DNA of 64,000 nucleotides from Prochlorococcus marinus str. MIT 9215. Lineage in GTDB: Bacteria; Cyanobacteriota; Cyanobacteriia; PCC-6307; Cyanobiaceae. The stretch's first letter is position 1; each line of letters begins with the position of its first letter. Under the pieces are notes generated by a model, which made no database searches, had not been told where the DNA came from, and saw only the letters and a program-made list of their open reading frames with translations. The position numbers and the translations under genes are program-made. This document shows, piece by piece, positions 1-64,000 of this stretch. The stretch lies in NCBI RefSeq assembly GCF_000018065.1, contig NC_009840.1, positions 868,001 through 932,000 of the forward strand. The letters are read 5' to 3'.

Positions 1-602
1 CAGGATGTTATCCAACATCTGCTCTTATTCCACTAGCTCCTTATCTTTCTCAAGGAATTATTGAAAATGAAGGTATAGTAATTGATTCTAAAAGTGGCAC
101 CTCTGGAGGTGGTCGAGAACCAAACCAAAAGCTACTCTTATCAGAATGTGGAGAAGGTCTCTCAGCATATGGATTGATAAACCATAGACATACCTCAGAG
201 ATCGAGCAAGTAGCATCTTTAATTTCTGGAAATAAAATTGAACTACTTTTTACTCCTCATTTGGTTCCAATTCCAAGAGGAATGCATTCGACTATATATG
301 GGAGATTAAGAGATCCAGGATTAACATCTGATGATTGCAGAATTCTTTTGGATAATTATTATAGAAATTTCAAAAATATTAAAGTCTTACCTGTAGATAC
401 ATTTCCATCAACAAAATGGGTTAAAAATACAAATCAAATTTTCCTTTCTGTTAAAGTTGATATTCGAAATGGAAGGATCATTATTTTATCTGCAATTGAT
501 AATTTGTTAAAAGGGCAGACTGGTCAAGCAATTCAAAATTTAAATATTATGAGTGGATTTTCAATGGATGAAGGACTTGAGTTAACTAATAATTATCCAT
601 AA
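1..602 (+). CDS. argC: N-acetyl-gamma-glutamyl-phosphate reductase, C-terminal part (cut by window start)
   Basis: The frame is open from base 3 with no start inside the window, so only about the last 200 residues are present. ArgC reduces N-acetylglutamyl phosphate to the semialdehyde with NADPH, a middle step of arginine synthesis in the cytosol. The first visible residues GCYPTSALIPLAP contain the family's active-site cysteine. HLVPIPRGMHSTIY and the C-terminal QAIQNLNIMSGF are also typical of ArgC. A start at the internal ATG at 174 would remove the catalytic Cys and is not the real one. The 3' end overlaps the convergent purN by 17 bp. Confidence 0.95.
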   Translation, partial: GCYPTSALIPLAPYLSQGIIENEGIVIDSKSGTSGGGREPNQKLLLSECGEGLSAYGLINHRHTSEIEQVASLISGNKIELLFTPHLVPIPRGMHSTIYGRLRDPGLTSDDCRILLDNYYRNFKNIKVLPVDTFPSTKWVKNTNQIFLSVKVDIRNGRIIILSAIDNLLKGQTGQAIQNLNIMSGFSMDEGLELTNNYP

Positions 603-1242
603 AAGCACTTCTTATCAGAAAACCAGCATAGGAGATTGAGTGAGGTAAAATTTTATGCTCAAGGATTTGTATTCTCTTGGAAAGTGATTCAATATCATCA
701 TTATTTCTAATTGACAATGCGGCTTGCATTATTAATGAACCACTATCTACCTCCTCGTCAACAAAATGTACTGAACAACCAGTTATTTTTGAACCATTTG
801 ATAAAGAGTCCTTTATCGCAGAACCACCTTTATATGCAGGCAGTAATGAAGGGTGAATATTTATAATCTTATTCTTAAATTTATTAATAAAAAATGGAGT
901 GACAATTTTCATCCATCCTGCCATAACAACAAGTTCAACATCATAATTATTTAAAGTATTTACAATTTCTAATTCAAAAAGTTCTTTTTGATCAAAGTCT
1001 TTACCTCTTATTATTTTGTGGGGTATTTTTACACTTTCAGCTCTTCTTATGCAACCAGCATCATCATTGTTAGTTATGAGAACTTTAATATCTATATCTA
1101 ATTCCCCCCTTTTTGAGAGATTAATTAATTCTTGAAAGTTTGTTCCTTTCCCAGAAGCTAGTACACCTATTTTTAATTTTGGTGTAAATCTTCTAAATTC
1201 AGATATTTCAGGCGAAATTATGTAATTAAATGATTTATCCAA
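586..1242 (-). CDS. purN: Phosphoribosylglycinamide formyltransferase (GAR transformylase)
   Basis: PurN moves a formyl group from 10-formyl-tetrahydrofolate to glycinamide ribonucleotide in purine synthesis. The 218-residue length is normal. Near residue 30 is the phosphate-binding loop LASGKGTNFQELI. Further on are INIHPSLLPAYKG, with the catalytic His, and HFVDEEVDSG, with the catalytic Asp. About 20 N-terminal residues precede the conserved core, so a slightly later start is possible. It is convergent with argC and overlaps it by 17 bp. The 183-bp spacer to the divergent pgi must hold both promoters; I see no strong motif in it. Confidence 0.95.
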   Translation of the reverse strand: MDKSFNYIISPEISEFRRFTPKLKIGVLASGKGTNFQELINLSKRGELDIDIKVLITNNDDAGCIRRAESVKIPHKIIRGKDFDQKELFELEIVNTLNNYDVELVVMAGWMKIVTPFFINKFKNKIINIHPSLLPAYKGGSAIKDSLSNGSKITGCSVHFVDEEVDSGSLIMQAALSIRNNDDIESLSKRIQILEHKILPHSISYAGFLIRSAFMDNY

Positions 1243-1425
1243 TGTTTTTTTATTTTATCTAATGATAAATTCATATGGGAAAAAAAAAACCCTCGATTTT
1301 AATTGTTTATTTTCAAAAACATATTTATTTGAAAATAAATATTTAAACAAATTTAAATGATTCAAATCTTTCTACTATTCGTATAGATATAATTAAATAA
1401 TAATTAAAAGAAACAAATATATAAA

Positions 1426-3009
1426 ATGAATGGAGATTTAAACTCTTGGGATAAATTTTGTAATTATCTTTGGTTTGATAATAAATTAAATATTTGGTTA
1501 GACATAAGCAAAATTAGTTTCACAAGAAAAGAGATAGATAATTTAGAAGAGAAATTTATAGATGTTTTTTCATCAATAAATGAATTAGAAAATGGTGCTA
1601 TCTCAAATATCGATGAAAATAGGCAAGTTGGACATTACTGGCTTAGAAATCCATCAATTTCTCCATCTTCAAAAATAGAAGAAGAGATTTGCGCGGATAT
1701 TAATGAAATCTCAGAATTTGGAAAACAAATTTTAAACGGTGATATTAAGAATAAGAATAATCAGAAGTATACAGATGTTCTATGGATAGGAATTGGTGGC
1801 AGTGGTTTAGGACCAATACTTATTACAGATTCACTTCAGAAAAGCTCTAGAGGCTTAAATTTTTCTTATATCGATAATGTTGATCCTTTTTTAATTAGCG
1901 AAAGGTTAGAAGAGTTATCTGAAAAGCTATCCACAACATTATTTGTAGTAGTGAGTAAATCAGGTGGTACGCCTGAACCAAGAATTGCTATGGAAATTAT
2001 TAAAAGTCATTGCGAAAACAATTCTCTTGAATGGAATTCTAATGCTATAGCCATAACAATGAAAGATAGTAAGTTATTTAAAAAAGCGACTTCTGAAAAT
2101 TGGTTAAAAATATTTAATTTACAAGATTGGGTTGGAGGAAGAACAAGTATTACTAGCTCTGTGGGATTACTTCCATTAGCTCTTATTAATGAAAATATAT
2201 TTGAATTTATTAGAGGTGCATCATTAATGGACGAGGCCACACGTACAGTTGATTTTAAAAATAATCCCGCAGCATTATTATCATCTGCATGGTATTTAAC
2301 TGGAGATGGTATTGGAAAGAGAGATATGGTCGTATTACCTTATAGAGATAGGTTGCAGGTATTTAGTAAATATCTTCAGCAATTAGTAATGGAATCATTA
2401 GGTAAAAAATTCAATAGGAAAGGTGAGGTTGTTAATCAAGGTATATCCGTTTTTGGCAATAAAGGATCTACAGATCAACATGCTTATGTTCAGCAACTGA
2501 GAGATGGTATTGATAATTTCTTTTGTATCTTTATTGAATTATTAGATTCTCCATCTACTAGTATTTTTGATAAGAAAGAGAATCCTAAAGAATATCTTTC
2601 TGGTTTTTTGCAAGGAACCAGATCAGCACTCTCCAGTGAAAATAGACAAAGTATTACTATCACGTTAGAAAAATTAAATTGTTTTTCACTAGGTGCCTTA
2701 ATCGCTTTATTTGAGAGGGCTGTATCCTTCTACGCTGAATTAGTAAATATAAATGCATATGATCAACCTGGTGTTGAAGCTGGGAAGAAAGCAGCCGCAA
2801 ATATTATTGAGTATCAACAAAAAGTAAGAAATTTATTAGACGAAGGAGGAGAATATTCTATAAATGACATAACATCACTTTTTGATAATTCAGTGAGTGA
2901 ACCTATATTTTTCATACTCCGTGAAATGTGTTTCGGTAATGATAATTATTTAGTTAAGGGCGATTGGTCAAATCCGAATTCATTAGTTATTCAAAAAATA
3001 AATTCTTAA
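1426..3009 (+). CDS. pgi: Glucose-6-phosphate isomerase
   Basis: This enzyme interconverts glucose-6-phosphate and fructose-6-phosphate, linking the Calvin cycle and glycogen with the oxidative pentose phosphate pathway. The 527 residues are full length for the cyanobacterial type. Visible family signatures are [11 protein letters not shown] near residue 122, [11 protein letters not shown] near 178 and [15 protein letters not shown], which includes the catalytic His region. It is divergent from purN and convergent with leuS. Its TAA stop and the leuS stop share the palindrome TTAA, a 4-bp overlap. Confidence 0.97.
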
Positions 3010-5576
3010 ACAACAATATTAATAATTTTACCTTTAACAATAATTATTTTTCTTATTTCCTTATCTTGAGTCCATTTTAATATGTTAGGTCTTTTAAGAG
3101 TCAATTCTTTAATTTGATCTTCACTCATATCATTATTAATTTTTACTTTGTCTCTAACTTTTCCATTCACTTGTATTACTAGTTCATATGAATCTTCCTT
3201 AAGTGCCTCGGCATTAAATGAAGGCCAGTATTCTAAATGCACAGATTTTTTAAATCCTATAAGATGCCATATTTCTTCTGCAATATGAGGTGCAAATGGA
3301 GCCAACAAAATACAAAATGTTTTTAAAGCCTCAATTTTTAAAGTATTGTTTACATCATTAATGGAATTTGCTAATGAATTATAAAACTTCATTAGTTCTG
3401 AAATAGCAGTATTAAATTGGTTATTTAATATGTCATTCGAAATTTCTTTTATAGCTATATTCATTGACTTTATTAAACTTTTTTCTCTATCTGGATAGGA
3501 ATTAGATTTACTATTTATATCTTTTGCACAATTTATATAAAGCTTCCAAATCCTATTTAAAAATCTAAATTGTCCTTCAACATCTGTATCTCCCCATTCC
3601 AAATCTTTTTCTGGCGGGGCTTTAAATAATATAAACATTCTAGCTGTATCGGCTCCATATTTTTTAATTACTGATTCAGGGTCTATTCCATTATATTTTG
3701 ACTTAGACATCTTCTCGAAAAGAACTTCGAGTTTGGTATTATCAATTGGATCTGTAGGATTTGATAGGTCATTAATATCGGAAGGAGAAACATATTTACC
3801 CGTTTTATTATTTTTATAGGCAGCGGCCTGAACCATTCCTTGTGTTAATAGTTTTTTAAATGGTTCATCAATTTCAAATAGTTCATTATCCCGTAAAGCT
3901 TTAGTGAAAAATCTTGCATATAACAAATGCAATATTGCGTGCTCTACTCCTCCGACATATTGATCTACAGGCAACCACTTATTAATTTCAATCTTTTCAA
4001 ATGGCTTATTTGAACATTTTGAAGATGGATATCTTAAAAAATACCATGATGAACACATAAAAGTGTCCATAGTATCAGTTTCTTTTTTTGCCGCTATTCC
4101 ACATTTTGGACATGTTGTATTTATCCAATGATTATTATCACCTAAAGCATTAATCTTGTTAGCTGAGATATCTATATCTTTTGGTAATGCAACAGGTAAT
4201 TCCGATTGTTTTAAAGGAACAGATCCACATTTTTTGCAATTAACGATGGGAATCGGACATCCCCAATATCTTTGTCTAGATATTAACCAATCTCTTAAAC
4301 GATATTGAATCTTATTTTCGGCCCACCCATTATCTACTCCCTCCTCTGAAATTTTTAATTTAGCAATAGTATTCTCCATAAAATTGTATTGATCTGAATT
4401 CATAAGATATCCATTTTCCACATAAGCTTTATCAAGCTCATTAGTTTTTTCACTTTTATCATTTATTATTACTTGTTTAATATCAATATTATTTTTCTTA
4501 GCAAATTCAAAATCTCTTTGATCATGAGCAGGCACCCCCATAACAGCGCCTGTACCGTATTCATCGAGAACATAACTTGCCACCCAAATAGGTATAGGTT
4601 CAGAATTAATTGGATTTATTGCTATTAAACTAGTTTTTATTCCAATTTTTTCAAGTTCGTTATTTTTATTATTTTTCAAATATTGTTTAAGATTTTCTAT
4701 ATCTTGTATTGTTTCTTGATCAGAAATATATTTAATTAATGAATGATTAACAGAAATTGCTAAATAAGTAACTCCAAATAAAGTATCTGGCCTTGTTGTA
4801 AATACGGTTATTTTCTCTTCTGGATTGGTATTTAAATTGAAATTAATATTTGTACCAATTGACTTTCCAATCCAATTATCTTGCATTATTTTTACTCTCT
4901 CTGGCCAGTTATCTAATTTTTCTAAATCCTTCAATAACTCATCAGCATAATTAGTAATCCTTAAAAACCATTGCTTTAATAATTTTTTTTCAACTACAGC
5001 CCCAGATCTCCAAGATTTACCCTCTGAGTCAACTTGCTCATTTGCTAAAACTGTATTATCTACAGGATCCCAATTAACTTCTGATTCCTTTTGATATACA
5101 AGACCTGCTTTGTATAACTCTAAAAATAGATATTGTGTCCAAATATAATAATTTTCATCACAAGTTGCAAATTCCCTATCCCAATCAACTGATAGACCTA
5201 AAAGCTTTAATTGTGACCTCATATGAGAAATATTTTGTTTAGTCCAAACACTTGGACTAATTCCTCTTTCAATAGCTGCATTCTCAGCAGGCAAACCAAA
5301 AGCATCCCAACCCATTGGGTGTAATACAGATTTGCCCTTAAACCTATGGAAACGAGCTATTAAGTCTGTAATAACATAATTCCTAACATGTCCCATATGA
5401 AGATTACCTGAGGGATAGGGAAACATTGATAAGGCATAAAATTTATCGCTATTCTCAGTTAATTCATCGGTTTTATATAAATTGTTTTCTGTCCATATTA
5501 ACTGCCATTTTTTTTCTATTTCGGATGGATTATATAAATTGGTAAAAGACTCATATTGTTTATCGGGAGAAATCAC
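3006..5576 (-). CDS. leuS: Leucyl-tRNA synthetase
   Basis: This class I synthetase charges tRNA-Leu. The 856 residues are full length for the bacterial type. The HIGH element is [15 protein letters not shown] near residue 55 and the KMSKS loop is [13 protein letters not shown] near residue 628. Between them lies the CP1 editing domain, with TTRPDTLFG and [12 protein letters not shown], and a zinc-like set of CxxC pairs in the insert (CKKCG and CPKCG). It is a single gene, divergent from dapF across 107 bp. Confidence 0.97.
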
Positions 5577-5683
5577 TTAATTTTTAATTGTTAAATTATT
5601 ATTTTAATATCCATTATATAAAATAGAAATAGATTGTTAAAAGGAATAATTTATAATTAAAATTTAAAATATATTATCTAAAA

Positions 5684-6544
5684 ATGAAAAATATAACTTT
5701 TGAAAAATATCAAGGTAACGGAAATGATTTCGTAGTATTCGATTCTAGAGGAAATGATATATATAAGAATTACAAGACAAATAAAATATTTGATATAAAA
5801 AAAATTTGCAACAGGCAATTTGGAATTGGAGCAGATGGTGTGATTTTTATAGAAGAACCTAATGAAGATAATTATGCAAAAATGATAATCTTTAATTCTG
5901 ATGGTTCTGAAGCACAAATGTGTGGAAACGGAATAAGGTGTTTAGTTGAGTATCTCCATGTAAATGATTCAATTAATATTAAAAATAAAGAATATAAAAT
6001 TGAGACTAAAGCAGGTTTAAAAATTGCAAAATATATAAATGATAAAATTACAGTAAAAATGGGAGTTCCAATTTTAGAAAGTCAAAATATCCCAACAACA
6101 ATTGAAAAAAAAATCAATTCGATTCCTTCACATGAATTTATTGAAAAAAATTTTAAATATATAGGTTATGCCGTAGGAATGGGAAATCCTCATTTAATAT
6201 TCTTTGTACAAGACATAGAGTCAATTAATCTTTCCAGACTTGGACCTATATTTGAAAAAAATGAATTATTTCCAGAAAAAACTAATGTACATTTTTGTCA
6301 AATCGTAAATAGAGATAATATCAAAGTGAAAGTATGGGAAAGAGGAGCAGGACCTACCTTAGCCTGTGGAACAGGTGCCTGTGCTATTCATGTAGCAGCT
6401 TATAAATTAGGCCTTTGTAATTCAGAAACCATAGTAACGTTACCAGGAGGTAATCTTAAAATTGATTGGTCAAAAGATGATTGTGAAGTCATGATGACCG
6501 GAAATGCTAAAAGGGTTTTCTCAGGATCAATTTTAGTAAGTTAA
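5684..6544 (+). CDS. dapF: Diaminopimelate epimerase
   Basis: DapF converts LL- to meso-diaminopimelate for lysine and peptidoglycan without a cofactor. The 286 residues are typical. The two catalytic cysteines are visible in MCGNGIRC (Cys80) and LACGTGACA. N-terminal KYQGNGNDFVV is the other family signature. It is the first gene of a tight + strand cluster: its TAA shares one base with the ATG of the next gene (TAATG), which suggests translational coupling. dapB, from the same pathway, lies at the far end of the window. Confidence 0.96.
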   Translation: MKNITFEKYQGNGNDFVVFDSRGNDIYKNYKTNKIFDIKKICNRQFGIGADGVIFIEEPNEDNYAKMIIFNSDGSEAQMCGNGIRCLVEYLHVNDSINIKNKEYKIETKAGLKIAKYINDKITVKMGVPILESQNIPTTIEKKINSIPSHEFIEKNFKYIGYAVGMGNPHLIFFVQDIESINLSRLGPIFEKNELFPEKTNVHFCQIVNRDNIKVKVWERGAGPTLACGTGACAIHVAAYKLGLCNSETIVTLPGGNLKIDWSKDDCEVMMTGNAKRVFSGSILVS

Positions 6545-7716
6545 TGGAAAATAATTTTATCTATTTAGATAATGCATCCACAACTCCATTATCTGAGAAT
6601 GTTTTAAATATAATAAATTCAACTTATAGGAATTATTGGCATAACCCTTCATCTACATATGAGCTAGGGATAAAATGCTCTACATATCTTGAAAAAATTA
6701 GAACTAATATAGCTTATATATTTGAAGCAGATCCAGAGGACATAATTTTTACATCTGGTTCTTCGGAATCAACAAATATTGTATTTAATAATATTTATGA
6801 GAAATTTAAAAATGGTAGAGTTGTCATTTCGAATGTTGAACATCAAGCAACAACCATTTGTTCTAATAAATTAAGAAAACAAAATTGGGATATTTACGAA
6901 TGGACGGTAAATAATGATGGAATTTTAAATATTTCTAATATAAAAAAAATTCTAACAAATAAAACTAAGCTTGTATCAATTATTTGGGGACAAAGTGAAA
7001 TTGGGACAATACAACCTGTTCAATTTATAGGTTCCAAATGTGAAGAATTAAATATAATGTTTCATTTAGATGGAACTCAAATATTAAGTAATGGAATATT
7101 CAGTTGGAAAGAACTTAAATGTGATTTTTTAAGTTTATCTGCTCATAAATTTGGAGGTCCCAAAGGTATCGGTATTTTATTAACAAAAGAAAAGTCTAGA
7201 CAAATTTTAAAAAATAAAGACATCTCACTAACTCAGGAATATTCAATTAGACAAGGTACACAAGCTTTACCACTAATCGCTGGAATGTATGAATCATTAA
7301 AGAATATTAATGGAAAAATAAAATTATATGATTATATGACTGAATTTCCTTCTAATAATATTATTAAACTTAAAAATTATTTATTTCAAAAAATTAAGGA
7401 TAATAATCACATAAAGATTACGGGCAGCATTAAACATAGGCTTCCCAATCATGTTTCTTTTCTACTATTAAATAAACTATTTGAGCCTATAAGGGCCTAT
7501 AAAATTGTTAATTTCATGTCAGAAAATAGAATAGCCATAAGTAGTGGAAGTGCTTGTTCAAGCTCATCTGGGAAACCTAGTTCAACACTTAAAAATATTG
7601 GTTTAAAAGATGATGAACTATATTCAAATATTCGTGTTAGTTTAGGTTCAATAAACAATAAGTTAGAAATAGATAAATTTTTAGAACTTATTCAAATATG
7701 TATTGAAAAATTTTAA
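6544..7716 (+). CDS. Cysteine desulfurase, NifS/IscS-like (class V aminotransferase fold)
   Basis: A PLP enzyme that removes sulfur from cysteine as a persulfide for Fe-S clusters and thio-cofactors. The 390 residues match IscS/NifS length. N-terminal YLDNASTTPL is typical, the PLP lysine is Lys202 in SAHKFGGPKG, and the catalytic Cys is Cys338 in SGSACSSSSG. This Ser-rich loop places it nearer IscS/NifS than SufS. It is linked on both sides by one-base TAATG overlaps to dapF and the DUF1995 gene. Which sulfur acceptor it serves is not evident. Confidence 0.9.
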   Translation: MENNFIYLDNASTTPLSENVLNIINSTYRNYWHNPSSTYELGIKCSTYLEKIRTNIAYIFEADPEDIIFTSGSSESTNIVFNNIYEKFKNGRVVISNVEHQATTICSNKLRKQNWDIYEWTVNNDGILNISNIKKILTNKTKLVSIIWGQSEIGTIQPVQFIGSKCEELNIMFHLDGTQILSNGIFSWKELKCDFLSLSAHKFGGPKGIGILLTKEKSRQILKNKDISLTQEYSIRQGTQALPLIAGMYESLKNINGKIKLYDYMTEFPSNNIIKLKNYLFQKIKDNNHIKITGSIKHRLPNHVSFLLLNKLFEPIRAYKIVNFMSENRIAISSGSACSSSSGKPSSTLKNIGLKDDELYSNIRVSLGSINNKLEIDKFLELIQICIEKF

Positions 7717-8342
7717 TGGAAACTAATTACAGACTACCTAAAGATTTAAATGAATCTCTTAAGAATATGGAGGATGCAATTATTCCAAGTTTATTAGATT
7801 CAAATAAAAGATTTACTATAGAATTTAATTTTGAAGGATTGAAGTTTAGCAAAATTGGAATAACTATTTACAAGATATTAGCTAAAAATAATAATGTATT
7901 CATAACATTTGCCGATCAAGGTGCCGTTGCTTTGGCTCAAAGAGACTATCCAGATATCAAAGATAAAATCTTTACTTTTAAATCATTTAATGAATCAAAT
8001 AATATAAATAATATTGATAGTGCAATGATATCGATACTACCTCAACCATATGATTTCGATTCATTTGAACCTATGTCTGATAATTATCAAGGAACGCATT
8101 ATTCATTAAATCCAAAATTTGAAGATGCCAATATTGGTATAGGAAGTGTTATTAGAGAGAGACGTAAGAATTTTGTAAAAACTTGGAAAAATATTTATTT
8201 TCTTCAGCCTTTAAATAAAGCTGCTCTTATGCATATTTATCCAAATAACTGGTTGCTCTTCAAAGAAGAAAACAAAAAATATTATTTTAAAAAAGAATTT
8301 GAAATTAAACCAGACAACGAATCTATTTTTTTAAATTTATAA
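7716..8342 (+). CDS. DUF1995 family protein
   Basis: A 208-residue soluble protein of the DUF1995 family, which is shared by cyanobacteria and chloroplasts and usually has no assigned enzyme activity. I recognise it from LPKDLNESLKNMEDAI at the start, the ITFADQGAVALAQRD block and LNPKFEDANIGIGSVIRERR in the second half. There is no signal peptide or membrane segment. It starts on the A of the preceding TAA and is followed after 1 bp by the carboxypeptidase gene, so it belongs to the dapF operon. The function is unknown. Confidence 0.75.
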   Translation: METNYRLPKDLNESLKNMEDAIIPSLLDSNKRFTIEFNFEGLKFSKIGITIYKILAKNNNVFITFADQGAVALAQRDYPDIKDKIFTFKSFNESNNINNIDSAMISILPQPYDFDSFEPMSDNYQGTHYSLNPKFEDANIGIGSVIRERRKNFVKTWKNIYFLQPLNKAALMHIYPNNWLLFKEENKKYYFKKEFEIKPDNESIFLNL

Positions 8343-8343
8343 A

Positions 8344-9576
8344 TTGAATGTGATAAAAAAATTTTATTCATTTTTCTTTATTGTTCTTTTATTAGTAACA
8401 TCTCCTATCCTAATAAGATATTTACTAGTAAATCAGAAGATAACTATTTTAAATAGTATTTATTTTAATTTGCCTGGAATAATTAATAAAAATAAAAAAT
8501 GTCCTACTTATGATGCTCTATTGAATAAAATACTTGATGACTCTTTTAGTGTATCGATTATTAATAATAAAGGGGAAATAATTAGTTCCTATAAAGATGA
8601 AGTTCCAAGGTTGCCAGCATCAAATCAAAAATTATTCTCATCAGCTTATGTTTTAAGTAAATTTAAATTAAATAATAATTTAAAAACTTCGTTATTAAAA
8701 AAAAATAATAAAAACAATTATTATTTGCTGGGTCAAGGTGATCCAGATCTAAATTATGAACATATAATCGAACTACTTTCAAATGTTAAAGAAAATAAAA
8801 TTATAAACTTTAATATTGTAGAAATTGATTCAAAATTATATTGGCCATATGGCTGGACAAATATAGATAAACTTTACGAATATGGATCTCCAATTACATC
8901 TCTTGCGATAGAAAGTAATCACAATAAATATGAAGATATTTATACATTAAAAATTTTTATCAAAAACTATTTAAAAAATAAATTTCCAAATTCAAAAGTA
9001 TATATAGATTTTTTTGATGCAGAAAAAATAATTTATTTAAAAGATATTAAAGAGATAAATAAAATATATTCGAATCCAATTCTTTCATTATTAACTTTAA
9101 TAAATTCTGAAAGCCATAATTTTACAGCAGAATCTCTCTTTAAAAATGCCTCAAATACATGGAACGATAATGATTATATAAAACTTAAAAATTGGTTAGA
9201 AAGTAAAGGTCTCCCAGTATCTAATACATACTTTGCTGATGCTAGTGGATTGTCCAGAAAAAATAAAATTACAACAAAGTTAGTTGTATTGTTTTTAGAT
9301 AAAATGAGATATTCTAATGACTTTAAAGCTTATCAATCTACACTTTCAATTTTGGGACTAAGAGGAACATTAGCTAAACGATTTGTAAATAGTGAATTAT
9401 CTGGGAAGTTTTTTGGGAAAACTGGTACTCTTTCAAATGTCTTTGCATTATCTGGCTATTTATATAAAAATGAAAAGCCAATTATTGTAAGCATTATCCA
9501 AAATTCTAATAATATTGATAAAGAAAAAGCTTTTAAATTATTACGTGAAATTTACTACATGAAATCTTGTAAATAA
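8344..9576 (+). CDS. D-alanyl-D-alanine carboxypeptidase/endopeptidase, PBP4 (S13) family
   Basis: A periplasmic penicillin-binding protein that trims peptidoglycan stem peptides or cross-links. All three active-site motifs are present: SNQK (SxxK) in LPASNQKLFSSA, SHN (SxN) in SESHNFTAES and KTGT in FFGKTGTLSNV. A hydrophobic N-terminal segment of about 20 residues anchors or exports it. At 410 residues it is somewhat shorter than E. coli DacB. The frame opens with TTG; a GTG two codons later is equally possible. It is the last gene of the dapF cluster, which fits a cell-wall link through diaminopimelate. Confidence 0.88.
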   Translation: MNVIKKFYSFFFIVLLLVTSPILIRYLLVNQKITILNSIYFNLPGIINKNKKCPTYDALLNKILDDSFSVSIINNKGEIISSYKDEVPRLPASNQKLFSSAYVLSKFKLNNNLKTSLLKKNNKNNYYLLGQGDPDLNYEHIIELLSNVKENKIINFNIVEIDSKLYWPYGWTNIDKLYEYGSPITSLAIESNHNKYEDIYTLKIFIKNYLKNKFPNSKVYIDFFDAEKIIYLKDIKEINKIYSNPILSLLTLINSESHNFTAESLFKNASNTWNDNDYIKLKNWLESKGLPVSNTYFADASGLSRKNKITTKLVVLFLDKMRYSNDFKAYQSTLSILGLRGTLAKRFVNSELSGKFFGKTGTLSNVFALSGYLYKNEKPIIVSIIQNSNNIDKEKAFKLLREIYYMKSCK

Positions 9577-9580
9577 AATA

Positions 9581-10054
9581 TTATTTAAAGTATTCTTTTA
9601 AATCTCTTTCAACGGAGGGGGGTACCATATGATTAATTTCTCCACCAAATTTTGCTACTTCTTTTACTAAAGAACTACTAAGAAAACTATAATTTGTATT
9701 TGTCGATAAAAATATTGTTTCAATATCATTATTAAGTGATTTATTTGTATGAGCAATCTGAAGTTCATACTCAAAATCACTCATTGCTCTTAAGCCTCTT
9801 AAAATTAAATTTGCTTTTAGTTCATTTGCACAATCAACAGTTAGCCCGGAATAAGAAATAACTTCAATATTAGGTAAATGAGAAAGAGAATTTTTTATTT
9901 GTATTATTCTTCTTTGAAGATTAAATGTAGGGGTTTTAGAAGTATTTTCTAAAACTGCAACCACTAGATTGCCAAATATTTTTTCTGCCCGTTCTATTAA
10001 ATCAATATGCCCGTTTGTTAATGGATCAAATGTACCTGGATAAAGAATTTTCAT
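9581..10054 (-). CDS. coaD: Pantetheine-phosphate adenylyltransferase
   Basis: CoaD transfers AMP from ATP to 4'-phosphopantetheine in coenzyme A synthesis. The 157 residues are standard. N-terminal [19 protein letters not shown] carries the nucleotidyltransferase (T/H)xGH element, and [19 protein letters not shown] is the second conserved block. [16 protein letters not shown] is the ISSS-like region near the C-terminus. It is convergent with the PBP4-like gene (4-bp gap) and divergent from the flavin reductase-like gene. Confidence 0.96.
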
Positions 10055-10113
10055 AAATTTATTATGATGGAATAAGAAATTTAGTTAAAATAAGTTTATT
10101 AGATAAATCAATT

Positions 10114-10602
10114 ATGACATTAAATCTAGAAGCAAAAAAAATCTTATTAAGAAAAATACCTCACGGATTATTCATTTGTGGTGTTCGAGACGAAGATAAA
10201 AATGAAGTTAATGGTTTTACGGCAAGTTGGGTAACTCAAGGTTCATTCAACCCCCCATTAGTTGTAATGGCTGTTAGAGCAGAGGGTTCTAGTCATGAAA
10301 TAATTAAGTCTACCAATAAGTTTTCATTAAATGTTCTAAAAAGTGATCAAAAGGATCTAGCAGCTGTTTTCTTTAAACCACAAAAAGCATTAGGAGGTAG
10401 ATTTGAATCTGTTGAATTTAATTTAGGTGAGCTTGGATTGCCTATTTTAGTAGATAGTGTTGGTGGAGTTGAATGTAATGTTGTAGGAAGTGTTATTCAT
10501 GGAGACCATACCGTTTTTGTAGGAGAGGTTAAATCTGCTTATTTGAATAATGATCTTGACTCACTAAATTTATCTTCAACTGGTTGGAATTATGGAGGTT
10601 AA
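10114..10602 (+). CDS. Flavin reductase-like FMN-binding protein
   Basis: A 162-residue single-domain protein of the flavin reductase (DIM6/NTAB, HpaC-like) family, which binds FMN or FAD and often reduces it with NAD(P)H. Supporting blocks are NGFTASWVTQGSFNPPLVVMA near residue 34, the FSLNVLKSDQKDLA segment and the C-terminal GDHTVFVGEV with the conserved His. In cyanobacteria the same domain also forms the C-terminal part of A-type flavodiiron proteins, but here it stands alone. It is followed after 9 bp by uvrC. The substrate partner is unknown. Confidence 0.82.
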   Translation: MTLNLEAKKILLRKIPHGLFICGVRDEDKNEVNGFTASWVTQGSFNPPLVVMAVRAEGSSHEIIKSTNKFSLNVLKSDQKDLAAVFFKPQKALGGRFESVEFNLGELGLPILVDSVGGVECNVVGSVIHGDHTVFVGEVKSAYLNNDLDSLNLSSTGWNYGG

Positions 10603-10611
10603 TCATTATAA

Positions 10612-12546
10612 ATGAGTAGTTCCTCTATTGAAAAATTAGATAAAAAATATAATTTTAAAATTGAATATAAATTAATTAACAATAACGAGTTATTAAAAAC
10701 AAGACTATCCGAAATTCCAAAGTCTTCTGGTTGCTATCTCTTTAAAGATATAGATAACAATTTACTTTATATTGGCAAATCAAAAAAACTACGCAGTAGA
10801 GTAAGTAGTTATTTCAATAATTTTTCAGATTTAACTCCAAGATTAAGTTTGATGGTTCGTCAAATAACTGAAATCGAAATAATAGTTACAGATAGCGAAT
10901 ATGAAGCACTAAATTTAGAGTCAAATTTAATAAAAGCAAACAAACCATATTTTAATATTCTTTTAAAGGATGACAAGAAATATCCATATCTTTGCATAAC
11001 ATGGAGTGAGAAATATCCTCGAATATTTATTACTAGAAAGAGAAGAAATAGAAATAATTTAGATAGATATTATGGACCTTACGTTGATGTAGGTCTTTTA
11101 AGAAATACTTTATTTTTAATTAAGAAAATATTTCCTTTAAGACATAGTAAATTATCAAAGTCGTTTTATAGAGAAATTACTGGTGTTGATCTTGAAAAAA
11201 TTTCATCAGAAGAATACAGAAAAATTGTAAAACAAGCTTCAATGGTATTTCAAGGAAGAAATGATGATCTAATTAGAATTTTAGAGGAAAAAATGTCTTA
11301 CTTCTCTAATGACTTACAATACGAAAAAGCGGCAAAAATAAGAGATCAAATTAGCGGTCTTAAATTATTAACAGAATCACAAAAAATATCTGTACCAGAC
11401 TCTTCGATAAATAGAGATATCTTTGGAATTGTATCCGAGAAAAATATTGCAAGTATTCAAATATTTCAAATGAGATCTGGAAAATTAATAGGTAGAATTG
11501 GATATAGTCAAAAATTAGAAGGTATTAGCGAAAGTGAGATTCTTCAAAGAGTTTTTGAAGAACATTATATAAATGTTGATGGTATTGAAATACCATCTGA
11601 GATTTTAGTTCAATACGAATTCACAAACAAGCTAACATTAGAAGAATGGCTTTCTCAACGAAAACAAAAAAAAGTAAAAATATCTAATCCAAAAAGAAGT
11701 AATAAATTAAAAACTATAGAAATGGTTCAAAAAAATGCCAAGTTAGAATTAAATAGAATATTAAATGGAATTCAAGATAATGAATCTGCTATTGAGGACT
11801 TATCTCAAATTCTCGAACTGAATACTCATCCAAAAAGAATAGAGGGATATGATATTAGTCATATACAAGGTTCAGATCCAGTTGCATCTCAGGTTGTTTT
11901 TATTGATGGAATACCTTCAAAACAAAATTATAGAAAATATAAAATCAAAGATAATAATGTTTATATTGGTCATAGTGATGATTATGCATCCATATATGAG
12001 GTCATTTACAGAAGATTTAAAAAATGGTCAAGATATAAGAACGATGGAGGAGATCTTAGTTATCTAACGAGTTCAAAAAATAATATTATTAATAATGAAC
12101 TTTTTTCAGACTGGCCCGATTTAGTAATGATAGATGGTGGGAAAGGACAACTAAATTCTGCTATCAAAGCATTACAAGATCTTAATCTAGAGAAGGATGT
12201 AATTCTATGTTCATTAGCAAAAAAGAATGAAGAAATATATGTTCCAGGATTATCAAAACCTCTTAAAACAGATATGAATCAAAAAGGAGTAATGCTTCTT
12301 AGAAGATTAAGAGATGAGGCTCATAGATTTGCACTTTCTTTTCATCGAAACAAAAGATCCAAAAGAATGAATAGATCACAATTAACACAAATACCTGGAT
12401 TAGGCTCTTCCAGAATAAAAGATTTATTGGAGTACTTTAAATCTGTAGATGCTATTAGGATTGCTAGTAAGGATGAACTTATGAAAGTAAAAGGTCTTGG
12501 AGCTAATACTGCCAATGACATTTATAATTTTTTTAATAATGATTAA
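10612..12546 (+). CDS. uvrC: Excinuclease ABC subunit C
   Basis: UvrC makes both incisions in nucleotide excision repair. The 644 residues are full length. The N-terminal GIY-YIG nuclease starts at SGCYLFKDIDNNLLYIGKSK near residue 40. A UVR motif (FSNDLQYEKAAKIRDQI) lies near 235. The RNase H-like nuclease includes EGYDISHIQGSDPVAS and VMIDGGKGQLNSA. Two helix-hairpin-helix motifs (TQIPGLGSSR and MKVKGLGANTA) close the protein. The N-terminus carries about 30 extra residues before the nuclease. mfd, which couples repair to transcription, is also in this window. Confidence 0.97.
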   Translation: MSSSSIEKLDKKYNFKIEYKLINNNELLKTRLSEIPKSSGCYLFKDIDNNLLYIGKSKKLRSRVSSYFNNFSDLTPRLSLMVRQITEIEIIVTDSEYEALNLESNLIKANKPYFNILLKDDKKYPYLCITWSEKYPRIFITRKRRNRNNLDRYYGPYVDVGLLRNTLFLIKKIFPLRHSKLSKSFYREITGVDLEKISSEEYRKIVKQASMVFQGRNDDLIRILEEKMSYFSNDLQYEKAAKIRDQISGLKLLTESQKISVPDSSINRDIFGIVSEKNIASIQIFQMRSGKLIGRIGYSQKLEGISESEILQRVFEEHYINVDGIEIPSEILVQYEFTNKLTLEEWLSQRKQKKVKISNPKRSNKLKTIEMVQKNAKLELNRILNGIQDNESAIEDLSQILELNTHPKRIEGYDISHIQGSDPVASQVVFIDGIPSKQNYRKYKIKDNNVYIGHSDDYASIYEVIYRRFKKWSRYKNDGGDLSYLTSSKNNIINNELFSDWPDLVMIDGGKGQLNSAIKALQDLNLEKDVILCSLAKKNEEIYVPGLSKPLKTDMNQKGVMLLRRLRDEAHRFALSFHRNKRSKRMNRSQLTQIPGLGSSRIKDLLEYFKSVDAIRIASKDELMKVKGLGANTANDIYNFFNND

Positions 12547-12640
12547 TTAAAGAATTTATATAAAATATTCATAGAAGTTGATATTGTGGATTTTAGCGAT
12601 AATTCGAATTAAAATATGTTTTAAATAATTTGCTTTTATA

Positions 12641-13177
12641 GTGTTCTGGAGAAAATCAAAACTTCTTATTTTATATTCGACTGTTGATGGTCATACTAAA
12701 GATATTTGCAATTACATTTATAAAAAATTAAAAGGAAGAAAAAAAGTAAGTATTATTTCAGTAGAAGATTCAGATAAGTACGATTTAAGCGACTTTGAAG
12801 AAATCGTTATTGGTGCTAGCGTAAGGTATGGTTACCATAGAAAAAATGTTTACAAATTTATTCAACAAAATATTGAAAAATTAGAACAGGTAAAAACTGC
12901 TTTTTTTTCATTAAACTTAACAGCAAGAAAAACTGAAAAGTCAACTCCTGAAACAAATCCATATGTTATAAAATTCTTAAAAAAAGTCAAATGGGAACCT
13001 ACAATAAAAGAGGTTTTTGCTGGAAGATTAGATTATCCAAGCTTAGATACATTAAATAAATTAGCGATTTTATTTATTATGTTTATAACTAATGGTCCAA
13101 AAGATACTTCAAAAACATATGAACTAACAGATTGGAAAAAAGTTGATAATTTAATAAAGTCAATATCAAAATTCTAG
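12641..13177 (+). CDS. hemG: Protoporphyrinogen IX oxidase, flavodoxin-like HemG type
   Basis: HemG oxidises protoporphyrinogen IX to protoporphyrin IX with FMN, passing electrons to the quinone pool, the last common step before haem and chlorophyll. The 178 residues match E. coli HemG (about 181). ILYSTVDGHTKDI is the FMN-phosphate loop. IGASVRYGYHRKNV and FSLNLTARKTEKSTPETNPY are diagnostic HemG blocks absent from ordinary flavodoxins. The start is GTG; no in-frame ATG lies upstream. Most cyanobacteria use the unrelated HemJ, so this looks like gene replacement by transfer. It lies between uvrC and a PHP gene. Confidence 0.88.
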   Translation: MFWRKSKLLILYSTVDGHTKDICNYIYKKLKGRKKVSIISVEDSDKYDLSDFEEIVIGASVRYGYHRKNVYKFIQQNIEKLEQVKTAFFSLNLTARKTEKSTPETNPYVIKFLKKVKWEPTIKEVFAGRLDYPSLDTLNKLAILFIMFITNGPKDTSKTYELTDWKKVDNLIKSISKF

Positions 13178-13188
13178 ACTTTTTCTTC

Positions 13189-13836
13189 ATGGATAAAGAG
13201 GAGTTAATAGATTTAACCTCTAAAATAGATAAGTATAGTTGTCCACATATTATAAATTTTCACTGTCATACAAATTTTAGTGATGGAAGTATGTGTCCTG
13301 AAGATTTATTAGATCAAGCTTTTCGAAATAAACTGCAATTCTTATCAATTACAGATCATCATTCAATATTGGCTCATAAATATATTTCTGATAACGGTTT
13401 ATTAAAAAAATATCCAAAAAATTCCTTCACATTAATTCCTGGTATTGAAATTAATTGTTTACTTAAGGGATGTTTAGTTCATGTTTTAGGCTTAGGAATT
13501 GATATAAATAATGCGTCTCTCTATCCATATATTTTAGGTGAATCACCAATAGGAAATGACTTACAAATAAAATCTGTCACAAGAGCAATTGAAATTGCAG
13601 GTGGTTTATCATTTCTAGCTCATCCAGCAAGATATAGAATCCCATTCGACATCTTAATTCCGGAAGCCCATAAAAATAAAGTTAATGGGATTGAAGTTTG
13701 GTATGACTATAACCTTAATAAAATATGGCAAGCTAGTAATTTTGTTTGTGAGAAGATCGATAAATTAACTGAAAGATACTCAATGCTGAAATCTTGTGGT
13801 ACAGATAGTCATGGATTTTCACTTTTAGGAAGATAG
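13189..13836 (+). CDS. PHP-domain metal-dependent phosphoesterase
   Basis: A 215-residue PHP-superfamily hydrolase, closest in layout to TrpH/YciV-type enzymes that act on nucleoside 3',5'-bisphosphates or oligonucleotides. Metal ligands can be read in INFHCHTNFSDG (HxH), SITDHHS, LIPGIEINC, SFLAHPARY and the C-terminal GTDSHG. It is shorter than typical TrpH (about 280 residues) because the insert between the AHPARY and GTDSHG blocks is small. It follows hemG by 11 bp and is convergent with cobN, one base apart. The substrate is not evident. Confidence 0.82.
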   Translation: MDKEELIDLTSKIDKYSCPHIINFHCHTNFSDGSMCPEDLLDQAFRNKLQFLSITDHHSILAHKYISDNGLLKKYPKNSFTLIPGIEINCLLKGCLVHVLGLGIDINNASLYPYILGESPIGNDLQIKSVTRAIEIAGGLSFLAHPARYRIPFDILIPEAHKNKVNGIEVWYDYNLNKIWQASNFVCEKIDKLTERYSMLKSCGTDSHGFSLLGR

Positions 13837-13837
13837 G

Positions 13838-16800
13838 TCAAAATTCGTTCTTTTCAATTTTTGAATCAGTATTGATAATTATGTTCTTTAAATTTTCAAT
13901 AATTTCAGATGAACAATTATTCCACATTTTTCTATTAATAATTTCTAGAAATCTTTGTGAAATATCTCTTAAGGCCCATGGATTATTCTCCAGAAAGAAT
14001 TTCAAAAGTTCTTGATCACACAACCATGATTTATAAACTTCTTCATAACACCAATCTGATACTGTTTCTGTAGAGGCATCAAAAGCATATAAGTAATCTA
14101 ATGTTGCTGAGAATTCAAAAGCTCCTTTATAACCATTATCCTTCATTCCATTTATCCATTTAGGATTAAGAATTCTTGATATAACAACTTTATTAATTTC
14201 ATCTTCTAATTTTGTAATTTTGGATAGTCCAAATTTAGATAAATCTCCATAATACATTTCAGGTAATTTGCCGCTTAATTTTTTTACTGCTGAAGATAAA
14301 CCACCCTGAAACTGATAATAATCATCAGAATCTAAAATATCATGTTCCTTATTATCTTGGTTATGAATAACTAACTGTACTTTTTTAAGAGCATTTTCTA
14401 ATGATTTTTTGTCCTCTACAGGTTCAAGATTATCACTGTAAATCCACTTACTCCAATTAAGAAAAGATTCTCCAAAATCATAAATATCTTCCCAATTAGA
14501 ATTTGAAATTAGTTCTTGTAGACCAGCTCCATATGAACCTGGAGCTGAGCCAAATATACGATTAATTGGATCACCATCCCTTAATGCTCCAGCAAGAGGA
14601 TTAAATTTATCATCCTCGTTAAGATTAGAAATAAGATTTATTGCTTTAGAAGTTAATTTAACTAACTGAGGAAATGCATCTCTAAACATTCCTGAAATCC
14701 TTAATGTAATATCTACCCTTGGCCTATCGAGGACAGATAAAGGGATGATTTCTAAATCAATTACTCTTCTAGAGGGTCCATCCCAAATAGGTTGAACTCC
14801 CAATAAATATAATATTTGACAAATGTCTTCTCCACCATTTCTCATGGTTGATGTGGCCCATACAGATATTGCTATATTTTTTAAATCCTCACCATTGTCT
14901 TGTTTATATAAATCAATTATTTGAGAAGCAGATTTGCAACCAACACTCCATGCTGATTCAGTAGGCAGTCCTCTAGCATCAACTGAAAAGAAATTTTTAC
15001 CAGTAGGTAAAGCTTCAGTTTTACCTCTCGTAGGAGCTCCAGATGGACCACTTTTTACATATTTGCCATTTAATGAATTAATAAATGATAATTTTTCATT
15101 GTATGAAGAATTGATGATTGGATTTAGGATCTCATTTTTTAATGATAAAAAATAATTATTATGTTTTTTATCATTAAAGAAATAGTCTATTATTTTTTGA
15201 TTTTTATATTTTTCTAGATATTTTAAGTTGGTTTTCTTTTTATAAAAAAACAAATATATTAGATATTTTGCTTGTTTTTCTAAAAATTCAATAGCCATTC
15301 TAAAGTTTAAAATTTTTTTATTTGAAAAACTCAATAATATTTTTTTATCATTTTCAGTTAACTTTTGATCATATTTATTTGTCCAAGGATTCAATTCCAG
15401 TTTTAAATTTTTCGCTATATATTGAACGACACCAATTCGGTTGGCATTTGGCACTCTAGCAATACACAAGAATAAATTTATTTCATTTATATCATTCTGT
15501 CTATTGCCAAAAACATGCAAACCTGTTCTAATTTGAGATTCTTTAATTTTGCAAAGAAAGGAATCAATTTCTTCTAATTGAATATATTTGTTCTTTAATG
15601 TAATTTCACTAAAATCTTTTTTAATTAATTCAAAAATGGATTTTTCTATTATTTCAATACGATTAGAATTTAATAATTTTGCTTCAATATATTCGTCTAA
15701 ATAATTTTCTAAAATTGAATATTTTCCATATAATTCTGACCTATCTAAAGGAGGGGTTAAATGATCAATAATTGTGGCTGCTGTTCTTCTTTTTGCTTGG
15801 GATCCCTCGCCAGGATCATTTACGATAAAGGGATATATGTTAGGAATAGCTGGACAAATAATATTTGGGAAACATTTATTGCTGAGACCTACAGATTTGC
15901 CAGGTAACCATTCAACAGTCCCATGTTTACCAATATGGCATATAGCATTTGCATTAAAAACTTTTTCAATCCAAAAATATTGTGCTAAATATCTATGTGG
16001 AGGTGGAAGATCAGGCGAATGAATATCTCTATCAGTGTAAGTGTCATAACCTCGTTGAGGTTGAATCAATAATGTTATTTTTCCAAATCTTAGACCATTT
16101 ATTGAGAAGCCTTCATTATCAAGATCGATCGCTTCAGATGGAGTGCCCCAACGATTAATAATAATATTTTTTGGATCAAGTTCTATATTATTCCAATATT
16201 TTAAATATTCACTAAGTGGTAAGTAATCTAATGGTTTATTATTTTGAGATTCAATATCATTAGTTCTAGTTTTTATAAGAATTGACATTAATTCCGAAGA
16301 ATCTTGAGGATAATTACAAGCTCCAAGGTCATAACCTTCTTCTTTTAGCCAGTTAAGAATATTTATTATCGAAGATGGTGTATTAAGACCAACACCATTA
16401 CCGATTCTTCCATTCTTAACAGGATAATTACTTATTACTAAACAAATTCTCTTATCAAAATTATTAAGTTTTTGAAGCTTTACATAATTGGTTGCAAATT
16501 TTGAAATCCATTCAATACCTACTTGATCAGCTTTGTAACTAGTTATTTCGGTGTAAAGTGTATTTTTTTTTGAAATTATTTCTTTAAATGCAGAAGGACA
16601 AGTAGTAATTCTTCCATCAAATTCGGGAATAATTACTTGCATTAATAAATCAGTAGAATTCATTCCAATGGATGAATTTAACCAATTTTTTCTTGATTTA
16701 TTAGAAGAAAGAAGCTGAAAAATTGGGATACTGAGTGAAGTAAAAATATTTGTAGAATTTTCAATTAAATCATTATTTTTGATTTGAGATGAAGAAAATG

Positions 16801-17575
16801 CTGTTGTAGTAATTATTATTTTAATATCTTCTTTTTTAAAAATTTCTATTAATTTCTTTTGAATATTATGATCTTTTAGGGTTGAAATAAAAAATGTTTT
16901 AGGGGATAGTCCGGACTTTCTTAACTGTAAGTTAAGTTTTTCGTTTACTTCAATTTCATTAGCCAAAAAAAGCGATTTATAAGATATTATTGCGATCTTT
17001 TCTCCTTTTTCATTTTTCCAATCAAATAAATAAGGATCTGCATAAAATGAAATCTTCAAAAATTCATCAGGAATTAATGTTTCATCTATTTTTAGATAAT
17101 TTAAACAATTAAGAAATTTTCTATAATTATCCAGACCACCAGATCTTAGTAATTTAGAAATATTTAATGCAACATCTTTATCTATACTACTTATTTCACA
17201 TAAGGAAACTTCCTGATCAAGGGTACCTGATAGAATTACTAACTTCCTTTTTTTATCAACTGCTTGCCAATTTAAAAGTTGTTCAATTCCATAATTCCAT
17301 GTACCTTTATCTCCGAATAATCTTAGTACGACAACTTTTGCATAATTAATTGTTTTAAAAAGATAATTATCTATTTGAGCTGAGGAATTTAAATTAGAAA
17401 TTTCTAAAGCTCTAATGTTATTTTTTAATGAAGCAAATTCTTTTTCTAACAATAAGTTCGATAAGAGATTTAAATCAGCTTTGACACTTGTTATAAAAAT
17501 ATAATCTGCAACTGGTTGCTCTATTAAATCATCCTTATTCTTTTCATTTCCTGCTATATTCAATATCCTGTGCAT
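13838..17575 (-). CDS. cobN: Cobaltochelatase large subunit CobN (ChlH paralogue)
   Basis: CobN is the large ATP-driven cobalt-inserting subunit of aerobic-type cobalamin synthesis and is homologous to the magnesium chelatase H subunit. The 1245 residues agree with family size. Conserved blocks include CHIGKHGTVEWLPGKSVGLS, RRTAATIIDHLTPPLDRSEL, FFSVDARGLPTESAW and SGMFRDAFPQLV. The large gap from the N-terminal half to the HIGKHGT block is typical. A second H-type subunit, ChlH, begins at 62157 with distinct sequence, so this one is assigned to cobalt. The small subunits are presumably shared with Mg chelatase. It is divergent from ilvE over 66 bp and near metH, a B12 user. Confidence 0.92.
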   Translation of the reverse strand: MHRILNIAGNEKNKDDLIEQPVADYIFITSVKADLNLLSNLLLEKEFASLKNNIRALEISNLNSSAQIDNYLFKTINYAKVVVLRLFGDKGTWNYGIEQLLNWQAVDKKRKLVILSGTLDQEVSLCEISSIDKDVALNISKLLRSGGLDNYRKFLNCLNYLKIDETLIPDEFLKISFYADPYLFDWKNEKGEKIAIISYKSLFLANEIEVNEKLNLQLRKSGLSPKTFFISTLKDHNIQKKLIEIFKKEDIKIIITTTAFSSSQIKNNDLIENSTNIFTSLSIPIFQLLSSNKSRKNWLNSSIGMNSTDLLMQVIIPEFDGRITTCPSAFKEIISKKNTLYTEITSYKADQVGIEWISKFATNYVKLQKLNNFDKRICLVISNYPVKNGRIGNGVGLNTPSSIINILNWLKEEGYDLGACNYPQDSSELMSILIKTRTNDIESQNNKPLDYLPLSEYLKYWNNIELDPKNIIINRWGTPSEAIDLDNEGFSINGLRFGKITLLIQPQRGYDTYTDRDIHSPDLPPPHRYLAQYFWIEKVFNANAICHIGKHGTVEWLPGKSVGLSNKCFPNIICPAIPNIYPFIVNDPGEGSQAKRRTAATIIDHLTPPLDRSELYGKYSILENYLDEYIEAKLLNSNRIEIIEKSIFELIKKDFSEITLKNKYIQLEEIDSFLCKIKESQIRTGLHVFGNRQNDINEINLFLCIARVPNANRIGVVQYIAKNLKLELNPWTNKYDQKLTENDKKILLSFSNKKILNFRMAIEFLEKQAKYLIYLFFYKKKTNLKYLEKYKNQKIIDYFFNDKKHNNYFLSLKNEILNPIINSSYNEKLSFINSLNGKYVKSGPSGAPTRGKTEALPTGKNFFSVDARGLPTESAWSVGCKSASQIIDLYKQDNGEDLKNIAISVWATSTMRNGGEDICQILYLLGVQPIWDGPSRRVIDLEIIPLSVLDRPRVDITLRISGMFRDAFPQLVKLTSKAINLISNLNEDDKFNPLAGALRDGDPINRIFGSAPGSYGAGLQELISNSNWEDIYDFGESFLNWSKWIYSDNLEPVEDKKSLENALKKVQLVIHNQDNKEHDILDSDDYYQFQGGLSSAVKKLSGKLPEMYYGDLSKFGLSKITKLEDEINKVVISRILNPKWINGMKDNGYKGAFEFSATLDYLYAFDASTETVSDWCYEEVYKSWLCDQELLKFFLENNPWALRDISQRFLEIINRKMWNNCSSEIIENLKNIIINTDSKIEKNEF

Positions 17576-17641
17576 TTTTATATATAAATAGGGTTTAGAA
17601 TACGTAAGTAGGATAAAACAAGTTTACCTTAATTACATAAA

Positions 17642-18562
17642 TTGAATATGCATGAATTTCTTCCATACGCCTGGTTTGAAGGTAAATGTATTCCATTTAA
17701 AGAAGCAAAAATATCAATAGCTACTCATGCACTGCACTATGGAACAGCTGCATTTGGAGGAATGCGAGCGATACCTAACCCTACAAATAAAGAAGAATTC
17801 CTTTTATTTAGAACTGATAAACACATAAAAAGATTATCTCAAAGTGCCAAATTACTCTTAACTGATATTTCTGAAGAATATATTTTTAAAGCCTTAGAGG
17901 AAGTTATAAAAAGAAATAAGCCAGTAAAACCTATCTATATAAGACCATTCGTATATACAAGCGATTTAGGCATAGCTCCAAGGTTACACAATATTGAAAC
18001 AGATTTCTTTATTTATTGTATTGAATTAGGAGATTATTTATCCCCAGATGGTGTTTCTTGTAGAATGAGTAGCTGGACTAGACAAGAAGATAGATCTCTC
18101 CCATTGAGAGGAAAAATAAGTGGAGCTTACATTACTAGTTCATTAGCTAAAACAGAAGCTAGTTTATCGGGTTTTGATGAAGCCTTGCTATTAAATTCAA
18201 GTGGTAAGGTAAGCGAAGCTAGTGGTATGAATTTATTTATTGTAAGGCATGGTGACTTAATCACTCCTGGTGTTGATCAAGATATACTTGAGGGAATTAC
18301 TAGAGCTAGTGTAATTGAATTAGCAAAATCTTTTGGAATAAATGTAATTGAAAGGCCTGTTGATAAAACAGAATTATTAATAGCAGATGAAGTTTTTCTA
18401 ACTGGTACAGCAGCTAAAATTACACCAGTTAAAAAAATTGAGTCAAGTGAATTAAATGGTGAAAGACCAATAATGAATAAATTAAAAAGTAAGCTTATAG
18501 AAATAACAGAAGGTCGCTCACAAGACTATGATAATTGGGTAACAAGAATTTCTCTAAAATAA
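17642..18562 (+). CDS. ilvE: Branched-chain amino acid aminotransferase
   Basis: A PLP class IV aminotransferase forming leucine, isoleucine and valine from their 2-oxo acids with glutamate. The 306 residues are standard. ALHYGTAAFGGMRA near residue 34 is a type I BCAT signature. The PLP lysine lies in the GKISGAYITSSLAKTEA block. FDEALLLNSSGKVSEASG carries the cofactor-binding Glu, and the downstream FLTGTAAKITPV is typical. The start is an ATG after a TTG two codons upstream. It is followed after 15 bp by metH. Confidence 0.94.
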   Translation: MNMHEFLPYAWFEGKCIPFKEAKISIATHALHYGTAAFGGMRAIPNPTNKEEFLLFRTDKHIKRLSQSAKLLLTDISEEYIFKALEEVIKRNKPVKPIYIRPFVYTSDLGIAPRLHNIETDFFIYCIELGDYLSPDGVSCRMSSWTRQEDRSLPLRGKISGAYITSSLAKTEASLSGFDEALLLNSSGKVSEASGMNLFIVRHGDLITPGVDQDILEGITRASVIELAKSFGINVIERPVDKTELLIADEVFLTGTAAKITPVKKIESSELNGERPIMNKLKSKLIEITEGRSQDYDNWVTRISLK

Positions 18563-18577
18563 ATTAATTTTTACCTA

Positions 18578-21500
18578 ATGATGGAATCTTTCAGAACCTA
18601 TCTAAATAGAGATGAAAAGCCATTAATAATATTTGACGGAGGTACTGGAACATCTTTTCAGAACTTAAATCTTACTGCAGACGACTTTGGAGGTAAAGAA
18701 TTAGAAGGTTGTAATGAAAACCTTGTTTTATCCTCACCAAATGTAGTTGAAAGGGTTCATACTTCATTCTTAGAAGCAGGTTGTCATGTTATAGAAACTA
18801 ATACTTTTGGAGCCTCATCAATAGTTCTTGATGAATATGATATTGCGGATAAGGCATATGAGATAAATAAAAATGCTGCATTAATAGCAAAAAAAGCTGC
18901 TGCCAAATATAAATCAGTTAAAAAGCCAAGGTTTGTTGCTGGCTCAATTGGACCAACGACTAAATTACCCACATTAGGACATATAGATTTTGATGAATTA
19001 AAGCAATCATATAAAGAACAAATATATGGTCTTACAGATGGAGGAGTTGATCTACTTTTAATTGAAACTTGTCAAGATGTATTACAAATTAAATCTGCCT
19101 TATTAGCTTCCAAAGAAGTACTTGATAGTAAAAATATAGATATACCTATAATGGTATCGATAACAATGGAAACAACAGGTACTATGCTTGTTGGATCTGA
19201 CATCGCCTCTGCGTTAACAATATTAGAGCCATTTAATATAGATATCCTTGGTCTTAATTGTGCAACTGGTCCAGAACAAATGAAAGAACATATTAAATAT
19301 TTGTCTGAAAATTCTCCCTTCGCCATAAGCTGTATTCCAAATGCAGGACTTCCTGAAAATATTGGTGGTGTAGCTCATTACAGATTAAAGCCAATAGAAT
19401 TAAAGATGCAGTTAATGAATTTTATATACGACTTTAATGTTCAATTAATAGGTGGATGTTGTGGGACAACACCTGAACATATTAAATATCTTTCTTCAAT
19501 AATCGATGAAATTATTCATAAGGAAAGGTCTAGCAAAAATGGTAATAACAATTTAAGTGGTTATATTCCTTCTGCATCATCAATATATAATTCTGTACCT
19601 TACAAACAAGACAATTCTATTTTGATTGTAGGAGAAAGATTAAATGCAAGTGGATCTAAAAAGGTAAGGGAGTTATTAAATAACGACGATTGGGATGGAC
19701 TAGTTTCAATTGCCAAGCAACAACAAAAAGAGAATGCACACGTTCTTGATGTGAATGTTGATTATGTTGGGAGAGACGGAGTAAAAGATATGAAAGAAAT
19801 AACTTCAAGACTAGTTACCAATATAAATTTGCCATTAATGATTGATTCTACAGATGCTGACAAAATGGAAAGTGGACTAAAGTCAGCTGGTGGTAAATGT
19901 ATTATAAATTCAACCAATTACGAAGACGGCAATGAAAGGTTTGATCAAGTTCTAAATTTAGCATTAGGGTATGGTTCTGGTCTTGTTGTTGGAACTATTG
20001 ATGAAGATGGAATGGCAAGGGATGCAGATAAAAAATATAACATTGTAAAACGAGCGATTAATAGAACCAGAGAATGTGGATTGTCAGATTATGAGCTATT
20101 TTTTGATCCACTAGCTCTCCCAATATCTACTGGAATAGAAGAAGATAGATTGAATGCTAAAGAAACAATTAATGCTATATCAACAATTCGTAAAAATTTC
20201 CCAGATATTCATATCATATTGGGGATATCAAACATAAGTTTTGGTCTTTCACCATTATCAAGAATTAATCTAAATTCAATATTTTTAGATGAATGCATTA
20301 AAGCAGGATTGGATTCTGCTATCATCGCACCAAATAAAATTTTGCCATTATCAAAAATTTCTAAAGAAACTAAAAAGCTCTGCTTAGATTTGATATATGA
20401 CAAAAGAGAATTTGAAGATGATATTTGTATTTATGATCCATTAGTAGAATTAACAAAGGCTTTTCAAGATTTATCTATTCAAGATTTCAAAAAAGCATCA
20501 TCAGAAAATAAAAACTTAACTCTGGAAGAAAGTCTAAAAAATCATATTATTGATGGTGAAAAAATAGGTTTAGAAGATCAATTAAATAAAGCGTTAAAAA
20601 AATATAAACCTCTTGAAATAATTAATAACTTTTTACTAGATGGGATGAAAGTTGTAGGAGATTTATTTGGGTCAGGTCAAATGCAATTGCCATTTGTACT
20701 CCAATCTGCTGAAACAATGAAATTTGCTGTTTCAATTTTAGAACCATATATGGAAACTGTAGATGAAAGCATATCAAATGGAAAACTCTTAATTGCAACT
20801 GTCAAAGGAGATGTTCATGATATTGGAAAAAATTTGGTTGACATAATACTTACAAATAATGGTTACGACGTAATAAATCTTGGAATAAAGCAAGATGTTT
20901 CAGCAATTATAAATGCACAAAAAAAGCACAATGCAGATTGCATCGCTATGAGCGGATTACTTGTTAAATCAACTGCTTTTATGAAAGATAATTTAGAGGC
21001 TTTTAACAATGAAAATATTAGTGTACCAGTAATATTAGGAGGTGCAGCCTTAACCCCAAAATTTGTAAATGAGGACTGCAGCAAAATATATAAAGGGAAA
21101 ATTTTGTACGGAAAAGATGCGTTCACTGATCTTAAATTCATGAATGAATATATGGATAATAAAAAAAAGGGTAATTGGTCAAATACAGAGGGGTTCATTA
21201 ATAATGAGGGCATAAATATTAATTTAGCCTCATCAAAAGCTAACTCTCGAGCTGTTAAAAAATCAATCTCCATACATACTCAGACATCCAAATTAAATTT
21301 AAAAGAAAATTTTATAAGATCTAAATTTATAAAAGAAGAAGAACCAATTCAAGCTCCTTTTTTAGGAACGAAAGTCTTGAAAGGCTTTGATATAGATTTA
21401 AAAAAGTTAATTTTTTATTTAGATACAAAAGCTCTATTTAGCGGACAATGGCAAATAAAAAAAGGAAAAAACCAAAGCGTAGATGAATACAATAATTATT

Positions 21501-22147
21501 TGGATTCATATGCTAAACCATTGCTAGATAGATGGTTAGAGACAATTATAGAAAAAAAACTTATTTCACCCAGAGCAGTTTATGGATATTTCAGATGCGG
21601 GAGAAAAGATAATAGTATTTTCTTATTTGATGATAAATCGTTAAATAAAATTTCCCAATTTAATTTCCCAAGACAAAAATCTGGGAATAATTTATGCATA
21701 GCTGATTTTTATTGTGATTTGAAAAATGATAAACCGATAGATATATTTCCTATGCAGGCAGTAACGATGGGTGATATTGCTAGTGAATATTCTCAAAAAT
21801 TATTTAAAGAAGATAAATATAGCGATTATTTATTATTCCATGGGCTTACAGTGCAATTAGCAGAAGCTCTAGCTGAGTATGTCCATGCATTAATTCGTGT
21901 TGAATGTGGTTTTAGTACTGAAGAACCAGACAAAAATAGAGAAATACTAGCTCAAAAATATAGAGGAGCTAGATATTCTTTTGGTTATCCTGCATGTCCA
22001 AAAGTATCTGATTCAAACATACAATTATCATTGTTGGATGCTAAAAGAATAAACTTGACCATGGATGAATCTGAACAACTGCATCCAGAACAAAGTACCA
22101 CAGCTATCATCTCACTACACTCAAAAGCTAAATATTTCAGTGCTTAA
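18578..22147 (+). CDS. metH: Cobalamin-dependent methionine synthase
   Basis: MetH methylates homocysteine to methionine using methyl-tetrahydrofolate and methylcobalamin. The 1189 residues include all modules. The N-terminal homocysteine domain has zinc ligands in IGGCCGTTPEH. A pterin-binding domain begins at ILIVGERLNASGSKK, and the cobalamin module has GDVHDIGKNLVDIIL, which supplies the axial His. The C-terminal reactivation domain has a truncated but recognisable form, ending near YRGARYSFGYPACP. Its need for B12 agrees with cobN upstream and cobU at 33320. It lies downstream of ilvE with a short gap. Confidence 0.96.
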   Translation: MMESFRTYLNRDEKPLIIFDGGTGTSFQNLNLTADDFGGKELEGCNENLVLSSPNVVERVHTSFLEAGCHVIETNTFGASSIVLDEYDIADKAYEINKNAALIAKKAAAKYKSVKKPRFVAGSIGPTTKLPTLGHIDFDELKQSYKEQIYGLTDGGVDLLLIETCQDVLQIKSALLASKEVLDSKNIDIPIMVSITMETTGTMLVGSDIASALTILEPFNIDILGLNCATGPEQMKEHIKYLSENSPFAISCIPNAGLPENIGGVAHYRLKPIELKMQLMNFIYDFNVQLIGGCCGTTPEHIKYLSSIIDEIIHKERSSKNGNNNLSGYIPSASSIYNSVPYKQDNSILIVGERLNASGSKKVRELLNNDDWDGLVSIAKQQQKENAHVLDVNVDYVGRDGVKDMKEITSRLVTNINLPLMIDSTDADKMESGLKSAGGKCIINSTNYEDGNERFDQVLNLALGYGSGLVVGTIDEDGMARDADKKYNIVKRAINRTRECGLSDYELFFDPLALPISTGIEEDRLNAKETINAISTIRKNFPDIHIILGISNISFGLSPLSRINLNSIFLDECIKAGLDSAIIAPNKILPLSKISKETKKLCLDLIYDKREFEDDICIYDPLVELTKAFQDLSIQDFKKASSENKNLTLEESLKNHIIDGEKIGLEDQLNKALKKYKPLEIINNFLLDGMKVVGDLFGSGQMQLPFVLQSAETMKFAVSILEPYMETVDESISNGKLLIATVKGDVHDIGKNLVDIILTNNGYDVINLGIKQDVSAIINAQKKHNADCIAMSGLLVKSTAFMKDNLEAFNNENISVPVILGGAALTPKFVNEDCSKIYKGKILYGKDAFTDLKFMNEYMDNKKKGNWSNTEGFINNEGININLASSKANSRAVKKSISIHTQTSKLNLKENFIRSKFIKEEEPIQAPFLGTKVLKGFDIDLKKLIFYLDTKALFSGQWQIKKGKNQSVDEYNNYLDSYAKPLLDRWLETIIEKKLISPRAVYGYFRCGRKDNSIFLFDDKSLNKISQFNFPRQKSGNNLCIADFYCDLKNDKPIDIFPMQAVTMGDIASEYSQKLFKEDKYSDYLLFHGLTVQLAEALAEYVHALIRVECGFSTEEPDKNREILAQKYRGARYSFGYPACPKVSDSNIQLSLLDAKRINLTMDESEQLHPEQSTTAIISLHSKAKYFSA

Positions 22148-22156
22148 GCTAAATAT

Positions 22157-22375
22157 TTAGTTTTTTTCTAAATATTCAATAATTTCTTCCTGTAGTTCTT
22201 CCATTGTTTCATTATCACCCAGATCAATTCCCTCACCCGCCGCATCCTGTGTTAATTCAAGATAATATGAAGCACCATCACTTGATAAAAATTCTAATGC
22301 AGAAGTTTCATCACTATCTTTAAAAGCTTCATAAAGAGCTTTAAATGCTATGTTTTCAGTAAAGTCCCAATCCAT
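22157..22375 (-). CDS. Small acidic conserved protein of unknown function
   Basis: A 72-residue, strongly acidic protein (many Asp and Glu, few Lys), predicted soluble and mostly helical. The middle (SALEFLSSDGASYYLEL) and the end (ETMEELQEEIIEYLEKN) look structured. I do not recognise a named family, though its length and style match small proteins conserved among marine picocyanobacteria. It is convergent with metH, 9 bp away. The codon pattern and clean ATG support a real gene. Confidence 0.6.
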   Translation of the reverse strand: MDWDFTENIAFKALYEAFKDSDETSALEFLSSDGASYYLELTQDAAGEGIDLGDNETMEELQEEIIEYLEKN

Positions 22376-22474
22376 AATGAAAAAAACCTTATTAGAATTA
22401 TTACCTCCTTACCCCCCATACTCGTCAACCTTTTTTAAAGAAATGTTTGTGTTTTATTATTATTAAAAAAATCT

Positions 22475-22858
22475 ATGAATATAAATAATCAAGATCAGTT
22501 AAATGTCCTAGGAGAAAAAATTAAGATTTGCAGTTGCGCACCTATGACAGGATGGTTCAGAGATGGATTTTGCAACTATGACAAAAATGATGGAGGGAAT
22601 CATTCCATATGTTGTGTAATGGATGATAATTTCCTGAAATATAGTAAATCACAAGGTAATGATTTAATAACTCCCATGCCTATTTATTCCTTCCCAGGAC
22701 TAAAGGATGGTGATCATTGGTGTATTTGTCTTGATAGGTGGAAGCAAGCATTATTAGACGGTCTTGCTCCAAAAGTCATATTAGAATCAACCAATATTGT
22801 AGTCTTAGAATCTGTCCCTCTGGAAAAATTGAAAGAATATCAATTTAATAAAAAGTAA
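22475..22858 (+). CDS. DUF2237 family protein
   Basis: A 127-residue protein of the DUF2237 family, common in bacteria and without assigned function. Recognisable features are CSCAPMTGWFRDGFC at the N-terminus, then CVMDDNFLKYSKSQGNDL and GLKDGDHWCICLDRWKQAL, and the end LAPKVILESTNIVVLE. Several conserved cysteines (CSC, FC, CC, CIC) suggest metal binding or redox sensitivity, but this is inference. It is cytosolic with no signal peptide and is followed by the Ap4A phosphorylase-like gene after 48 bp. Confidence 0.75.
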   Translation: MNINNQDQLNVLGEKIKICSCAPMTGWFRDGFCNYDKNDGGNHSICCVMDDNFLKYSKSQGNDLITPMPIYSFPGLKDGDHWCICLDRWKQALLDGLAPKVILESTNIVVLESVPLEKLKEYQFNKK

Positions 22859-22906
22859 TTACAAATTTAATTTTTTTTTTAAAATAATTATGATAATTTT
22901 TTTTAA

Positions 22907-23737
22907 ATGAGTTTAGAAATATATTGGAAAAAAGCACTAGAGCAAACTCGATTATCAATCGATGATGAATCATTATATCCACTTAAAACTGATATTATAA
23001 CTGCAGATTTATATGAAAAAGACGACTTCATAATTAGGAAACTCGTTACTTCAAAATTTAATAAAAATAAGATTTATGGTCCTAAGCAAAATCCATTTTG
23101 TCCTTGGGAAAAGATACTAGAAATTGACAAAATTGGCAATAATCATCAACTAATATTGAATAAGTACCCTGTACAAAAAGGTCATATTTTACTGATTACA
23201 AATGAATGGAAACCTCAAAATGGATGGTTAGATATTAATGATTGGAGAGCGATCCAACAAGTTAACAAAGATACTAGTGGATTATGGTTTTTCAATAGTT
23301 CTCCAATTGCGGGTGCAAGCCAACCTCACAGGCATTTTCAACTTCTGCGTAGAACTAAAGGTGAGATATCATGCCCTAGAGAAAAGTGGTTTTTAGAAAT
23401 GAACTCATATCATGATCTAAATAATAAGCTTAAAAAAAATATTATTGTATCCAAATTTAATTTTTTAGAAAATTCATCTTCTCTTTTTGAATTTTATTTA
23501 GAGTTATGCAAGAAATTAGGACTTGGGGACCCTGTTAGCGATAAGAAACCGATATGTCCCTACAACATTTTAATAACTAATAATTGGATTGCTATTATAA
23601 AAAGAAAAAATGATCATATTCATGGTTTCAGTATTAACGGTTTAGGTTTTGCAGGATATTTATTAGTAACTGAAAAATCAAATATCAATTATTTAAAGAA
23701 ATTTGGCCCTGAAAAACTTCTAGAAAGTTTTGTTTAA
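22907..23737 (+). CDS. ATP adenylyltransferase (Ap4A phosphorylase type, HIT-like)
   Basis: An enzyme of the Ap4A phosphorylase family, which splits diadenosine tetraphosphate with phosphate into ATP and ADP. The 276 residues are close to the family size. The modified HIT triad is seen in ASQPHRHFQLLRR near residue 143, and PFCPWEKILEI and VQKGHILLITNEW lie upstream as in the family. The C-terminal PYNILITNNWIAIIKR block matches the second domain. No signal peptide. It is convergent with the small minus-strand gene at 23741, 3 bp away. Confidence 0.85.
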   Translation: MSLEIYWKKALEQTRLSIDDESLYPLKTDIITADLYEKDDFIIRKLVTSKFNKNKIYGPKQNPFCPWEKILEIDKIGNNHQLILNKYPVQKGHILLITNEWKPQNGWLDINDWRAIQQVNKDTSGLWFFNSSPIAGASQPHRHFQLLRRTKGEISCPREKWFLEMNSYHDLNNKLKKNIIVSKFNFLENSSSLFEFYLELCKKLGLGDPVSDKKPICPYNILITNNWIAIIKRKNDHIHGFSINGLGFAGYLLVTEKSNINYLKKFGPEKLLESFV

Positions 23738-23740
23738 ATA

Positions 23741-23920
23741 CTAGTTAGTTATTTCAACTTCCTTATCTCTGCTAATTTGGGTTTCAAGAACTTCTATAGA
23801 TGCCGTTACAGAAGCAATTTTACGTTCAAGTGAATCCTTAATATAATTGAGCATTTCTAATTTCTTATGTTGATAAAAACTCTTTTTTTCTTTAGATGAA
23901 TTGAAATAACAATTAAACAT
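23741..23920 (-). CDS. Small conserved protein, 59 aa, coiled-coil-like
   Basis: A clean 59-codon frame from ATG to TAG, predicted soluble. It has a polar N-terminus (MFNCYFNSSKEKKSF) and then one long amphipathic helix (residues 20-50, including LNYIKDSLERKIASVTASIE) likely to form a coiled coil. I do not know the family. It fills the space between the Ap4A phosphorylase-like gene and the promoter of the J-domain gene, and begins 143 bp from the latter on the opposite strand. Confidence 0.55.
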   Translation of the reverse strand: MFNCYFNSSKEKKSFYQHKKLEMLNYIKDSLERKIASVTASIEVLETQISRDKEVEITN

Positions 23921-24063
23921 TTTTATTTTTATTATAAAAAGATTATTAATTGACTTGTGACATGAAAATAAATTGGTTTTAATTTAAAAACAAAATTCAA
24001 TATGGACTTTCAATTTTTTTTGAATAAAATTAAATATATTCCTTACTATTTAAGAAAATATTA

Positions 24064-25074
24064 TTGAATATTCCTGAAAATTCAAATACAAAAAGAATTT
24101 CAATTGATTTACCCGAGGAACTAATTTCCAGGTTTGATCAATTACGAAAAGAGTGGGGATTTAGAGCAAGAGGTCCTGTAATAGAAAAGATACTTAAAGA
24201 ACTTCTTCTAGAAGATGATTTACTACCTAAGAACCAACAACAAGAAATAGACTTTAACGAGAAGAAGAATAATGAAAATTTAAATATTGATGAAGATACT
24301 GCATTGGTATTAATTAAATCAGATGTAAAAAAAGAAGTTAATGAAATATCTTTGAATAAAAAATTGACAAATAACAATCAATATAAAGAAAAAGTCAACT
24401 CAAACATAAGTCTTCCCAATTTTGTTGAAAAAAAAGTAAATAATCTAAAAAGAAGTATTAATAGTGAAAAATTAAAGGAGAATATTAATGATATTCAAAT
24501 TAATACAATAAAAGAGACTGAATTAATAAAATGTCGAATTGAGTTAATTAGTCATTGGAAAACCTTATATGGATCAGTTCCTAATGATCATGTAGTAGAG
24601 GCTTCGATGGATTGGTTTGGAAGGGATATATGGCCAAATCTTGATGGTACTGAGAATCTACCCTTTACGTGGAGTGCAGCTAATAAATTAATGTCTGAAT
24701 TATGCCCATTTTGGATAAAGAAAAATCCATCCCTTGAAATTGTATTATTAATGATTGGCGTTTTAGAAGACCCTTTTGCTACATCAGATCTAATTAATAG
24801 GATACCAACACTTATAAGAAGGTTTGTAAGTAGATTTAAGCGAAATAACAGATCAAATTCATTTGAAACTCTGGACTCAACAATGACAGTACATGGAGCA
24901 CTTAAATTATTAAATTTATCAACATCTGCAGGATCAGCTCATACCTTCCGTACAATTAGGGAGGCTTATAAATCAATAGCCTTAGAGACTCACCCAGATG
25001 CCGGAGGATCAACAGATCAAATGAGAAAATTAAATGAAGCGTATCAATTGCTAAAAAATCTATACAGAAATTAG
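24064..25074 (+). CDS. Ribbon-helix-helix plus C-terminal J-domain protein
   Basis: A 336-residue protein of unusual layout. Residues 9-50 (KRISIDLPEELISRFDQL, then FRARGPVIEKILKELL) look like a ribbon-helix-helix DNA-binding domain. Residues 60-160 are a charged linker. A central domain (ELISHWKTLYGSVPNDHVVE onward) is unfamiliar. The last 50 residues form a J domain with the HPD motif in ALETHPDAGGST and MRKLNEAYQLLK, the Hsp70-stimulating part. TTG is chosen as start because the RHH begins at once and no ATG fits. Function is unknown: a DNA-bound co-chaperone or regulator is inferred, not shown. Confidence 0.75.
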   Translation: MNIPENSNTKRISIDLPEELISRFDQLRKEWGFRARGPVIEKILKELLLEDDLLPKNQQQEIDFNEKKNNENLNIDEDTALVLIKSDVKKEVNEISLNKKLTNNNQYKEKVNSNISLPNFVEKKVNNLKRSINSEKLKENINDIQINTIKETELIKCRIELISHWKTLYGSVPNDHVVEASMDWFGRDIWPNLDGTENLPFTWSAANKLMSELCPFWIKKNPSLEIVLLMIGVLEDPFATSDLINRIPTLIRRFVSRFKRNNRSNSFETLDSTMTVHGALKLLNLSTSAGSAHTFRTIREAYKSIALETHPDAGGSTDQMRKLNEAYQLLKNLYRN

Positions 25075-25080
25075 TATATT

Positions 25081-25285
25081 TATTCTCATATAAGACTAAT
25101 TATTAGTCTATTAAATAGTCTTATATAAGACATTTGTTAATTTTAAAATTGTTGATCTAATCACTCTTATTATTAGAATTCATGGAAACAATTATCTATA
25201 AATAGAAATCATTGAATTCATAAAATAATCTTGTATAAGATATCTAATATGAGACTTAAAATTAGTCTACAAAAAAGTCTAATAT
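25081..25285. repeat. AT-rich cluster of TAAGACT/AGTCTTA palindromes
   Basis: This lies in the 396-bp gap between the J-domain gene and the next gene, where I see no coding frame. It contains a 17-base inverted repeat AGACTAATTATTAGTCT (25093-25109) and the palindrome GTCTTATATAAGAC (25118-25131). A one-mismatch copy, TCTTGTATAAGA, is at 25229-25240. GAGACTTAAAATTAGTCT and AAAGTCTAATATT follow. The remainder of the gap to 25410 is featureless AT-rich sequence. Confidence 0.6.
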
Positions 25286-25418
25286 TCGATAAGTAAGATT
25301 AATTAATTTATAAATTTAAAAATTATGCCCAAACTATTTAATGACTGAGACTAAATAAAAATTAAAAAATCGATAAATTTCGTCCTTTTTATGTCCAACA
25401 AATTAAGACTACCTAAAA

Positions 25419-25472
25419 AGTACTGGTATTAAAGACTTATATGTCTATAAGTACTGCCTTAAAGACAGTACT
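25419..25472. repeat. AGTACTG direct repeat and hairpin
   Basis: Two imperfect direct repeats, AGTACTGGTATTAAAGAC (25419-25436) and AGTACTGCCTTAAAGAC (25450-25466), lie about 31 bp apart. The second, with CAGTACT at 25466-25472, can form a 7-bp stem with a 9-base loop. It overlaps the stop of the small minus-strand gene, so it might act as its 3' end or as a bidirectional terminator, although no U-run follows. Confidence 0.4.
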
Positions 25473-25719
25473 ACCTAGATTGGAGCTTTTCAATGGCAGT
25501 TTTTTTATCAATACTAGGAACATCGCTTAATCCGTTTGCATCAAACCAAGGGGCGCTAGCCCAATCAAATCCATCTCCAAAAGTATTATCTGGTGCAGCT
25601 ATGTACCAATGACACGAAGCATCTGGTATATCAACAGCACATTTTGACCAATCATCTGACCATTGAGGTACTTGTACCCACAGCACTGAAGAAAGAAGTA
25701 AAGGTATTAGATTAATCAT
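25471..25719 (-). CDS. Small exported protein of unknown function, Trp-rich
   Basis: An 82-residue protein with a short hydrophobic N-terminus (MINLIPLLLSSVLWVQ) that looks like a signal peptide. The mature part is rich in Trp (QWSDDW, CHWYIA, DWASAPW) and has two cysteines (27 and 36) that could form a disulfide in the periplasm. I recognise no family. The gene is isolated within a repeat-rich zone: TAAGACT-type motifs lie both upstream (25775-25825) and downstream. Confidence 0.6.
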   Translation of the reverse strand: MINLIPLLLSSVLWVQVPQWSDDWSKCAVDIPDASCHWYIAAPDNTFGDGFDWASAPWFDANGLSDVPSIDKKTAIEKLQSR

Positions 25720-25774
25720 GGTTCTTAGTTCATATCATACAACATTAAAATTAGTTTTATAGGATTATTATTTA

Positions 25775-25825
25775 TCTTATATAAGAATTATATCTAGACT
25801 AGTATAGAGTCCCATATAAGACTAA
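25775..25825. repeat. Second cluster of TCTTATATAAGA / CATATAAGACTAA motifs
   Basis: In the 114-bp gap between pheT and the small exported protein gene. TCTTATATAAGA (25775-25786) repeats the core of the palindrome at 25118-25131 exactly. CATATAAGACTAA (25813-25825) is a 13-base exact copy of 25087-25099. The two clusters therefore bracket the small gene. Confidence 0.6.
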
Positions 25826-25833
25826 CAATACAA

Positions 25834-28278
25834 TTAATTCCTTAATTTAGTATTAAAACATTTTTCAACATTAGAAATGATATTTGAATGTATTGATGTA
25901 ATGTCCGAGTCTAGTAATGTTTTATCTTTATCTCTATAAGATAATCTAAATGTATAACTTATATGATCATCACCAAATTTAGAATCTTCAAAAACATCAA
26001 GTAAATTTACATCCTCTAAGAGATTTTTTCCTGTTTTTCTTATTTTTGATGTTATTTCGCTAATTAAGAATTTCTTACTGAATACAAAATTTATATCCCT
26101 TTCCATTTTCGGAACAATTGGGTATTGCTTATATATTGGAACCCATTTATTTTTTCTTGTACTAGCTCCTAAGAGTTTAGATACATTTATGTTAAATAAA
26201 TAAACTTTTTTTAATGACTTCTTTTCTAATAATAGTTTGGGATGTATTTCACCGAAATAACCTGCATCTTTCCCTTCAATAACTAATTTTGCTGTTCTTC
26301 CTGGATGAAGAAAATCTATTGAATCAGTAGGTTTATCATCAATTTTTATGTTCAAAGATGATAAAGCCTCCTTTAACTTTCCTCTTGCCTCGAAATAATT
26401 AAGATCTTTATCCCTGCCCGAATTTATCCATTTCCCAAATTTTTTATTTCCATAAATCACACCATTCAGAACTTCTTCTTGAATGAACTCAGTATTCTTT
26501 TGAAAAACATTTCCAATTTCAAATATATAACAACTTGCTTGTCCAGCTTTTATATTTCGGTTCACTATCTCCAAATGTTCTTTCCAGATATTATCTCTAA
26601 GACAGCTTGTTTCTAATAACAAAGGATTAGAAATCTTTATAAGTTTTTCATCATCTTCAGGAACAAGAGAGTAGCTTAGTACCTCGTTAAAACCATTTTC
26701 TATAAAACTATTTTTTACTTTTCTCAAAGCCAACTGTTCTGATGACAATTTTCCTGGCTTTATTGGATTAGGAAGTTTTAAGTCGAATCGGTCATAACCT
26801 ATTAATCTAGCTATTTCTTCAATTAAATCTATTTCTCTTATTAAATCATGTGATCTATTAGGAATTACTGCTACATCCCAGCCATATTCTTTATTCTTTA
26901 AAGTACAACCTATGAGCGTTAATTTATCAACTATTTCATTGTCAGATAAATTTCTTTTTTCAAATTGATCTTTAATTATTAATGGACCAAGAATTTTATG
27001 TATTCGATTTCTTCGTAGTTTAATAAATATATCCTCATCACTTATTAAATTTGAAGTATTGATGATTGGTGAATTAATAGAAAAATATTCTTCTAAAAGA
27101 TTAATTGCCCTTGTTACTGCATTAATTGTATTTTTTGATGAAATCCCTTTTTCATACCTGCTGCTAGATTCTGTTCTTATACCAACCTCCTTAGAAGATT
27201 TTCTTATAGTAACTGGATTAAAAACAGCGCCTTCAAGGTAAATAGATGAGGTAGTATTAGTTACAGAAGTCTCTAAACCGCCTATAACCCCTGCAATAGC
27301 TACCGGTTTATCACAACAAGTAATAACTGTGATATTGTCATTTAAGCCATATTCTTTACCATCTAAGCAAAGAAGGCTTTCGTTATCTTTGCCTTTTCTT
27401 ACAGAGAAATCATCTGGAGAAACTTTCTTACCAATTAAGTTTGTCAGTTTTTCTTTATCAAACGCATGCAAAGGTTGACCTTGTTCTAAAAGAATATAAT
27501 TTGTCAAATCAACTAGAAGATTAATAGATTTTATACCTGATTTTTCTATACGGTCTTTAAGCCAATTTGGCGATAATTTCTCTCCATTTACTCCATCAAT
27601 GCAGCTTATTGTATAAATGCAATTAGATTCTATAGCCTCTTGGCAAAGTTTAATTCCCTTAAGTAATTGAATATTGTATTTATGGTTTAATTCTGGAAAA
27701 TATAATGTGGATTCTAAAAGGGCAGAAATTTCACGGGCTATACCTATAACAGACATTCCATCAGGTCTATTAGCTGTAATGGCTAAATCATATATAAAAT
27801 CATTTAATTGAAGTAAGTCAGAGCCTGGAGTGCCCAATTCATGTTTTAGTGCCAAATCTTCATCAATAATCTCTATCCCTTCGCTAGAGTCCTCTAAACC
27901 CATTTCCTGCAGTGAACATATCATTCCTTCACTCATGACACCTCTAATTTCACTTCTTTTAATAGTTAAATCAACTGCATTTAATTTCGTGCCGACAGTA
28001 GCAACATAAACATAAATATTTGGTTTAATATTGCGCGCACCACAGATAATTTGTAAATTCTTTGAATTACCAATATCGACTTGACAAATTGAAAGTTTGT
28101 CAGATCCTTCGTGTTTTAAAACAGATATTACCTTACCTAAAACAACACCATTTACATTTTTTGAACAATCTTCTAATGATTCAACCTCAAATCCACCTAT
28201 TGACAATTTCTCAGAGAGATCTTCAGGAGTAGAAGTAATTTCTACTAAATTTTTTAACCAATTTTGAGAAACTTTCAT
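25834..28278 (-). CDS. pheT: Phenylalanyl-tRNA synthetase beta subunit
   Basis: The large subunit of the (alpha-beta)2 synthetase for phenylalanine. The 814 residues are full length. Modules in order: N-terminal tRNA-binding OB fold (NGVVLGKVISVLKHEGSDKL and CGARNIKPN), B3/4 editing domain (GQPLHAFDKEKL), B5 domain and the inactive synthetase-like core (GYDRFDLKLPNPIKPGKLS). It ends with the ferredoxin-fold anticodon-binding domain (KQYPIVPKMERDINFVF). The alpha subunit is not in this window. It is divergent from rpmG. Confidence 0.97.
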   Translation of the reverse strand: MKVSQNWLKNLVEITSTPEDLSEKLSIGGFEVESLEDCSKNVNGVVLGKVISVLKHEGSDKLSICQVDIGNSKNLQIICGARNIKPNIYVYVATVGTKLNAVDLTIKRSEIRGVMSEGMICSLQEMGLEDSSEGIEIIDEDLALKHELGTPGSDLLQLNDFIYDLAITANRPDGMSVIGIAREISALLESTLYFPELNHKYNIQLLKGIKLCQEAIESNCIYTISCIDGVNGEKLSPNWLKDRIEKSGIKSINLLVDLTNYILLEQGQPLHAFDKEKLTNLIGKKVSPDDFSVRKGKDNESLLCLDGKEYGLNDNITVITCCDKPVAIAGVIGGLETSVTNTTSSIYLEGAVFNPVTIRKSSKEVGIRTESSSRYEKGISSKNTINAVTRAINLLEEYFSINSPIINTSNLISDEDIFIKLRRNRIHKILGPLIIKDQFEKRNLSDNEIVDKLTLIGCTLKNKEYGWDVAVIPNRSHDLIREIDLIEEIARLIGYDRFDLKLPNPIKPGKLSSEQLALRKVKNSFIENGFNEVLSYSLVPEDDEKLIKISNPLLLETSCLRDNIWKEHLEIVNRNIKAGQASCYIFEIGNVFQKNTEFIQEEVLNGVIYGNKKFGKWINSGRDKDLNYFEARGKLKEALSSLNIKIDDKPTDSIDFLHPGRTAKLVIEGKDAGYFGEIHPKLLLEKKSLKKVYLFNINVSKLLGASTRKNKWVPIYKQYPIVPKMERDINFVFSKKFLISEITSKIRKTGKNLLEDVNLLDVFEDSKFGDDHISYTFRLSYRDKDKTLLDSDITSIHSNIISNVEKCFNTKLRN

Positions 28279-28379
28279 ATATATTTTTTAATCAATGATG
28301 ATAAAAGAAATGAGTATATCTTCAAAAAAGATTGTTGAAGATGTACAATAGAAAATTATACAATAAAGTACTAATTAAA

Positions 28380-28574
28380 ATGGCCAAAAAAGGGACAAGA
28401 GTTGTAGTGACCCTGGAGTGTACTGAGGCTAGGACAAGCACAGATCCTAAGAGATCAAATGGTGTCTCAAGATATACTACTGAAAAGAATCGTAGAAATA
28501 CAACCGAAAGATTAGAACTAAAAAAGTTTAATCCTCATTTAAACAGAATGACAATTCACAAAGAAATTAAGTAA
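28380..28574 (+). CDS. rpmG: 50S ribosomal protein L33
   Basis: A 64-residue protein of the large subunit. [17 protein letters not shown] followed by [20 protein letters not shown] is the standard L33 sequence. An in-frame ATG upstream at 28332 would add a 16-residue extension unlike any L33, so the ATG at 28380 is taken as start. The single Cys (ECTEA) indicates a form lacking the paired zinc-binding CxxC motifs. rpsR follows after 17 bp, the usual pair. Confidence 0.96.
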
Positions 28575-28591
28575 TCAAATCAAATTAAATC

Positions 28592-28813
28592 ATGCCTAAT
28601 TCAATTTTTAAAAAACAATTATCACCTATCAAACCTGGAGACCCTATTGACTATAAGGATGTAGAATTACTAAAAAAATTTATAACTGAGAGGGGCAAAA
28701 TCCTACCAAGAAGAATGACAGGTTTAACCTCTAAGCAACAAAGAGATCTTACATTAGCTGTTAAGAGAGCCAGAATTGTAGCTCTTTTACCCTTCGTAAA
28801 TCCTGAAGGATAA
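28592..28813 (+). CDS. rpsR: 30S ribosomal protein S18
   Basis: A 73-residue small-subunit protein. [40 protein letters not shown] and [10 protein letters not shown] are the conserved S18 blocks. It is co-oriented with rpmG upstream (17 bp) and the RNase II-like gene downstream (35 bp), so all three may share a transcript. Confidence 0.97.
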
Positions 28814-28848
28814 TTCATATTGAATATAGTTAGAACTATAATTAATAA

Positions 28849-30042
28849 TTGATATATTTGAAAGATTTAACTGATTTAAAAACATATATTATTGACTCTG
28901 ATGATCCACATGAGGTTGATGATGCTATCTCATTAGAAATAAAAGAAGGAAATAAAAAATATTTATGGATACATATTAGTAATCCATGTAAACTATTTTT
29001 GCATGACTCTAATGTTGATATAAATGCAAGAAAGAGAAATAGCAGTTTATATTTAATTGATCAATATGTCCCAATGCTTCCTAAGGATATTCTTGAAAAG
29101 GCAAATCTAGCTCAAAATAAAGTTTCAGAAACTATTAGTGCAGCAATTGAATTCAATGACGATGGATCAATAAATAAATATGAAATAACTGAAGCAATAA
29201 TAAAACCAAAATATCAATTAACATATGATGATGCGAATGAAATATTAGAAATAGAACCCAAAGAAGAAATAGAATTAATTGAGATTAAAAAATTATTAGA
29301 AAAAAGTATTACATACAGAAAGAAACAAGGAGCAATTATTTTTGAAAGTCCTAATAATAAAATTAAATTATATGAGGATAAGATTATACTAACTAAATTA
29401 GAGAAAACAATATCACAAATTATAGTTGCAGAATCAATGATATTAATGGGTTATGTAACAAGTTTATTTATAGATAAATATGATTTAGCGGCTGCATTTA
29501 GGATTCAAAAAATAAACTGCAATCCATCTGAAATACTCAATAGATACAATGATAGTGATATTAAATATATAATATTAAAACAATATATGGGAAAAAGTTA
29601 CATAACTACTAAGCCTGGCAATCATGAATCATTAGGCCTTAAAATGTATGTACAATGTACATCACCATTAAGAAGATATCTTGATTTAATTATACAAAGG
29701 CAAGTCTATAATAAAATTAATAATTACAAAGTACTAAATAAAGATTCAATCTCTAAGATTATTGATTATTCAAAATATAGACAATCAGAGAATAATAATA
29801 TTTTGAAAAATGATAAATTTAAGTATTTAAAATTATTTTTTAAGAATGAAAAAAAAACTTATTATAAAATAATATTTGTTAAATGGATTAATCATAAAAA
29901 AAATATTGCTTTGGTTTATTTTCCAGATTATTCACTAGAAATACTTATTACTCTTTTTGTATCAATAGAAATATATAGTAACAAAATATATAAAGTTAAA
30001 TATATTATAAATGATAGTAATCTTTTAGAATTTATTTATTAG
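28849..30042 (+). CDS. Short RNase II family exoribonuclease (RNB domain only)
   Basis: A 397-residue protein that is almost entirely the RNB catalytic domain of 3'-5' exoribonucleases. The metal site reads IIDSDDPHEVDDAISL: Asp16, Glu22, Asp24 and Asp25 take the places of the four acidic ligands, with Glu in the second position. TSPLRRYLDLIIQRQV carries the catalytic Arg. Both N-terminal cold-shock domains are absent, and no clear S1 domain follows. It starts with TTG 36 bp after rpsR. A second, longer RNB-like protein at 44120 has the opposite composition. Function in RNA decay is inferred. Confidence 0.87.
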   Translation: MIYLKDLTDLKTYIIDSDDPHEVDDAISLEIKEGNKKYLWIHISNPCKLFLHDSNVDINARKRNSSLYLIDQYVPMLPKDILEKANLAQNKVSETISAAIEFNDDGSINKYEITEAIIKPKYQLTYDDANEILEIEPKEEIELIEIKKLLEKSITYRKKQGAIIFESPNNKIKLYEDKIILTKLEKTISQIIVAESMILMGYVTSLFIDKYDLAAAFRIQKINCNPSEILNRYNDSDIKYIILKQYMGKSYITTKPGNHESLGLKMYVQCTSPLRRYLDLIIQRQVYNKINNYKVLNKDSISKIIDYSKYRQSENNNILKNDKFKYLKLFFKNEKKTYYKIIFVKWINHKKNIALVYFPDYSLEILITLFVSIEIYSNKIYKVKYIINDSNLLEFIY

Positions 30043-30111
30043 TAAGATAATAAATATAATAGGTTTTTATTAGTTTAAAAATATCTGTTAGTATTAATAA
30101 AAAAAAGATTT

Positions 30112-31656
30112 ATGACTTTTGTCATTACCACACCCTTATACTATGTTAATGATAAACCTCATTTAGGAAGTGTATATACAACAATAATTTGTGACTCAAT
30201 AGCTAGGTATAAAAGGCTTGCAGGTGAAGATGTTATGTTCATCACTGGTGTTGATGAACATGGTTTAAAAATACAAAGAACAGCTAATGAAAAGGGTATT
30301 GAACCAAAATCACATTGTGATGCAATCTCAGAAGTTTTTAATAATAATTGGAAAGATTGGAATATATCCTTTGACAAATTTATAAGAACAAGCTCAAAAA
30401 ATCATGAATTAATTGTTAATGAATTTTATAAAAGAGTAAAAGCATCAGATGATATCTATATGGGAGTTCAAAAAGGTTGGTATTGTGTCGGTTGTGAAGA
30501 ATTTAAAGATAATCCAGAAAACTCATCAACATACAAGTGTCCAATACATCAAAAAAATCTAGAATGGAAAAATGAAGAGAATCTCTTTTTTAGGCTTTCA
30601 AAATATCAAAAAGAAATCGAGAAAATAATCAACGAACCTTCTTTTATAGAGCCAATAGAAAGAAAGAATGAAATTATAAATTTTGTTTCTAGAGGTTTAA
30701 AGGATTTTTCAATTTCAAGAACAAATGTTACATGGGGAATTCCAGTCCCTGGTTACGATAATCATACCTTTTATGTATGGTTTGATGCTTTACTTGGATA
30801 TGTAAGTGCCATTAGTTCTGATGCGACAGAACATTCATTGAAAAATTCAATTAATAAAGGATGGCCAGCTGATGTTCATTTAATTGGTAAGGATATTCTG
30901 AGATTCCATGCTGTATATTGGCCTGCAATGCTCATTTCTGCCAAAATGAAAGTTCCAAAAAAGGTTTTTGGGCACGGATTTCTTACAAGAGAGGGGCAAA
31001 AAATGGGTAAAAGCTTAGGAAATGTACTCGACCCTGATTTATTGCTTACAAAATATGGAAATGATCCTGTTAGGTGGTACCTCATTAAAGACATATCACT
31101 AGGAAATGATGGAGATTTCCAAGATAAAAGATTTGTCGACATCATCAATAATGACTTAGCTAATACAATTGGTAATTTATTAAATAGAACATCATCTATG
31201 TCTAGAAAATGGTTTGATAATAAAGTGCCAAATAATGAAAAAACTTTAATTGAAAATAAATTAGAGAATTTTGCCAAAATTGCAGTTGAAAACTATATTT
31301 ATAACTTTGATAACTACAAATTAGATTTAGCAGCTAATGAAGTACTTAGCTTAGCAATTAATACAAATTTGTATTTGAATGATAATCAGCCATGGCTCCT
31401 AATAAAAGAGAAAGATAATCTACCTCTAGTTAAAGAAATTATTTATAACGTTTTAGAAAGTACCCGAATAATAGGATTATTATTATTACCTTTATTGCCC
31501 GAATTATCTACAAAAATCAATGAACAACTTGGCTCTATATACAAAGAGGAATTTCCTTGGAAAAAACAATTAATTTGGGGATTATTAGTTAGCAACACAA
31601 GTCTTCCAAAACCCACTCCAATCATAAATAAACTGGAGTATGACCAACATTTATAG
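30112..31656 (+). CDS. metG: Methionyl-tRNA synthetase
   Basis: A class I synthetase charging both initiator and elongator tRNA-Met. The 514 residues are the short bacterial form without the C-terminal dimerisation domain. TPLYYVNDKPHLGSVYTTI carries the HIGH element (HLGS). A zinc site is seen in CVGCEEF...YKCPIH near residue 125-145. The KMSKS loop is GQKMGKSLGNVLDP, with Gly in the third place. WFDALLGYVSA is also characteristic. It overlaps the start of lptC by 17 bp. Confidence 0.97.
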   Translation: MTFVITTPLYYVNDKPHLGSVYTTIICDSIARYKRLAGEDVMFITGVDEHGLKIQRTANEKGIEPKSHCDAISEVFNNNWKDWNISFDKFIRTSSKNHELIVNEFYKRVKASDDIYMGVQKGWYCVGCEEFKDNPENSSTYKCPIHQKNLEWKNEENLFFRLSKYQKEIEKIINEPSFIEPIERKNEIINFVSRGLKDFSISRTNVTWGIPVPGYDNHTFYVWFDALLGYVSAISSDATEHSLKNSINKGWPADVHLIGKDILRFHAVYWPAMLISAKMKVPKKVFGHGFLTREGQKMGKSLGNVLDPDLLLTKYGNDPVRWYLIKDISLGNDGDFQDKRFVDIINNDLANTIGNLLNRTSSMSRKWFDNKVPNNEKTLIENKLENFAKIAVENYIYNFDNYKLDLAANEVLSLAINTNLYLNDNQPWLLIKEKDNLPLVKEIIYNVLESTRIIGLLLLPLLPELSTKINEQLGSIYKEEFPWKKQLIWGLLVSNTSLPKPTPIINKLEYDQHL

Positions 31657-32263
31657 ATTAATAATTTTCCTTCCATTATTTATACTTGGTTGCTCTCCAA
31701 ATGTACTTAAGGAAAATAAAGTAATACAAAAAATAGACAGTTTAGATATGACTATTTTCTCTAAAAAAGGAAAAAAACTATATTCAATTAATAGCCCAAA
31801 TTCAAGTTACAACAATATTGAATTAAAATTCGAATTAAAAAAACCTATCATTAATATTTTCAACGGGGATGAAACTAAATATATTATTAGTTCAGAAGAA
31901 TCTACGTTATCAAATAACAATAAACTCTTGAAATTGAAAGGGAATGTTAAATTAATAACTCTTAAAAAAGATGTGGATATATTATATGCTGATAATTTTA
32001 TTTGGAATATAGAAAATTCTAATTATCTATTAGAGGGTAATATAAAATTTGAAAATCAAAATATTATCTTAAATTCAGGAAAAGCCATATTGGGCACAGA
32101 TAACATAATTGAATTTTTTAACCCAGTAAAATATATAATAAAAGATGAAAATAACGAAAATAAATATGAAATAAATTCAGAAAATGCTTTCTATAATTTA
32201 AACACTGAATCAGTAAGTTTTGAGGCAAAAAATAAAAGAGTTAAATCAATAATTTACTTTTAA
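31640..32263 (+). CDS. lptC: LptC-like LPS export lipoprotein
   Basis: A 207-residue predicted lipoprotein (FILGC lipobox, Cys18). The remainder reads as an OstA/LptC-like beta-jellyroll with repeated short strands (LKLKGNVKLIT, LLEGNIKFEN), the fold of LptC that helps pass lipopolysaccharide from the inner membrane to LptA. It overlaps metG by 17 bp, an unusual partnership. Its TAA shares TTAA with the convergent CCB-like gene. The family assignment rests on pattern; LptA would be the alternative. Confidence 0.75.
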   Translation: MTNIYRLIIFLPLFILGCSPNVLKENKVIQKIDSLDMTIFSKKGKKLYSINSPNSSYNNIELKFELKKPIINIFNGDETKYIISSEESTLSNNNKLLKLKGNVKLITLKKDVDILYADNFIWNIENSNYLLEGNIKFENQNIILNSGKAILGTDNIIEFFNPVKYIIKDENNENKYEINSENAFYNLNTESVSFEAKNKRVKSIIYF

Positions 32264-32886
32264 ATTTTATTTTTTGAAAAAATATTATTAAGTTTTTTTG
32301 ACCAGTTATTAATCCATTTCTCATCAGACTTAGTAAAACACTTAGTACTCCAGCCTCCTATCAATATAAAAGCCTTATTATTTATAGGTACAACTAATAT
32401 AGATGGAATTTCAGGACAAAAACTAAAAAATTCATTTCTTCCAGGATAAAATTTAGTGTTTGCCAATGATATTAATTTCATATCTTTTATAGATCTCAGA
32501 CAAGTTTCCCCAGGATTAAAATCATTACTTGAAGTAATTCCCCTCCTCAATATATTAACGCCATCATTGTGGATTAATATTGCTGCTGCTGCTGTAGAAG
32601 TTAATATCGCTTCAGAGCCCCATGCAAGTTCATCAATAACTTCAACCGGCATGTTTCTATCGAAGAAAAACTTATTTTCTCCTTTTAAAGCAGCTTTCTC
32701 ACCAGCTAATGGTTGGAATTGTTTAAATAAAAAACCTATCAAAATAATAATTAATGAAGCTATTGCGGCTAACACTTGTGCTCTCTCAAGTTCAGGAGTG
32801 ATTGTTTCTATTGAAATGAAATTTGCTATCTGAAAAATAAAGAGTATTGCACCGACTAGTATTAATGATTTCCCATTGAATCCCAT
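32260..32886 (-). CDS. Cytochrome b6f cofactor assembly protein (CCB2/CCB4 family)
   Basis: A 208-residue protein of the family known in cyanobacteria and chloroplasts as cofactor assembly of complex C subunit B (CCB2/CCB4, DUF2930), needed to attach haem cn (ci) to cytochrome b6. Two adjacent membrane segments lie in the first 60 residues (SLILVGAILFIFQIANFI and ERAQVLAAIASLIIILIGF), followed by a soluble domain with SEAILTSTAAAAILI. It is convergent with lptC through a shared TTAA and divergent from the 103-residue gene. Confidence 0.78.
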   Translation of the reverse strand: MGFNGKSLILVGAILFIFQIANFISIETITPELERAQVLAAIASLIIILIGFLFKQFQPLAGEKAALKGENKFFFDRNMPVEVIDELAWGSEAILTSTAAAAILIHNDGVNILRRGITSSNDFNPGETCLRSIKDMKLISLANTKFYPGRNEFFSFCPEIPSILVVPINNKAFILIGGWSTKCFTKSDEKWINNWSKKLNNIFSKNKI

Positions 32887-32997
32887 ATTTTAAATATGTT
32901 ATTTCTAATTAAATTATGCAAATATTATATTGGTTAGTACATTTAAAATTACTCAAACATATTGTTTTTAATATATAATTAACCAAAACCTTTAAAA

Positions 32998-33309
32998 ATG
33001 AATTTAAACATCAATAAATATATACTTTCTCTTATTTTTACTGGCTTAATTTTTATTCTTATCCCCTCGACTACATACGCTAATGAAATTAGTAGTATAA
33101 ATAAATATTTTGGTATTACTCAGCAGAAGACTGTTATTAATTACGAAAAAAGCCAGCCATCATCTATCGACAACCCTGTAGTTGATCCAAATTTTAACAC
33201 CATGAGATCAAAGGATACTGAGAGTTCGACTGCTACTTATATAGTTATAGGTTTGTTAATTGCTGCTACAATTATTCCTCTAGCAACATGGTGGTATTTC
33301 TCTAAATAA
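32998..33309 (+). CDS. Small exported or membrane protein of unknown function
   Basis: A 103-residue protein with a classical signal peptide (ILSLIFTGLIFILIPSTTYA, cleavage likely before Asn-Glu near residue 29). A 50-residue polar middle follows (FGITQQKTVINYEKSQP), then a C-terminal membrane segment (YIVIGLLIAATIIPLATWWY) ending in FSK. It would sit in the plasma or thylakoid membrane with its loop outside the cytosol. I do not recognise a family. It precedes cobU by 10 bp. Confidence 0.65.
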   Translation: MNLNINKYILSLIFTGLIFILIPSTTYANEISSINKYFGITQQKTVINYEKSQPSSIDNPVVDPNFNTMRSKDTESSTATYIVIGLLIAATIIPLATWWYFSK

Positions 33310-33319
33310 TAGAGAATTT

Positions 33320-33880
33320 ATGATTGCTAATGATTTAAGTATTAGAGAAGATTCATCTCATATAGTTTTTATTACAGGAGGGACAAAGAGTGGTAAAAGT
33401 GAATTCGCAGAGTATCTTGCAAAGAAGTTAAAAAAATTATCATATGTTGCCTTATCTGAAAATAATTTGGATGATAAAGAATGGCAAGATAAAATTAATT
33501 TACATCGAAAAAGAAGGCCAAAAGATTGGGAATTAATAGAAACAACAGATCTATTAAATACATTAGGGAAAGAAGAAGGTCCATTATTAATAGATTCGAT
33601 TGGCGGATTCGTTATGAAAAGTATTGGAAAGGAACAAAATGAATGGTCAACAAATATGAATTCACTTCTAAGTCTCTTATTAAAAAGAAAAAGCATAACA
33701 ATTATCGTTGGAGAACAAGTAGGTTGGAGTCTTGTTTCTGAATATAAAATTGGTAATACTTATATTGAAAGAATCGGCGAACTTCAAAAGAGAATAACCA
33801 AAATATCAAAAGATAATTGGCTCGCAATAAACGGAAGAGCAATCAAAATGGATGAAATAAGTATTGAAATACCTACTTAA
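33320..33880 (+). CDS. cobU: Adenosylcobinamide kinase / adenosylcobinamide-phosphate guanylyltransferase
   Basis: CobU phosphorylates adenosylcobinamide and then attaches GMP, preparing the nucleotide loop of cobalamin. The 186 residues are typical. The Walker A loop is FITGGTKSGKSEFAE near residue 12. HRKRRPKDWELIET near residue 55 carries the His that is guanylylated in the family, and LLIDSIGGFV is the Walker B region. It belongs to the same pathway as cobN at 13838, supporting endogenous B12 (or pseudo-B12) synthesis. trmL follows after 2 bp. Confidence 0.93.
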   Translation: MIANDLSIREDSSHIVFITGGTKSGKSEFAEYLAKKLKKLSYVALSENNLDDKEWQDKINLHRKRRPKDWELIETTDLLNTLGKEEGPLLIDSIGGFVMKSIGKEQNEWSTNMNSLLSLLLKRKSITIIVGEQVGWSLVSEYKIGNTYIERIGELQKRITKISKDNWLAINGRAIKMDEISIEIPT

Positions 33881-33882
33881 AA

Positions 33883-34365
33883 TTGGAAGTCTCTCTTTTT
33901 GAACCTAGAATCCCTCAAAACACTGGTAATATCGCCAGATCATGTGCTGCATTTAATATACCATTAAATCTTATAGAGCCCTTTGGTTTTAAATTAGAAG
34001 ATAAATATTTAAAAAGAGCAGGATTAGATTATTGGCCTCTAGTTACTGTTAATAAGTATGATAATTTTGAAAAATTTTTGGCGTCAAAAGCAACAAAAAG
34101 AATAATTTCTTTTAGTAAAAGAAATGGAATATATTTAAAGGATTTTAAATTTAAACATGATGATATTTTGCTATTTGGGAGAGAAGATTTAGGATTGCCA
34201 GATTACATTATTGATAAAAGTGACTTTTTAATATCAATATTTATGCCAAATTTACAAACTGGAAACAATGCTCAAAAAGGTGTTAGGAGTCTAAACCTTT
34301 CTGTAGCTTGTGGGATTGCTATATATGAGGCCCACAAACAAATAAATTTTCAAAATGGTAATTAA
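33883..34365 (+). CDS. trmL: tRNA (cytidine(34)-2'-O)-methyltransferase, SpoU/TrmL family
   Basis: A 160-residue SPOUT methyltransferase that methylates the ribose of the wobble base of tRNA-Leu species in known TrmL proteins. LFEPRIPQNTGNIARSCAA at the N-terminus, LLFGREDLGLP and the C-terminal NLQTGNNAQKGVRSLNLSVA are the three conserved SpoU motifs. The start is TTG two bases after the cobU stop. The next gene downstream is a tRNA. Confidence 0.9.
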   Translation: MEVSLFEPRIPQNTGNIARSCAAFNIPLNLIEPFGFKLEDKYLKRAGLDYWPLVTVNKYDNFEKFLASKATKRIISFSKRNGIYLKDFKFKHDDILLFGREDLGLPDYIIDKSDFLISIFMPNLQTGNNAQKGVRSLNLSVACGIAIYEAHKQINFQNGN

Positions 34366-34394
34366 GTACAACCAATGCCTTACAATATTCCCAT

Positions 34395-34468
<74 letters not shown>

Positions 34469-34535
34469 TTTTCAAGACTTTTCAATTAAAGAATTTAGGT
34501 GGAATTTTAATTGACTTAAACTATTAAAGACAATA

Positions 34536-34823
34536 ATGTTAAATTCACTCAGTACAGTCTTAGATCAAAAGAAATCTAAAGCAAAATATCCAGAAGCAAG
34601 GGTAATAGTACTTGATGATAGTTTTAATACGTTTCAATATGTCGCAAATTGTCTTTTAACAATTATCCCAAGCATGAGTGAGAGAAGGGCACGTGATCTA
34701 ACCATCAAAGTTGACAAGACAGGATCGGCGGAAGTATGGAGAGGTAATCTTGAACAGGCAGAACTATATCATGAGCAACTCCTCAGCAAAGGATTAACAA
34801 TGGCTCCGATAGAGAAAACATAA
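34536..34823 (+). CDS. clpS: ATP-dependent Clp protease adaptor ClpS
   Basis: ClpS delivers N-degron substrates to ClpA/ClpC-ClpP. The 95 residues fit the family: a disordered N-terminus (SKAKYPEARVIVLDDSFNTF, where the family has the D-D-x-x-(N/T)-(P/T) pocket strand), YVANCLLTIIPSMSERRA and a C-terminal AELYHEQLLSKGLTMAPIE. The D-D-S-F-N-T strand diverges slightly from the classical DDDYTP, as in cyanobacterial ClpS2 forms. It is the last gene before the accessory stretch. Confidence 0.88.
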   Translation: MLNSLSTVLDQKKSKAKYPEARVIVLDDSFNTFQYVANCLLTIIPSMSERRARDLTIKVDKTGSAEVWRGNLEQAELYHEQLLSKGLTMAPIEKT

Positions 34824-34949
34824 CATAAGTAATTTTGACAGAAGATTTATGGCTTATAAATTTAAATTTTTCAAACGTTAAAAGATTCTCAAAGAATAAC
34901 TAAACAATCCCATCTATTTAATAATTATAAATAATCAATCAAATATCTT

Positions 34950-35085
34950 ATCTCAAGCAAAAGATTCAAAGCTTTATTTGGTGTTGGATTAGTTGCTATT
35001 AGTATTGGATTAATATCAAAAACAAATTAATTATCCAGCTGGAATTTGTATTAATGGGAGTCAAGAATTAACATTTAATATCTAA
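34950..35085 (+). pseudogene. Possible frameshifted remnant of a small exported protein
   Basis: Two short frames join into something protein-like. The first reads SSKRFKALFGVGLVAISIGL and resembles a signal peptide, stopping at 35028-35030. The next frame, continuing from the same place, reads NYPAGICINGSQELTFNI and stops at 35083-35085. A shift within the A-rich CAAAAACAAATTAATT around 35017-35030 would fuse them. No ATG, GTG or TTG start fits upstream. It may be a decayed gene, a sequencing error or chance. The rest of the 285-bp gap after clpS is empty. Confidence 0.3.
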
Positions 35086-35108
35086 CTATTAATCTTCTAT
35101 CTTGTTCC

Positions 35109-35495
35109 TTAATTCTTAAATCCAGTCAACTTTGATAGCTCTTTTAGTGAAAGAACGCCTAAAATTAGTCTTCCATTTATTTCCCATGTCGGAAACCCTT
35201 TAATTTTTTTATCGATGCATAATTGAGTTTGACTGTCTAAACTATCTCTTGCACATTCAACCACATTAAGTTCACTGTAAGCTTGCTTACCAAATAGTTC
35301 ACTTTGATTAAGGCAATTAGGACACCAATATGCTGAATATTTAACTACACCATTATTTTTAAGGTATTTTGCTAACTCAATAGATTCCTTAGTGCTTTCT
35401 GAGGTGACTATAAATTTTCTTTGATTATTCAAATGGGAGCTATAAACATTTGGAAAAGTAAGAAAAGCTAACAGTGTGATTAACAAGCGTTTCAT
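35109..35495 (-). CDS. Exported thioredoxin-like protein, VKOR C-terminal domain type
   Basis: A 128-residue protein with an N-terminal signal sequence (RLLITLLAFLTFPNVYS) and a thioredoxin-like fold. The active site is YWCPNC (Cys58, Cys61). A second cysteine pair (Cys81, Cys93) and the cis-Pro loop GFPTW match the Trx-like domain fused to vitamin K epoxide reductase in many cyanobacteria. Here it stands alone, so the VKOR membrane partner must be elsewhere. It presumably forms disulfides in exported proteins. Its ATG overlaps the TGA of the preceding 50-codon gene (ATGA). Confidence 0.75.
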   Translation of the reverse strand: MKRLLITLLAFLTFPNVYSSHLNNQRKFIVTSESTKESIELAKYLKNNGVVKYSAYWCPNCLNQSELFGKQAYSELNVVECARDSLDSQTQLCIDKKIKGFPTWEINGRLILGVLSLKELSKLTGFKN

Positions 35496-35644
35496 TTATT
35501 TACTACTTTTCCTCCATATTTTCTAACTATCTTATCAAGCAAAATTCGTATATCTTTATTTTTAAGTTTCTCTATTCGTTGAAGATTCTCAAGAAGATCG
35601 AATATTTGATCCTGTGAATCTTCATTTAATTCACTCACTGCCAT
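35492..35644 (-). CDS. Small helical protein coupled to the VKOR-type thioredoxin
   Basis: A 50-codon frame from ATG to TGA. The product is charged and helical (residues 8-40, including FDLLENLQRIEKLKNKDIRI) and ends in a basic RKYGGKVVNK. No signal peptide. Its TGA overlaps the ATG of the thioredoxin-like gene by four bases (ATGA), a common sign of translational coupling, which argues that it is real and co-expressed. The function is unknown. Confidence 0.5.
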   Translation of the reverse strand: MAVSELNEDSQDQIFDLLENLQRIEKLKNKDIRILLDKIVRKYGGKVVNK

Positions 35645-35734
35645 TTATATTAAGAGTTTTTATATTCCAATTTTAAATCAAAAGTAAATTTAAATCTTAT
35701 TGTATTTATATTTTTTTATTGCTATTTTTCTAAA

Positions 35735-35773
35735 GCGGGCTAAGGTTCATATCTCCGCGAGGATTTAGTCCGC
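35735..35773. ncRNA. Isolated GC-rich hairpin, possible structured RNA or terminator
   Basis: In a 266-bp gap of very AT-rich sequence a compact GC-rich block appears. GCGGGCTAA (35735-35743) pairs with TTAGTCCGC (35765-35773) through nine pairs with one G-U. The inner part TCCGCGAGGA can form a small stem capped by GCGA, a GNRA tetraloop. AAAATTTT follows. It could be a bidirectional terminator, a small RNA or a remnant of an insertion. The rest of the gap shows nothing. Confidence 0.4.
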
Positions 35774-35896
35774 AAAATTTTAATGATTCAATTTATTTTG
35801 GATCCCTCTTTTAGAAGTTGATTAGAAATAGTCAAAAATAATTATTATTGCTTAATTTATATATTCCATCGAATTGCAATCAAATATAAAAACAAG

Positions 35897-35909
35897 AAGT
35901 GTGACACTA
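35897..35909. promoter_or_regulatory. Downstream copy of the AAGTGTGACACTA box
   Basis: AAGTGTGACACTA ends one base before the stop end of the ribbon-helix-helix gene. It is the exact reverse complement of the box at 36292-36304 upstream of that gene, so the regulator gene is bracketed by its probable binding site. Confidence 0.5.
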
Positions 35910-35910
35910 T

Positions 35911-36276
35911 TTATTCAAAAATATTGTTATTTCGCTTCATAACTTTCTTGAAATACTTAAACTCAATAAATTCATACATCATTTTAATATCATCAGAAAA
36001 TATTTTTTTATTAACAGCAAAGTCGTCCACATTAAGTGGAGATTTATTATTTTCAGTGGATATTTCACGATCTAGAGAAAAATTCATTAAATCTCTTTCT
36101 TTAACTTTATTTTTAACATATGTTTCATTTAATACTCCTCGAGACCTTAACGCTTCCTCGACCAATAAACCTGTGACTTTTGACTGACTAAATTCATTAG
36201 CTTTACACATTTTTTCAATAATTTTATGAACTTCTTCACTTGGCAAAAAACCAATTCTTTTCCTCGGAGAGGGCAT
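35911..36276 (-). CDS. Ribbon-helix-helix DNA-binding regulator
   Basis: A 121-residue protein. Residues 5-47 (RKRIGFLPSEEVHKIIEKM, then FSQSKVTGLLVEEALRSRG) form a CopG/Arc-like ribbon-helix-helix domain. The rest is a charged tail without recognisable fold, which could bind a partner as in antitoxins. An inverted repeat of two 13-base boxes lies 16 bp upstream of the ATG and a third box lies at the 3' end, suggesting autoregulation. The divergent 50-codon membrane protein gene at 36356 would share the operator. No toxin is recognisable nearby. Confidence 0.7.
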   Translation of the reverse strand: MPSPRKRIGFLPSEEVHKIIEKMCKANEFSQSKVTGLLVEEALRSRGVLNETYVKNKVKERDLMNFSLDREISTENNKSPLNVDDFAVNKKIFSDDIKMMYEFIEFKYFKKVMKRNNNIFE

Positions 36277-36291
36277 AATTTAAAAAAAAAT

Positions 36292-36326
36292 TAGTGTCAC
36301 ACTTGCATATTATAAGTGTTGCACTA
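36292..36326. promoter_or_regulatory. Inverted-repeat operator between the RHH regulator and a small divergent gene
   Basis: TAGTGTCACACTT (36292-36304) and AAGTGTTGCACTA (36314-36326) form an inverted repeat with two mismatches around a 9-bp centre. Each half is itself nearly palindromic (GTGTCACAC). It sits in the 79-bp divergent gap, as expected for an operator of a dimeric ribbon-helix-helix protein. Confidence 0.6.
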
Positions 36327-36355
36327 TATTTGATTTACGTCAACTAAATTTCGCC

Positions 36356-36508
36356 ATGCATATTTTAATATTTCCTGCCGGATTTATTCTTTGGTATCTA
36401 GCTTATGAAGCAAAACCCATCATTAATGATGAAGTAACACTTCATTGGGAAGAGAAAAATACAACTAAAAGAAATCAACTTTTAAAAATAATCAACGAAA
36501 GCTTTTAA
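36356..36508 (+). CDS. Small membrane-anchored protein, 50 aa
   Basis: A 50-codon ATG-TAA frame. The first 17 residues (MHILIFPAGFILWYLAY) form a single membrane segment, followed by a charged cytosolic-looking tail (TLHWEEKNTTKRNQLLK). It is transcribed away from the ribbon-helix-helix regulator with the operator between them. Its stop overlaps that of the convergent 58-codon gene at TTAA. I know no family. A small toxin-like peptide is one possibility but there is no direct support. Confidence 0.5.
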   Translation: MHILIFPAGFILWYLAYEAKPIINDEVTLHWEEKNTTKRNQLLKIINESF

Positions 36509-36681
36509 AACTTACTTTCAATAGATTTAGACCATTCCTTGTGCTTGAAATCTAGATCTGAGATTAACTGTTTTTGATAAGTAAATTTAAGTTGATTTTC
36601 GTTAAGAGATTTTTTGGTTAAAATCATATCTTTAGAGAAAAAATAAGGAGTGTAAGAACTATTTACTTTTTTTTTTGACAT
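36505..36681 (-). CDS. Small basic protein, 58 aa, unknown
   Basis: An ATG-TAA frame of 58 codons. It begins MSKKKVNSSYTPYFFSK and ends DFKHKEWSKSIESKF. It is Lys-rich and polar without a signal peptide. Its TAA shares TTAA with the convergent 50-codon gene, the same arrangement as four other convergent pairs in the window, which supports both being genes. The function is unknown. Confidence 0.45.
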   Translation of the reverse strand: MSKKKVNSSYTPYFFSKDMILTKKSLNENQLKFTYQKQLISDLDFKHKEWSKSIESKF

Positions 36682-36840
36682 CCATATATTTAAAGCATCT
36701 ATATTTTTATATAGTTCAAAAGGTTATAGTCTTGGAATTTTTATAATTTTTTTATATTTCCTTCATGTATTTAGTTTGTTTGTAAAAAATATTAATTCGT
36801 TGAATAAAAAGGCTATATTTAAACAAACATGTAATTTATT

Positions 36841-37014
36841 ATGAATCTTAAGGAGAGAGGTATAACTGTAGGAGATTTATTAATCATATTAATAATTATC
36901 ATCGCTTCTACAATATTAATTAAATCAATTAGCAAGGATAAGAAAACAACACTCAATAACTGTAATCAAGAGAAAGTTTCTTATAAGAATACTTATTATC
37001 AAAAATTTATTTAA
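36841..37014 (+). CDS. Mini-protein with a type IV prepilin-like N-terminus
   Basis: A 57-codon frame. The start MNLKERGITVGDLLIILIII resembles a prepilin leader: a short basic peptide ending in Gly, then a hydrophobic helix with an acidic residue at position +5 (Asp instead of the usual Glu). Only about 25 residues follow the helix (KDKKTTLNNCNQEKV...), too few for a pilin globular domain. It may be a minor pilin-like peptide, or merely a small membrane protein. No pilus genes are nearby. Confidence 0.5.
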   Translation: MNLKERGITVGDLLIILIIIIASTILIKSISKDKKTTLNNCNQEKVSYKNTYYQKFI

Positions 37015-37073
37015 CTATTACTTATCTCTTATCTAAATTTCAAGAATTCATATTTATCAAAAAATGAATTTAT

Positions 37074-37250
37074 TTATATATTTTGATGAAATGATTTAGA
37101 ACATTCCCATTTTAAATTATCCTTTAAATCATTGATATCGTTTGAAATTGAAACTAAATTCACCATTTGAAGAATTTGAGTTTTATTTAGCCTATTAATA
37201 GCAATAAGATTATTAAGCATTTCTAAAACAGATTTATCATTAATATTCAT
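37074..37250 (-). CDS. Small helical protein, 58 aa, unknown
   Basis: An ATG-TAA frame of 58 codons with alternating hydrophobic and polar residues (SVLEMLNNLIAINRLNKTQI) that predict two soluble helices, ending DNLKWECSKSFHQNI. The tail WECSKSFHQ resembles the KEWSKSIESKF end of the 58-codon gene at 36505, perhaps a shared family of small proteins. No signal or membrane segment. The function is unknown. Confidence 0.45.
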   Translation of the reverse strand: MNINDKSVLEMLNNLIAINRLNKTQILQMVNLVSISNDINDLKDNLKWECSKSFHQNI

Positions 37251-37446
37251 TGTTTATTTAGAACATTATGATCTTTCAATTAAATTATTTTATCTTAGAT
37301 TTCAAAAATTACTCTTGAAATTTAATTATATTTTTAATGTTAAATATAAAAATTTTTAAAATCATCAAATAAAAAAGTCTTACTGTTATATAAAAATCTT
37401 AAACTCACTTTCTTATAAATTCGTTTATTGTAAAAAGAAAAAAAAA

Positions 37447-37617
37447 ATGAAAAAAGACTCTAACAATGAATACTTAAATAGAGATGAAGTAAATGAAATG
37501 ATTGAATCAGCTATTAGGAGACATAATAGAAGATCTACAATAATATCAAGTGTGCTTGGCTGGATTCTAATAGGTGGTTATTCGTTTGGACTTTTTCAAG
37601 CAGTACAAAATGTCTAA
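37447..37617 (+). CDS. Small single-span membrane protein, 56 aa
   Basis: A 56-codon frame. A polar N-terminus (LNRDEVNEMIESAIRRHNRR) reads as an amphipathic helix, followed by a membrane segment (STIISSVLGWILIGGYSFGL) and a short tail FQAVQNV. It would be N-in with a positive cluster before the membrane. Unknown family. The 196-bp gap before it shows no feature other than A/T runs. Confidence 0.5.
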   Translation: MKKDSNNEYLNRDEVNEMIESAIRRHNRRSTIISSVLGWILIGGYSFGLFQAVQNV

Positions 37618-37681
37618 TTAATCTTTTCTATAAAGCAGAACTTGCTAGATGTTAAGTTAATATTAAGTCTAATTATTTATT

Positions 37682-37903
37682 ATGAGGGCATATATTGAGG
37701 AAAATCTAATTGTAATAAGAAAATATTTAAAAAAAAGAAAAAAATTTACCTCAAAAGCTAATAATGAATCGATAATGGAAGAATTCAAAGAATGGAGCAA
37801 AGATCCATTACCTAAAACAGAATCAATCTGGACTTTACCTGACTTAACGAGAAATGAAAGATTAAAAAATTTTTGTCGCTCAATTAAAAAGGAAATTAGA
37901 TAA
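37682..37903 (+). CDS. Small basic protein of unknown function
   Basis: A 73-residue polar, Lys-rich protein. It starts MRAYIEENLIVIRKYLKKRK and has the middle segment MEEFKEWSKDPLPKTESIWT. The EEFKEWSK stretch resembles the EW-SKS element in the 58-codon gene at 36505. No signal peptide or membrane segment. It is convergent with the next gene, 4 bp away. No family recognised. Confidence 0.5.
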   Translation: MRAYIEENLIVIRKYLKKRKKFTSKANNESIMEEFKEWSKDPLPKTESIWTLPDLTRNERLKNFCRSIKKEIR

Positions 37904-37907
37904 GTTC

Positions 37908-38066
37908 TTAACTACCTAGTTGTATATGATTTATCTTTAAATAAAAATAACCTGCTAATCCCACTATATTTAATATTATGACAAAAAACCAAGTTCCAAT
38001 TGGCTGATTGGGATCAATTTTTTTTATTTTAACTTTATCCTTTAGTCTTTCAATATATTTAGCCAT
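37908..38066 (-). CDS. Small single-span membrane protein, 52 aa
   Basis: The likely product starts MAKYIERLKDKVKIKKID and has one membrane segment (TWFFVIILNIVGLAGYFYLK). A longer frame from 38096 adds MILLFLICLI, but the MAK start gives a normal positive-inside N-terminus and is preferred. A QPIG(T/S)WF block before the membrane looks conserved-protein-like. The function is unknown. Confidence 0.5.
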   Translation of the reverse strand: MAKYIERLKDKVKIKKIDPNQPIGTWFFVIILNIVGLAGYFYLKINHIQLGS

Positions 38067-38144
38067 AATTAAACATATTAAAAATAATAATATCAATTAT
38101 AGAGAGTTAAATTTAAAGGAATCTTAAATAAAATAAAATTTCTT

Positions 38145-38267
38145 TTAATTAGAATTATTGTCAAGCCTGTTAATAGGATATTTAATTAACTCCTTTTTAA
38201 GATTTTTTAAAAGTTTATTATGATTCAAAATTGTAAATTTCTTAGTAAAAGAATAATGCCATTTCAT
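38145..38267 (-). CDS. Possible 40-aa basic peptide
   Basis: An ATG-TAA frame beginning MKWHYSFTKKFTILNHNKLL. It is Lys/Asn-rich without a membrane segment. MKWHYSFTKKF has some resemblance to the W-[HK]-x-S patterns of neighbouring small proteins. At this length chance is a serious alternative. Confidence 0.3.
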   Translation of the reverse strand: MKWHYSFTKKFTILNHNKLLKNLKKELIKYPINRLDNNSN

Positions 38268-38307
38268 TGAATTGAAAAAAAACTTGCTAATTCATTATTA
38301 TTAAAAT

Positions 38308-38335
38308 TATAATACTAATTACGGTCATACAGACC
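38308..38335 (+). promoter_or_regulatory. Promoter region of the peroxiredoxin gene
   Basis: TATAAT (38308-38313) is a perfect -10 element 54 bp before the ATG. Ten bases further, GGTCATACAGACC (38323-38335) is a 4-bp inverted repeat that would lie at the very start of the transcript, where it could be an operator or a small leader hairpin. No clear -35 box is seen. Confidence 0.45.
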
Positions 38336-38366
38336 ATACATTATTTAAATAAGGACAAATTTTTTC

Positions 38367-38951
38367 ATGAGTTTAAGAGTTGGCCAAGAAGCACCAGACT
38401 TTAGTGCTACAGCAGTATATGATCAAGAGTTTAAGGAGATTACACTTTCAGGTCTAAGAGGTAAATGGGTTGTTTTATTCTTTTACCCACTAGATTTTAC
38501 ATTTGTATGTCCGACTGAAATCACTGCATTTAGCGATAGATATAATGATTTTTCAGCACTTAATACTGAAATACTTGGGGTATCAGTTGATAGTAAACAC
38601 TGTCATTTGGCTTGGATACAAACTCCAAGAAATGAAGGTGGAATAGGTGATATAAACTACCCGTTAGTTTCTGACTTAAAAAGAGAAATTTGCCAGGCGT
38701 ACAATGTTCTTAATGATGATGGAGAAGCAGATAGAGGTTTATTTCTTATCAATCCCCAAGGAGTTGTTATGCATATGACTGTTAATAAGGCTCCTGTAGG
38801 CAGAAATGTTGATGAAACACTAAGGATTCTTCAAGGTTATCAATACGTTGCGGCAAATCCAGATGAAGTATGTCCAGCAAACTGGACCCCTGGGGAGAAA
38901 ACAATGCTGGAAGACCCCAAAGGTAGTAAGGAATATTTTTCTGCACTTTAA
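38367..38951 (+). CDS. 2-Cys peroxiredoxin (AhpC/TSA family)
   Basis: A thiol peroxidase that removes hydrogen peroxide and organic peroxides, reduced by thioredoxins. The 194 residues are typical. The peroxidatic Cys is in [14 protein letters not shown] near residue 51, the resolving Cys in [11 protein letters not shown] near 172. The C-terminal extension after it includes SKEYFSAL. A clear -10 box lies upstream, which suggests strong separate transcription. It is important in a lineage lacking catalase. Confidence 0.95.
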
Positions 38952-38966
38952 GCAGGATAAGAAACT

Positions 38967-39719
38967 TTAGATAAGTATTAAGTAATAAACAATTATAAAA
39001 AAATAAAAAATAAATATATTCAATATGGGGGTAACTTCCATTTTTTGAGGTATGCGTACCATCCAATCGCTTAGATTAGTTTTAAATGATAAAAAAGACC
39101 ATGTAAAAAAAGAAATTTCTATAGCGACTAATATAAAAATATTTATTAAATTTAAGTCATTTAAACCAAAATATCTATAAAAATAAAACTTTTCATCAAC
39201 AATAATTTTATTGATTTGAAGATGCCAAATATAAAGAGCAATCAAACTAAAATTTACTAATATTATTTTTTTTAATAAAAATCTTGATTTCTTAAAAATC
39301 AATAAAATAGAAATTAGAAGTATTAAAAAATTTAACTGAATAATACCAAGTTTTGGTAAATTAATTCCTTCAAAAAATAAATTAAATATAAGATCAAAAT
39401 TTATATATATATAATCGGTAATAAAGAACGAGAGAAATGTCAAATTTATAGCTACTAAGAATAATAATCTTTTGCCTTTAATTACATTTTTACTATAAAT
39501 TTTATTCCTGTTAAAAGTATAGTAAGTACAGTTTTTTAAAGAGTTTAAACATACCAAAGATGGACATATTGCACCGCTCAAATAGTAAAGAATTGAATAA
39601 AAAGAAATATCATTAGTATTGAATGAATACAAATTAAACCATTGTTTTTGTATAAATGGAAGAATAAGTAAGAATGAAACTGTAAAAAATAACTTCGTTG
39701 TATTGTTTTTAATTATCAA
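38967..39719 (-). CDS. Multi-pass membrane protein of unknown function
   Basis: A 250-residue protein with about six membrane segments (for example KLFFTVSFLLILPFI, LLFLVAINLTFLSFFITDYI and IINIFILVAIEISFF-like stretches). Polar loops contain CPSLVCLNSLKNCTYYTFN, rich in Cys near residue 52-64. It is Phe/Ile/Asn-rich, as expected from AT-biased codons. I recognise no family. It is convergent with the peroxiredoxin gene and lies downstream of the FtsH-like gene with a 39-bp gap. Confidence 0.65.
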   Translation of the reverse strand: MIIKNNTTKLFFTVSFLLILPFIQKQWFNLYSFNTNDISFYSILYYLSGAICPSLVCLNSLKNCTYYTFNRNKIYSKNVIKGKRLLFLVAINLTFLSFFITDYIYINFDLIFNLFFEGINLPKLGIIQLNFLILLISILLIFKKSRFLLKKIILVNFSLIALYIWHLQINKIIVDEKFYFYRYFGLNDLNLINIFILVAIEISFFTWSFLSFKTNLSDWMVRIPQKMEVTPILNIFIFYFFIIVYYLILI

Positions 39720-39758
39720 GAAAATATTACATTTTTTATTTAATTTAAAACAATTAAA

Positions 39759-41513
39759 TCAAACTTTCAACAATTTGGAAGTTGTAATTTTAAATATTTT
39801 TTTATCTATAGTTTCTTGATTTAAGAGTATTTCAACTAATTTATCCAGTAAGACTCTATTCTTTTTCAATATTTTAATTGAATTACTTAATGAAATTTTA
39901 GAAATCTTTATGATTTCATTATCTATTCTAGAATTAGTATTTTCTGCAATGAGGGGCTTTCTTCTGAATAATCCATCTCCCAAAAACATTTCATTATTAT
40001 CAGAATCCATTGAAATTGGACCAATTATTGAAAATCCATATTTCGTAACCATTTCTCTCACTATGTTTGTCGCATAGGAAATATCATTTATAGAGCATTG
40101 TGTAATTTCACTTTTACCAAAAACTATCGTTTCAGCTGCTCTTCCAGCTAGAGCAATTTCAATTTTAGAAAATAATAATTTTTTTGAAATCAAGCCACTA
40201 GAAATAACATCTTCGTTAGGGCTTATTTTGGTATAACCTCCTAGAGATCCAGATCTTGGTAAAATAGTAATCTTATCAACTGATTCAATTCCATTTCTCA
40301 CAGCAGATACAATAGCTCTACCCACTTCATTATAAGCAATAATTTTTTTCATATTTTGAGAAGTTATTAATGAACTTCTCAATCCAATAGTAATTTTATC
40401 AAGGGCATTTTCTATATGAAGATCACTGATTAACTTAGATTCATCTCTTGCACAATGTATAGCACTCTCGTTCATTAAATTTGCAAGATCTGCTCCCGAA
40501 AATCCAATTGTTCTAGAAGCCCAATATCCTAAGTCAACTTCGGTTGAAAGTGGTTTTGAAAGTGAGTGAACTGAAAGAATTTTTTTTCTTCCATCTAAAT
40601 CTGGAAGCATTACTTCTATTTTTCTATCAAATCTTCCTGGTCTTAATAATGCTTTATCCAAAATATCTGGTCTATTTGTAGCTGCTAAAACAATAATCCC
40701 GGAATTATCAGCAAAACCATCTAATTCTGTTAGAAGCTGATTAAGAGTTTGTTCTCTTTCATCATTTCCACCTCCGATCCCAGATCCTCTTTGCCTACCA
40801 ATAGAATCAATTTCATCAATAAAAATTATACAAGGAGATTTTTCCTTAGCCTTAGAGAATAGATCCCTCACGCGGCTTGCACCAACCCCAACAAAAAGTT
40901 CTACAAACTCTGATGCCGATATTGAGAGAAAAGGTACTCCAGATTCACCGGCAATTGCTTTAGCCAATAATGTTTTACCTGTTCCTGGAGGACCAATTAA
41001 AAGAACTCCTTTAGGAACTTTTGCTCCAAGATTTTGAAATTTCTTTGGTTCTCTCAAAAAAGTTATTACCTCTTTTAATTCCTCAGCGGCTTCAGGAACA
41101 CCAGCTACATCATCGAATCTTGTTTCAACATCATCAATGGTTACAAATTTAGTTCGATTCTTAGTAAACCCAAAGGCTCTCGAAGCCAATTTTGATGTAC
41201 TCCTCAATATTAGGACTACAGCTAATATAAAAATTAGGAAGAGACTTATTGAAGCGAACGAATTAGCAGCTGAAGCTTCTTTTCTACTATTATTTATTGT
41301 TAGATCTACTTTATTTTCAGTAGCCTTTTGAAGTATTAATTGATCGTTGTAAAGGATAGGTATTTTAAATTTATCTCCATTTTTGTACAGAACATCAATT
41401 TCTCTCTGTCTCGGATAGAAAAATATTGATTCTATTTTTCCTGTTTCTATATCTACTAGAAGATCCGAATAACTTGATTTAGAATTTGAATATGAGAATT
41501 TTGGTCTAAACAC
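39759..41513 (-). CDS. FtsH-like AAA protein with destroyed protease site
   Basis: A 584-residue FtsH homologue. The AAA ATPase is intact: Walker A GPPGTGKT (174-181), Walker [10 protein letters not shown] (near 229) and the arginine-finger region [19 protein letters not shown] (279-297). The M41 zinc motif HExxH is changed to NEVGR (395-399; bases 40317-40331), so both zinc His are lost; the distal Asp of SINDIS remains. There is one membrane segment (about 88-104) instead of two. It should unfold or chaperone membrane proteins but not cut them, like plant FtsHi proteins. It may pair with active FtsH subunits encoded elsewhere. Confidence 0.9.
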
Positions 41514-41535
41514 TAATCTTTATAAGTGATTAATA

Positions 41536-41549
41536 AAGCATATATGCTT
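41536..41549. promoter_or_regulatory. 14-bp perfect palindrome between the ftsH-like gene and rpmF
   Basis: AAGCATATATGCTT is fully self-complementary and sits 22 bp upstream of the FtsH-like start, in the 131-bp divergent gap with rpmF. It could be a regulator binding site for the FtsH-like gene. TATACT at 41579-41584 may be the -10 box of rpmF. Confidence 0.35.
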
Positions 41550-41644
41550 ATTTAATAAATTGACGTATATAAACAAAATATACTCAAAAGTTTTGGAGAT
41601 AACCAGTTAAGGGTTATATTAATATATGGAAATAACGTAACAGA

Positions 41645-41815
41645 ATGGCTGTCCCAAAGAAGAAAAAATCAAAGAGCAAAAGGAACCAAAGGCACGCTGT
41701 CTGGAAAGGAAAAGCTGCAATAGCAGCTCAAAAAGCTATATCTTTAGGAAAATCAATTCTAACTGGGAAAGCCCAAGGATTTGTTTACCCTATTGAAGAA
41801 GAAGAAGAAGAATAG
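41645..41815 (+). CDS. rpmF: 50S ribosomal protein L32
   Basis: A 56-codon frame beginning [20 protein letters not shown], which is the standard L32 N-terminus, and ending in an acidic run of Glu after FVYP. No zinc Cys are present, as in other cyanobacterial L32. A perfect frame with ATG start. It is convergent with ycf20, whose stop lies 3 bp downstream. Confidence 0.96.
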
Positions 41816-41818
41816 CTT

Positions 41819-42145
41819 TTAAGAACCTAATTTAAATGCCTCAAGTATAATTGCATAAATTGCACCAATTCTTAATTTATCAACTACGGCCCACATATTA
41901 TAAAATTTCGAGTTAGAAGAAGGCTTAATTCTTATAATGATTTCAATAAAAACGATAATTATTGGAACCATAATCAACTCATTTTTACCTTCAGATATAA
42001 ATTTTGTAAGAAAATTTGCGAACATAAAATAACCTATCAAAACAGAAATTAGAGCAATAGATTTTGACCTCCAAGTATCACTTAGAAATCCAAAAAATAA
42101 ATTATTTAAATGTAAGGTAATTCTAGAAAAATTAGTTTTTTGCAT
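41819..42145 (-). CDS. ycf20: Ycf20-like membrane protein (DUF565)
   Basis: A 108-residue protein of the Ycf20/DUF565 family, found in cyanobacteria and plastids and linked to photoprotection (NPQ) in algae and plants. SDTWRSKSIALISVLIGYFM and the C-terminal IGAIYAIILEAFKLGS are the family signatures. Three membrane segments are predicted. It overlaps the upstream CbbY-like gene by 14 bp, so the two are co-transcribed. Confidence 0.8.
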   Translation of the reverse strand: MQKTNFSRITLHLNNLFFGFLSDTWRSKSIALISVLIGYFMFANFLTKFISEGKNELIMVPIIIVFIEIIIRIKPSSNSKFYNMWAVVDKLRIGAIYAIILEAFKLGS

Positions 42146-42896
42146 TATTAAAAGAGATTAAATAGTCACTTAGAAAGTTGCAGTCAACATAAGATTTTTT
42201 CAGTTTAGGGCCTTTAATTACATTTGCCGCATTATTCTCATCACCAAGACTGTCTAAAATACAATCTAATTTAATATTTTCCTCAAGAACAGTTGGGATA
42301 TTCGAATGAACAAATATTGTAGGTAAGTTAGCTGATAAGGAAGATTTTAATCCTGGATTGGAGTCTTCGATAACAATTGAATTATTTTTGTTTATACCAC
42401 TTAATTGAATTGCCTTTAAATAAGGTAATGGATTTGGTTTCCTCAATTCAACATCATCACTTGAAATAATAAATTCAAAAGGATTGAAGCCATTAAAAAG
42501 ATTTTCAACAAGAAGATCAACTTGATTTCTTGAACTTGAAGTAACAATAAATTGTCTTACTTTTTTTATATGTAATTCATTTATTAACCTAAAAACACCA
42601 GTTTTTAAACTAACGCAATTTTTTTTTATAAATTCCAGATAATGAAACTGTTTTCTTTCATGGATTTTGAGGATTAAATCTTCTGAGAAATCATCATTAT
42701 TCGATTTAGCGTAGTGAGCAATCCTATATTTGCCCCCATTTACCTTCAAAAGCTTTATGTATTTATTAGTGTCCCAATTCCAATTAATCCCAAGGTCATT
42801 GAATGCATTATTAAAAGCAGGTAAATGAGCCTCTAATTCAGTATTTGCGATGGTACCATCTAAATCCCAATAAACACCTTCAAGATAAGTCACCAA
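42132..42896 (-). CDS. HAD-family phosphatase, CbbY-like
   Basis: A 254-residue HAD hydrolase. Motif I is YWDLDGTIANTELEAHLPAF, with both Asp and the E-x-x-H-x-x-x-F pattern found in CbbY proteins, which dephosphorylate xylulose-1,5-bisphosphate, a Rubisco inhibitor. TSSSRNQV (motif II), KPNPLPYLKAI (motif III) and VIEDSNPGLKSS (motif IV) are present. The frame can start at TTG (42896) or GTG (42893); no ATG exists. The CbbY role is inferred; another sugar phosphate is possible. Confidence 0.85.
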   Translation of the reverse strand: MVTYLEGVYWDLDGTIANTELEAHLPAFNNAFNDLGINWNWDTNKYIKLLKVNGGKYRIAHYAKSNNDDFSEDLILKIHERKQFHYLEFIKKNCVSLKTGVFRLINELHIKKVRQFIVTSSSRNQVDLLVENLFNGFNPFEFIISSDDVELRKPNPLPYLKAIQLSGINKNNSIVIEDSNPGLKSSLSANLPTIFVHSNIPTVLEENIKLDCILDSLGDENNAANVIKGPKLKKSYVDCNFLSDYLISFNNAKN

Positions 42897-42905
42897 AAGA
42901 ATCTT

Positions 42906-42983
42906 TTATTTACGATAAAATACGAGCGCAATAATTGCTGGTCCTGCTAACGCAACTACGGCTAAAGGAATAAGTGTGGCCAT
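42906..42983 (-). CDS. psb30: Photosystem II Psb30/Ycf12-like peptide
   Basis: A 25-codon frame starting MATLIPLAVVALAGPAIIAL and ending in FYRK. It is a single membrane helix with the A-G-P and basic end typical of Ycf12/Psb30, a small subunit of photosystem II near cytochrome b559. It is shorter than most Ycf12 (about 33-46 residues), lacking the usual N-terminal extension and the RGNL ending. The name rests on that pattern; another small photosynthetic peptide is possible. Confidence 0.6.
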   Translation of the reverse strand: MATLIPLAVVALAGPAIIALVFYRK

Positions 42984-43064
42984 GATAGTGAATATGTTTT
43001 GTGATACTATTTTTACAAATAAATGACAAAACTGTACTGATACGTTACAAGATTGAATTAAATT

Positions 43065-43412
43065 ATGAAATCATGGAAATGTATAGAAAATTGCGGAGCT
43101 TGTTGTAAATTCGACTTAAAAGAAAGAAGCGATTTGGCTGACAAACTTAACAAAGAAGATATTGCTTTGATAAACTCGATGACGGCTAAAGACGGTTGGT
43201 GTAAAAACCTGGACAGAAAAAATAAAAAATGCTTAATTTATGAAACCAGACCCCATTTTTGCAGGGTAAATGAATTTTCAACTGCATTTAAAGGATATTT
43301 AAAATCTGGTGATAAATTTCTAATAGATTGCTGCAAACAGCATATTTCCTCAAATTATGGATATGAAAGTAAAGAGATGAAAACTTTTAAAATTGCTATT
43401 TCAGGAAAATGA
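43065..43412 (+). CDS. YkgJ-type cysteine cluster protein (UPF0153)
   Basis: A 115-residue protein of the YkgJ/Fe-S cluster-like zinc or iron-binding group, recognised by NCGACCKFDLKERSDL at the start, CKNLDRKNKKCLIYETRPHFC in the middle (C-x9-C-x8-C pattern) and DCCKQH near the end. These conserved cysteines probably bind a metal or an iron-sulfur cluster; the function is unknown. Its TGA overlaps the ATG of the first UPF0016 gene by 4 bp. Confidence 0.85.
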   Translation: MKSWKCIENCGACCKFDLKERSDLADKLNKEDIALINSMTAKDGWCKNLDRKNKKCLIYETRPHFCRVNEFSTAFKGYLKSGDKFLIDCCKQHISSNYGYESKEMKTFKIAISGK

Positions 43413-43735
43413 ATAGTAAATTTGAAAAAAAAGAAAATAAACTAGAAAAAAGTTTTTTATCTATATTTATAACAACTTTTACAACAATCTTTATTGCTGA
43501 ACTTGGCGATAAAACTCAAATAGCAACATTAATGCTTTCTGCTGAATCGGGTAAGCCAATAATTGTTTTCCTTGGAAGTTCAGTAGCTTTAATAAGCTCT
43601 AGTATAGTGGGAGTTCTTATTGGTAAATGGGTATCCCAAAAAATATCTCCTAGCAAATTTGCTTTATATACTGGTGCTTTAATGATATTGATAAGTATAT
43701 ATTTAGCTTATGAAACTATCAAAAATTATTTTTAA
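43409..43735 (+). CDS. UPF0016/GDT1 half-transporter 1 (likely Mn2+ or Ca2+ export)
   Basis: A 108-residue membrane protein with three segments and the family motif AELGDKTQIATLML. It is a half-size member of the TMEM165/GDT1/Mnx family; in Synechocystis Mnx exports Mn2+ from the cytosol to thylakoid lumen. The second half is encoded by the next gene starting on the next base after its stop. A soluble N-terminal stretch (NSKFEKKENKLEKSF) precedes the first segment. The pair probably forms a heterodimer. Confidence 0.88.
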   Translation: MNSKFEKKENKLEKSFLSIFITTFTTIFIAELGDKTQIATLMLSAESGKPIIVFLGSSVALISSSIVGVLIGKWVSQKISPSKFALYTGALMILISIYLAYETIKNYF

Positions 43736-44047
43736 ATGATTTTAAGTTTATTAATATCAACATTTCTAACTGTTTTTATAGCTGAATTAGGTGACAAAAC
43801 TCAATTAGCTACTTTAACTATAAGCGGAACTTCAAATAAACCATTAGCGGTTTTTCTAGGGTCTTCTTCAGCACTTGTTTTTGCAAGTTTACTAGGAGCT
43901 TTGACAGGCGGTTCTATTTCAAGTTTTTTGCCCGAAGTAGTTCTTAAGTCCATTGCCTCCATTACATTTTTTATCATTGGTATAAGACTTTTTATCAACT
44001 CTTTCACTATCGAAAAAGAAGAAAAAGAAGAGAAAGGAAATAATTAG
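43736..44047 (+). CDS. UPF0016/GDT1 half-transporter 2
   Basis: A 103-residue membrane protein parallel to its neighbour: AELGDKTQLATLTISGTSN and AVFLGSSSALVFASLLGALTGG, with three segments and a charged Glu/Lys tail. Its ATG follows the TAA of half 1 with no gap. Two EGDKT-type motifs, one in each half, are what the single long proteins have in one chain, so the complex would carry a full ion path. Mn2+ is inferred from Mnx; Ca2+ or H+ is not excluded. Confidence 0.88.
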   Translation: MILSLLISTFLTVFIAELGDKTQLATLTISGTSNKPLAVFLGSSSALVFASLLGALTGGSISSFLPEVVLKSIASITFFIIGIRLFINSFTIEKEEKEEKGNN

Positions 44048-44119
44048 TTTTAAGCTTGGATAATAAGGTGTAATAATGAAGTGTATATCACTATATTAAT
44101 TTATAATTTCATCTAGATC

Positions 44120-46342
44120 ATGTTCACATCATCCTCAATAATTGATAATCTAAATCAGTCAGAAGGATTAGAATATAAAAAATTATGCAGATTATTAAAA
44201 ATAACAAAGAAATCTGATAAGGATAAATTAGATATTGCTTTAACAGCTCTAGAAAAACTTGAAATTATTAATAAAAATGAAGATAATAAATATACCTGCA
44301 TAAAAGATAGTGATCATCTTGTTGCCAAAATAAGATGTAGTAGCAAAGGCTATTGCTTTGCTGTAAGGGGGAAAGACAAAGAAGATATATACATTAAAGA
44401 AAATTTACTCAATTATGCATGGAATGGAGATAAGGTTTTAGTAAGGATAATAAAAGAAGGTTATAGAAGAAGATCACCTGAGGGAATAGTTGATTGTATT
44501 CTTGAAAGATCAAATCAAATACTTCTTTCTAAAGTTGAAATAATAAACAATAATGTATACGCAATCCCAATAGATGATAGGATCCTATCTAAAATTAAAC
44601 TTCCAAAAGAGAATAAAAAATACACTTTCAAAGCTGAGAATAAGAATATAGTAAAAGTTGAGATTGATAGATTTCCCATAGGTCAAGAAGAAGGACTTGG
44701 CCATGTGATACAAGAACTAAAACTAAACAACAATGAGGAATTAGATACAGACTTTGTTTTATCCAAAAGTAATATCGTTAAAACATACAATTTAAATCAT
44801 GTTGAATCAAAAAAAATAGAAAAAAGAGAGAGGGTAGACCTAACAGATAAAAACTCTTATTTGTTCAAAAGTTGGAATTCTAATAATTCTCCGATGCTCC
44901 CAATGATTCAAATAGAACAGGGGAAAAATAAAGGAACTTTATTATGGATACATACAAATAATCTCGCAGAAAGGGTAGATCTAAATAGTAAAAAATCCCT
45001 AGAAATATTATTTAATGGTTTCGAATCAATACCCCTATTAAATGATTGGCAAAATTACCTTAGTAGATCCATAATAAATGATTCTGAATTTAAACTTGAT
45101 GAAAAGAATGAAGCAATTAGCCTCTGTTTGCATTTAAATAGTGATAATGAAATAGTTGATTGGTCATTTCATCTTACTTTAGTAAAGTGCTCTCTTATTG
45201 TTGGAAGTGATCATACTAACGCTCTTCTATCTAGAAAAAGTAAAACAAGAATAACCTCTCGGGTATTAAAACCTATAAAGGAACATATCGACGACTTAGA
45301 TAAGATACTTGAAATTTCATGTTCATTCAGGAAAAAAAATCTTTTGGAAGGTAAGGTTGAAATTCCTGCGCCACTCAATAAAATAAATTCATTAGAAGAA
45401 TTTTTTATTCACAATCCAGCTGAATATTCAAAAGGATATTTTGAATCATTAAATAAAGAAGATTGCCAGACTTATCTTTCTCCAATACTACATGAAGCTA
45501 ACTTAATATGGTATAAACATTCGATTCAATATGGCTTAAAAAGCGCAGGATACATCTCAAAGGGTTTAGATTACGTTAACGCAAATGAAATCATCAAATA
45601 TTCAGAATTTATTGATAGTGATATAGAGCTTAATGAAGATGGCAATGTGTCATTTAGTCAAATAATTAAATTATGTGGCGATGATAATAAAAAAAGAATC
45701 TTACATAAACTTCTAATTAATGAATTTAAGGAAAATCAAATAAGGTTGATTTCTAAAAATCCTGATAATGATGAATCAGAAAAATTATTTATTTCTCCAT
45801 GGACAATTCCTGGATTTGATTTAACTAATCTTATTAATCAGTACTGTATTTACAATATGATAATAAATGGAAAGAAATCAAAGAAAAATAATACTAATCC
45901 AGTCAATATATCGGAAAGTAATTCATTAGACTTAGTCAATTGGGATATATTTAATTCATCAATTTCAAAGAACCTAGAAATATTTTTTAACAAGTTTGTG
46001 GTAGATAAACTTAATGAATATAAATACAAAGTTAACCAATATAAATCTAATATGATAAATATAAAAAAAGTAAGAAAAGCAGAAAAATTATTAGGTAATA
46101 CTTATAATGGGTTTATATTAGCAGTGCAAACATATGGTTTCTTTGTTGAGATATCAGAACTAAATGTAGAGGGTTTAGTTCATGTCAGTACTCTTAATAA
46201 TGATTGGTATGAATACAGATCAAGGCAAAATCTATTGATTGGAAGAAAATCTAAAAAATCATATAAAGTCGGAGATTCAATAGAAGTAAAAATCATAAAA
46301 GTCGATATTCTTAAATATCAAATAGATTTAGAATTAATATAA
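44120..46342 (+). CDS. RNase R-like protein lacking catalytic residues
   Basis: A 740-residue protein with the layout of RNase R: cold-shock-like RNA-binding part (near 68-110, KIRCSSKGYCFAVRGKDKED), RNB region starting at RVDLTD (238) and an S1 domain (658-738, GFILAVQTYGFFVEIS). In the RNB region, RVDLTD is followed by KNSYLFKSWNSNNSPMLPMI where active enzymes have the four acidic ligands; no acidic residue remains. The catalytic Arg block is ISPWTIPGFDLTNLINQY instead of SPIRRYPDL. It should bind RNA but not degrade it. The partner could be the short RNB protein at 28849. Confidence 0.85.
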   Translation: MFTSSSIIDNLNQSEGLEYKKLCRLLKITKKSDKDKLDIALTALEKLEIINKNEDNKYTCIKDSDHLVAKIRCSSKGYCFAVRGKDKEDIYIKENLLNYAWNGDKVLVRIIKEGYRRRSPEGIVDCILERSNQILLSKVEIINNNVYAIPIDDRILSKIKLPKENKKYTFKAENKNIVKVEIDRFPIGQEEGLGHVIQELKLNNNEELDTDFVLSKSNIVKTYNLNHVESKKIEKRERVDLTDKNSYLFKSWNSNNSPMLPMIQIEQGKNKGTLLWIHTNNLAERVDLNSKKSLEILFNGFESIPLLNDWQNYLSRSIINDSEFKLDEKNEAISLCLHLNSDNEIVDWSFHLTLVKCSLIVGSDHTNALLSRKSKTRITSRVLKPIKEHIDDLDKILEISCSFRKKNLLEGKVEIPAPLNKINSLEEFFIHNPAEYSKGYFESLNKEDCQTYLSPILHEANLIWYKHSIQYGLKSAGYISKGLDYVNANEIIKYSEFIDSDIELNEDGNVSFSQIIKLCGDDNKKRILHKLLINEFKENQIRLISKNPDNDESEKLFISPWTIPGFDLTNLINQYCIYNMIINGKKSKKNNTNPVNISESNSLDLVNWDIFNSSISKNLEIFFNKFVVDKLNEYKYKVNQYKSNMINIKKVRKAEKLLGNTYNGFILAVQTYGFFVEISELNVEGLVHVSTLNNDWYEYRSRQNLLIGRKSKKSYKVGDSIEVKIIKVDILKYQIDLELI

Positions 46343-46407
46343 ATAAATTTTTACAAAATATATTATGGAAATATTAACCAAAAAATTTAAGATAATTTTT
46401 TAGAATT

Positions 46408-46851
46408 ATGTACAAGAAAAAATATTTATTATTAACTCTTTTTTTAATAATAATTTTTCAAACTTTATTATTTACAAATAATAATCAAAAGACTTCATTT
46501 AGATACCTTAAATGGACTATCCAAGAAGTAAGTATTGGTAAATTAATTAGTATTTCATTTTTTTCAGGTTTAGTTATTAGTAATCTATTGAATACCACAA
46601 TTATTAGTAATAGTTTCAGAAAAAATGCTGTTGAAAATGTGGAAGATGATTTTTCATCTCAAAATAATGATGAAGTTATGGCATCAAACGTTGAGATGCC
46701 GCCACAAAGAGATATTAGAGAAACTCAACCAACAATTTCTGTTAATTACAGAGTAGTCAAAAATATGAATGAAAATAATTTTAAAAAAGATCCATATTAT
46801 TCAGATTCAGATAATCAAGATGACTGGGATAATACTTATAATGATTGGTAG
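46408..46851 (+). CDS. Two-span membrane protein of unknown function
   Basis: A 147-residue protein with two membrane segments (LLLTLFLIIIFQTLLF at residues 7-22, and KLISISFFSGLVISNLL near 45-61). The long polar, acidic tail ends in the Asp/Asn/Trp-rich SDNQDDWDNTYNDW. The layout resembles LapA-type (DUF1049) small membrane proteins, whose two helices surround a short loop, but the match is weak. It is followed after 64 bp by the DUF2996 repeat protein. Confidence 0.6.
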   Translation: MYKKKYLLLTLFLIIIFQTLLFTNNNQKTSFRYLKWTIQEVSIGKLISISFFSGLVISNLLNTTIISNSFRKNAVENVEDDFSSQNNDEVMASNVEMPPQRDIRETQPTISVNYRVVKNMNENNFKKDPYYSDSDNQDDWDNTYNDW

Positions 46852-46915
46852 AAAAATAAATTATTTAAATAAAAAATGTTTTTTTTAATTTATACTGATA
46901 ATAAATAGTTTTTTT

Positions 46916-47998
46916 ATGGAAGAAAATTTAGAGCCTAATACTGAAATTATTAAAGAAATATCTGACAAGTCTAATAAGTCAAACTATGAGGGAATAAAAG
47001 AATCCATAACTGAAAAAGTTAATAACATTGATGAAAATATTCCAAATGCACAAAATGATTCTGCTCCTAAAGTTGATTTAAAAAAAGAAAACACTATTCC
47101 TGTTAAAAATATTCCAAATGCACAAAATGATTCTGCTCCTAAAGTTGATTTAAAAAAAGAAAACACTATTCCTGTTAAAAATATTCCAAATGCACAAAAT
47201 GATTCTGCTCCTAAAGTTGATTTAAAAAAAGAAAACACTATTCCTGTTAAAAATATTCCAAATGCACAAAATGATTCTGCTCCTAAAGTTGATTTAAAAA
47301 AAGAAAACACTATTCCTGTTAAAAATATTCCAAATGCACAAAATGATTCTGCTCCTAAAGTTGATTTAAAAAAAGAAAACACTATTCCTGTTAAAAATAT
47401 TCCAAATGCACAAAATGATTCTGCTCCTAAAGTTGATTTAAAAAAAGAAAACACTATTCCTGTTAAAAATATTCCAAATGCACAAAATGATTCTGCTCCT
47501 AAAGTTGATTTAAAAAAAGAAAACACTATTCCTGTTAAAAATATTCCAAATGCACAAAATGATTCTGCTCCTAAAGTTGATTTAAAAAAAGAAAACACTA
47601 TTCCTGTTAAAAACATTCCTAAACCAAAAAAAGAACTCCCCATAGAGAAAAAACCTTTCCAAGAATTTATAAATGATCATCTAATTCCCTCTTTAATAGA
47701 TGAAATCAACCTAAGAGGATTAGAAATAAATGAAATAAATCTCCAAAACACCAATAGACCAATCGCAGGAGATAAATGTTGGGTAATAAATTGTGAAATT
47801 AAAGATACATGCAATTTTTGGCTATGTTTTGAAAAAGAGGACATAAGTTCATTTAAAAGTATTTCTTTATCAAAACCTAATAAAAAACCTAGCATTATTG
47901 AATCATTCCTTATTGACGAAAAAAAAATTACCCTCAAATTAATTATTTCCAGAGTTCTGCAAAGATTAAATGGACAGAAATTAATAGGAGTTAATTGA
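46916..47998 (+). CDS. DUF2996 protein with eight identical tandem repeats
   Basis: A 360-residue protein in three parts: a 40-residue acidic head, eight tandem copies of a 24-residue unit (residues 41-232, each containing NAQNDSAPKVDLKKENTIP), and a C-terminal DUF2996 domain. The last is recognised from PFQEFINDHLIPSLIDEI, then FWLCFEKEDISSFKS, then RVLQRLNGQKL. DUF2996 is a cyanobacterial family without known activity. The repeats are extended and Pro/Lys/Asp-rich, probably a flexible spacer. They are DNA-identical, so copy number may vary between cells or strains. Confidence 0.85.
   Translation: MEENLEPNTEIIKEISDKSNKSNYEGIKESITEKVNNIDENIPNAQNDSAPKVDLKKENTIPVKNIPNAQNDSAPKVDLKKENTIPVKNIPNAQNDSAPKVDLKKENTIPVKNIPNAQNDSAPKVDLKKENTIPVKNIPNAQNDSAPKVDLKKENTIPVKNIPNAQNDSAPKVDLKKENTIPVKNIPNAQNDSAPKVDLKKENTIPVKNIPNAQNDSAPKVDLKKENTIPVKNIPKPKKELPIEKKPFQEFINDHLIPSLIDEINLRGLEINEINLQNTNRPIAGDKCWVINCEIKDTCNFWLCFEKEDISSFKSISLSKPNKKPSIIESFLIDEKKITLKLIISRVLQRLNGQKLIGVN
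47036..47611 (+). repeat. Eight perfect tandem copies of a 72-bp unit within the DUF2996 gene
   Basis: The word CCAAATGCACAAAATGATTC recurs at exact 72-base steps (core at 47044, 47116, 47188, 47260, 47332, 47404, 47476 and 47548). I found no base difference between the copies. The unit is 24 codons, so gain or loss of a copy keeps the frame. The antisense strand is open through the array only because of the repeat. Confidence 0.97.
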
Positions 47999-48078
47999 AA
48001 GAAACAATAACACCAAGTTAACTTTTCCCTCGAAAATGCAAATCATAGTAAATAATAGTATTAACAAACAACATAGAG

Positions 48079-49251
48079 ATGTCCAAATCAACTATTGAAC
48101 CAAAAAATAAAAAATCTGTTAATAGAGGAAAGGAGATTGCTAAGGATACCATCTTAACTCCAAATTTCTATACTACAGATTTTGAAGCGATGGAAAAGAT
48201 GGACCTTTCAATTAACGAAGACGAATTGGAGGCGATTTGTGAAGAATTTAGGAAAGATTATAATAGGCATCACTTTGTAAGAAATAAAGAATTTGAGGGT
48301 GCTGCAGATAAATTAGATCCTGAAACAAGAGAACTTTTTGTAGATTTTCTTGAAGGAAGTTGTACATCAGAATTTTCAGGTTTTCTTCTATATAAAGAAC
48401 TGAGTAAAAGAATAAAAGATAAAAATCCACTTCTAGCAGAATGTTTTGCTCATATGGCTAGGGACGAAGCCCGACATGCGGGATTCTTGAATAAGTCAAT
48501 GAATGACTTTGGCTTGCAGTTAGATTTAGGATTTTTAACAGCAAATAAAGATTACACTTATTTCCCACCAAGAAGTATTTTTTACGCTACCTACATATCA
48601 GAAAAAATTGGTTATTGGAGGTATATAGCAATATTTAGACATCTCGAAAAAAATCCTGAAGGTAAAATTTTCCCACTTTTTAACTTCTTTGAAAATTGGT
48701 GTCAAGATGAAAATAGACATGGTGATTTCTTTGATGCACTAATGAAAGCTCAACCACGTTCTGTTAAGTCTTTAAGTAATAAAATTACTATAGGCGGATC
48801 TACCTTTACACACCCATTATTTGACTATTTCCATAGATTTAGATATTTCTTAAACAATCATCCTTTTGTTTCAAAATTATGGTCTAGATTTTTCCTATTA
48901 GCTGTTTTTGCAACCATGTACATAAGAGATCAAGGTACAAAGAAAGATTTCTATAGTGCACTAGGTTTAGATGCTAGAGAATACGATCAGTTTGTAATTA
49001 ACAAGACAAATGAAACCTCAGCGAGAGTATTTCCTGTGGTACTTAACGTCTTTGATGATTCTTTCTACAGAAGACTAGACAGTATTGTGGAAAATGGTAA
49101 GCGACTATCAGAAATAGACAAGAAAGATAATCAAAATTTAAATAAAGTATTATCAAAAATACCTATCTTTATTTCAAACGGTTACCAACTATTAAGACTA
49201 TACTTATTAAAACCTCTTGACAGTAAAGACTATCAACCCTCTATTAGATAA
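48079..49251 (+). CDS. acsF: Mg-protoporphyrin IX monomethyl ester oxidative cyclase
   Basis: AcsF (ChlA/ChlE) is the di-iron oxygenase that closes the fifth ring of chlorophyll with O2. The 390 residues are standard. Di-iron ligands are seen in [28 protein letters not shown] and [10 protein letters not shown] (two ExxH type pairs). The N-terminal [19 protein letters not shown] is also conserved. It acts between Mg chelatase/ChlM products and protochlorophyllide; chlH is at the end of the window. It is probably the main isoform because the organism lives in oxic surface water. Confidence 0.96.
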
Positions 49252-49282
49252 TCTTATTTTAAGAGTAAATTTATAGACTCAA

Positions 49283-50707
49283 ATGCTTTCGTCACAAATC
49301 AAGTCAAATGAAATAGAATTTGGTAGTTGCAATAAAGATTTATTAGAAGAAATAATATTTTATGGGCTGGGACTTGGAGCAGATTTTGTTGAAATATTTA
49401 TAGAAAATACTGACAACTCGAGTGTACTAGCTGAAGAAGACTTTATTACAAGTGTAAGTCCATCATTTGGAAAGGGTGCTGGAATTAGAATTTTCAAAGA
49501 CAAAAGAGACGGATTTGTAAGTACAAATGATTTAACAAAACATGGTTTGATGAGATCAGTATCTCAAGCTATTGAGATGTTAGATATTACAGACAAAAAT
49601 AATAGAGTATTATTCAAAGGTTTAAATAACCATAAAGACTATAGTTCAACCAAGAAAACATGGATTTATGAAGTTCCATCGATTCATGAAATAAGTGAAA
49701 AACTATTAGTCAGCAATAAGTCACTAAAAAAAAATAATAAAATAATAACTAGAAAAGGAAGTTACTCAAGAAATCTGCAAGAAGTAATAATAGCTTCGAG
49801 CGATGGAACTTATGCCTCTGATATTAGGTTGCATCAAACAGTTGGTCTTAACGTAATTGCTAGCGATGCCCAATATAGATCTAATGGTAGCAGAAGATTT
49901 GGATCATCTGGAATGCCTAATGAATTCAGATTCTGGGATCATGAAAAAGCCGCAAATGATGTGTTTGAAAGTTCTATGAATATGTTGTACGCGGATTATG
50001 TTGATGCTGGACAAATGCCTGTTGTATTAGCTAACAAATTTGGTGGCGTTATTTTTCATGAAGCCTGTGGACATTTGCTTGAAACTACGCAAATAGAGAG
50101 AGGGACAACCCCTTTTGAGAACAAATTGAATGAAAAAATTGCACATGAATCTGTAACAGCAATAGATGAAGGGATATCGGAAGGATCCTTTGGTTCATTA
50201 TCAGTAGATGATGAAGGAATGGAACCCGAGAAATCAGTCCTTATTAAGGATGGGATTTTAAAAAAATTCATCTCTGACAGGGCAGGCGAATTAAGAACTG
50301 GACATAAAAGAACAGGGAGTGGAAGAAGACAAAATTATTCTTTTGCTGCAGCTTCAAGAATGAGAAATACTTATATTGCGAAAGGTGAATACTCTAAAGA
50401 AGACTTATTAAACAGTATTAGCGATGGTCTTTACTGCAAATCAATGGGTGGAGGTAGTGTAGGTGCTACAGGACAATTTAATTTTGCGGTAGAAGAAGGA
50501 TATCTAATAAAAAATGGGAAATTAACAAAACCAGTAAAGGGAGCAACTTTGATTGGCGAAGCTATAGAAGTTATGCCAAAAATATCTATGTGCGGAAATG
50601 ACTTAGAACTAGCCCCTGGATTCTGTGGATCCATTAGTGGAAGCGTAAACGTAACGGTGGGCCAACCACATATTAAAGTTGATTCAATAACTGTTGGTGG
50701 TAGATAA
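49283..50707 (+). CDS. tldD: Zinc metalloprotease TldD
   Basis: TldD with TldE forms a heterodimeric peptidase that processes small peptides and degrades N-terminal residues of unfolded peptides. The 474 residues are typical. The zinc motif HEACGH (His259, Glu260, His264) is in GVIFHEACGHLLE, and the third ligand is Cys near SMCGNDLELAPGFCGS. GSLSVDDEGMEPEKSVLI is also conserved. It is followed after 3 bp by tldE. Confidence 0.95.
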   Translation: MLSSQIKSNEIEFGSCNKDLLEEIIFYGLGLGADFVEIFIENTDNSSVLAEEDFITSVSPSFGKGAGIRIFKDKRDGFVSTNDLTKHGLMRSVSQAIEMLDITDKNNRVLFKGLNNHKDYSSTKKTWIYEVPSIHEISEKLLVSNKSLKKNNKIITRKGSYSRNLQEVIIASSDGTYASDIRLHQTVGLNVIASDAQYRSNGSRRFGSSGMPNEFRFWDHEKAANDVFESSMNMLYADYVDAGQMPVVLANKFGGVIFHEACGHLLETTQIERGTTPFENKLNEKIAHESVTAIDEGISEGSFGSLSVDDEGMEPEKSVLIKDGILKKFISDRAGELRTGHKRTGSGRRQNYSFAAASRMRNTYIAKGEYSKEDLLNSISDGLYCKSMGGGSVGATGQFNFAVEEGYLIKNGKLTKPVKGATLIGEAIEVMPKISMCGNDLELAPGFCGSISGSVNVTVGQPHIKVDSITVGGR

Positions 50708-50710
50708 ATT

Positions 50711-52063
50711 ATGAATTCAAGAGAAATAACAACTCATATCTCCAAAGCTGCAGATTTTTTAAATGTTAAAAAATGGGACTACGGAGCAAGCTTTTCTAAT
50801 GATTTTTCTGTACAAGTAGATAAGGGTGATGCTAAACAACTTAAGGCATCACAAAAGCAAGTTTTAACTATAAGAGTTTGGAACGAATCTAATTTAGTTG
50901 GCATTACTACAACAAGTGATATTAGTGAATCTGGCATCAAAAAAGCTTTAAAGCAAGCAAATATAGCCTCTGATTTCGGTAATAAGAATGAAAGTACTGA
51001 ATTCTCTCCACTAGCAAAGGAACCTATAAAAGTTAAGGAAGTTAAAAAAAGAAATCCTGTTGGAATTAAAAAATTACTTACGCTTTTAAGAGAAGCAGAG
51101 GTAAAACTATTAGATAGTCATGAATCTATAAAATCTGTTCCATATAATGGGTTATCCGAGAGTTTCTTTGAAAGAGTCTATGCAAATAGTGATGGTGCTT
51201 TTCGCAGCTTCACAAAAAGTCAAGCTGCTCTATATTTATATGCAAGAGCAGAAGAGGAAGACAAGAAACCTAGAAGCTCAGGCTCAATTAGACTTGGATA
51301 TGGAGTTGACGATATAGATATAGAAGCGTGCATTAAAGAGGCCTCAAATAAAACAATATCTCATCTAAATTATTCACCAATTAAAACGGATAAATATTTA
51401 ATATGTTTTTCACCGGAATCCTTTTTAACGATCATTAATGCTTTTAGCTCAATGTTTAATGCTAGAAGCATCTTAGATGGAGTGAGCTTATCTAATAAAA
51501 ACTCTATTGGCGAGAAATTATCTACAGAAGCACTTAATATTTATGATGATGGCCTTCATGAAAAGAATATTTCTTCATCACCATTTGATGGAGAAGGGAC
51601 ACCTACCAAAAGATTATGTTTAATTAAAAAAGGGAAAATTGAAAGTTTCATACATTCTGAATCAACTGCAAGAATATTCAAAACAATTCCAACAGGCCAC
51701 GCTGGTCTTGGATCAAAAGTCTCAGTATCTCCTGATTGGATAGTTGTTGAGAAATCAAAGGGAGATTACGATCTAAAAACATCATTAAATCACTCTAATT
51801 TTGATGGGGAATTCGTCTATATTGAAGAATTAAATGCGATCCATGCAGGTGTAAGAGCTAGTCAAGGTTCATTCTCTCTTCCATTTGACGGATGGCTTTA
51901 TAAAAACGGTAATAAAATCTCAATAGAATCTGCCACTGTAGCAGGGGATATCAAATATCTTTTAAAAAATATAGTAAATATTGAAACAAACCAAGAAGTA
52001 ACAACAAGTGGGATTTCTCCACATATATGGGTAGATGAATTATCAATAACTGGTGACGCGTGA
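50711..52063 (+). CDS. tldE: TldE/PmbA, non-zinc partner of TldD
   Basis: A 450-residue paralogue of TldD without the HExxxH motif, as expected for TldE/PmbA. NSREITTHISKAADFLNVKK starts it, and RASQGSFSLPFDGWLYKNG and ESATVAGDIKYLLKNIVNIE near the C-terminus are conserved blocks. Together with TldD it forms the active peptidase. Its TGA overlaps the GTG start of fmt (GTGA), so all three genes (tldD-tldE-fmt) are probably one operon. Confidence 0.92.
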   Translation: MNSREITTHISKAADFLNVKKWDYGASFSNDFSVQVDKGDAKQLKASQKQVLTIRVWNESNLVGITTTSDISESGIKKALKQANIASDFGNKNESTEFSPLAKEPIKVKEVKKRNPVGIKKLLTLLREAEVKLLDSHESIKSVPYNGLSESFFERVYANSDGAFRSFTKSQAALYLYARAEEEDKKPRSSGSIRLGYGVDDIDIEACIKEASNKTISHLNYSPIKTDKYLICFSPESFLTIINAFSSMFNARSILDGVSLSNKNSIGEKLSTEALNIYDDGLHEKNISSSPFDGEGTPTKRLCLIKKGKIESFIHSESTARIFKTIPTGHAGLGSKVSVSPDWIVVEKSKGDYDLKTSLNHSNFDGEFVYIEELNAIHAGVRASQGSFSLPFDGWLYKNGNKISIESATVAGDIKYLLKNIVNIETNQEVTTSGISPHIWVDELSITGDA

Positions 52064-53046
52064 GAATTATATTCTGGGGAACACCTGATTATTCAATATC
52101 GAGCCTTGATATCTTAATTAAATCTAACCACGAGATAATTGCAGTAGTAAGCCAACCAGATAAGAAAAGATCTAGGGGAAATAAATTAATTGCTTCACCC
52201 ATTAAAAGTTTTGCAGAGCAAGAATATATAAAAATTTATACTCCAGAAAAAATCAGGAACAACATACCATTTATAAATGAACTTAAATCACTATCTTGTG
52301 ATTTATTTATTGTCATAGCTTATGGGAAGATTCTACCCAAAGAGATATTAGAAATTCCAAAATTTGGCTGTTGGAACGCACATGCATCATTACTACCAAG
52401 ATGGCGTGGTGCTGCCCCAATCCAATGGTCCCTAATGAAAGGAGATGAATATACTGGAGTAGGAATTATGAAAATGAGTGAGGGACTAGATACTGGCGAC
52501 TTATTGTTGGAAGAAAAAATTAAAATCGACAATACCGATAATTTAAATACACTGACAGAAAAACTTAGTATTTTGTCTGCAAAATTATTATTAAAAGCAG
52601 TATCTTTTCTCGAAAAAAATATTAATAAAAAAATTAATTCTAAATTAACAAAACAAAATACTCTTGGAAGGGAAATTACTTACGCAAGAATGATTGAAAA
52701 ATCAGACTTTAAAGTTGATTGGGGTAATGAGGCAATTAAAATTTCTCGAAAAATAAAAGCTTTATACCCACGCGCAAATACAAACTTTAGAGGTAAGAAC
52801 CTAAAAATACTTAAAATCAAAGTTTTGACTAGTGATGAAATTAAAAATGCAAAATATCATTTAATGAGCAATTATTCAAAACCAGGTATTATTCTTGCTG
52901 TCATAGAAAATGAAGGAATAATAATTTCAACTAAAACTGATCCGATTATTTTGTTAGAAGCAAAAATTGAAGGCAAAAATATATCTACCAAAAAGCAATT
53001 GATACAACAGTTAAAGCCATCAGTAGGTGAATATTTCTTAGATTAA
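52060..53046 (+). CDS. fmt: Methionyl-tRNA formyltransferase
   Basis: Fmt formylates Met-tRNA for initiation using 10-formyl-tetrahydrofolate. The 328 residues are typical. IIFWGTPDYSISSLDIL starts it, and NAHASLLPRWRGAAPIQW carries the conserved His and SLLPRWRG loop. GVGIMKMSEGLDTGDLL contains the catalytic Asp. The GTG start overlaps tldE by 4 bp. Its TAA shares TTAA with terC on the opposite strand. metG (30112) supplies its Met-tRNA. Confidence 0.96.
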   Translation: MRIIFWGTPDYSISSLDILIKSNHEIIAVVSQPDKKRSRGNKLIASPIKSFAEQEYIKIYTPEKIRNNIPFINELKSLSCDLFIVIAYGKILPKEILEIPKFGCWNAHASLLPRWRGAAPIQWSLMKGDEYTGVGIMKMSEGLDTGDLLLEEKIKIDNTDNLNTLTEKLSILSAKLLLKAVSFLEKNINKKINSKLTKQNTLGREITYARMIEKSDFKVDWGNEAIKISRKIKALYPRANTNFRGKNLKILKIKVLTSDEIKNAKYHLMSNYSKPGIILAVIENEGIIISTKTDPIILLEAKIEGKNISTKKQLIQQLKPSVGEYFLD

Positions 53047-53756
53047 GTTTTTGATTCTTTTTTAGAGAAACCCCAAATAAAAGCAAAAAGAATCAATATA
53101 TAAAAATAATAGTCTGGAAGAATAGATTCTTTAATTAACGTATTTAGTAAAAGTTTAATACCAACGATTAAAATTGCTACGTAACCTGCTGTTTCTAATT
53201 TAGAAAATATATCCAGAAGTTTTAGAAAAATCCCCGATGTAAATCTTAAGGCTAATACTCCAATTACTGCTCCAAATATAATTAATATGTATTGATCGCT
53301 TATAGCTACTGCAGTAGTGATACTGTCAATGGAAAATGCAAAATCAGTAATTGAAAGAAGTAACACAACCCTCAAGAACCTAAGATTATGTTTATTATTA
53401 TTTATGTCATTTTCAGGGTTTTCTATATCTGAATTTAAAAAAACATTAGAGAAGAATAAGTATATTAAATAAAAACCAGCAAAAACCCTAATAAAAATAA
53501 ACTTGAGGAGAACATTAGATAATATGATGAGAATAATTCTAAATAATAAAGATATTGTTATACCAATATTTAAGGCTCTTGACCTCAATTCCGAACTGTC
53601 AAGGGATTTAGTAAGAGATGCTAGTGCGACAGCATTATCAGCCGACAATAATAATTCAAGAGCAATTAATATTGGCAAAAGAGCAAAGATTTCATACCAA
53701 CTGTCTATCTGATCTAATGTAGGTATAAAAGAATTTATTGCTGCTGAATCCATCAA
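53043..53756 (-). CDS. TerC-family membrane protein
   Basis: A 237-residue membrane protein with about seven segments. ALELLLSADNAVALASL and LLSITDFAFSIDSITTAVA are the two acidic TerC signatures; in bacteria and chloroplasts TerC-like proteins affect metal (Mn2+) metallation or thylakoid biogenesis. The product starts MMDSAAINSFIPTLDQI. It is convergent with fmt (shared TTAA) and divergent from mfd over 71 bp. Confidence 0.85.
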   Translation of the reverse strand: MMDSAAINSFIPTLDQIDSWYEIFALLPILIALELLLSADNAVALASLTKSLDSSELRSRALNIGITISLLFRIILIILSNVLLKFIFIRVFAGFYLIYLFFSNVFLNSDIENPENDINNNKHNLRFLRVVLLLSITDFAFSIDSITTAVAISDQYILIIFGAVIGVLALRFTSGIFLKLLDIFSKLETAGYVAILIVGIKLLLNTLIKESILPDYYFYILILFAFIWGFSKKESKT

Positions 53757-53827
53757 ATATTATTCACAATCACTATGAAATCTAATATAATATGTCGGAT
53801 ATTCGTTATCAAGATTGATATCTATAA

Positions 53828-56800
53828 ATGAGTTTAAATACTTTAGTCAATTATATTTCGAACTCACAAATTACTTCTGAATTAACAAAAAGAATTTCAA
53901 AAAATAATGAATTAAATGTTATTGGTTCAAGTAGATATGCAAAATCAATAATCATAGCAAGCATCGCAAAAAAAGAGGAAAAAAATATATTATTAATCTG
54001 TCCTAATGTAGAAATTGCTTACAAATGGATAGGTTATTTTGAAAGTATAAATGATAAAGCAGTTTTATATTATCCTCCAACAGAACATTTACCATACGCA
54101 TCAATTAATAAATCCAAGGAAATCGAATTTAGTCAGCTTACAGTTTTATCCAAATTAATAAAAAAAAAGAAAAATGAACTTAATATAATTATATCAACGG
54201 AGAGATCATTACAACCTCATCTAATAAATAAAAACTTATTAATTGAAAACAAGTTAGATTTGCAAAAAGGGGTTCGAATCGAGATTCAAGAATTAGCAAA
54301 TAAACTTACTATGCTGGGTTATAAAAAGGATAATGTAACTTCAACAGAAGGATTCTGGAGTAGAAGAGGGGAAATAATAGATATCTATCCTGTCAATAAT
54401 GAGTTTCCTGTAAGATTAGAATTTTTTGATAATATAATTGAGAAAATAAGAGAATATGATCCTCATACACAGAAAACATTAGAAAGTATCAATAATATTG
54501 AAATAATACAGGCTGGAGTTGATTTGCTAATAAGAGAAAAGTTAAATAATTTATCTAAGAACAGTTTTTTTAATTCAGAAGATATTAATAAAAATAATCT
54601 TGATCGTTATTTAGGAATAATTGAAAAAAAACCCTCAAATATAATAGATTTTTTAAATAAGGAAACAATTCTTGTAATTGATGAATTAGAAGATTGTAAA
54701 AAATTTGCAAATAATTGGTTTCTAGATTCAGAAAGTAATTTTGATAATTGTGCGTATGAATTAAATGAGAACCTTAAAAATAATTACATTAAGTTAGAGG
54801 CCAAACCAAATTTGCATTTAAAGTTTGACGATATATTAAATTCACTAGGAAATTTTAATTTAATAAAATTTTATGAATTTGAATCTAAAGTCAATATTGA
54901 TAATAGGTTTTTGTTAAACGATAAAAGATTAAATTCATACTCTAAAAATATAGGAAAATTATCCAATGATATAAATAAAAATATAAAAAATAATGAAAAA
55001 GTATGGATATTATCAGCACAGCCATTGAGAACTAGGACTTTACTTTTTGAGCACGAATGTAATACAAACTTCTTAAATAACTCTAATGATATTGATGAAG
55101 CATTTAAGTCAATTAGTAATTCAACTCCTTTAATTTTGAAAAACAAGAATAATTATGAAATCGAAGGCTTTTATCTTCCGATATGGAAAGTTGTCCTAAT
55201 AACAGATAAAGAATTATTTTCACAACAATCTCTCTTTAATAATGTATTCATAAGAAGAAAACAAAGAAGTGTCAATTCAAATATAAATGTAAATAAGATT
55301 AGTCCCGGTGATTTTATAGTTCATAAAAATCATGGAATAGGAAAATTTTTAAAAATAGAAAAAATAAATATAACTGGTGATTCAAGGGATTATTTAGTTA
55401 TTCAGTATCAGGATGGGAAGATAAGTGTTGCTGCTGATCAACTTGGTAGTGTTAATAGATATAGATCAAGCGGAAAAATAAAGCCAAAAATAAATAAATT
55501 AGGAGGGACAGAATGGGAAAGAATAAAAGATAAAAATAAGAAACAAATCAAAAAAGTTGCTGTCGATATTTTAAAACTTTATGCTAAGAGAGAAAAATTA
55601 AAGGGGTACATTTACCCAGAAGATGGTCCTTGGCAAGATGAATTAGAGGAATCATTCCCTTATCAACCAACACCTGATCAAATTACTGCTGTAGAAGAAA
55701 TAAAATCTGATATGGAAAGCGATAAGCCAATGGATAGGCTAGTTTGTGGAGATGTAGGATTTGGTAAAACAGAAGTTGCTGTTCGGGCTATTTTTAAGGC
55801 TATTACATCAGGCAAACAGGTAATATTACTAGCACCTACAACAATCCTGGCTCAGCAACATTGGAGAACAATAAATAATAGATTTTCACCTTACCCAATA
55901 AAAGTATCATTACTCAATAGATTTAAAACCGTTAATGAAAGAAAGGAAATCTATGCAGGTTTGAAAAATAACAAAATTGATTTAGTTGTAGCAACCCACC
56001 AAATTTTAGGAAAAGAAATAGAAATTAAAAACTTAGGACTACTTGTTATTGATGAAGAACAAAGATTTGGAGTAAGGCAAAAGGAGAAAATTAAAAAAAT
56101 CAAAACAAACATAGACGTTTTAACTCTCTCGGCAACTCCAATTCCTAGAACTCTTTATATGAGCTTATCTGGACTAAGACAAATGAGCTTACTAAATACT
56201 CCTCCTCCATCAAGAAGATCAATAAAAACATATTTATCTGAAATAGATATGGATGTTATAAGAACTGCGATTAATCAAGAACTTGACAGGGGGGGGCAAA
56301 TTTTTTATGTTCTTCCAAGAATTTCTGATATTGATCAAGCTGTAAACAAATTAAAAATTATGTTTCCCAGCTTAAAATTTATTGTTGCTCATGGGCAAAT
56401 GAACGAAACAGATCTTGAAAATGCAATGATTGCTTTTAATAATGGAGAAGTAGATCTAATGATATGCACAACGATAATTGAAAGTGGATTAGACATCCCT
56501 AAAGTAAATACAATTATTATTGAAGATTCCCATAAATTTGGTCTTTCACAACTTTATCAACTTAGAGGAAGAGTTGGTAGAAGCGGTGTACAAGCACATG
56601 CTTGGTTATTTTATCCAAATATAAATAAAATTAATGACGCTGCAAAACAAAGATTGAAGGCGATAAAAGATTTTTCAGAACTAGGAAGTGGATACCAACT
56701 TGCAATGAAAGATATGGAAATAAGAGGTGTTGGTAGTTTACTAGGAGAAGAACAAAGTGGAAAGGTTAATGCTATTGGATATGATTTATATATAGAAATG

Positions 56801-57337
56801 CTCCATGAGGCTATTTCAGAAATCAGTGGGCAGGAAATACCTGAAGTTAACGACACCCAAATTGATCTGCCAATAAATGCATTTATCCCTGCAACATGGA
56901 TATTAAATAGAGAGGAGAAGCTTGAGGCTTACAAATCTGCTACTGAATGTTCAAATAATGATGAATTAACTGAATTAGCAACAGACTGGGTAAATAGATA
57001 TGGAAATTTACCAAAACCTGTTGAGTCCTTAATCATGATAATGAGACTAAAATTACTAGCTAAAAAATGTGGTTTTAATAAGATCAAGCTAAAAAAGCCA
57101 AACATCGTGATAGAGACAAAATTAAAAAATTCTACTTTTAAAATTCTTAAAAATTCCTTGGCAAGTAGTGTTCAAAATAAATTTAATTTTAATGAAGGCG
57201 AACAATTTTCAATCATCACTATAAGGGGTTTAGGTGCAACTGAAATTCAAAATCAAATTGATCAACTAATGTTGTGGTTCGGCTCTTTTGAAAAAGAAAT
57301 AAAGAATTTCGATAAAGAACTTCTTAAAAAAGGATAA
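53828..57337 (+). CDS. mfd: Transcription-repair coupling factor Mfd
   Basis: Mfd removes stalled RNA polymerase and recruits UvrA to DNA damage. The 1169 residues are full length. The N-terminal UvrB-like part ends near residue 480. The RNA polymerase-interacting domain has GDFIVHKNHGIGKFLKIEKI. The helicase has Walker A CGDVGFGKTEVAVRA, LLVIDEEQRFGVRQKEKIK, SATPIPRTLYMSLSGLR and the translocation region QLRGRVGRSG. It shares the excision repair function with uvrC (10612). Confidence 0.97.
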   Translation: MSLNTLVNYISNSQITSELTKRISKNNELNVIGSSRYAKSIIIASIAKKEEKNILLICPNVEIAYKWIGYFESINDKAVLYYPPTEHLPYASINKSKEIEFSQLTVLSKLIKKKKNELNIIISTERSLQPHLINKNLLIENKLDLQKGVRIEIQELANKLTMLGYKKDNVTSTEGFWSRRGEIIDIYPVNNEFPVRLEFFDNIIEKIREYDPHTQKTLESINNIEIIQAGVDLLIREKLNNLSKNSFFNSEDINKNNLDRYLGIIEKKPSNIIDFLNKETILVIDELEDCKKFANNWFLDSESNFDNCAYELNENLKNNYIKLEAKPNLHLKFDDILNSLGNFNLIKFYEFESKVNIDNRFLLNDKRLNSYSKNIGKLSNDINKNIKNNEKVWILSAQPLRTRTLLFEHECNTNFLNNSNDIDEAFKSISNSTPLILKNKNNYEIEGFYLPIWKVVLITDKELFSQQSLFNNVFIRRKQRSVNSNINVNKISPGDFIVHKNHGIGKFLKIEKINITGDSRDYLVIQYQDGKISVAADQLGSVNRYRSSGKIKPKINKLGGTEWERIKDKNKKQIKKVAVDILKLYAKREKLKGYIYPEDGPWQDELEESFPYQPTPDQITAVEEIKSDMESDKPMDRLVCGDVGFGKTEVAVRAIFKAITSGKQVILLAPTTILAQQHWRTINNRFSPYPIKVSLLNRFKTVNERKEIYAGLKNNKIDLVVATHQILGKEIEIKNLGLLVIDEEQRFGVRQKEKIKKIKTNIDVLTLSATPIPRTLYMSLSGLRQMSLLNTPPPSRRSIKTYLSEIDMDVIRTAINQELDRGGQIFYVLPRISDIDQAVNKLKIMFPSLKFIVAHGQMNETDLENAMIAFNNGEVDLMICTTIIESGLDIPKVNTIIIEDSHKFGLSQLYQLRGRVGRSGVQAHAWLFYPNINKINDAAKQRLKAIKDFSELGSGYQLAMKDMEIRGVGSLLGEEQSGKVNAIGYDLYIEMLHEAISEISGQEIPEVNDTQIDLPINAFIPATWILNREEKLEAYKSATECSNNDELTELATDWVNRYGNLPKPVESLIMIMRLKLLAKKCGFNKIKLKKPNIVIETKLKNSTFKILKNSLASSVQNKFNFNEGEQFSIITIRGLGATEIQNQIDQLMLWFGSFEKEIKNFDKELLKKG

Positions 57338-57409
57338 ATTATTAAATAATTATTTAAAATCCGCGAATCAGTTTGATTTCGGTTAGGTTTATAAAAATTT
57401 ATTTTTTTT

Positions 57410-57571
57410 ATGGGTGAATATATTGACGCCGGAATGCAAACTTCCATTTTACCCTTATCAATCATTCTTTCATCAATTGTACTTGGCATATTTGCATTAT
57501 TTGGAGAAGAAACAGAAAATGATGATGATGATTCTGATTCAGGAAGTGGTGGCCTAATGCAACCTATTTAA
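57410..57571 (+). CDS. Small single-span membrane protein with acidic tail
   Basis: A 53-codon frame starting MGEYIDAGMQTSILPLSIIL. Its one membrane helix (ILPLSIILSSIVLGIFALF) is followed by a very acidic tail (EETENDDDDSDSGSGG) ending in LMQPI. It follows mfd by 72 bp and ends against the convergent 122-residue gene. The layout resembles small thylakoid peptides, but I cannot name it. Confidence 0.6.
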   Translation: MGEYIDAGMQTSILPLSIILSSIVLGIFALFGEETENDDDDSDSGSGGLMQPI

Positions 57572-57572
57572 A

Positions 57573-57941
57573 TTATTTATAAATAATTTGTTTTGACTTT
57601 CTCTTCGAGACTCTAAATAACCTATAAAAAGAACCTATCATTAAAATAAGAGCAGTAAAATAAGAGGCAATAATAAAAATCACCAAAAATATTTCATAGA
57701 GATATGAAAAAAGATCAATTAATAACAAGAAAGATTTATTAAATGTCGAAGGCAAATTTTGTATTAGCAAATTTTTATTAGGAATTAAATAATTTATATA
57801 AACTAATAAAACACTCAAAATAAACAAAAAGAAAGATTCGGTAAATAATCTTCTTTTAGATTTTCTTCTTAAATTTAATTTTTTTTTAAAAATATATTTA
57901 TCAGATTTAATATTCAAATTTGGGAAATTTAAATCTGCCAT
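57573..57941 (-). CDS. Two-span membrane protein of unknown function
   Basis: A 122-residue protein with a basic N-terminal stretch (KLNLRRKSKRRLF) and two membrane segments (FFLFILSVLLVYINYLI and LYEIFLVIFIIASYFTALIL), then RLFRVSKRKSKQ. Clusters of positive charge on both ends suggest both termini face the cytosol. It is the last gene of the minus-strand cluster that begins at dapB. No family recognised. Confidence 0.6.
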   Translation of the reverse strand: MADLNFPNLNIKSDKYIFKKKLNLRRKSKRRLFTESFFLFILSVLLVYINYLIPNKNLLIQNLPSTFNKSFLLLIDLFSYLYEIFLVIFIIASYFTALILMIGSFYRLFRVSKRKSKQIIYK

Positions 57942-58029
57942 AAATTAAATCTCAAAGAATAAATTTGAACAACTCTAAAAAGAAATTAACCTATAGTATC
58001 GTGTTTGCATTTAAGATGCTAATTGTTTT

Positions 58030-58617
58030 TTATTCAGTATTTATTAGTTCTTTTTTTTCTATATTTTCAAAAGGATTATAAAAATAAATAAAAGAGGAAG
58101 AGAATAGAATCAATGAGAAAATTGCAATAAAAGGTGGAATAAAGAAATTTAAAAATTTAACTTTTTTATTTATCCCATATCTTAATTTTTTAGGAAAGTT
58201 ATTAGGTACATAAGTTTTTTTTATTCTTACTTTTGGCGATTCATTTAACTGATCAAAACAATTTATGGTATCTGAAAGTAATGAATTACCAATCTTTAAA
58301 ATTAAAGGCTTTACATTTGGTTTAGAGCTCTTGAAAATAATATTATGTATGTGAAGATTTTCAGCTTTTATATCAATTAATTTAGACTCAAATAATGGAA
58401 TTTCGTTATTTATTAAAAGATTTGAATAAATATAAAAAGCATTCATAATAGGTCCCAAATGCTCAATTTTACCTTCAATAAGTGGTTTATCAATTATGGT
58501 TAATTTCCATTGAGAAATTATAGATATTTGATCTTTATTTTCATTATTAGAATAATCTGGCAATCCGATTATTTCGAGACTTACTGAAGATTGATGAAAC
58601 GACAATTTATTTTGCAT
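58030..58617 (-). CDS. DUF4335 family protein
   Basis: A 195-residue protein with one C-terminal membrane segment (FLNFFIPPFIAIFSLILFSS). I assign DUF4335 from the N-terminus LSFHQSSVSLEIIGL and IEHLGPIMNAFYIYSNLL, and from its position directly after a DUF3038 gene, a common pair in cyanobacteria. The family is of unknown function. It is separated from that gene by 4 bp. The match is moderate because the sequence is divergent. Confidence 0.6.
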   Translation of the reverse strand: MQNKLSFHQSSVSLEIIGLPDYSNNENKDQISIISQWKLTIIDKPLIEGKIEHLGPIMNAFYIYSNLLINNEIPLFESKLIDIKAENLHIHNIIFKSSKPNVKPLILKIGNSLLSDTINCFDQLNESPKVRIKKTYVPNNFPKKLRYGINKKVKFLNFFIPPFIAIFSLILFSSSFIYFYNPFENIEKKELINTE

Positions 58618-58621
58618 TATA

Positions 58622-59146
58622 TTAAAAATCGTATAAAAAATTCTTCAACTTTTGATAACCCTGATTTGAGATGCAAAAGGATAAAGTAAGCAAAGATTTT
58701 ATGATAATTTCTTCATTTTCAGCTTGATTTAAAAGCTTTTTCACTCTTATACTATCCAAATTAAATCTCTCTTTAATCAACTCAATAAATCTTATATTAA
58801 AATCATTCCAAATAACTGAATTCACTTCAAGATCTTCTTTAGATTTAAGTATCTCTCTGATGTAAGGATATAAATATTTAGACATTTCAACTGAAATCCT
58901 AATTAAGGCATCAAATTCGTAATGTTTAATATTGTTTCCGACATAAGATTTTCTCAATGGATTATTATTTCGTAATTTCCAAATAGTTACTTTATTTGGT
59001 AGAACATTATTTAAATTAAGCTTATTTGATAAGCTATAAAAAGACTGAATGCCATTTAAGTCAATAGTTTCTAGTATTAATAATAATAAGTCAAGCTTCT
59101 CTATAGATTTTCTTGATACCTGATTTCCTCTAGTTAAAACTTTAAT
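58622..59146 (-). CDS. DUF3038 family protein, start unclear
   Basis: DUF3038 homology begins well before the first standard start (TTG at 58957). The upstream frame has KSIEKLDLLLLILETIDLNG-like and IWKLRNNNPLRKS blocks, and the latter matches the family RR-x-NPLRR motif. The frame is open up to 59170 but contains no ATG, GTG or TTG before 58957. I place the end at an ATT codon at 59144-59146 as a guess. TATAAT at 59170-59175 may be its promoter. A frameshift near 59150 is the other option. The function is unknown. Confidence 0.55.
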   Translation of the reverse strand: MKVLTRGNQVSRKSIEKLDLLLLILETIDLNGIQSFYSLSNKLNLNNVLPNKVTIWKLRNNNPLRKSYVGNNIKHYEFDALIRISVEMSKYLYPYIREILKSKEDLEVNSVIWNDFNIRFIELIKERFNLDSIRVKKLLNQAENEEIIIKSLLTLSFCISNQGYQKLKNFLYDF

Positions 59147-59184
59147 TGTTCTTATTAAGATATTTGCTAATTATAACAGAATTA

Positions 59185-59382
59185 TTAATCCATTTTTTGA
59201 AATAAAAATGAATATAACTTATCCAGTTCTTCAATAGTTAGCATTCCATAACTCCATAATAATATTGGTAAAGGAGTGTTATTTTTTATCGATAATTTTA
59301 TACCAAGTTCAATAGAAGATTCATCTAAACCTATTACATTAATTAAATAAATTATTATTTCTCTAGATACATAATTATTCAT
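59185..59382 (-). CDS. DUF2949 family protein
   Basis: A 65-residue soluble protein, recognised as DUF2949 from LPILLWSYGMLTIEELDKLY near the C-terminus. This small family occurs only in cyanobacteria and has no assigned function. It starts MNNYVSREIIIYLIN, with an all-helical pattern. It lies between the UbiH-like gene (5 bp upstream) and the DUF3038 gene in the same minus-strand cluster. Confidence 0.7.
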   Translation of the reverse strand: MNNYVSREIIIYLINVIGLDESSIELGIKLSIKNNTPLPILLWSYGMLTIEELDKLYSFLFQKMD

Positions 59383-59387
59383 GAGTT

Positions 59388-60542
59388 TTATTTAATACTT
59401 GAGTAAATTAGAGATTTAGTCATTTGATTGAGAACTAATTTTCTTAGAAAAAGAAAATTATTTAAAAGTAAAAATGAAAATTTCCTTATTGGAAATAAAA
59501 GAAGGTTTCTATTAGCAAAAATTGATATCAATGAGTTAGTTATGAAAATAGTAACGATAATATCTAAAATTCTGCTTGAAACATATTTAAATTTAAATAA
59601 AATCAATGGCATTTTAGTAATAGCATTATTTTCATTAAAAATATCAAAAATAGTATTAACATCTCTCCAGCAACTATTAAGACCTTGTCCACCAACAGGA
59701 TGAAAAGTATGAAATGCATCTCCCACAAAAACTAATTTTTTAAAATTTAAAAGTGGTAAATTTAACGATAACGAAACAGGAAAAATATTAGATTCACCAA
59801 TTATTTGATCCAACTTAAATTCATCCGGCAGGATAGTTGATAAATTATCCATTAAAAAATTCTTATCAGAATTTAACCTTTCAATAGCCTTTAATGTACT
59901 GGAAGTCCAAATTACTTGATATAAGTTTTTTTCTAAAGGTAATAATGCAAGTGGACCTTCTTTTCTAAAAATTTCATAAGCACGCTTTTCACAATGACCT
60001 CTAAGAGAAACTTTAAAAGTTAAACAGGACTGGCGATAAGATTTTTTTATATCTAAAAAATCATACAATTTTTTATCAAGTGAGTTTGCACCTGTAGAAA
60101 GGAATTGATAATCAAATAATATTTTTTTACGTAACAATCTCTGTGGTGTCATAAAAAAAATATTTTTATAATTATCAATCTCCTGAAAAAATACATTCAT
60201 AAGATCCGAATGTTTAACCACCCAACCAATATTTTCAGCAGAACTTATGTCATCATCTAAGTCAGAAGTTGATAAGTTGGTGAAAGAAGAAGTTTCGCTA
60301 TCTGAGATTGAAAGGGTATCAAATCCAAATAAAAAAGGTTCTAATTTTCCCCAAATTCTGAATTTAGATAGGATTTTTTTTGTTGAGTGAGTAATTGCGT
60401 AAGTTTTATCTTTATCAATTAATCTATCTTTTGTTAATAAATCAGTTAAAAAAATATTACAATCAAATTTTGAAAGTGCAATTGAAAGCAACAAACCTGT
60501 GGGACCCGATCCAATAATTTTAAAATTGAACTTATTTTTCAT
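59388..60542 (-). CDS. UbiH/COQ6-like FAD-dependent hydroxylase
   Basis: A 384-residue flavoprotein of the UbiH/Coq6 aromatic hydroxylase group. The FAD-binding site is KIIGSGPTGLLLSIALSKF at the N-terminus, and VGDAFHTFHPVGGQGLN near residue 275 is the second FAD motif (GDAAH-x-x-x-P type). The middle (LLPLEKNLYQVIWTSS) is a family block. In cyanobacteria such enzymes may act in quinone synthesis; the substrate here is unknown. It is followed by DUF2949 after 5 bp. Confidence 0.85.
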   Translation of the reverse strand: MKNKFNFKIIGSGPTGLLLSIALSKFDCNIFLTDLLTKDRLIDKDKTYAITHSTKKILSKFRIWGKLEPFLFGFDTLSISDSETSSFTNLSTSDLDDDISSAENIGWVVKHSDLMNVFFQEIDNYKNIFFMTPQRLLRKKILFDYQFLSTGANSLDKKLYDFLDIKKSYRQSCLTFKVSLRGHCEKRAYEIFRKEGPLALLPLEKNLYQVIWTSSTLKAIERLNSDKNFLMDNLSTILPDEFKLDQIIGESNIFPVSLSLNLPLLNFKKLVFVGDAFHTFHPVGGQGLNSCWRDVNTIFDIFNENNAITKMPLILFKFKYVSSRILDIIVTIFITNSLISIFANRNLLLFPIRKFSFLLLNNFLFLRKLVLNQMTKSLIYSSIK

Positions 60543-60561
60543 CAGATAATATAAATAGCAA

Positions 60562-61203
60562 CTATCTATTCAAATAAATATAACAAATTTCCTCAAATGC
60601 TGGTCTTAATAAATAAGGGTATTCACCAACCCATAAATTAATTTCAGGAAGCCAAGCATCGGTCAAATAAAAATCTCTGTCAAAATTACGGTTATCAGAT
60701 GTTATTAAACATCTAATACTAGAACCCACTCTAATTTGACTGTGCTTATTTTCCATGGGAAAACTTAACTTTTCCAGATAACCATCTTCATCTTCTAATT
60801 CAAGTACTAACCAAGTTCTTTTATTTTCGACAACTTCTAATCGACCTTGCCTATTAGATTGTTCTCTTGAACTTTCAATCTTTTCTGTTTTATAGATATC
60901 TGATACATAGCCATCAAATATAGAAAAAAATTTATATTTTCTAAATTTCAAATTTTTTCTACTTGATTCAAGAATTGGGCCCCAGATGATATACAAAAAG
61001 AAAGCGACACAAAGCAATAACCAGAAATTATTTGTTTGATCTCCTGTCGAACTAATGATTAATGAGATAAATCCACCGATTGAAGAAACTATTACTCTTT
61101 GAAGAATTTTTCTTGGATTACCCAAAGTATACTTAAATTGACTTCCGGTACCCACCGCTGGAATAAGTTTTGAAATTTGATTTGAATTAATTGGAATGAG
61201 CAT
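60562..61203 (-). CDS. Conserved phototroph membrane protein of unknown function
   Basis: A 213-residue protein with two membrane segments (VIVSSIGGFISLIIS, then NFWLLLCVAFFLYIIWGPIL) and then a soluble domain with TWLVLELEDEDGYLEKLSFP and DAWLPEINLWVGEYPYL. It is likely conserved in cyanobacteria and plastid-bearing organisms (sometimes misannotated as a phosphate transporter permease), but I see no transporter features. It is followed by the UbiH-like gene, so it may work in the same process. Confidence 0.6.
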   Translation of the reverse strand: MLIPINSNQISKLIPAVGTGSQFKYTLGNPRKILQRVIVSSIGGFISLIISSTGDQTNNFWLLLCVAFFLYIIWGPILESSRKNLKFRKYKFFSIFDGYVSDIYKTEKIESSREQSNRQGRLEVVENKRTWLVLELEDEDGYLEKLSFPMENKHSQIRVGSSIRCLITSDNRNFDRDFYLTDAWLPEINLWVGEYPYLLRPAFEEICYIYLNR

Positions 61204-61204
61204 T

Positions 61205-62053
61205 TTAAAAAATCAATTTTTCAAGTCCGTAAACTAAAGTTTCATAATTACCTATTTTTTTAATAGCCTGTAAAACACCCGGCATATAAGCCTTTCGATC
61301 GATAGTGTCATGCTTAATTGTATAAGTTTCACCAGGAGACCCCATAATTACTAACTGATGAGCTAACAATCCTGGTAATCGTACTGAATGTATATTAATT
61401 CCTGAATCTCTGACTCCTCCACGCACACCTTTCAATGATTCAGACTCTTTCACTAAACTCTGATTAAATTTCTTTGGATATTCTTCAATCATTTCTGCAG
61501 TTTTTATACAAGTCCCACTAGGAGAATCAGCTTTTTGATTATGATGCATCTCAATCAATTCAATATTGTCATAAAACCTTGCGGCTACAGATGCTGCCTG
61601 CTGAAGAAGAACCATTCCTACTGAAAAATTAGGAATTATTGCACAACCAACAGATGCCTTCTGAGCAAAAACAGACAAATCTTTTATTTGCGAAGGAGAA
61701 AGTCCTGTAGTTCCGACCACTGGTGAAATACCGTATGCAATAGCTGATCTGGTATTTTCATACACAGAATCGGGATGAGTAAAATCAACTAGGACAGGTT
61801 TGATTATTTCATTTCTATAATTTTGACTAACAGAACATAAAGTTCCTTCAAAATCGGTAGAAACCAAAATATCACAATTATTTACTTTCAATAATTCAGA
61901 AATATTTGAGCCATTGTTCTTTTCATTTATGTCAATTGCTGCAACAAGTTCACAATCTGTAGAATTTAATACTGTATTCACAACTTCGCTACCCATTCTG
62001 CCTAAAGCGCCGGATACTAGTACTGGAATAGGTTTTTGAGAATTTTCAATCAT
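61205..62053 (-). CDS. dapB: 4-hydroxy-tetrahydrodipicolinate reductase
   Basis: DapB reduces 4-hydroxy-tetrahydrodipicolinate in lysine and diaminopimelate synthesis. The 282 residues are typical. The Rossmann motif is [22 protein letters not shown] and [11 protein letters not shown] follow, and [15 protein letters not shown] carries the catalytic His pair and Lys. It is the first gene of the minus-strand cluster and divergent from chlH. Together with dapF (5684) it serves the same pathway. Confidence 0.97.
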
Positions 62054-62156
62054 TTTTGTAAAAAAATTTTTTTTAAAGGTTGTTACACGCTATTTATATT
62101 GCACACAATAACGTCTTTTCATTCGTAGGCTGGATAGAAATACTTAAATAAAATCA

Positions 62157-64000
62157 ATGTTTACGCAGGTCCGCTCAGCAAACCGCAGAGTATCTCCTGT
62201 TGAGGATAACAAACACAAAGTTGTAATAAAAGCAGTTTATGTTGTCCTTGAGCCACAATACCAAAATTCCTTAACGGAAGCTGCAAAGTCAATCAATAAG
62301 ATGAATGGGCCAATAGGTATAGACCTTAGCGGCTATCTTATCGAAGAACTTAGAAATGAAAGTAACTTTGAAGACTTTAAGGGAGATATAGCTAATGCAG
62401 ATATATTTGTTGCTTCCCTAATTTTCATTGAAGATCTAGCTCAAAAAGTTGTTGATGCGGTATCTCCATATAAAGATAAGCTTAAAGCCTCAATTATTTT
62501 TCCATCTATGCCAGAGGTAATGAGATTAAATAAGTTAGGTTCATTTAGTATGGCCCAACTTGGACAATCTAAAAGTATTATTGGAGATTTAATAAAAAAG
62601 AAAAAAGAATCTGATGGAGCAAGCTTCCAAGACTCAATGTTGAAGTTATTAAATACACTTCCTTCAATACTTAAATATCTACCAGTAGAAAAAGCTCAAG
62701 ATGCAAGGACCTTCATTCTGAGTTTCCAGTACTGGTTAGGTGGTACTACTGAGAACTTAAAAAACTTCTTATTAATGATTTCTGAAAAGTACGCAGTTTC
62801 AGAGAACATAAAAGATCAAATAGAAGAATTCAAAATTCAAGACCCTGAAACATTTCCGGATTTAGGAATTTGGCACCCTCTCGCGCCTTGCATGTTTGAA
62901 AGTCTTGAAGAATATCAAAATTGGGAGAATAATAGGAAAGATATAAATCCTAAACATGACAAAACTCCAACGATAGGTTTAGTACTTCAAAGAAGTCATA
63001 TAGTTACAGGGGATGAAGCTCATTACGTTGCCGTAATTCAAGAATTGGAATATCGAGGCGCGAGAGTACTTCCAATCTTCTGTGGGGGGCTAGATTTTTC
63101 TAAACCAGTTAATGAGTTTTATTATGATTCCATAAATAAAGATAAGCCTATAGTTGACGGAGTAGTATCTCTAACTGGATTTGCATTAGTTGGTGGACCA
63201 GCAAGACAAGATCATCCTAGAGCTATTGAAGCTCTTAAAAGGTTAAATAGACCATATATGGTTGCACTTCCATTAGTCTTCCAAACCACGCAAGAATGGG
63301 AAGATAGTGATCTTGGTTTACACCCAGTTCAGGTAGCACTTCAAATTGCGATCCCTGAGCTTGATGGTGCTATTGAACCTATTATTCTCTCAGGTCGTGA
63401 TGATGCTACAGGAAAAGCTCATACACTACAGGATAGAGTTGATGTAATAGCTGAAAGAGCAATAAAATGGTCAACTTTAAGGGTTAAACAAAGAAAGGAA
63501 AAAAAATTAGCTATTACAGTATTTAGTTTTCCTCCAGACAAAGGAAATGTTGGTACAGCTGCATACCTTAACGTTTTTGGCTCAATTTACAGAGTTCTTC
63601 TTGAAATGAAATCGAAAGGATATCAAATAGATGAACTACCAAGTAATTCAAAAGAATTAATGGAAAAAGTAATAAACAACCCTGAAGCTATGGATGGCTC
63701 TCCAGAGTTAAATATTGCTCATAAGATGTCAGTAAAAGAATACGAAGAATTCACACCATACTCACGAAGACTTGAAGAGAATTGGGGTAAACCTCCTGGC
63801 AACCTAAATAGTGACGGACAAAACCTTCTTATCTATGGAAAACATTTTGGAAATGTTTTTATAGGAGTTCAACCTACATTCGGTTATGAAGGTGATCCCA
63901 TGAGATTACTCTACTCAAGAAGTGCTAGTCCTCATCATGGTTTTGCCGCTTATTACACTTACGTAGAAAAAATCTGGGGGGCTGATGCTGTTCTTCATTT
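62157..64000 (+). CDS. chlH: Magnesium chelatase subunit H, N-terminal part (cut by window end)
   Basis: The first 614 residues of ChlH, which binds protoporphyrin IX and takes part in ATP-driven Mg2+ insertion with ChlI and ChlD. The start [20 protein letters not shown] and the family blocks [34 protein letters not shown] and [19 protein letters not shown] are clear. The gene continues past the window. It is a paralogue of cobN at 13838. Its promoter must lie in the 103-bp gap to dapB, where TTTATATTGC may be a -10 region. Confidence 0.97.

Follow-up and report, generated by a model that had tools for sequence, protein, structure and literature searches.

What remains for an FtsH protein to do once the zinc-binding motif of its protease domain is gone? 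The question is raised by ftsH4 of Prochlorococcus marinus str. MIT 9215, which lies in the window analysed here, a stretch of 64,000 nucleotides of contig NC_009840.1. The gene occupies positions 39759-41513 on the minus strand and encodes 584 amino acids from a GTG start. At residues 395-399 (40317-40331, minus strand) translation and alignment read NEVGR in place of the HExxH zinc motif of FtsH metalloproteases; the original prediction that both histidines are lost was thus confirmed, by the translation and by the orthologues. Glu396 is still present, as is the distal Asp477 at the position of the third zinc ligand (40083-40085, minus strand, by residue-to-base arithmetic). The AAA motor had been described as complete, and it is: the Walker A sequence GPPGTGKT (residues 174-181, 40971-40994), the Walker B region (residues 228-239, 40797-40832), the second region of homology with its arginine-finger arginines (SRH; residues 278-298, 40620-40682), all on the minus strand, and the pore motifs are intact. 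The protein passes the Pfam cut-offs for AAA (158.8 bits) and Peptidase_M41 (152.1 bits), as well as the NCBIfam equivalog cut-off for FtsH (647 against 600 bits). Hydropathy predicts one membrane span, at residues 80-111 (41181-41276, minus strand), where FtsH typically has two N-terminal spans. The single span noted in the original prediction is therefore real, but it is not tied to inactivation, since by hydropathy the intact orthologues examined also have only one. With its motor motifs intact, HExxH gone and the M41 domain present, the protein has the features of a pseudo-protease. Judged from its sequence, it is an FtsH family member (AAA and M41) with a protease-dead motif. The genome (1,738,790 bases) contains four M41 genes, and in the remaining three the motif is intact, as HEAGH once and HEVGH twice.

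Published primers allowed us to place the gene among the named FtsH proteins of Prochlorococcus. The MED4 FtsH4 primers (PMC6300248) have exact matches in the orthologue of the MED4-type genome G010, where they delimit a product of the published length, 203 bp; the FtsH1, FtsH2 and FtsH3 primers of the same study match the three M41 paralogues. By sequence, then, the gene is 'FtsH4', the fourth FtsH that Prochlorococcus encodes. For MIT9313, too, the FtsH4 primer in print has an exact match, in G103, and the FtsH4 motif of that genome is HEIGH. Bonisteel et al. (2018, PMC6300248) describe picocyanobacterial FtsH4 as homologous to Synechocystis FtsH1, a relationship 'less obvious than the others', and Table 1 of PMC11262661 sets it beside Slr1390 with the function 'cell viability'. 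Our FtsH4 ATPase tree, drawn without a Synechocystis 6803 genome, was weakly resolved and did not settle the FtsH1 type; FtsH4 is probably of the Slr1390/FtsH1 type, an assignment that is weak and follows Bonisteel et al.

The original prediction was aware of no cyanobacterial case described before, yet Mishra et al. (2019, PMC6460958) and a 2021 review (PMC8197885) already credit P. marinus SS120 with one FtsHi that is presumably inactive. An SS120-type genome (G066) has four M41 genes, one of which (NEAGK) lacks HExxH, and the published SS120 FtsHi is almost certainly the orthologue of the window gene. The relevant passages of these two papers name that one strain; they do not contain the spread through the clade, the single origin, the rule that the second histidine becomes Lys or Arg, the FtsH4 identity or the truncated UPF0182 neighbour. 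Relative to those passages, what is new here is that the loss spans the clade and arose once, that it follows the Lys/Arg rule, and that the UPF0182 neighbour is truncated. In the parts consulted of the two papers that treat FtsH4 by name, its lack of HExxH is not remarked on: the words zinc, inactive and HEXXH are absent from PMC6300248, and inactive, zinc and proteolytic from PMC11262661.

To see how far the dead motif extends, we read the fourth FtsH in 104 genomes. It was dead in 61, with 13 motif variants, and intact (HE[VI]GH) in 43. NEVGR accounted for 42 of the dead motifs, QIIGK for five and HEIGK for four, and RNASK, NEAGK, YEIGR, NEIGR, HEAGR, NEVGK, QIIGR, QQVGR, RESAR and HQIGK occurred in one genome each. 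The expectation that NEVGR would be found in every orthologue held within the window's genus (42/42 genomes read, which are also all the NEVGR genomes of the survey) but not beyond it, where the dead motif differs from lineage to lineage and marine Synechococcus and the MIT9313-type genome (G103) keep the motif intact. None of the 42 orthologues read in the window's genus has an intact motif that would betray a frameshift or an error in the MIT 9215 sequence. The second histidine was replaced by Lys or Arg in all 61 dead genomes, and six of them (HEIGK, HEAGR, HQIGK) retain the first. Because the first histidine remains in six dead genomes and the second in none, loss of the second is the shared, and probably the first, change. 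Among the 24 dead sequences examined, the position of Ala474 was Ser in all. The distal Asp, predicted to remain, does so in MIT 9215 but in only 13 of these 24; elsewhere among the dead sequences, the Glu and the acidic residue of the third ligand are variable or gone. Ten extra fourth-FtsH genes were intact in three g5 genomes and in G194, G201, G123, G086 and G128, and dead in G171 and G149.

A count of HExGH matches in 151 genomes gave the same picture. None of the 31 genomes in the five dead genera had more than three (28 with three, three with two), and 108 of the 120 genomes outside these genera had four. Among the 12 exceptions, the fourth gene was read and found intact in eight and contains a match in two; G074 and G105 yielded no fourth gene. 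A scan of named genomes, which was biased by its query and is no survey of bacteria, listed the best 80 loci: 77 had HExxH and three NEVGR, the latter all from named Prochlorococcus single-cell genomes (L294-L296). Many IMG/VR viral contigs (L372-L415) encode FtsH-like proteins with HEGGH intact. None of the viral contigs carried a dead FtsH copy; HExxH was present in 38 of 45 matched stretches, and the other seven do not cover the site.

Within the window's genus, an FtsH4 orthologue scoring at least 1026 bits and free of internal stops was found in 53 of 61 genomes. The eight genomes that miss it are incomplete (80-97%), and seven of them also miss a close peroxiredoxin match, which the eighth has on a 3.1-kb contig. 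These eight absences are likely assembly gaps, with real loss the less probable reading. Two of these genomes, G058 and G060 (97% and 95% complete), have neither FtsH4 nor a close peroxiredoxin match, which is probably a gap. FtsH4 was retained in every sampled dead lineage with a complete genome. Sequencing error and pseudogene formation are ruled out by the stop-free orthologues and the uniform NEVGR across the genus. The most divergent dead copy (L065 5934-7649, in G061) reads RNASK in a 574-aa frame and sits on a very long branch of the ATPase tree.

We then asked how often the site had been lost. In a tree of the three paralogues that are active, built from 28 genomes, the 13 dead lineages formed one clade (bootstrap 99, SH-aLRT 98). 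One outgroup row of this tree was the wrong paralogue, and in a quick tree with the outgroup corrected the dead clade had an SH-aLRT of 97. The tree of the FtsH4 ATPase only, which did not include eight rows (five dead, three intact), was poorly resolved, showed no single dead clade and needed two changes. On these sequences, the zinc site appears to have been lost a single time, in the common stem of the high-light clade and the SS120-, MIT9211- and NATL2A-type lineages.

The original prediction held that the motor is under selection, with dN/dS below 1, and this is what we found. Over 30 genomes of the window's genus, the median dN/dS over pairs was 0.057 for the FtsH4 gene, 0.020 for AAA and 0.088 for M41; at about 0.02 within this high-light genus, the ATPase gives no sign of relaxed constraint. 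The claim that the gene is selected and conserved across the genus, rather than decaying, agrees with this low AAA value and with the 53 stop-free copies. Between MED4- and MIT9515-type genomes, dN/dS was 0.099 for FtsH4 against 0.014-0.021 for the three paralogues, and for AAA 0.038 against 0.004-0.013; in its rate of evolution FtsH4 outpaces the paralogues about 4-7-fold. Across 31 intact sequences, 149 AAA columns are invariant, and 120 of these were kept in at least 90% of the 24 dead sequences, compared with 23 of 75 such columns in M41. The dN/dS values hinted at disproportionate decay of M41, which we rejected since the M41-to-AAA divergence ratio of dead pairs (2.1-4.8, 8 pairs) did not exceed that of intact pairs (1.6-8.2, 10 pairs); paralogue pairs gave 2.1-2.9 (3 pairs). 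As far as substitutions tell, the motor is clearly constrained, under purifying selection, but less so than in active FtsHs, and FtsH4 has the long-term conservation that characterizes FtsHi-like proteins.

The predicted structure points in the same direction. The model of the window FtsH4 (mean pLDDT 77.4) matched 6gco_A with a TM-score of 0.90 normalised to the target, and its second-best PDB match was a chain of 8xqw, the Ycf2-FtsHi motor complex. Since the model matches solved chains of both FtsH and the Ycf2-FtsHi motor, we predict that the M41 domain keeps its fold.

The neighbourhood of ftsH4 changed as well. In 18 loci compared, the gene lies between a divergently oriented 56-aa gene on one side and a 2-Cys peroxiredoxin on the other, the latter out of reach or unmatched in two (L084, L089). 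In the window, these conserved flanks are the 56-aa gene at 41645-41815 (plus strand, assigned by synteny), which we take to be ribosomal protein L32 (rpmF), and the peroxiredoxin at 38367-38951 (plus strand). The next gene after ftsH4, at 38967-39719 on the minus strand, encodes a 250-aa membrane stub that a profile-profile match identifies as an N-terminal remnant of UPF0182 (PF03699); the match to residues 20-277 of full-length UPF0182 had a probability of 96.4% and an E-value of 1.3e-9. The window stub has no Pfam match at all, and neither it nor four other stubs match PF03699 over the cut-off. Searched with a profile of five stubs, themselves members or copies of the 53 described below, 52 of these 53 matched at E<1e-3 and L067 at 0.0014. 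The window stub is fast-evolving (46% pairwise identity to the MED4-type copy) yet open. Its median dN/dS over pairs of 28 sequences of the window's genus was 0.34. As the stub values (0.33-0.45) are below 1, we consider it still read as protein.

UPF0182 is the next gene in 23 intact genomes, all confirmed by BLAST (the set leaves out G107, in which a high-GC open frame is not UPF0182); it is full length in 10 (915-955 aa), and in the other 13 the frame stays open to the contig or locus end (364-846 aa). In other intact genera, UPF0182 lies 1.7-3.0 kb downstream of ftsH4 where the locus reaches that far. Among 59 readable dead genomes, by contrast, none had a full-length UPF0182 after ftsH4: 53 had a stub of 221-277 aa and six, all g32 (NATL2A type), had none. 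Two further dead genomes end at a contig edge and are outside the 59. The region of UPF0182 that the stubs match is its N-terminal membrane part, to roughly residue 277, and their similar ends in the high-light, g2, g7 and g22 lineages fit one truncation. The full-length UPF0182 model had a mean pLDDT of 70.9, and the protein had no structural relative in the PDB at E<=0.001 and no sequence match there.

The two losses do not depend strictly on each other. Of 151 genomes, 112 have PF03699; the remaining 39 are 31 from the dead genera, seven of g5 and G074 (20 identified by name, the rest by subtraction). Three of the seven g5 genomes drawn were read (L200-L202), and all have HEVGH. Genus g5 is an independent loss of the UPF0182 neighbour with FtsH4 intact, which rules out strict coupling: as these three HEVGH genomes show, a lineage can lose UPF0182 without its FtsH4 having to die. 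We dropped G074 as a joint loss, as its peroxiredoxin lies at a contig end and a gap is probable. With all dead lineages in a single clade, the agreement between the two losses has the weight of one event rather than many. Outside the picocyanobacterial family, no FtsH lay within about 1.5 kb of UPF0182 in 30 loci of the class, and the portions consulted of the literature on UPF0182 and related gene names hold no link to FtsH.

What, then, would the dead protein do? The explanation we favour, and to which we give an even chance, is that FtsH4 is a selected, non-proteolytic subunit of mixed hexamers with the Slr1604-type FtsH. By sequence and tree, an ordinary picocyanobacterial FtsH lost its zinc site once on the crown-Prochlorococcus branch; it retains its AAA motor and M41 fold, as motifs, constraint and model show. 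From M41 chemistry, it should not cut peptides without zinc ligands. It would instead serve as non-cutting motor and scaffold beside the Slr1604/FtsH3-type FtsH, in hexamers with about half the active sites, and its contribution would be to pull, to position the complex and to recognise partners. To the resolution of the branch, the adjacent UPF0182 lost its C-terminal part of about 680 residues at the same time, and a role of FtsH4 proteolysis with or upon UPF0182 may have been given up there, perhaps as the cause. The mixed assembly, which the original prediction also raised, is plausible by analogy, because the Synechocystis heterocomplexes are FtsH1/3 and FtsH2/3 in the part of PMC11287208 consulted. 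It is weakened by the faster evolution of FtsH4, the few M41 columns kept and the weak FtsH1-type assignment, and also because FtsH4 is absent from the main MED4 ftsH transcripts as named in the consulted part of PMC6300248, and the legend of a metaproteome figure in PMC11262661 gives columns for FtsH1-3 only. If a dead subunit does enter such hexamers, it might instead throttle the FtsH3-type protease by displacing active subunits. The same mixed-hexamer logic applies, as protease-dead subunits would alter the number of active sites, but the data do not separate this role from that of a scaffold, and we regard it as improbable.

Alternatively, FtsH4 may act alone, as a homo-hexameric, protease-free unfoldase or dislocase that pulls on or remodels membrane proteins; where a lineage has the UPF0182 stub, this may be its membrane partner. 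Its own motor is complete, and the stub lies directly downstream, is present in 53 of the 59 readable dead genomes and evolves at a dN/dS of 0.33-0.45, below 1. However, the six g32 genomes have FtsH4 without any stub, and Synechocystis FtsH1 occurs with FtsH3 (PMC11287208, as consulted), which makes this explanation rather unlikely. About as unlikely is the proposal that FtsH4 and UPF0182 form one picocyanobacterial unit, a membrane protease and its large membrane-anchored partner, which a single event in crown Prochlorococcus converted into a protease-free pulling machine. This would consist of the motor and the short membrane stub, with the positive Lys/Arg at the second-histidine position acting as a plug that replaces the charge of the zinc and keeps the M41 ring together. 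Slow decay would explain the cut-down or lost UPF0182, the fast-evolving stub, the faster evolution of FtsH4 relative to its paralogues and the very divergent RNASK copy of G061: the ftsH4-UPF0182 unit would have become dispensable during genome reduction and be disappearing stepwise, with the constraint on the motor reflecting some minor function or the damage that a faulty subunit would do to mixed hexamers. We think this unlikely given the stop-free full-length frame in 53 of 61 genomes, with gaps best explaining the eight misses, the AAA dN/dS of about 0.02, and the presence of FtsH4 in every complete dead lineage sampled. That FtsH4 is still a metalloprotease with altered ligands, as Glu396 and Asp477 in MIT 9215 might suggest, is extremely improbable: all 61 dead genomes have Lys or Arg for the second histidine, and in other dead copies the acidic third ligand and the Glu are variable or missing.

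Our preferred reading, a selected subunit of mixed hexamers, concerns a protein that the consulted parts of PMC6300248 and PMC11262661 treat as an FtsH protease parallel to Synechocystis FtsH1. Going by its sequence, FtsH4 of the high-light, NATL2A-, SS120- and MIT9211-type lineages cannot be an ordinary protease, which changes how FtsH levels, and the control of iron, nitrogen and carbon by FtsH1/3, are to be read in these cells. That most of UPF0182 was lost as well is a first functional hint for an uncharacterised family; if the two proteins do form one unit, it would become the first functional handle on UPF0182. As intact sister genes exist, the step from protease to pseudo-protease is directly testable.

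Besides the FtsHi of SS120, three known systems are the closest comparisons. Synechocystis FtsH1 (Slr1390), the partner of FtsH3 and assigned homologue of picocyanobacterial FtsH4 (PMC6300248 and PMC11262661, as consulted), is described in a proteolytic FtsH1/3 complex, whereas FtsH4 of these Prochlorococcus lineages lacks the zinc ligands. The FtsH4 of marine Synechococcus and basal Prochlorococcus is the positional orthologue, with the same flanks and the same single span, but it has HE[VI]GH intact and a full-length UPF0182 adjacent or 1.7-3.0 kb downstream. FtsHi1, 2, 4 and 5 of plants and green algae resemble FtsH4 in having the FtsH fold with its motor and no HExxH. In contrast to the plant FtsHi of the Ycf2-FtsHi complexes (8xqw, 8xku), FtsH4 is bacterial and apparently of separate origin, because intact FtsH4 orthologues exist in its sister lineages. 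FtsH4 would then be a bacterial, independently arisen counterpart of plant FtsHi.
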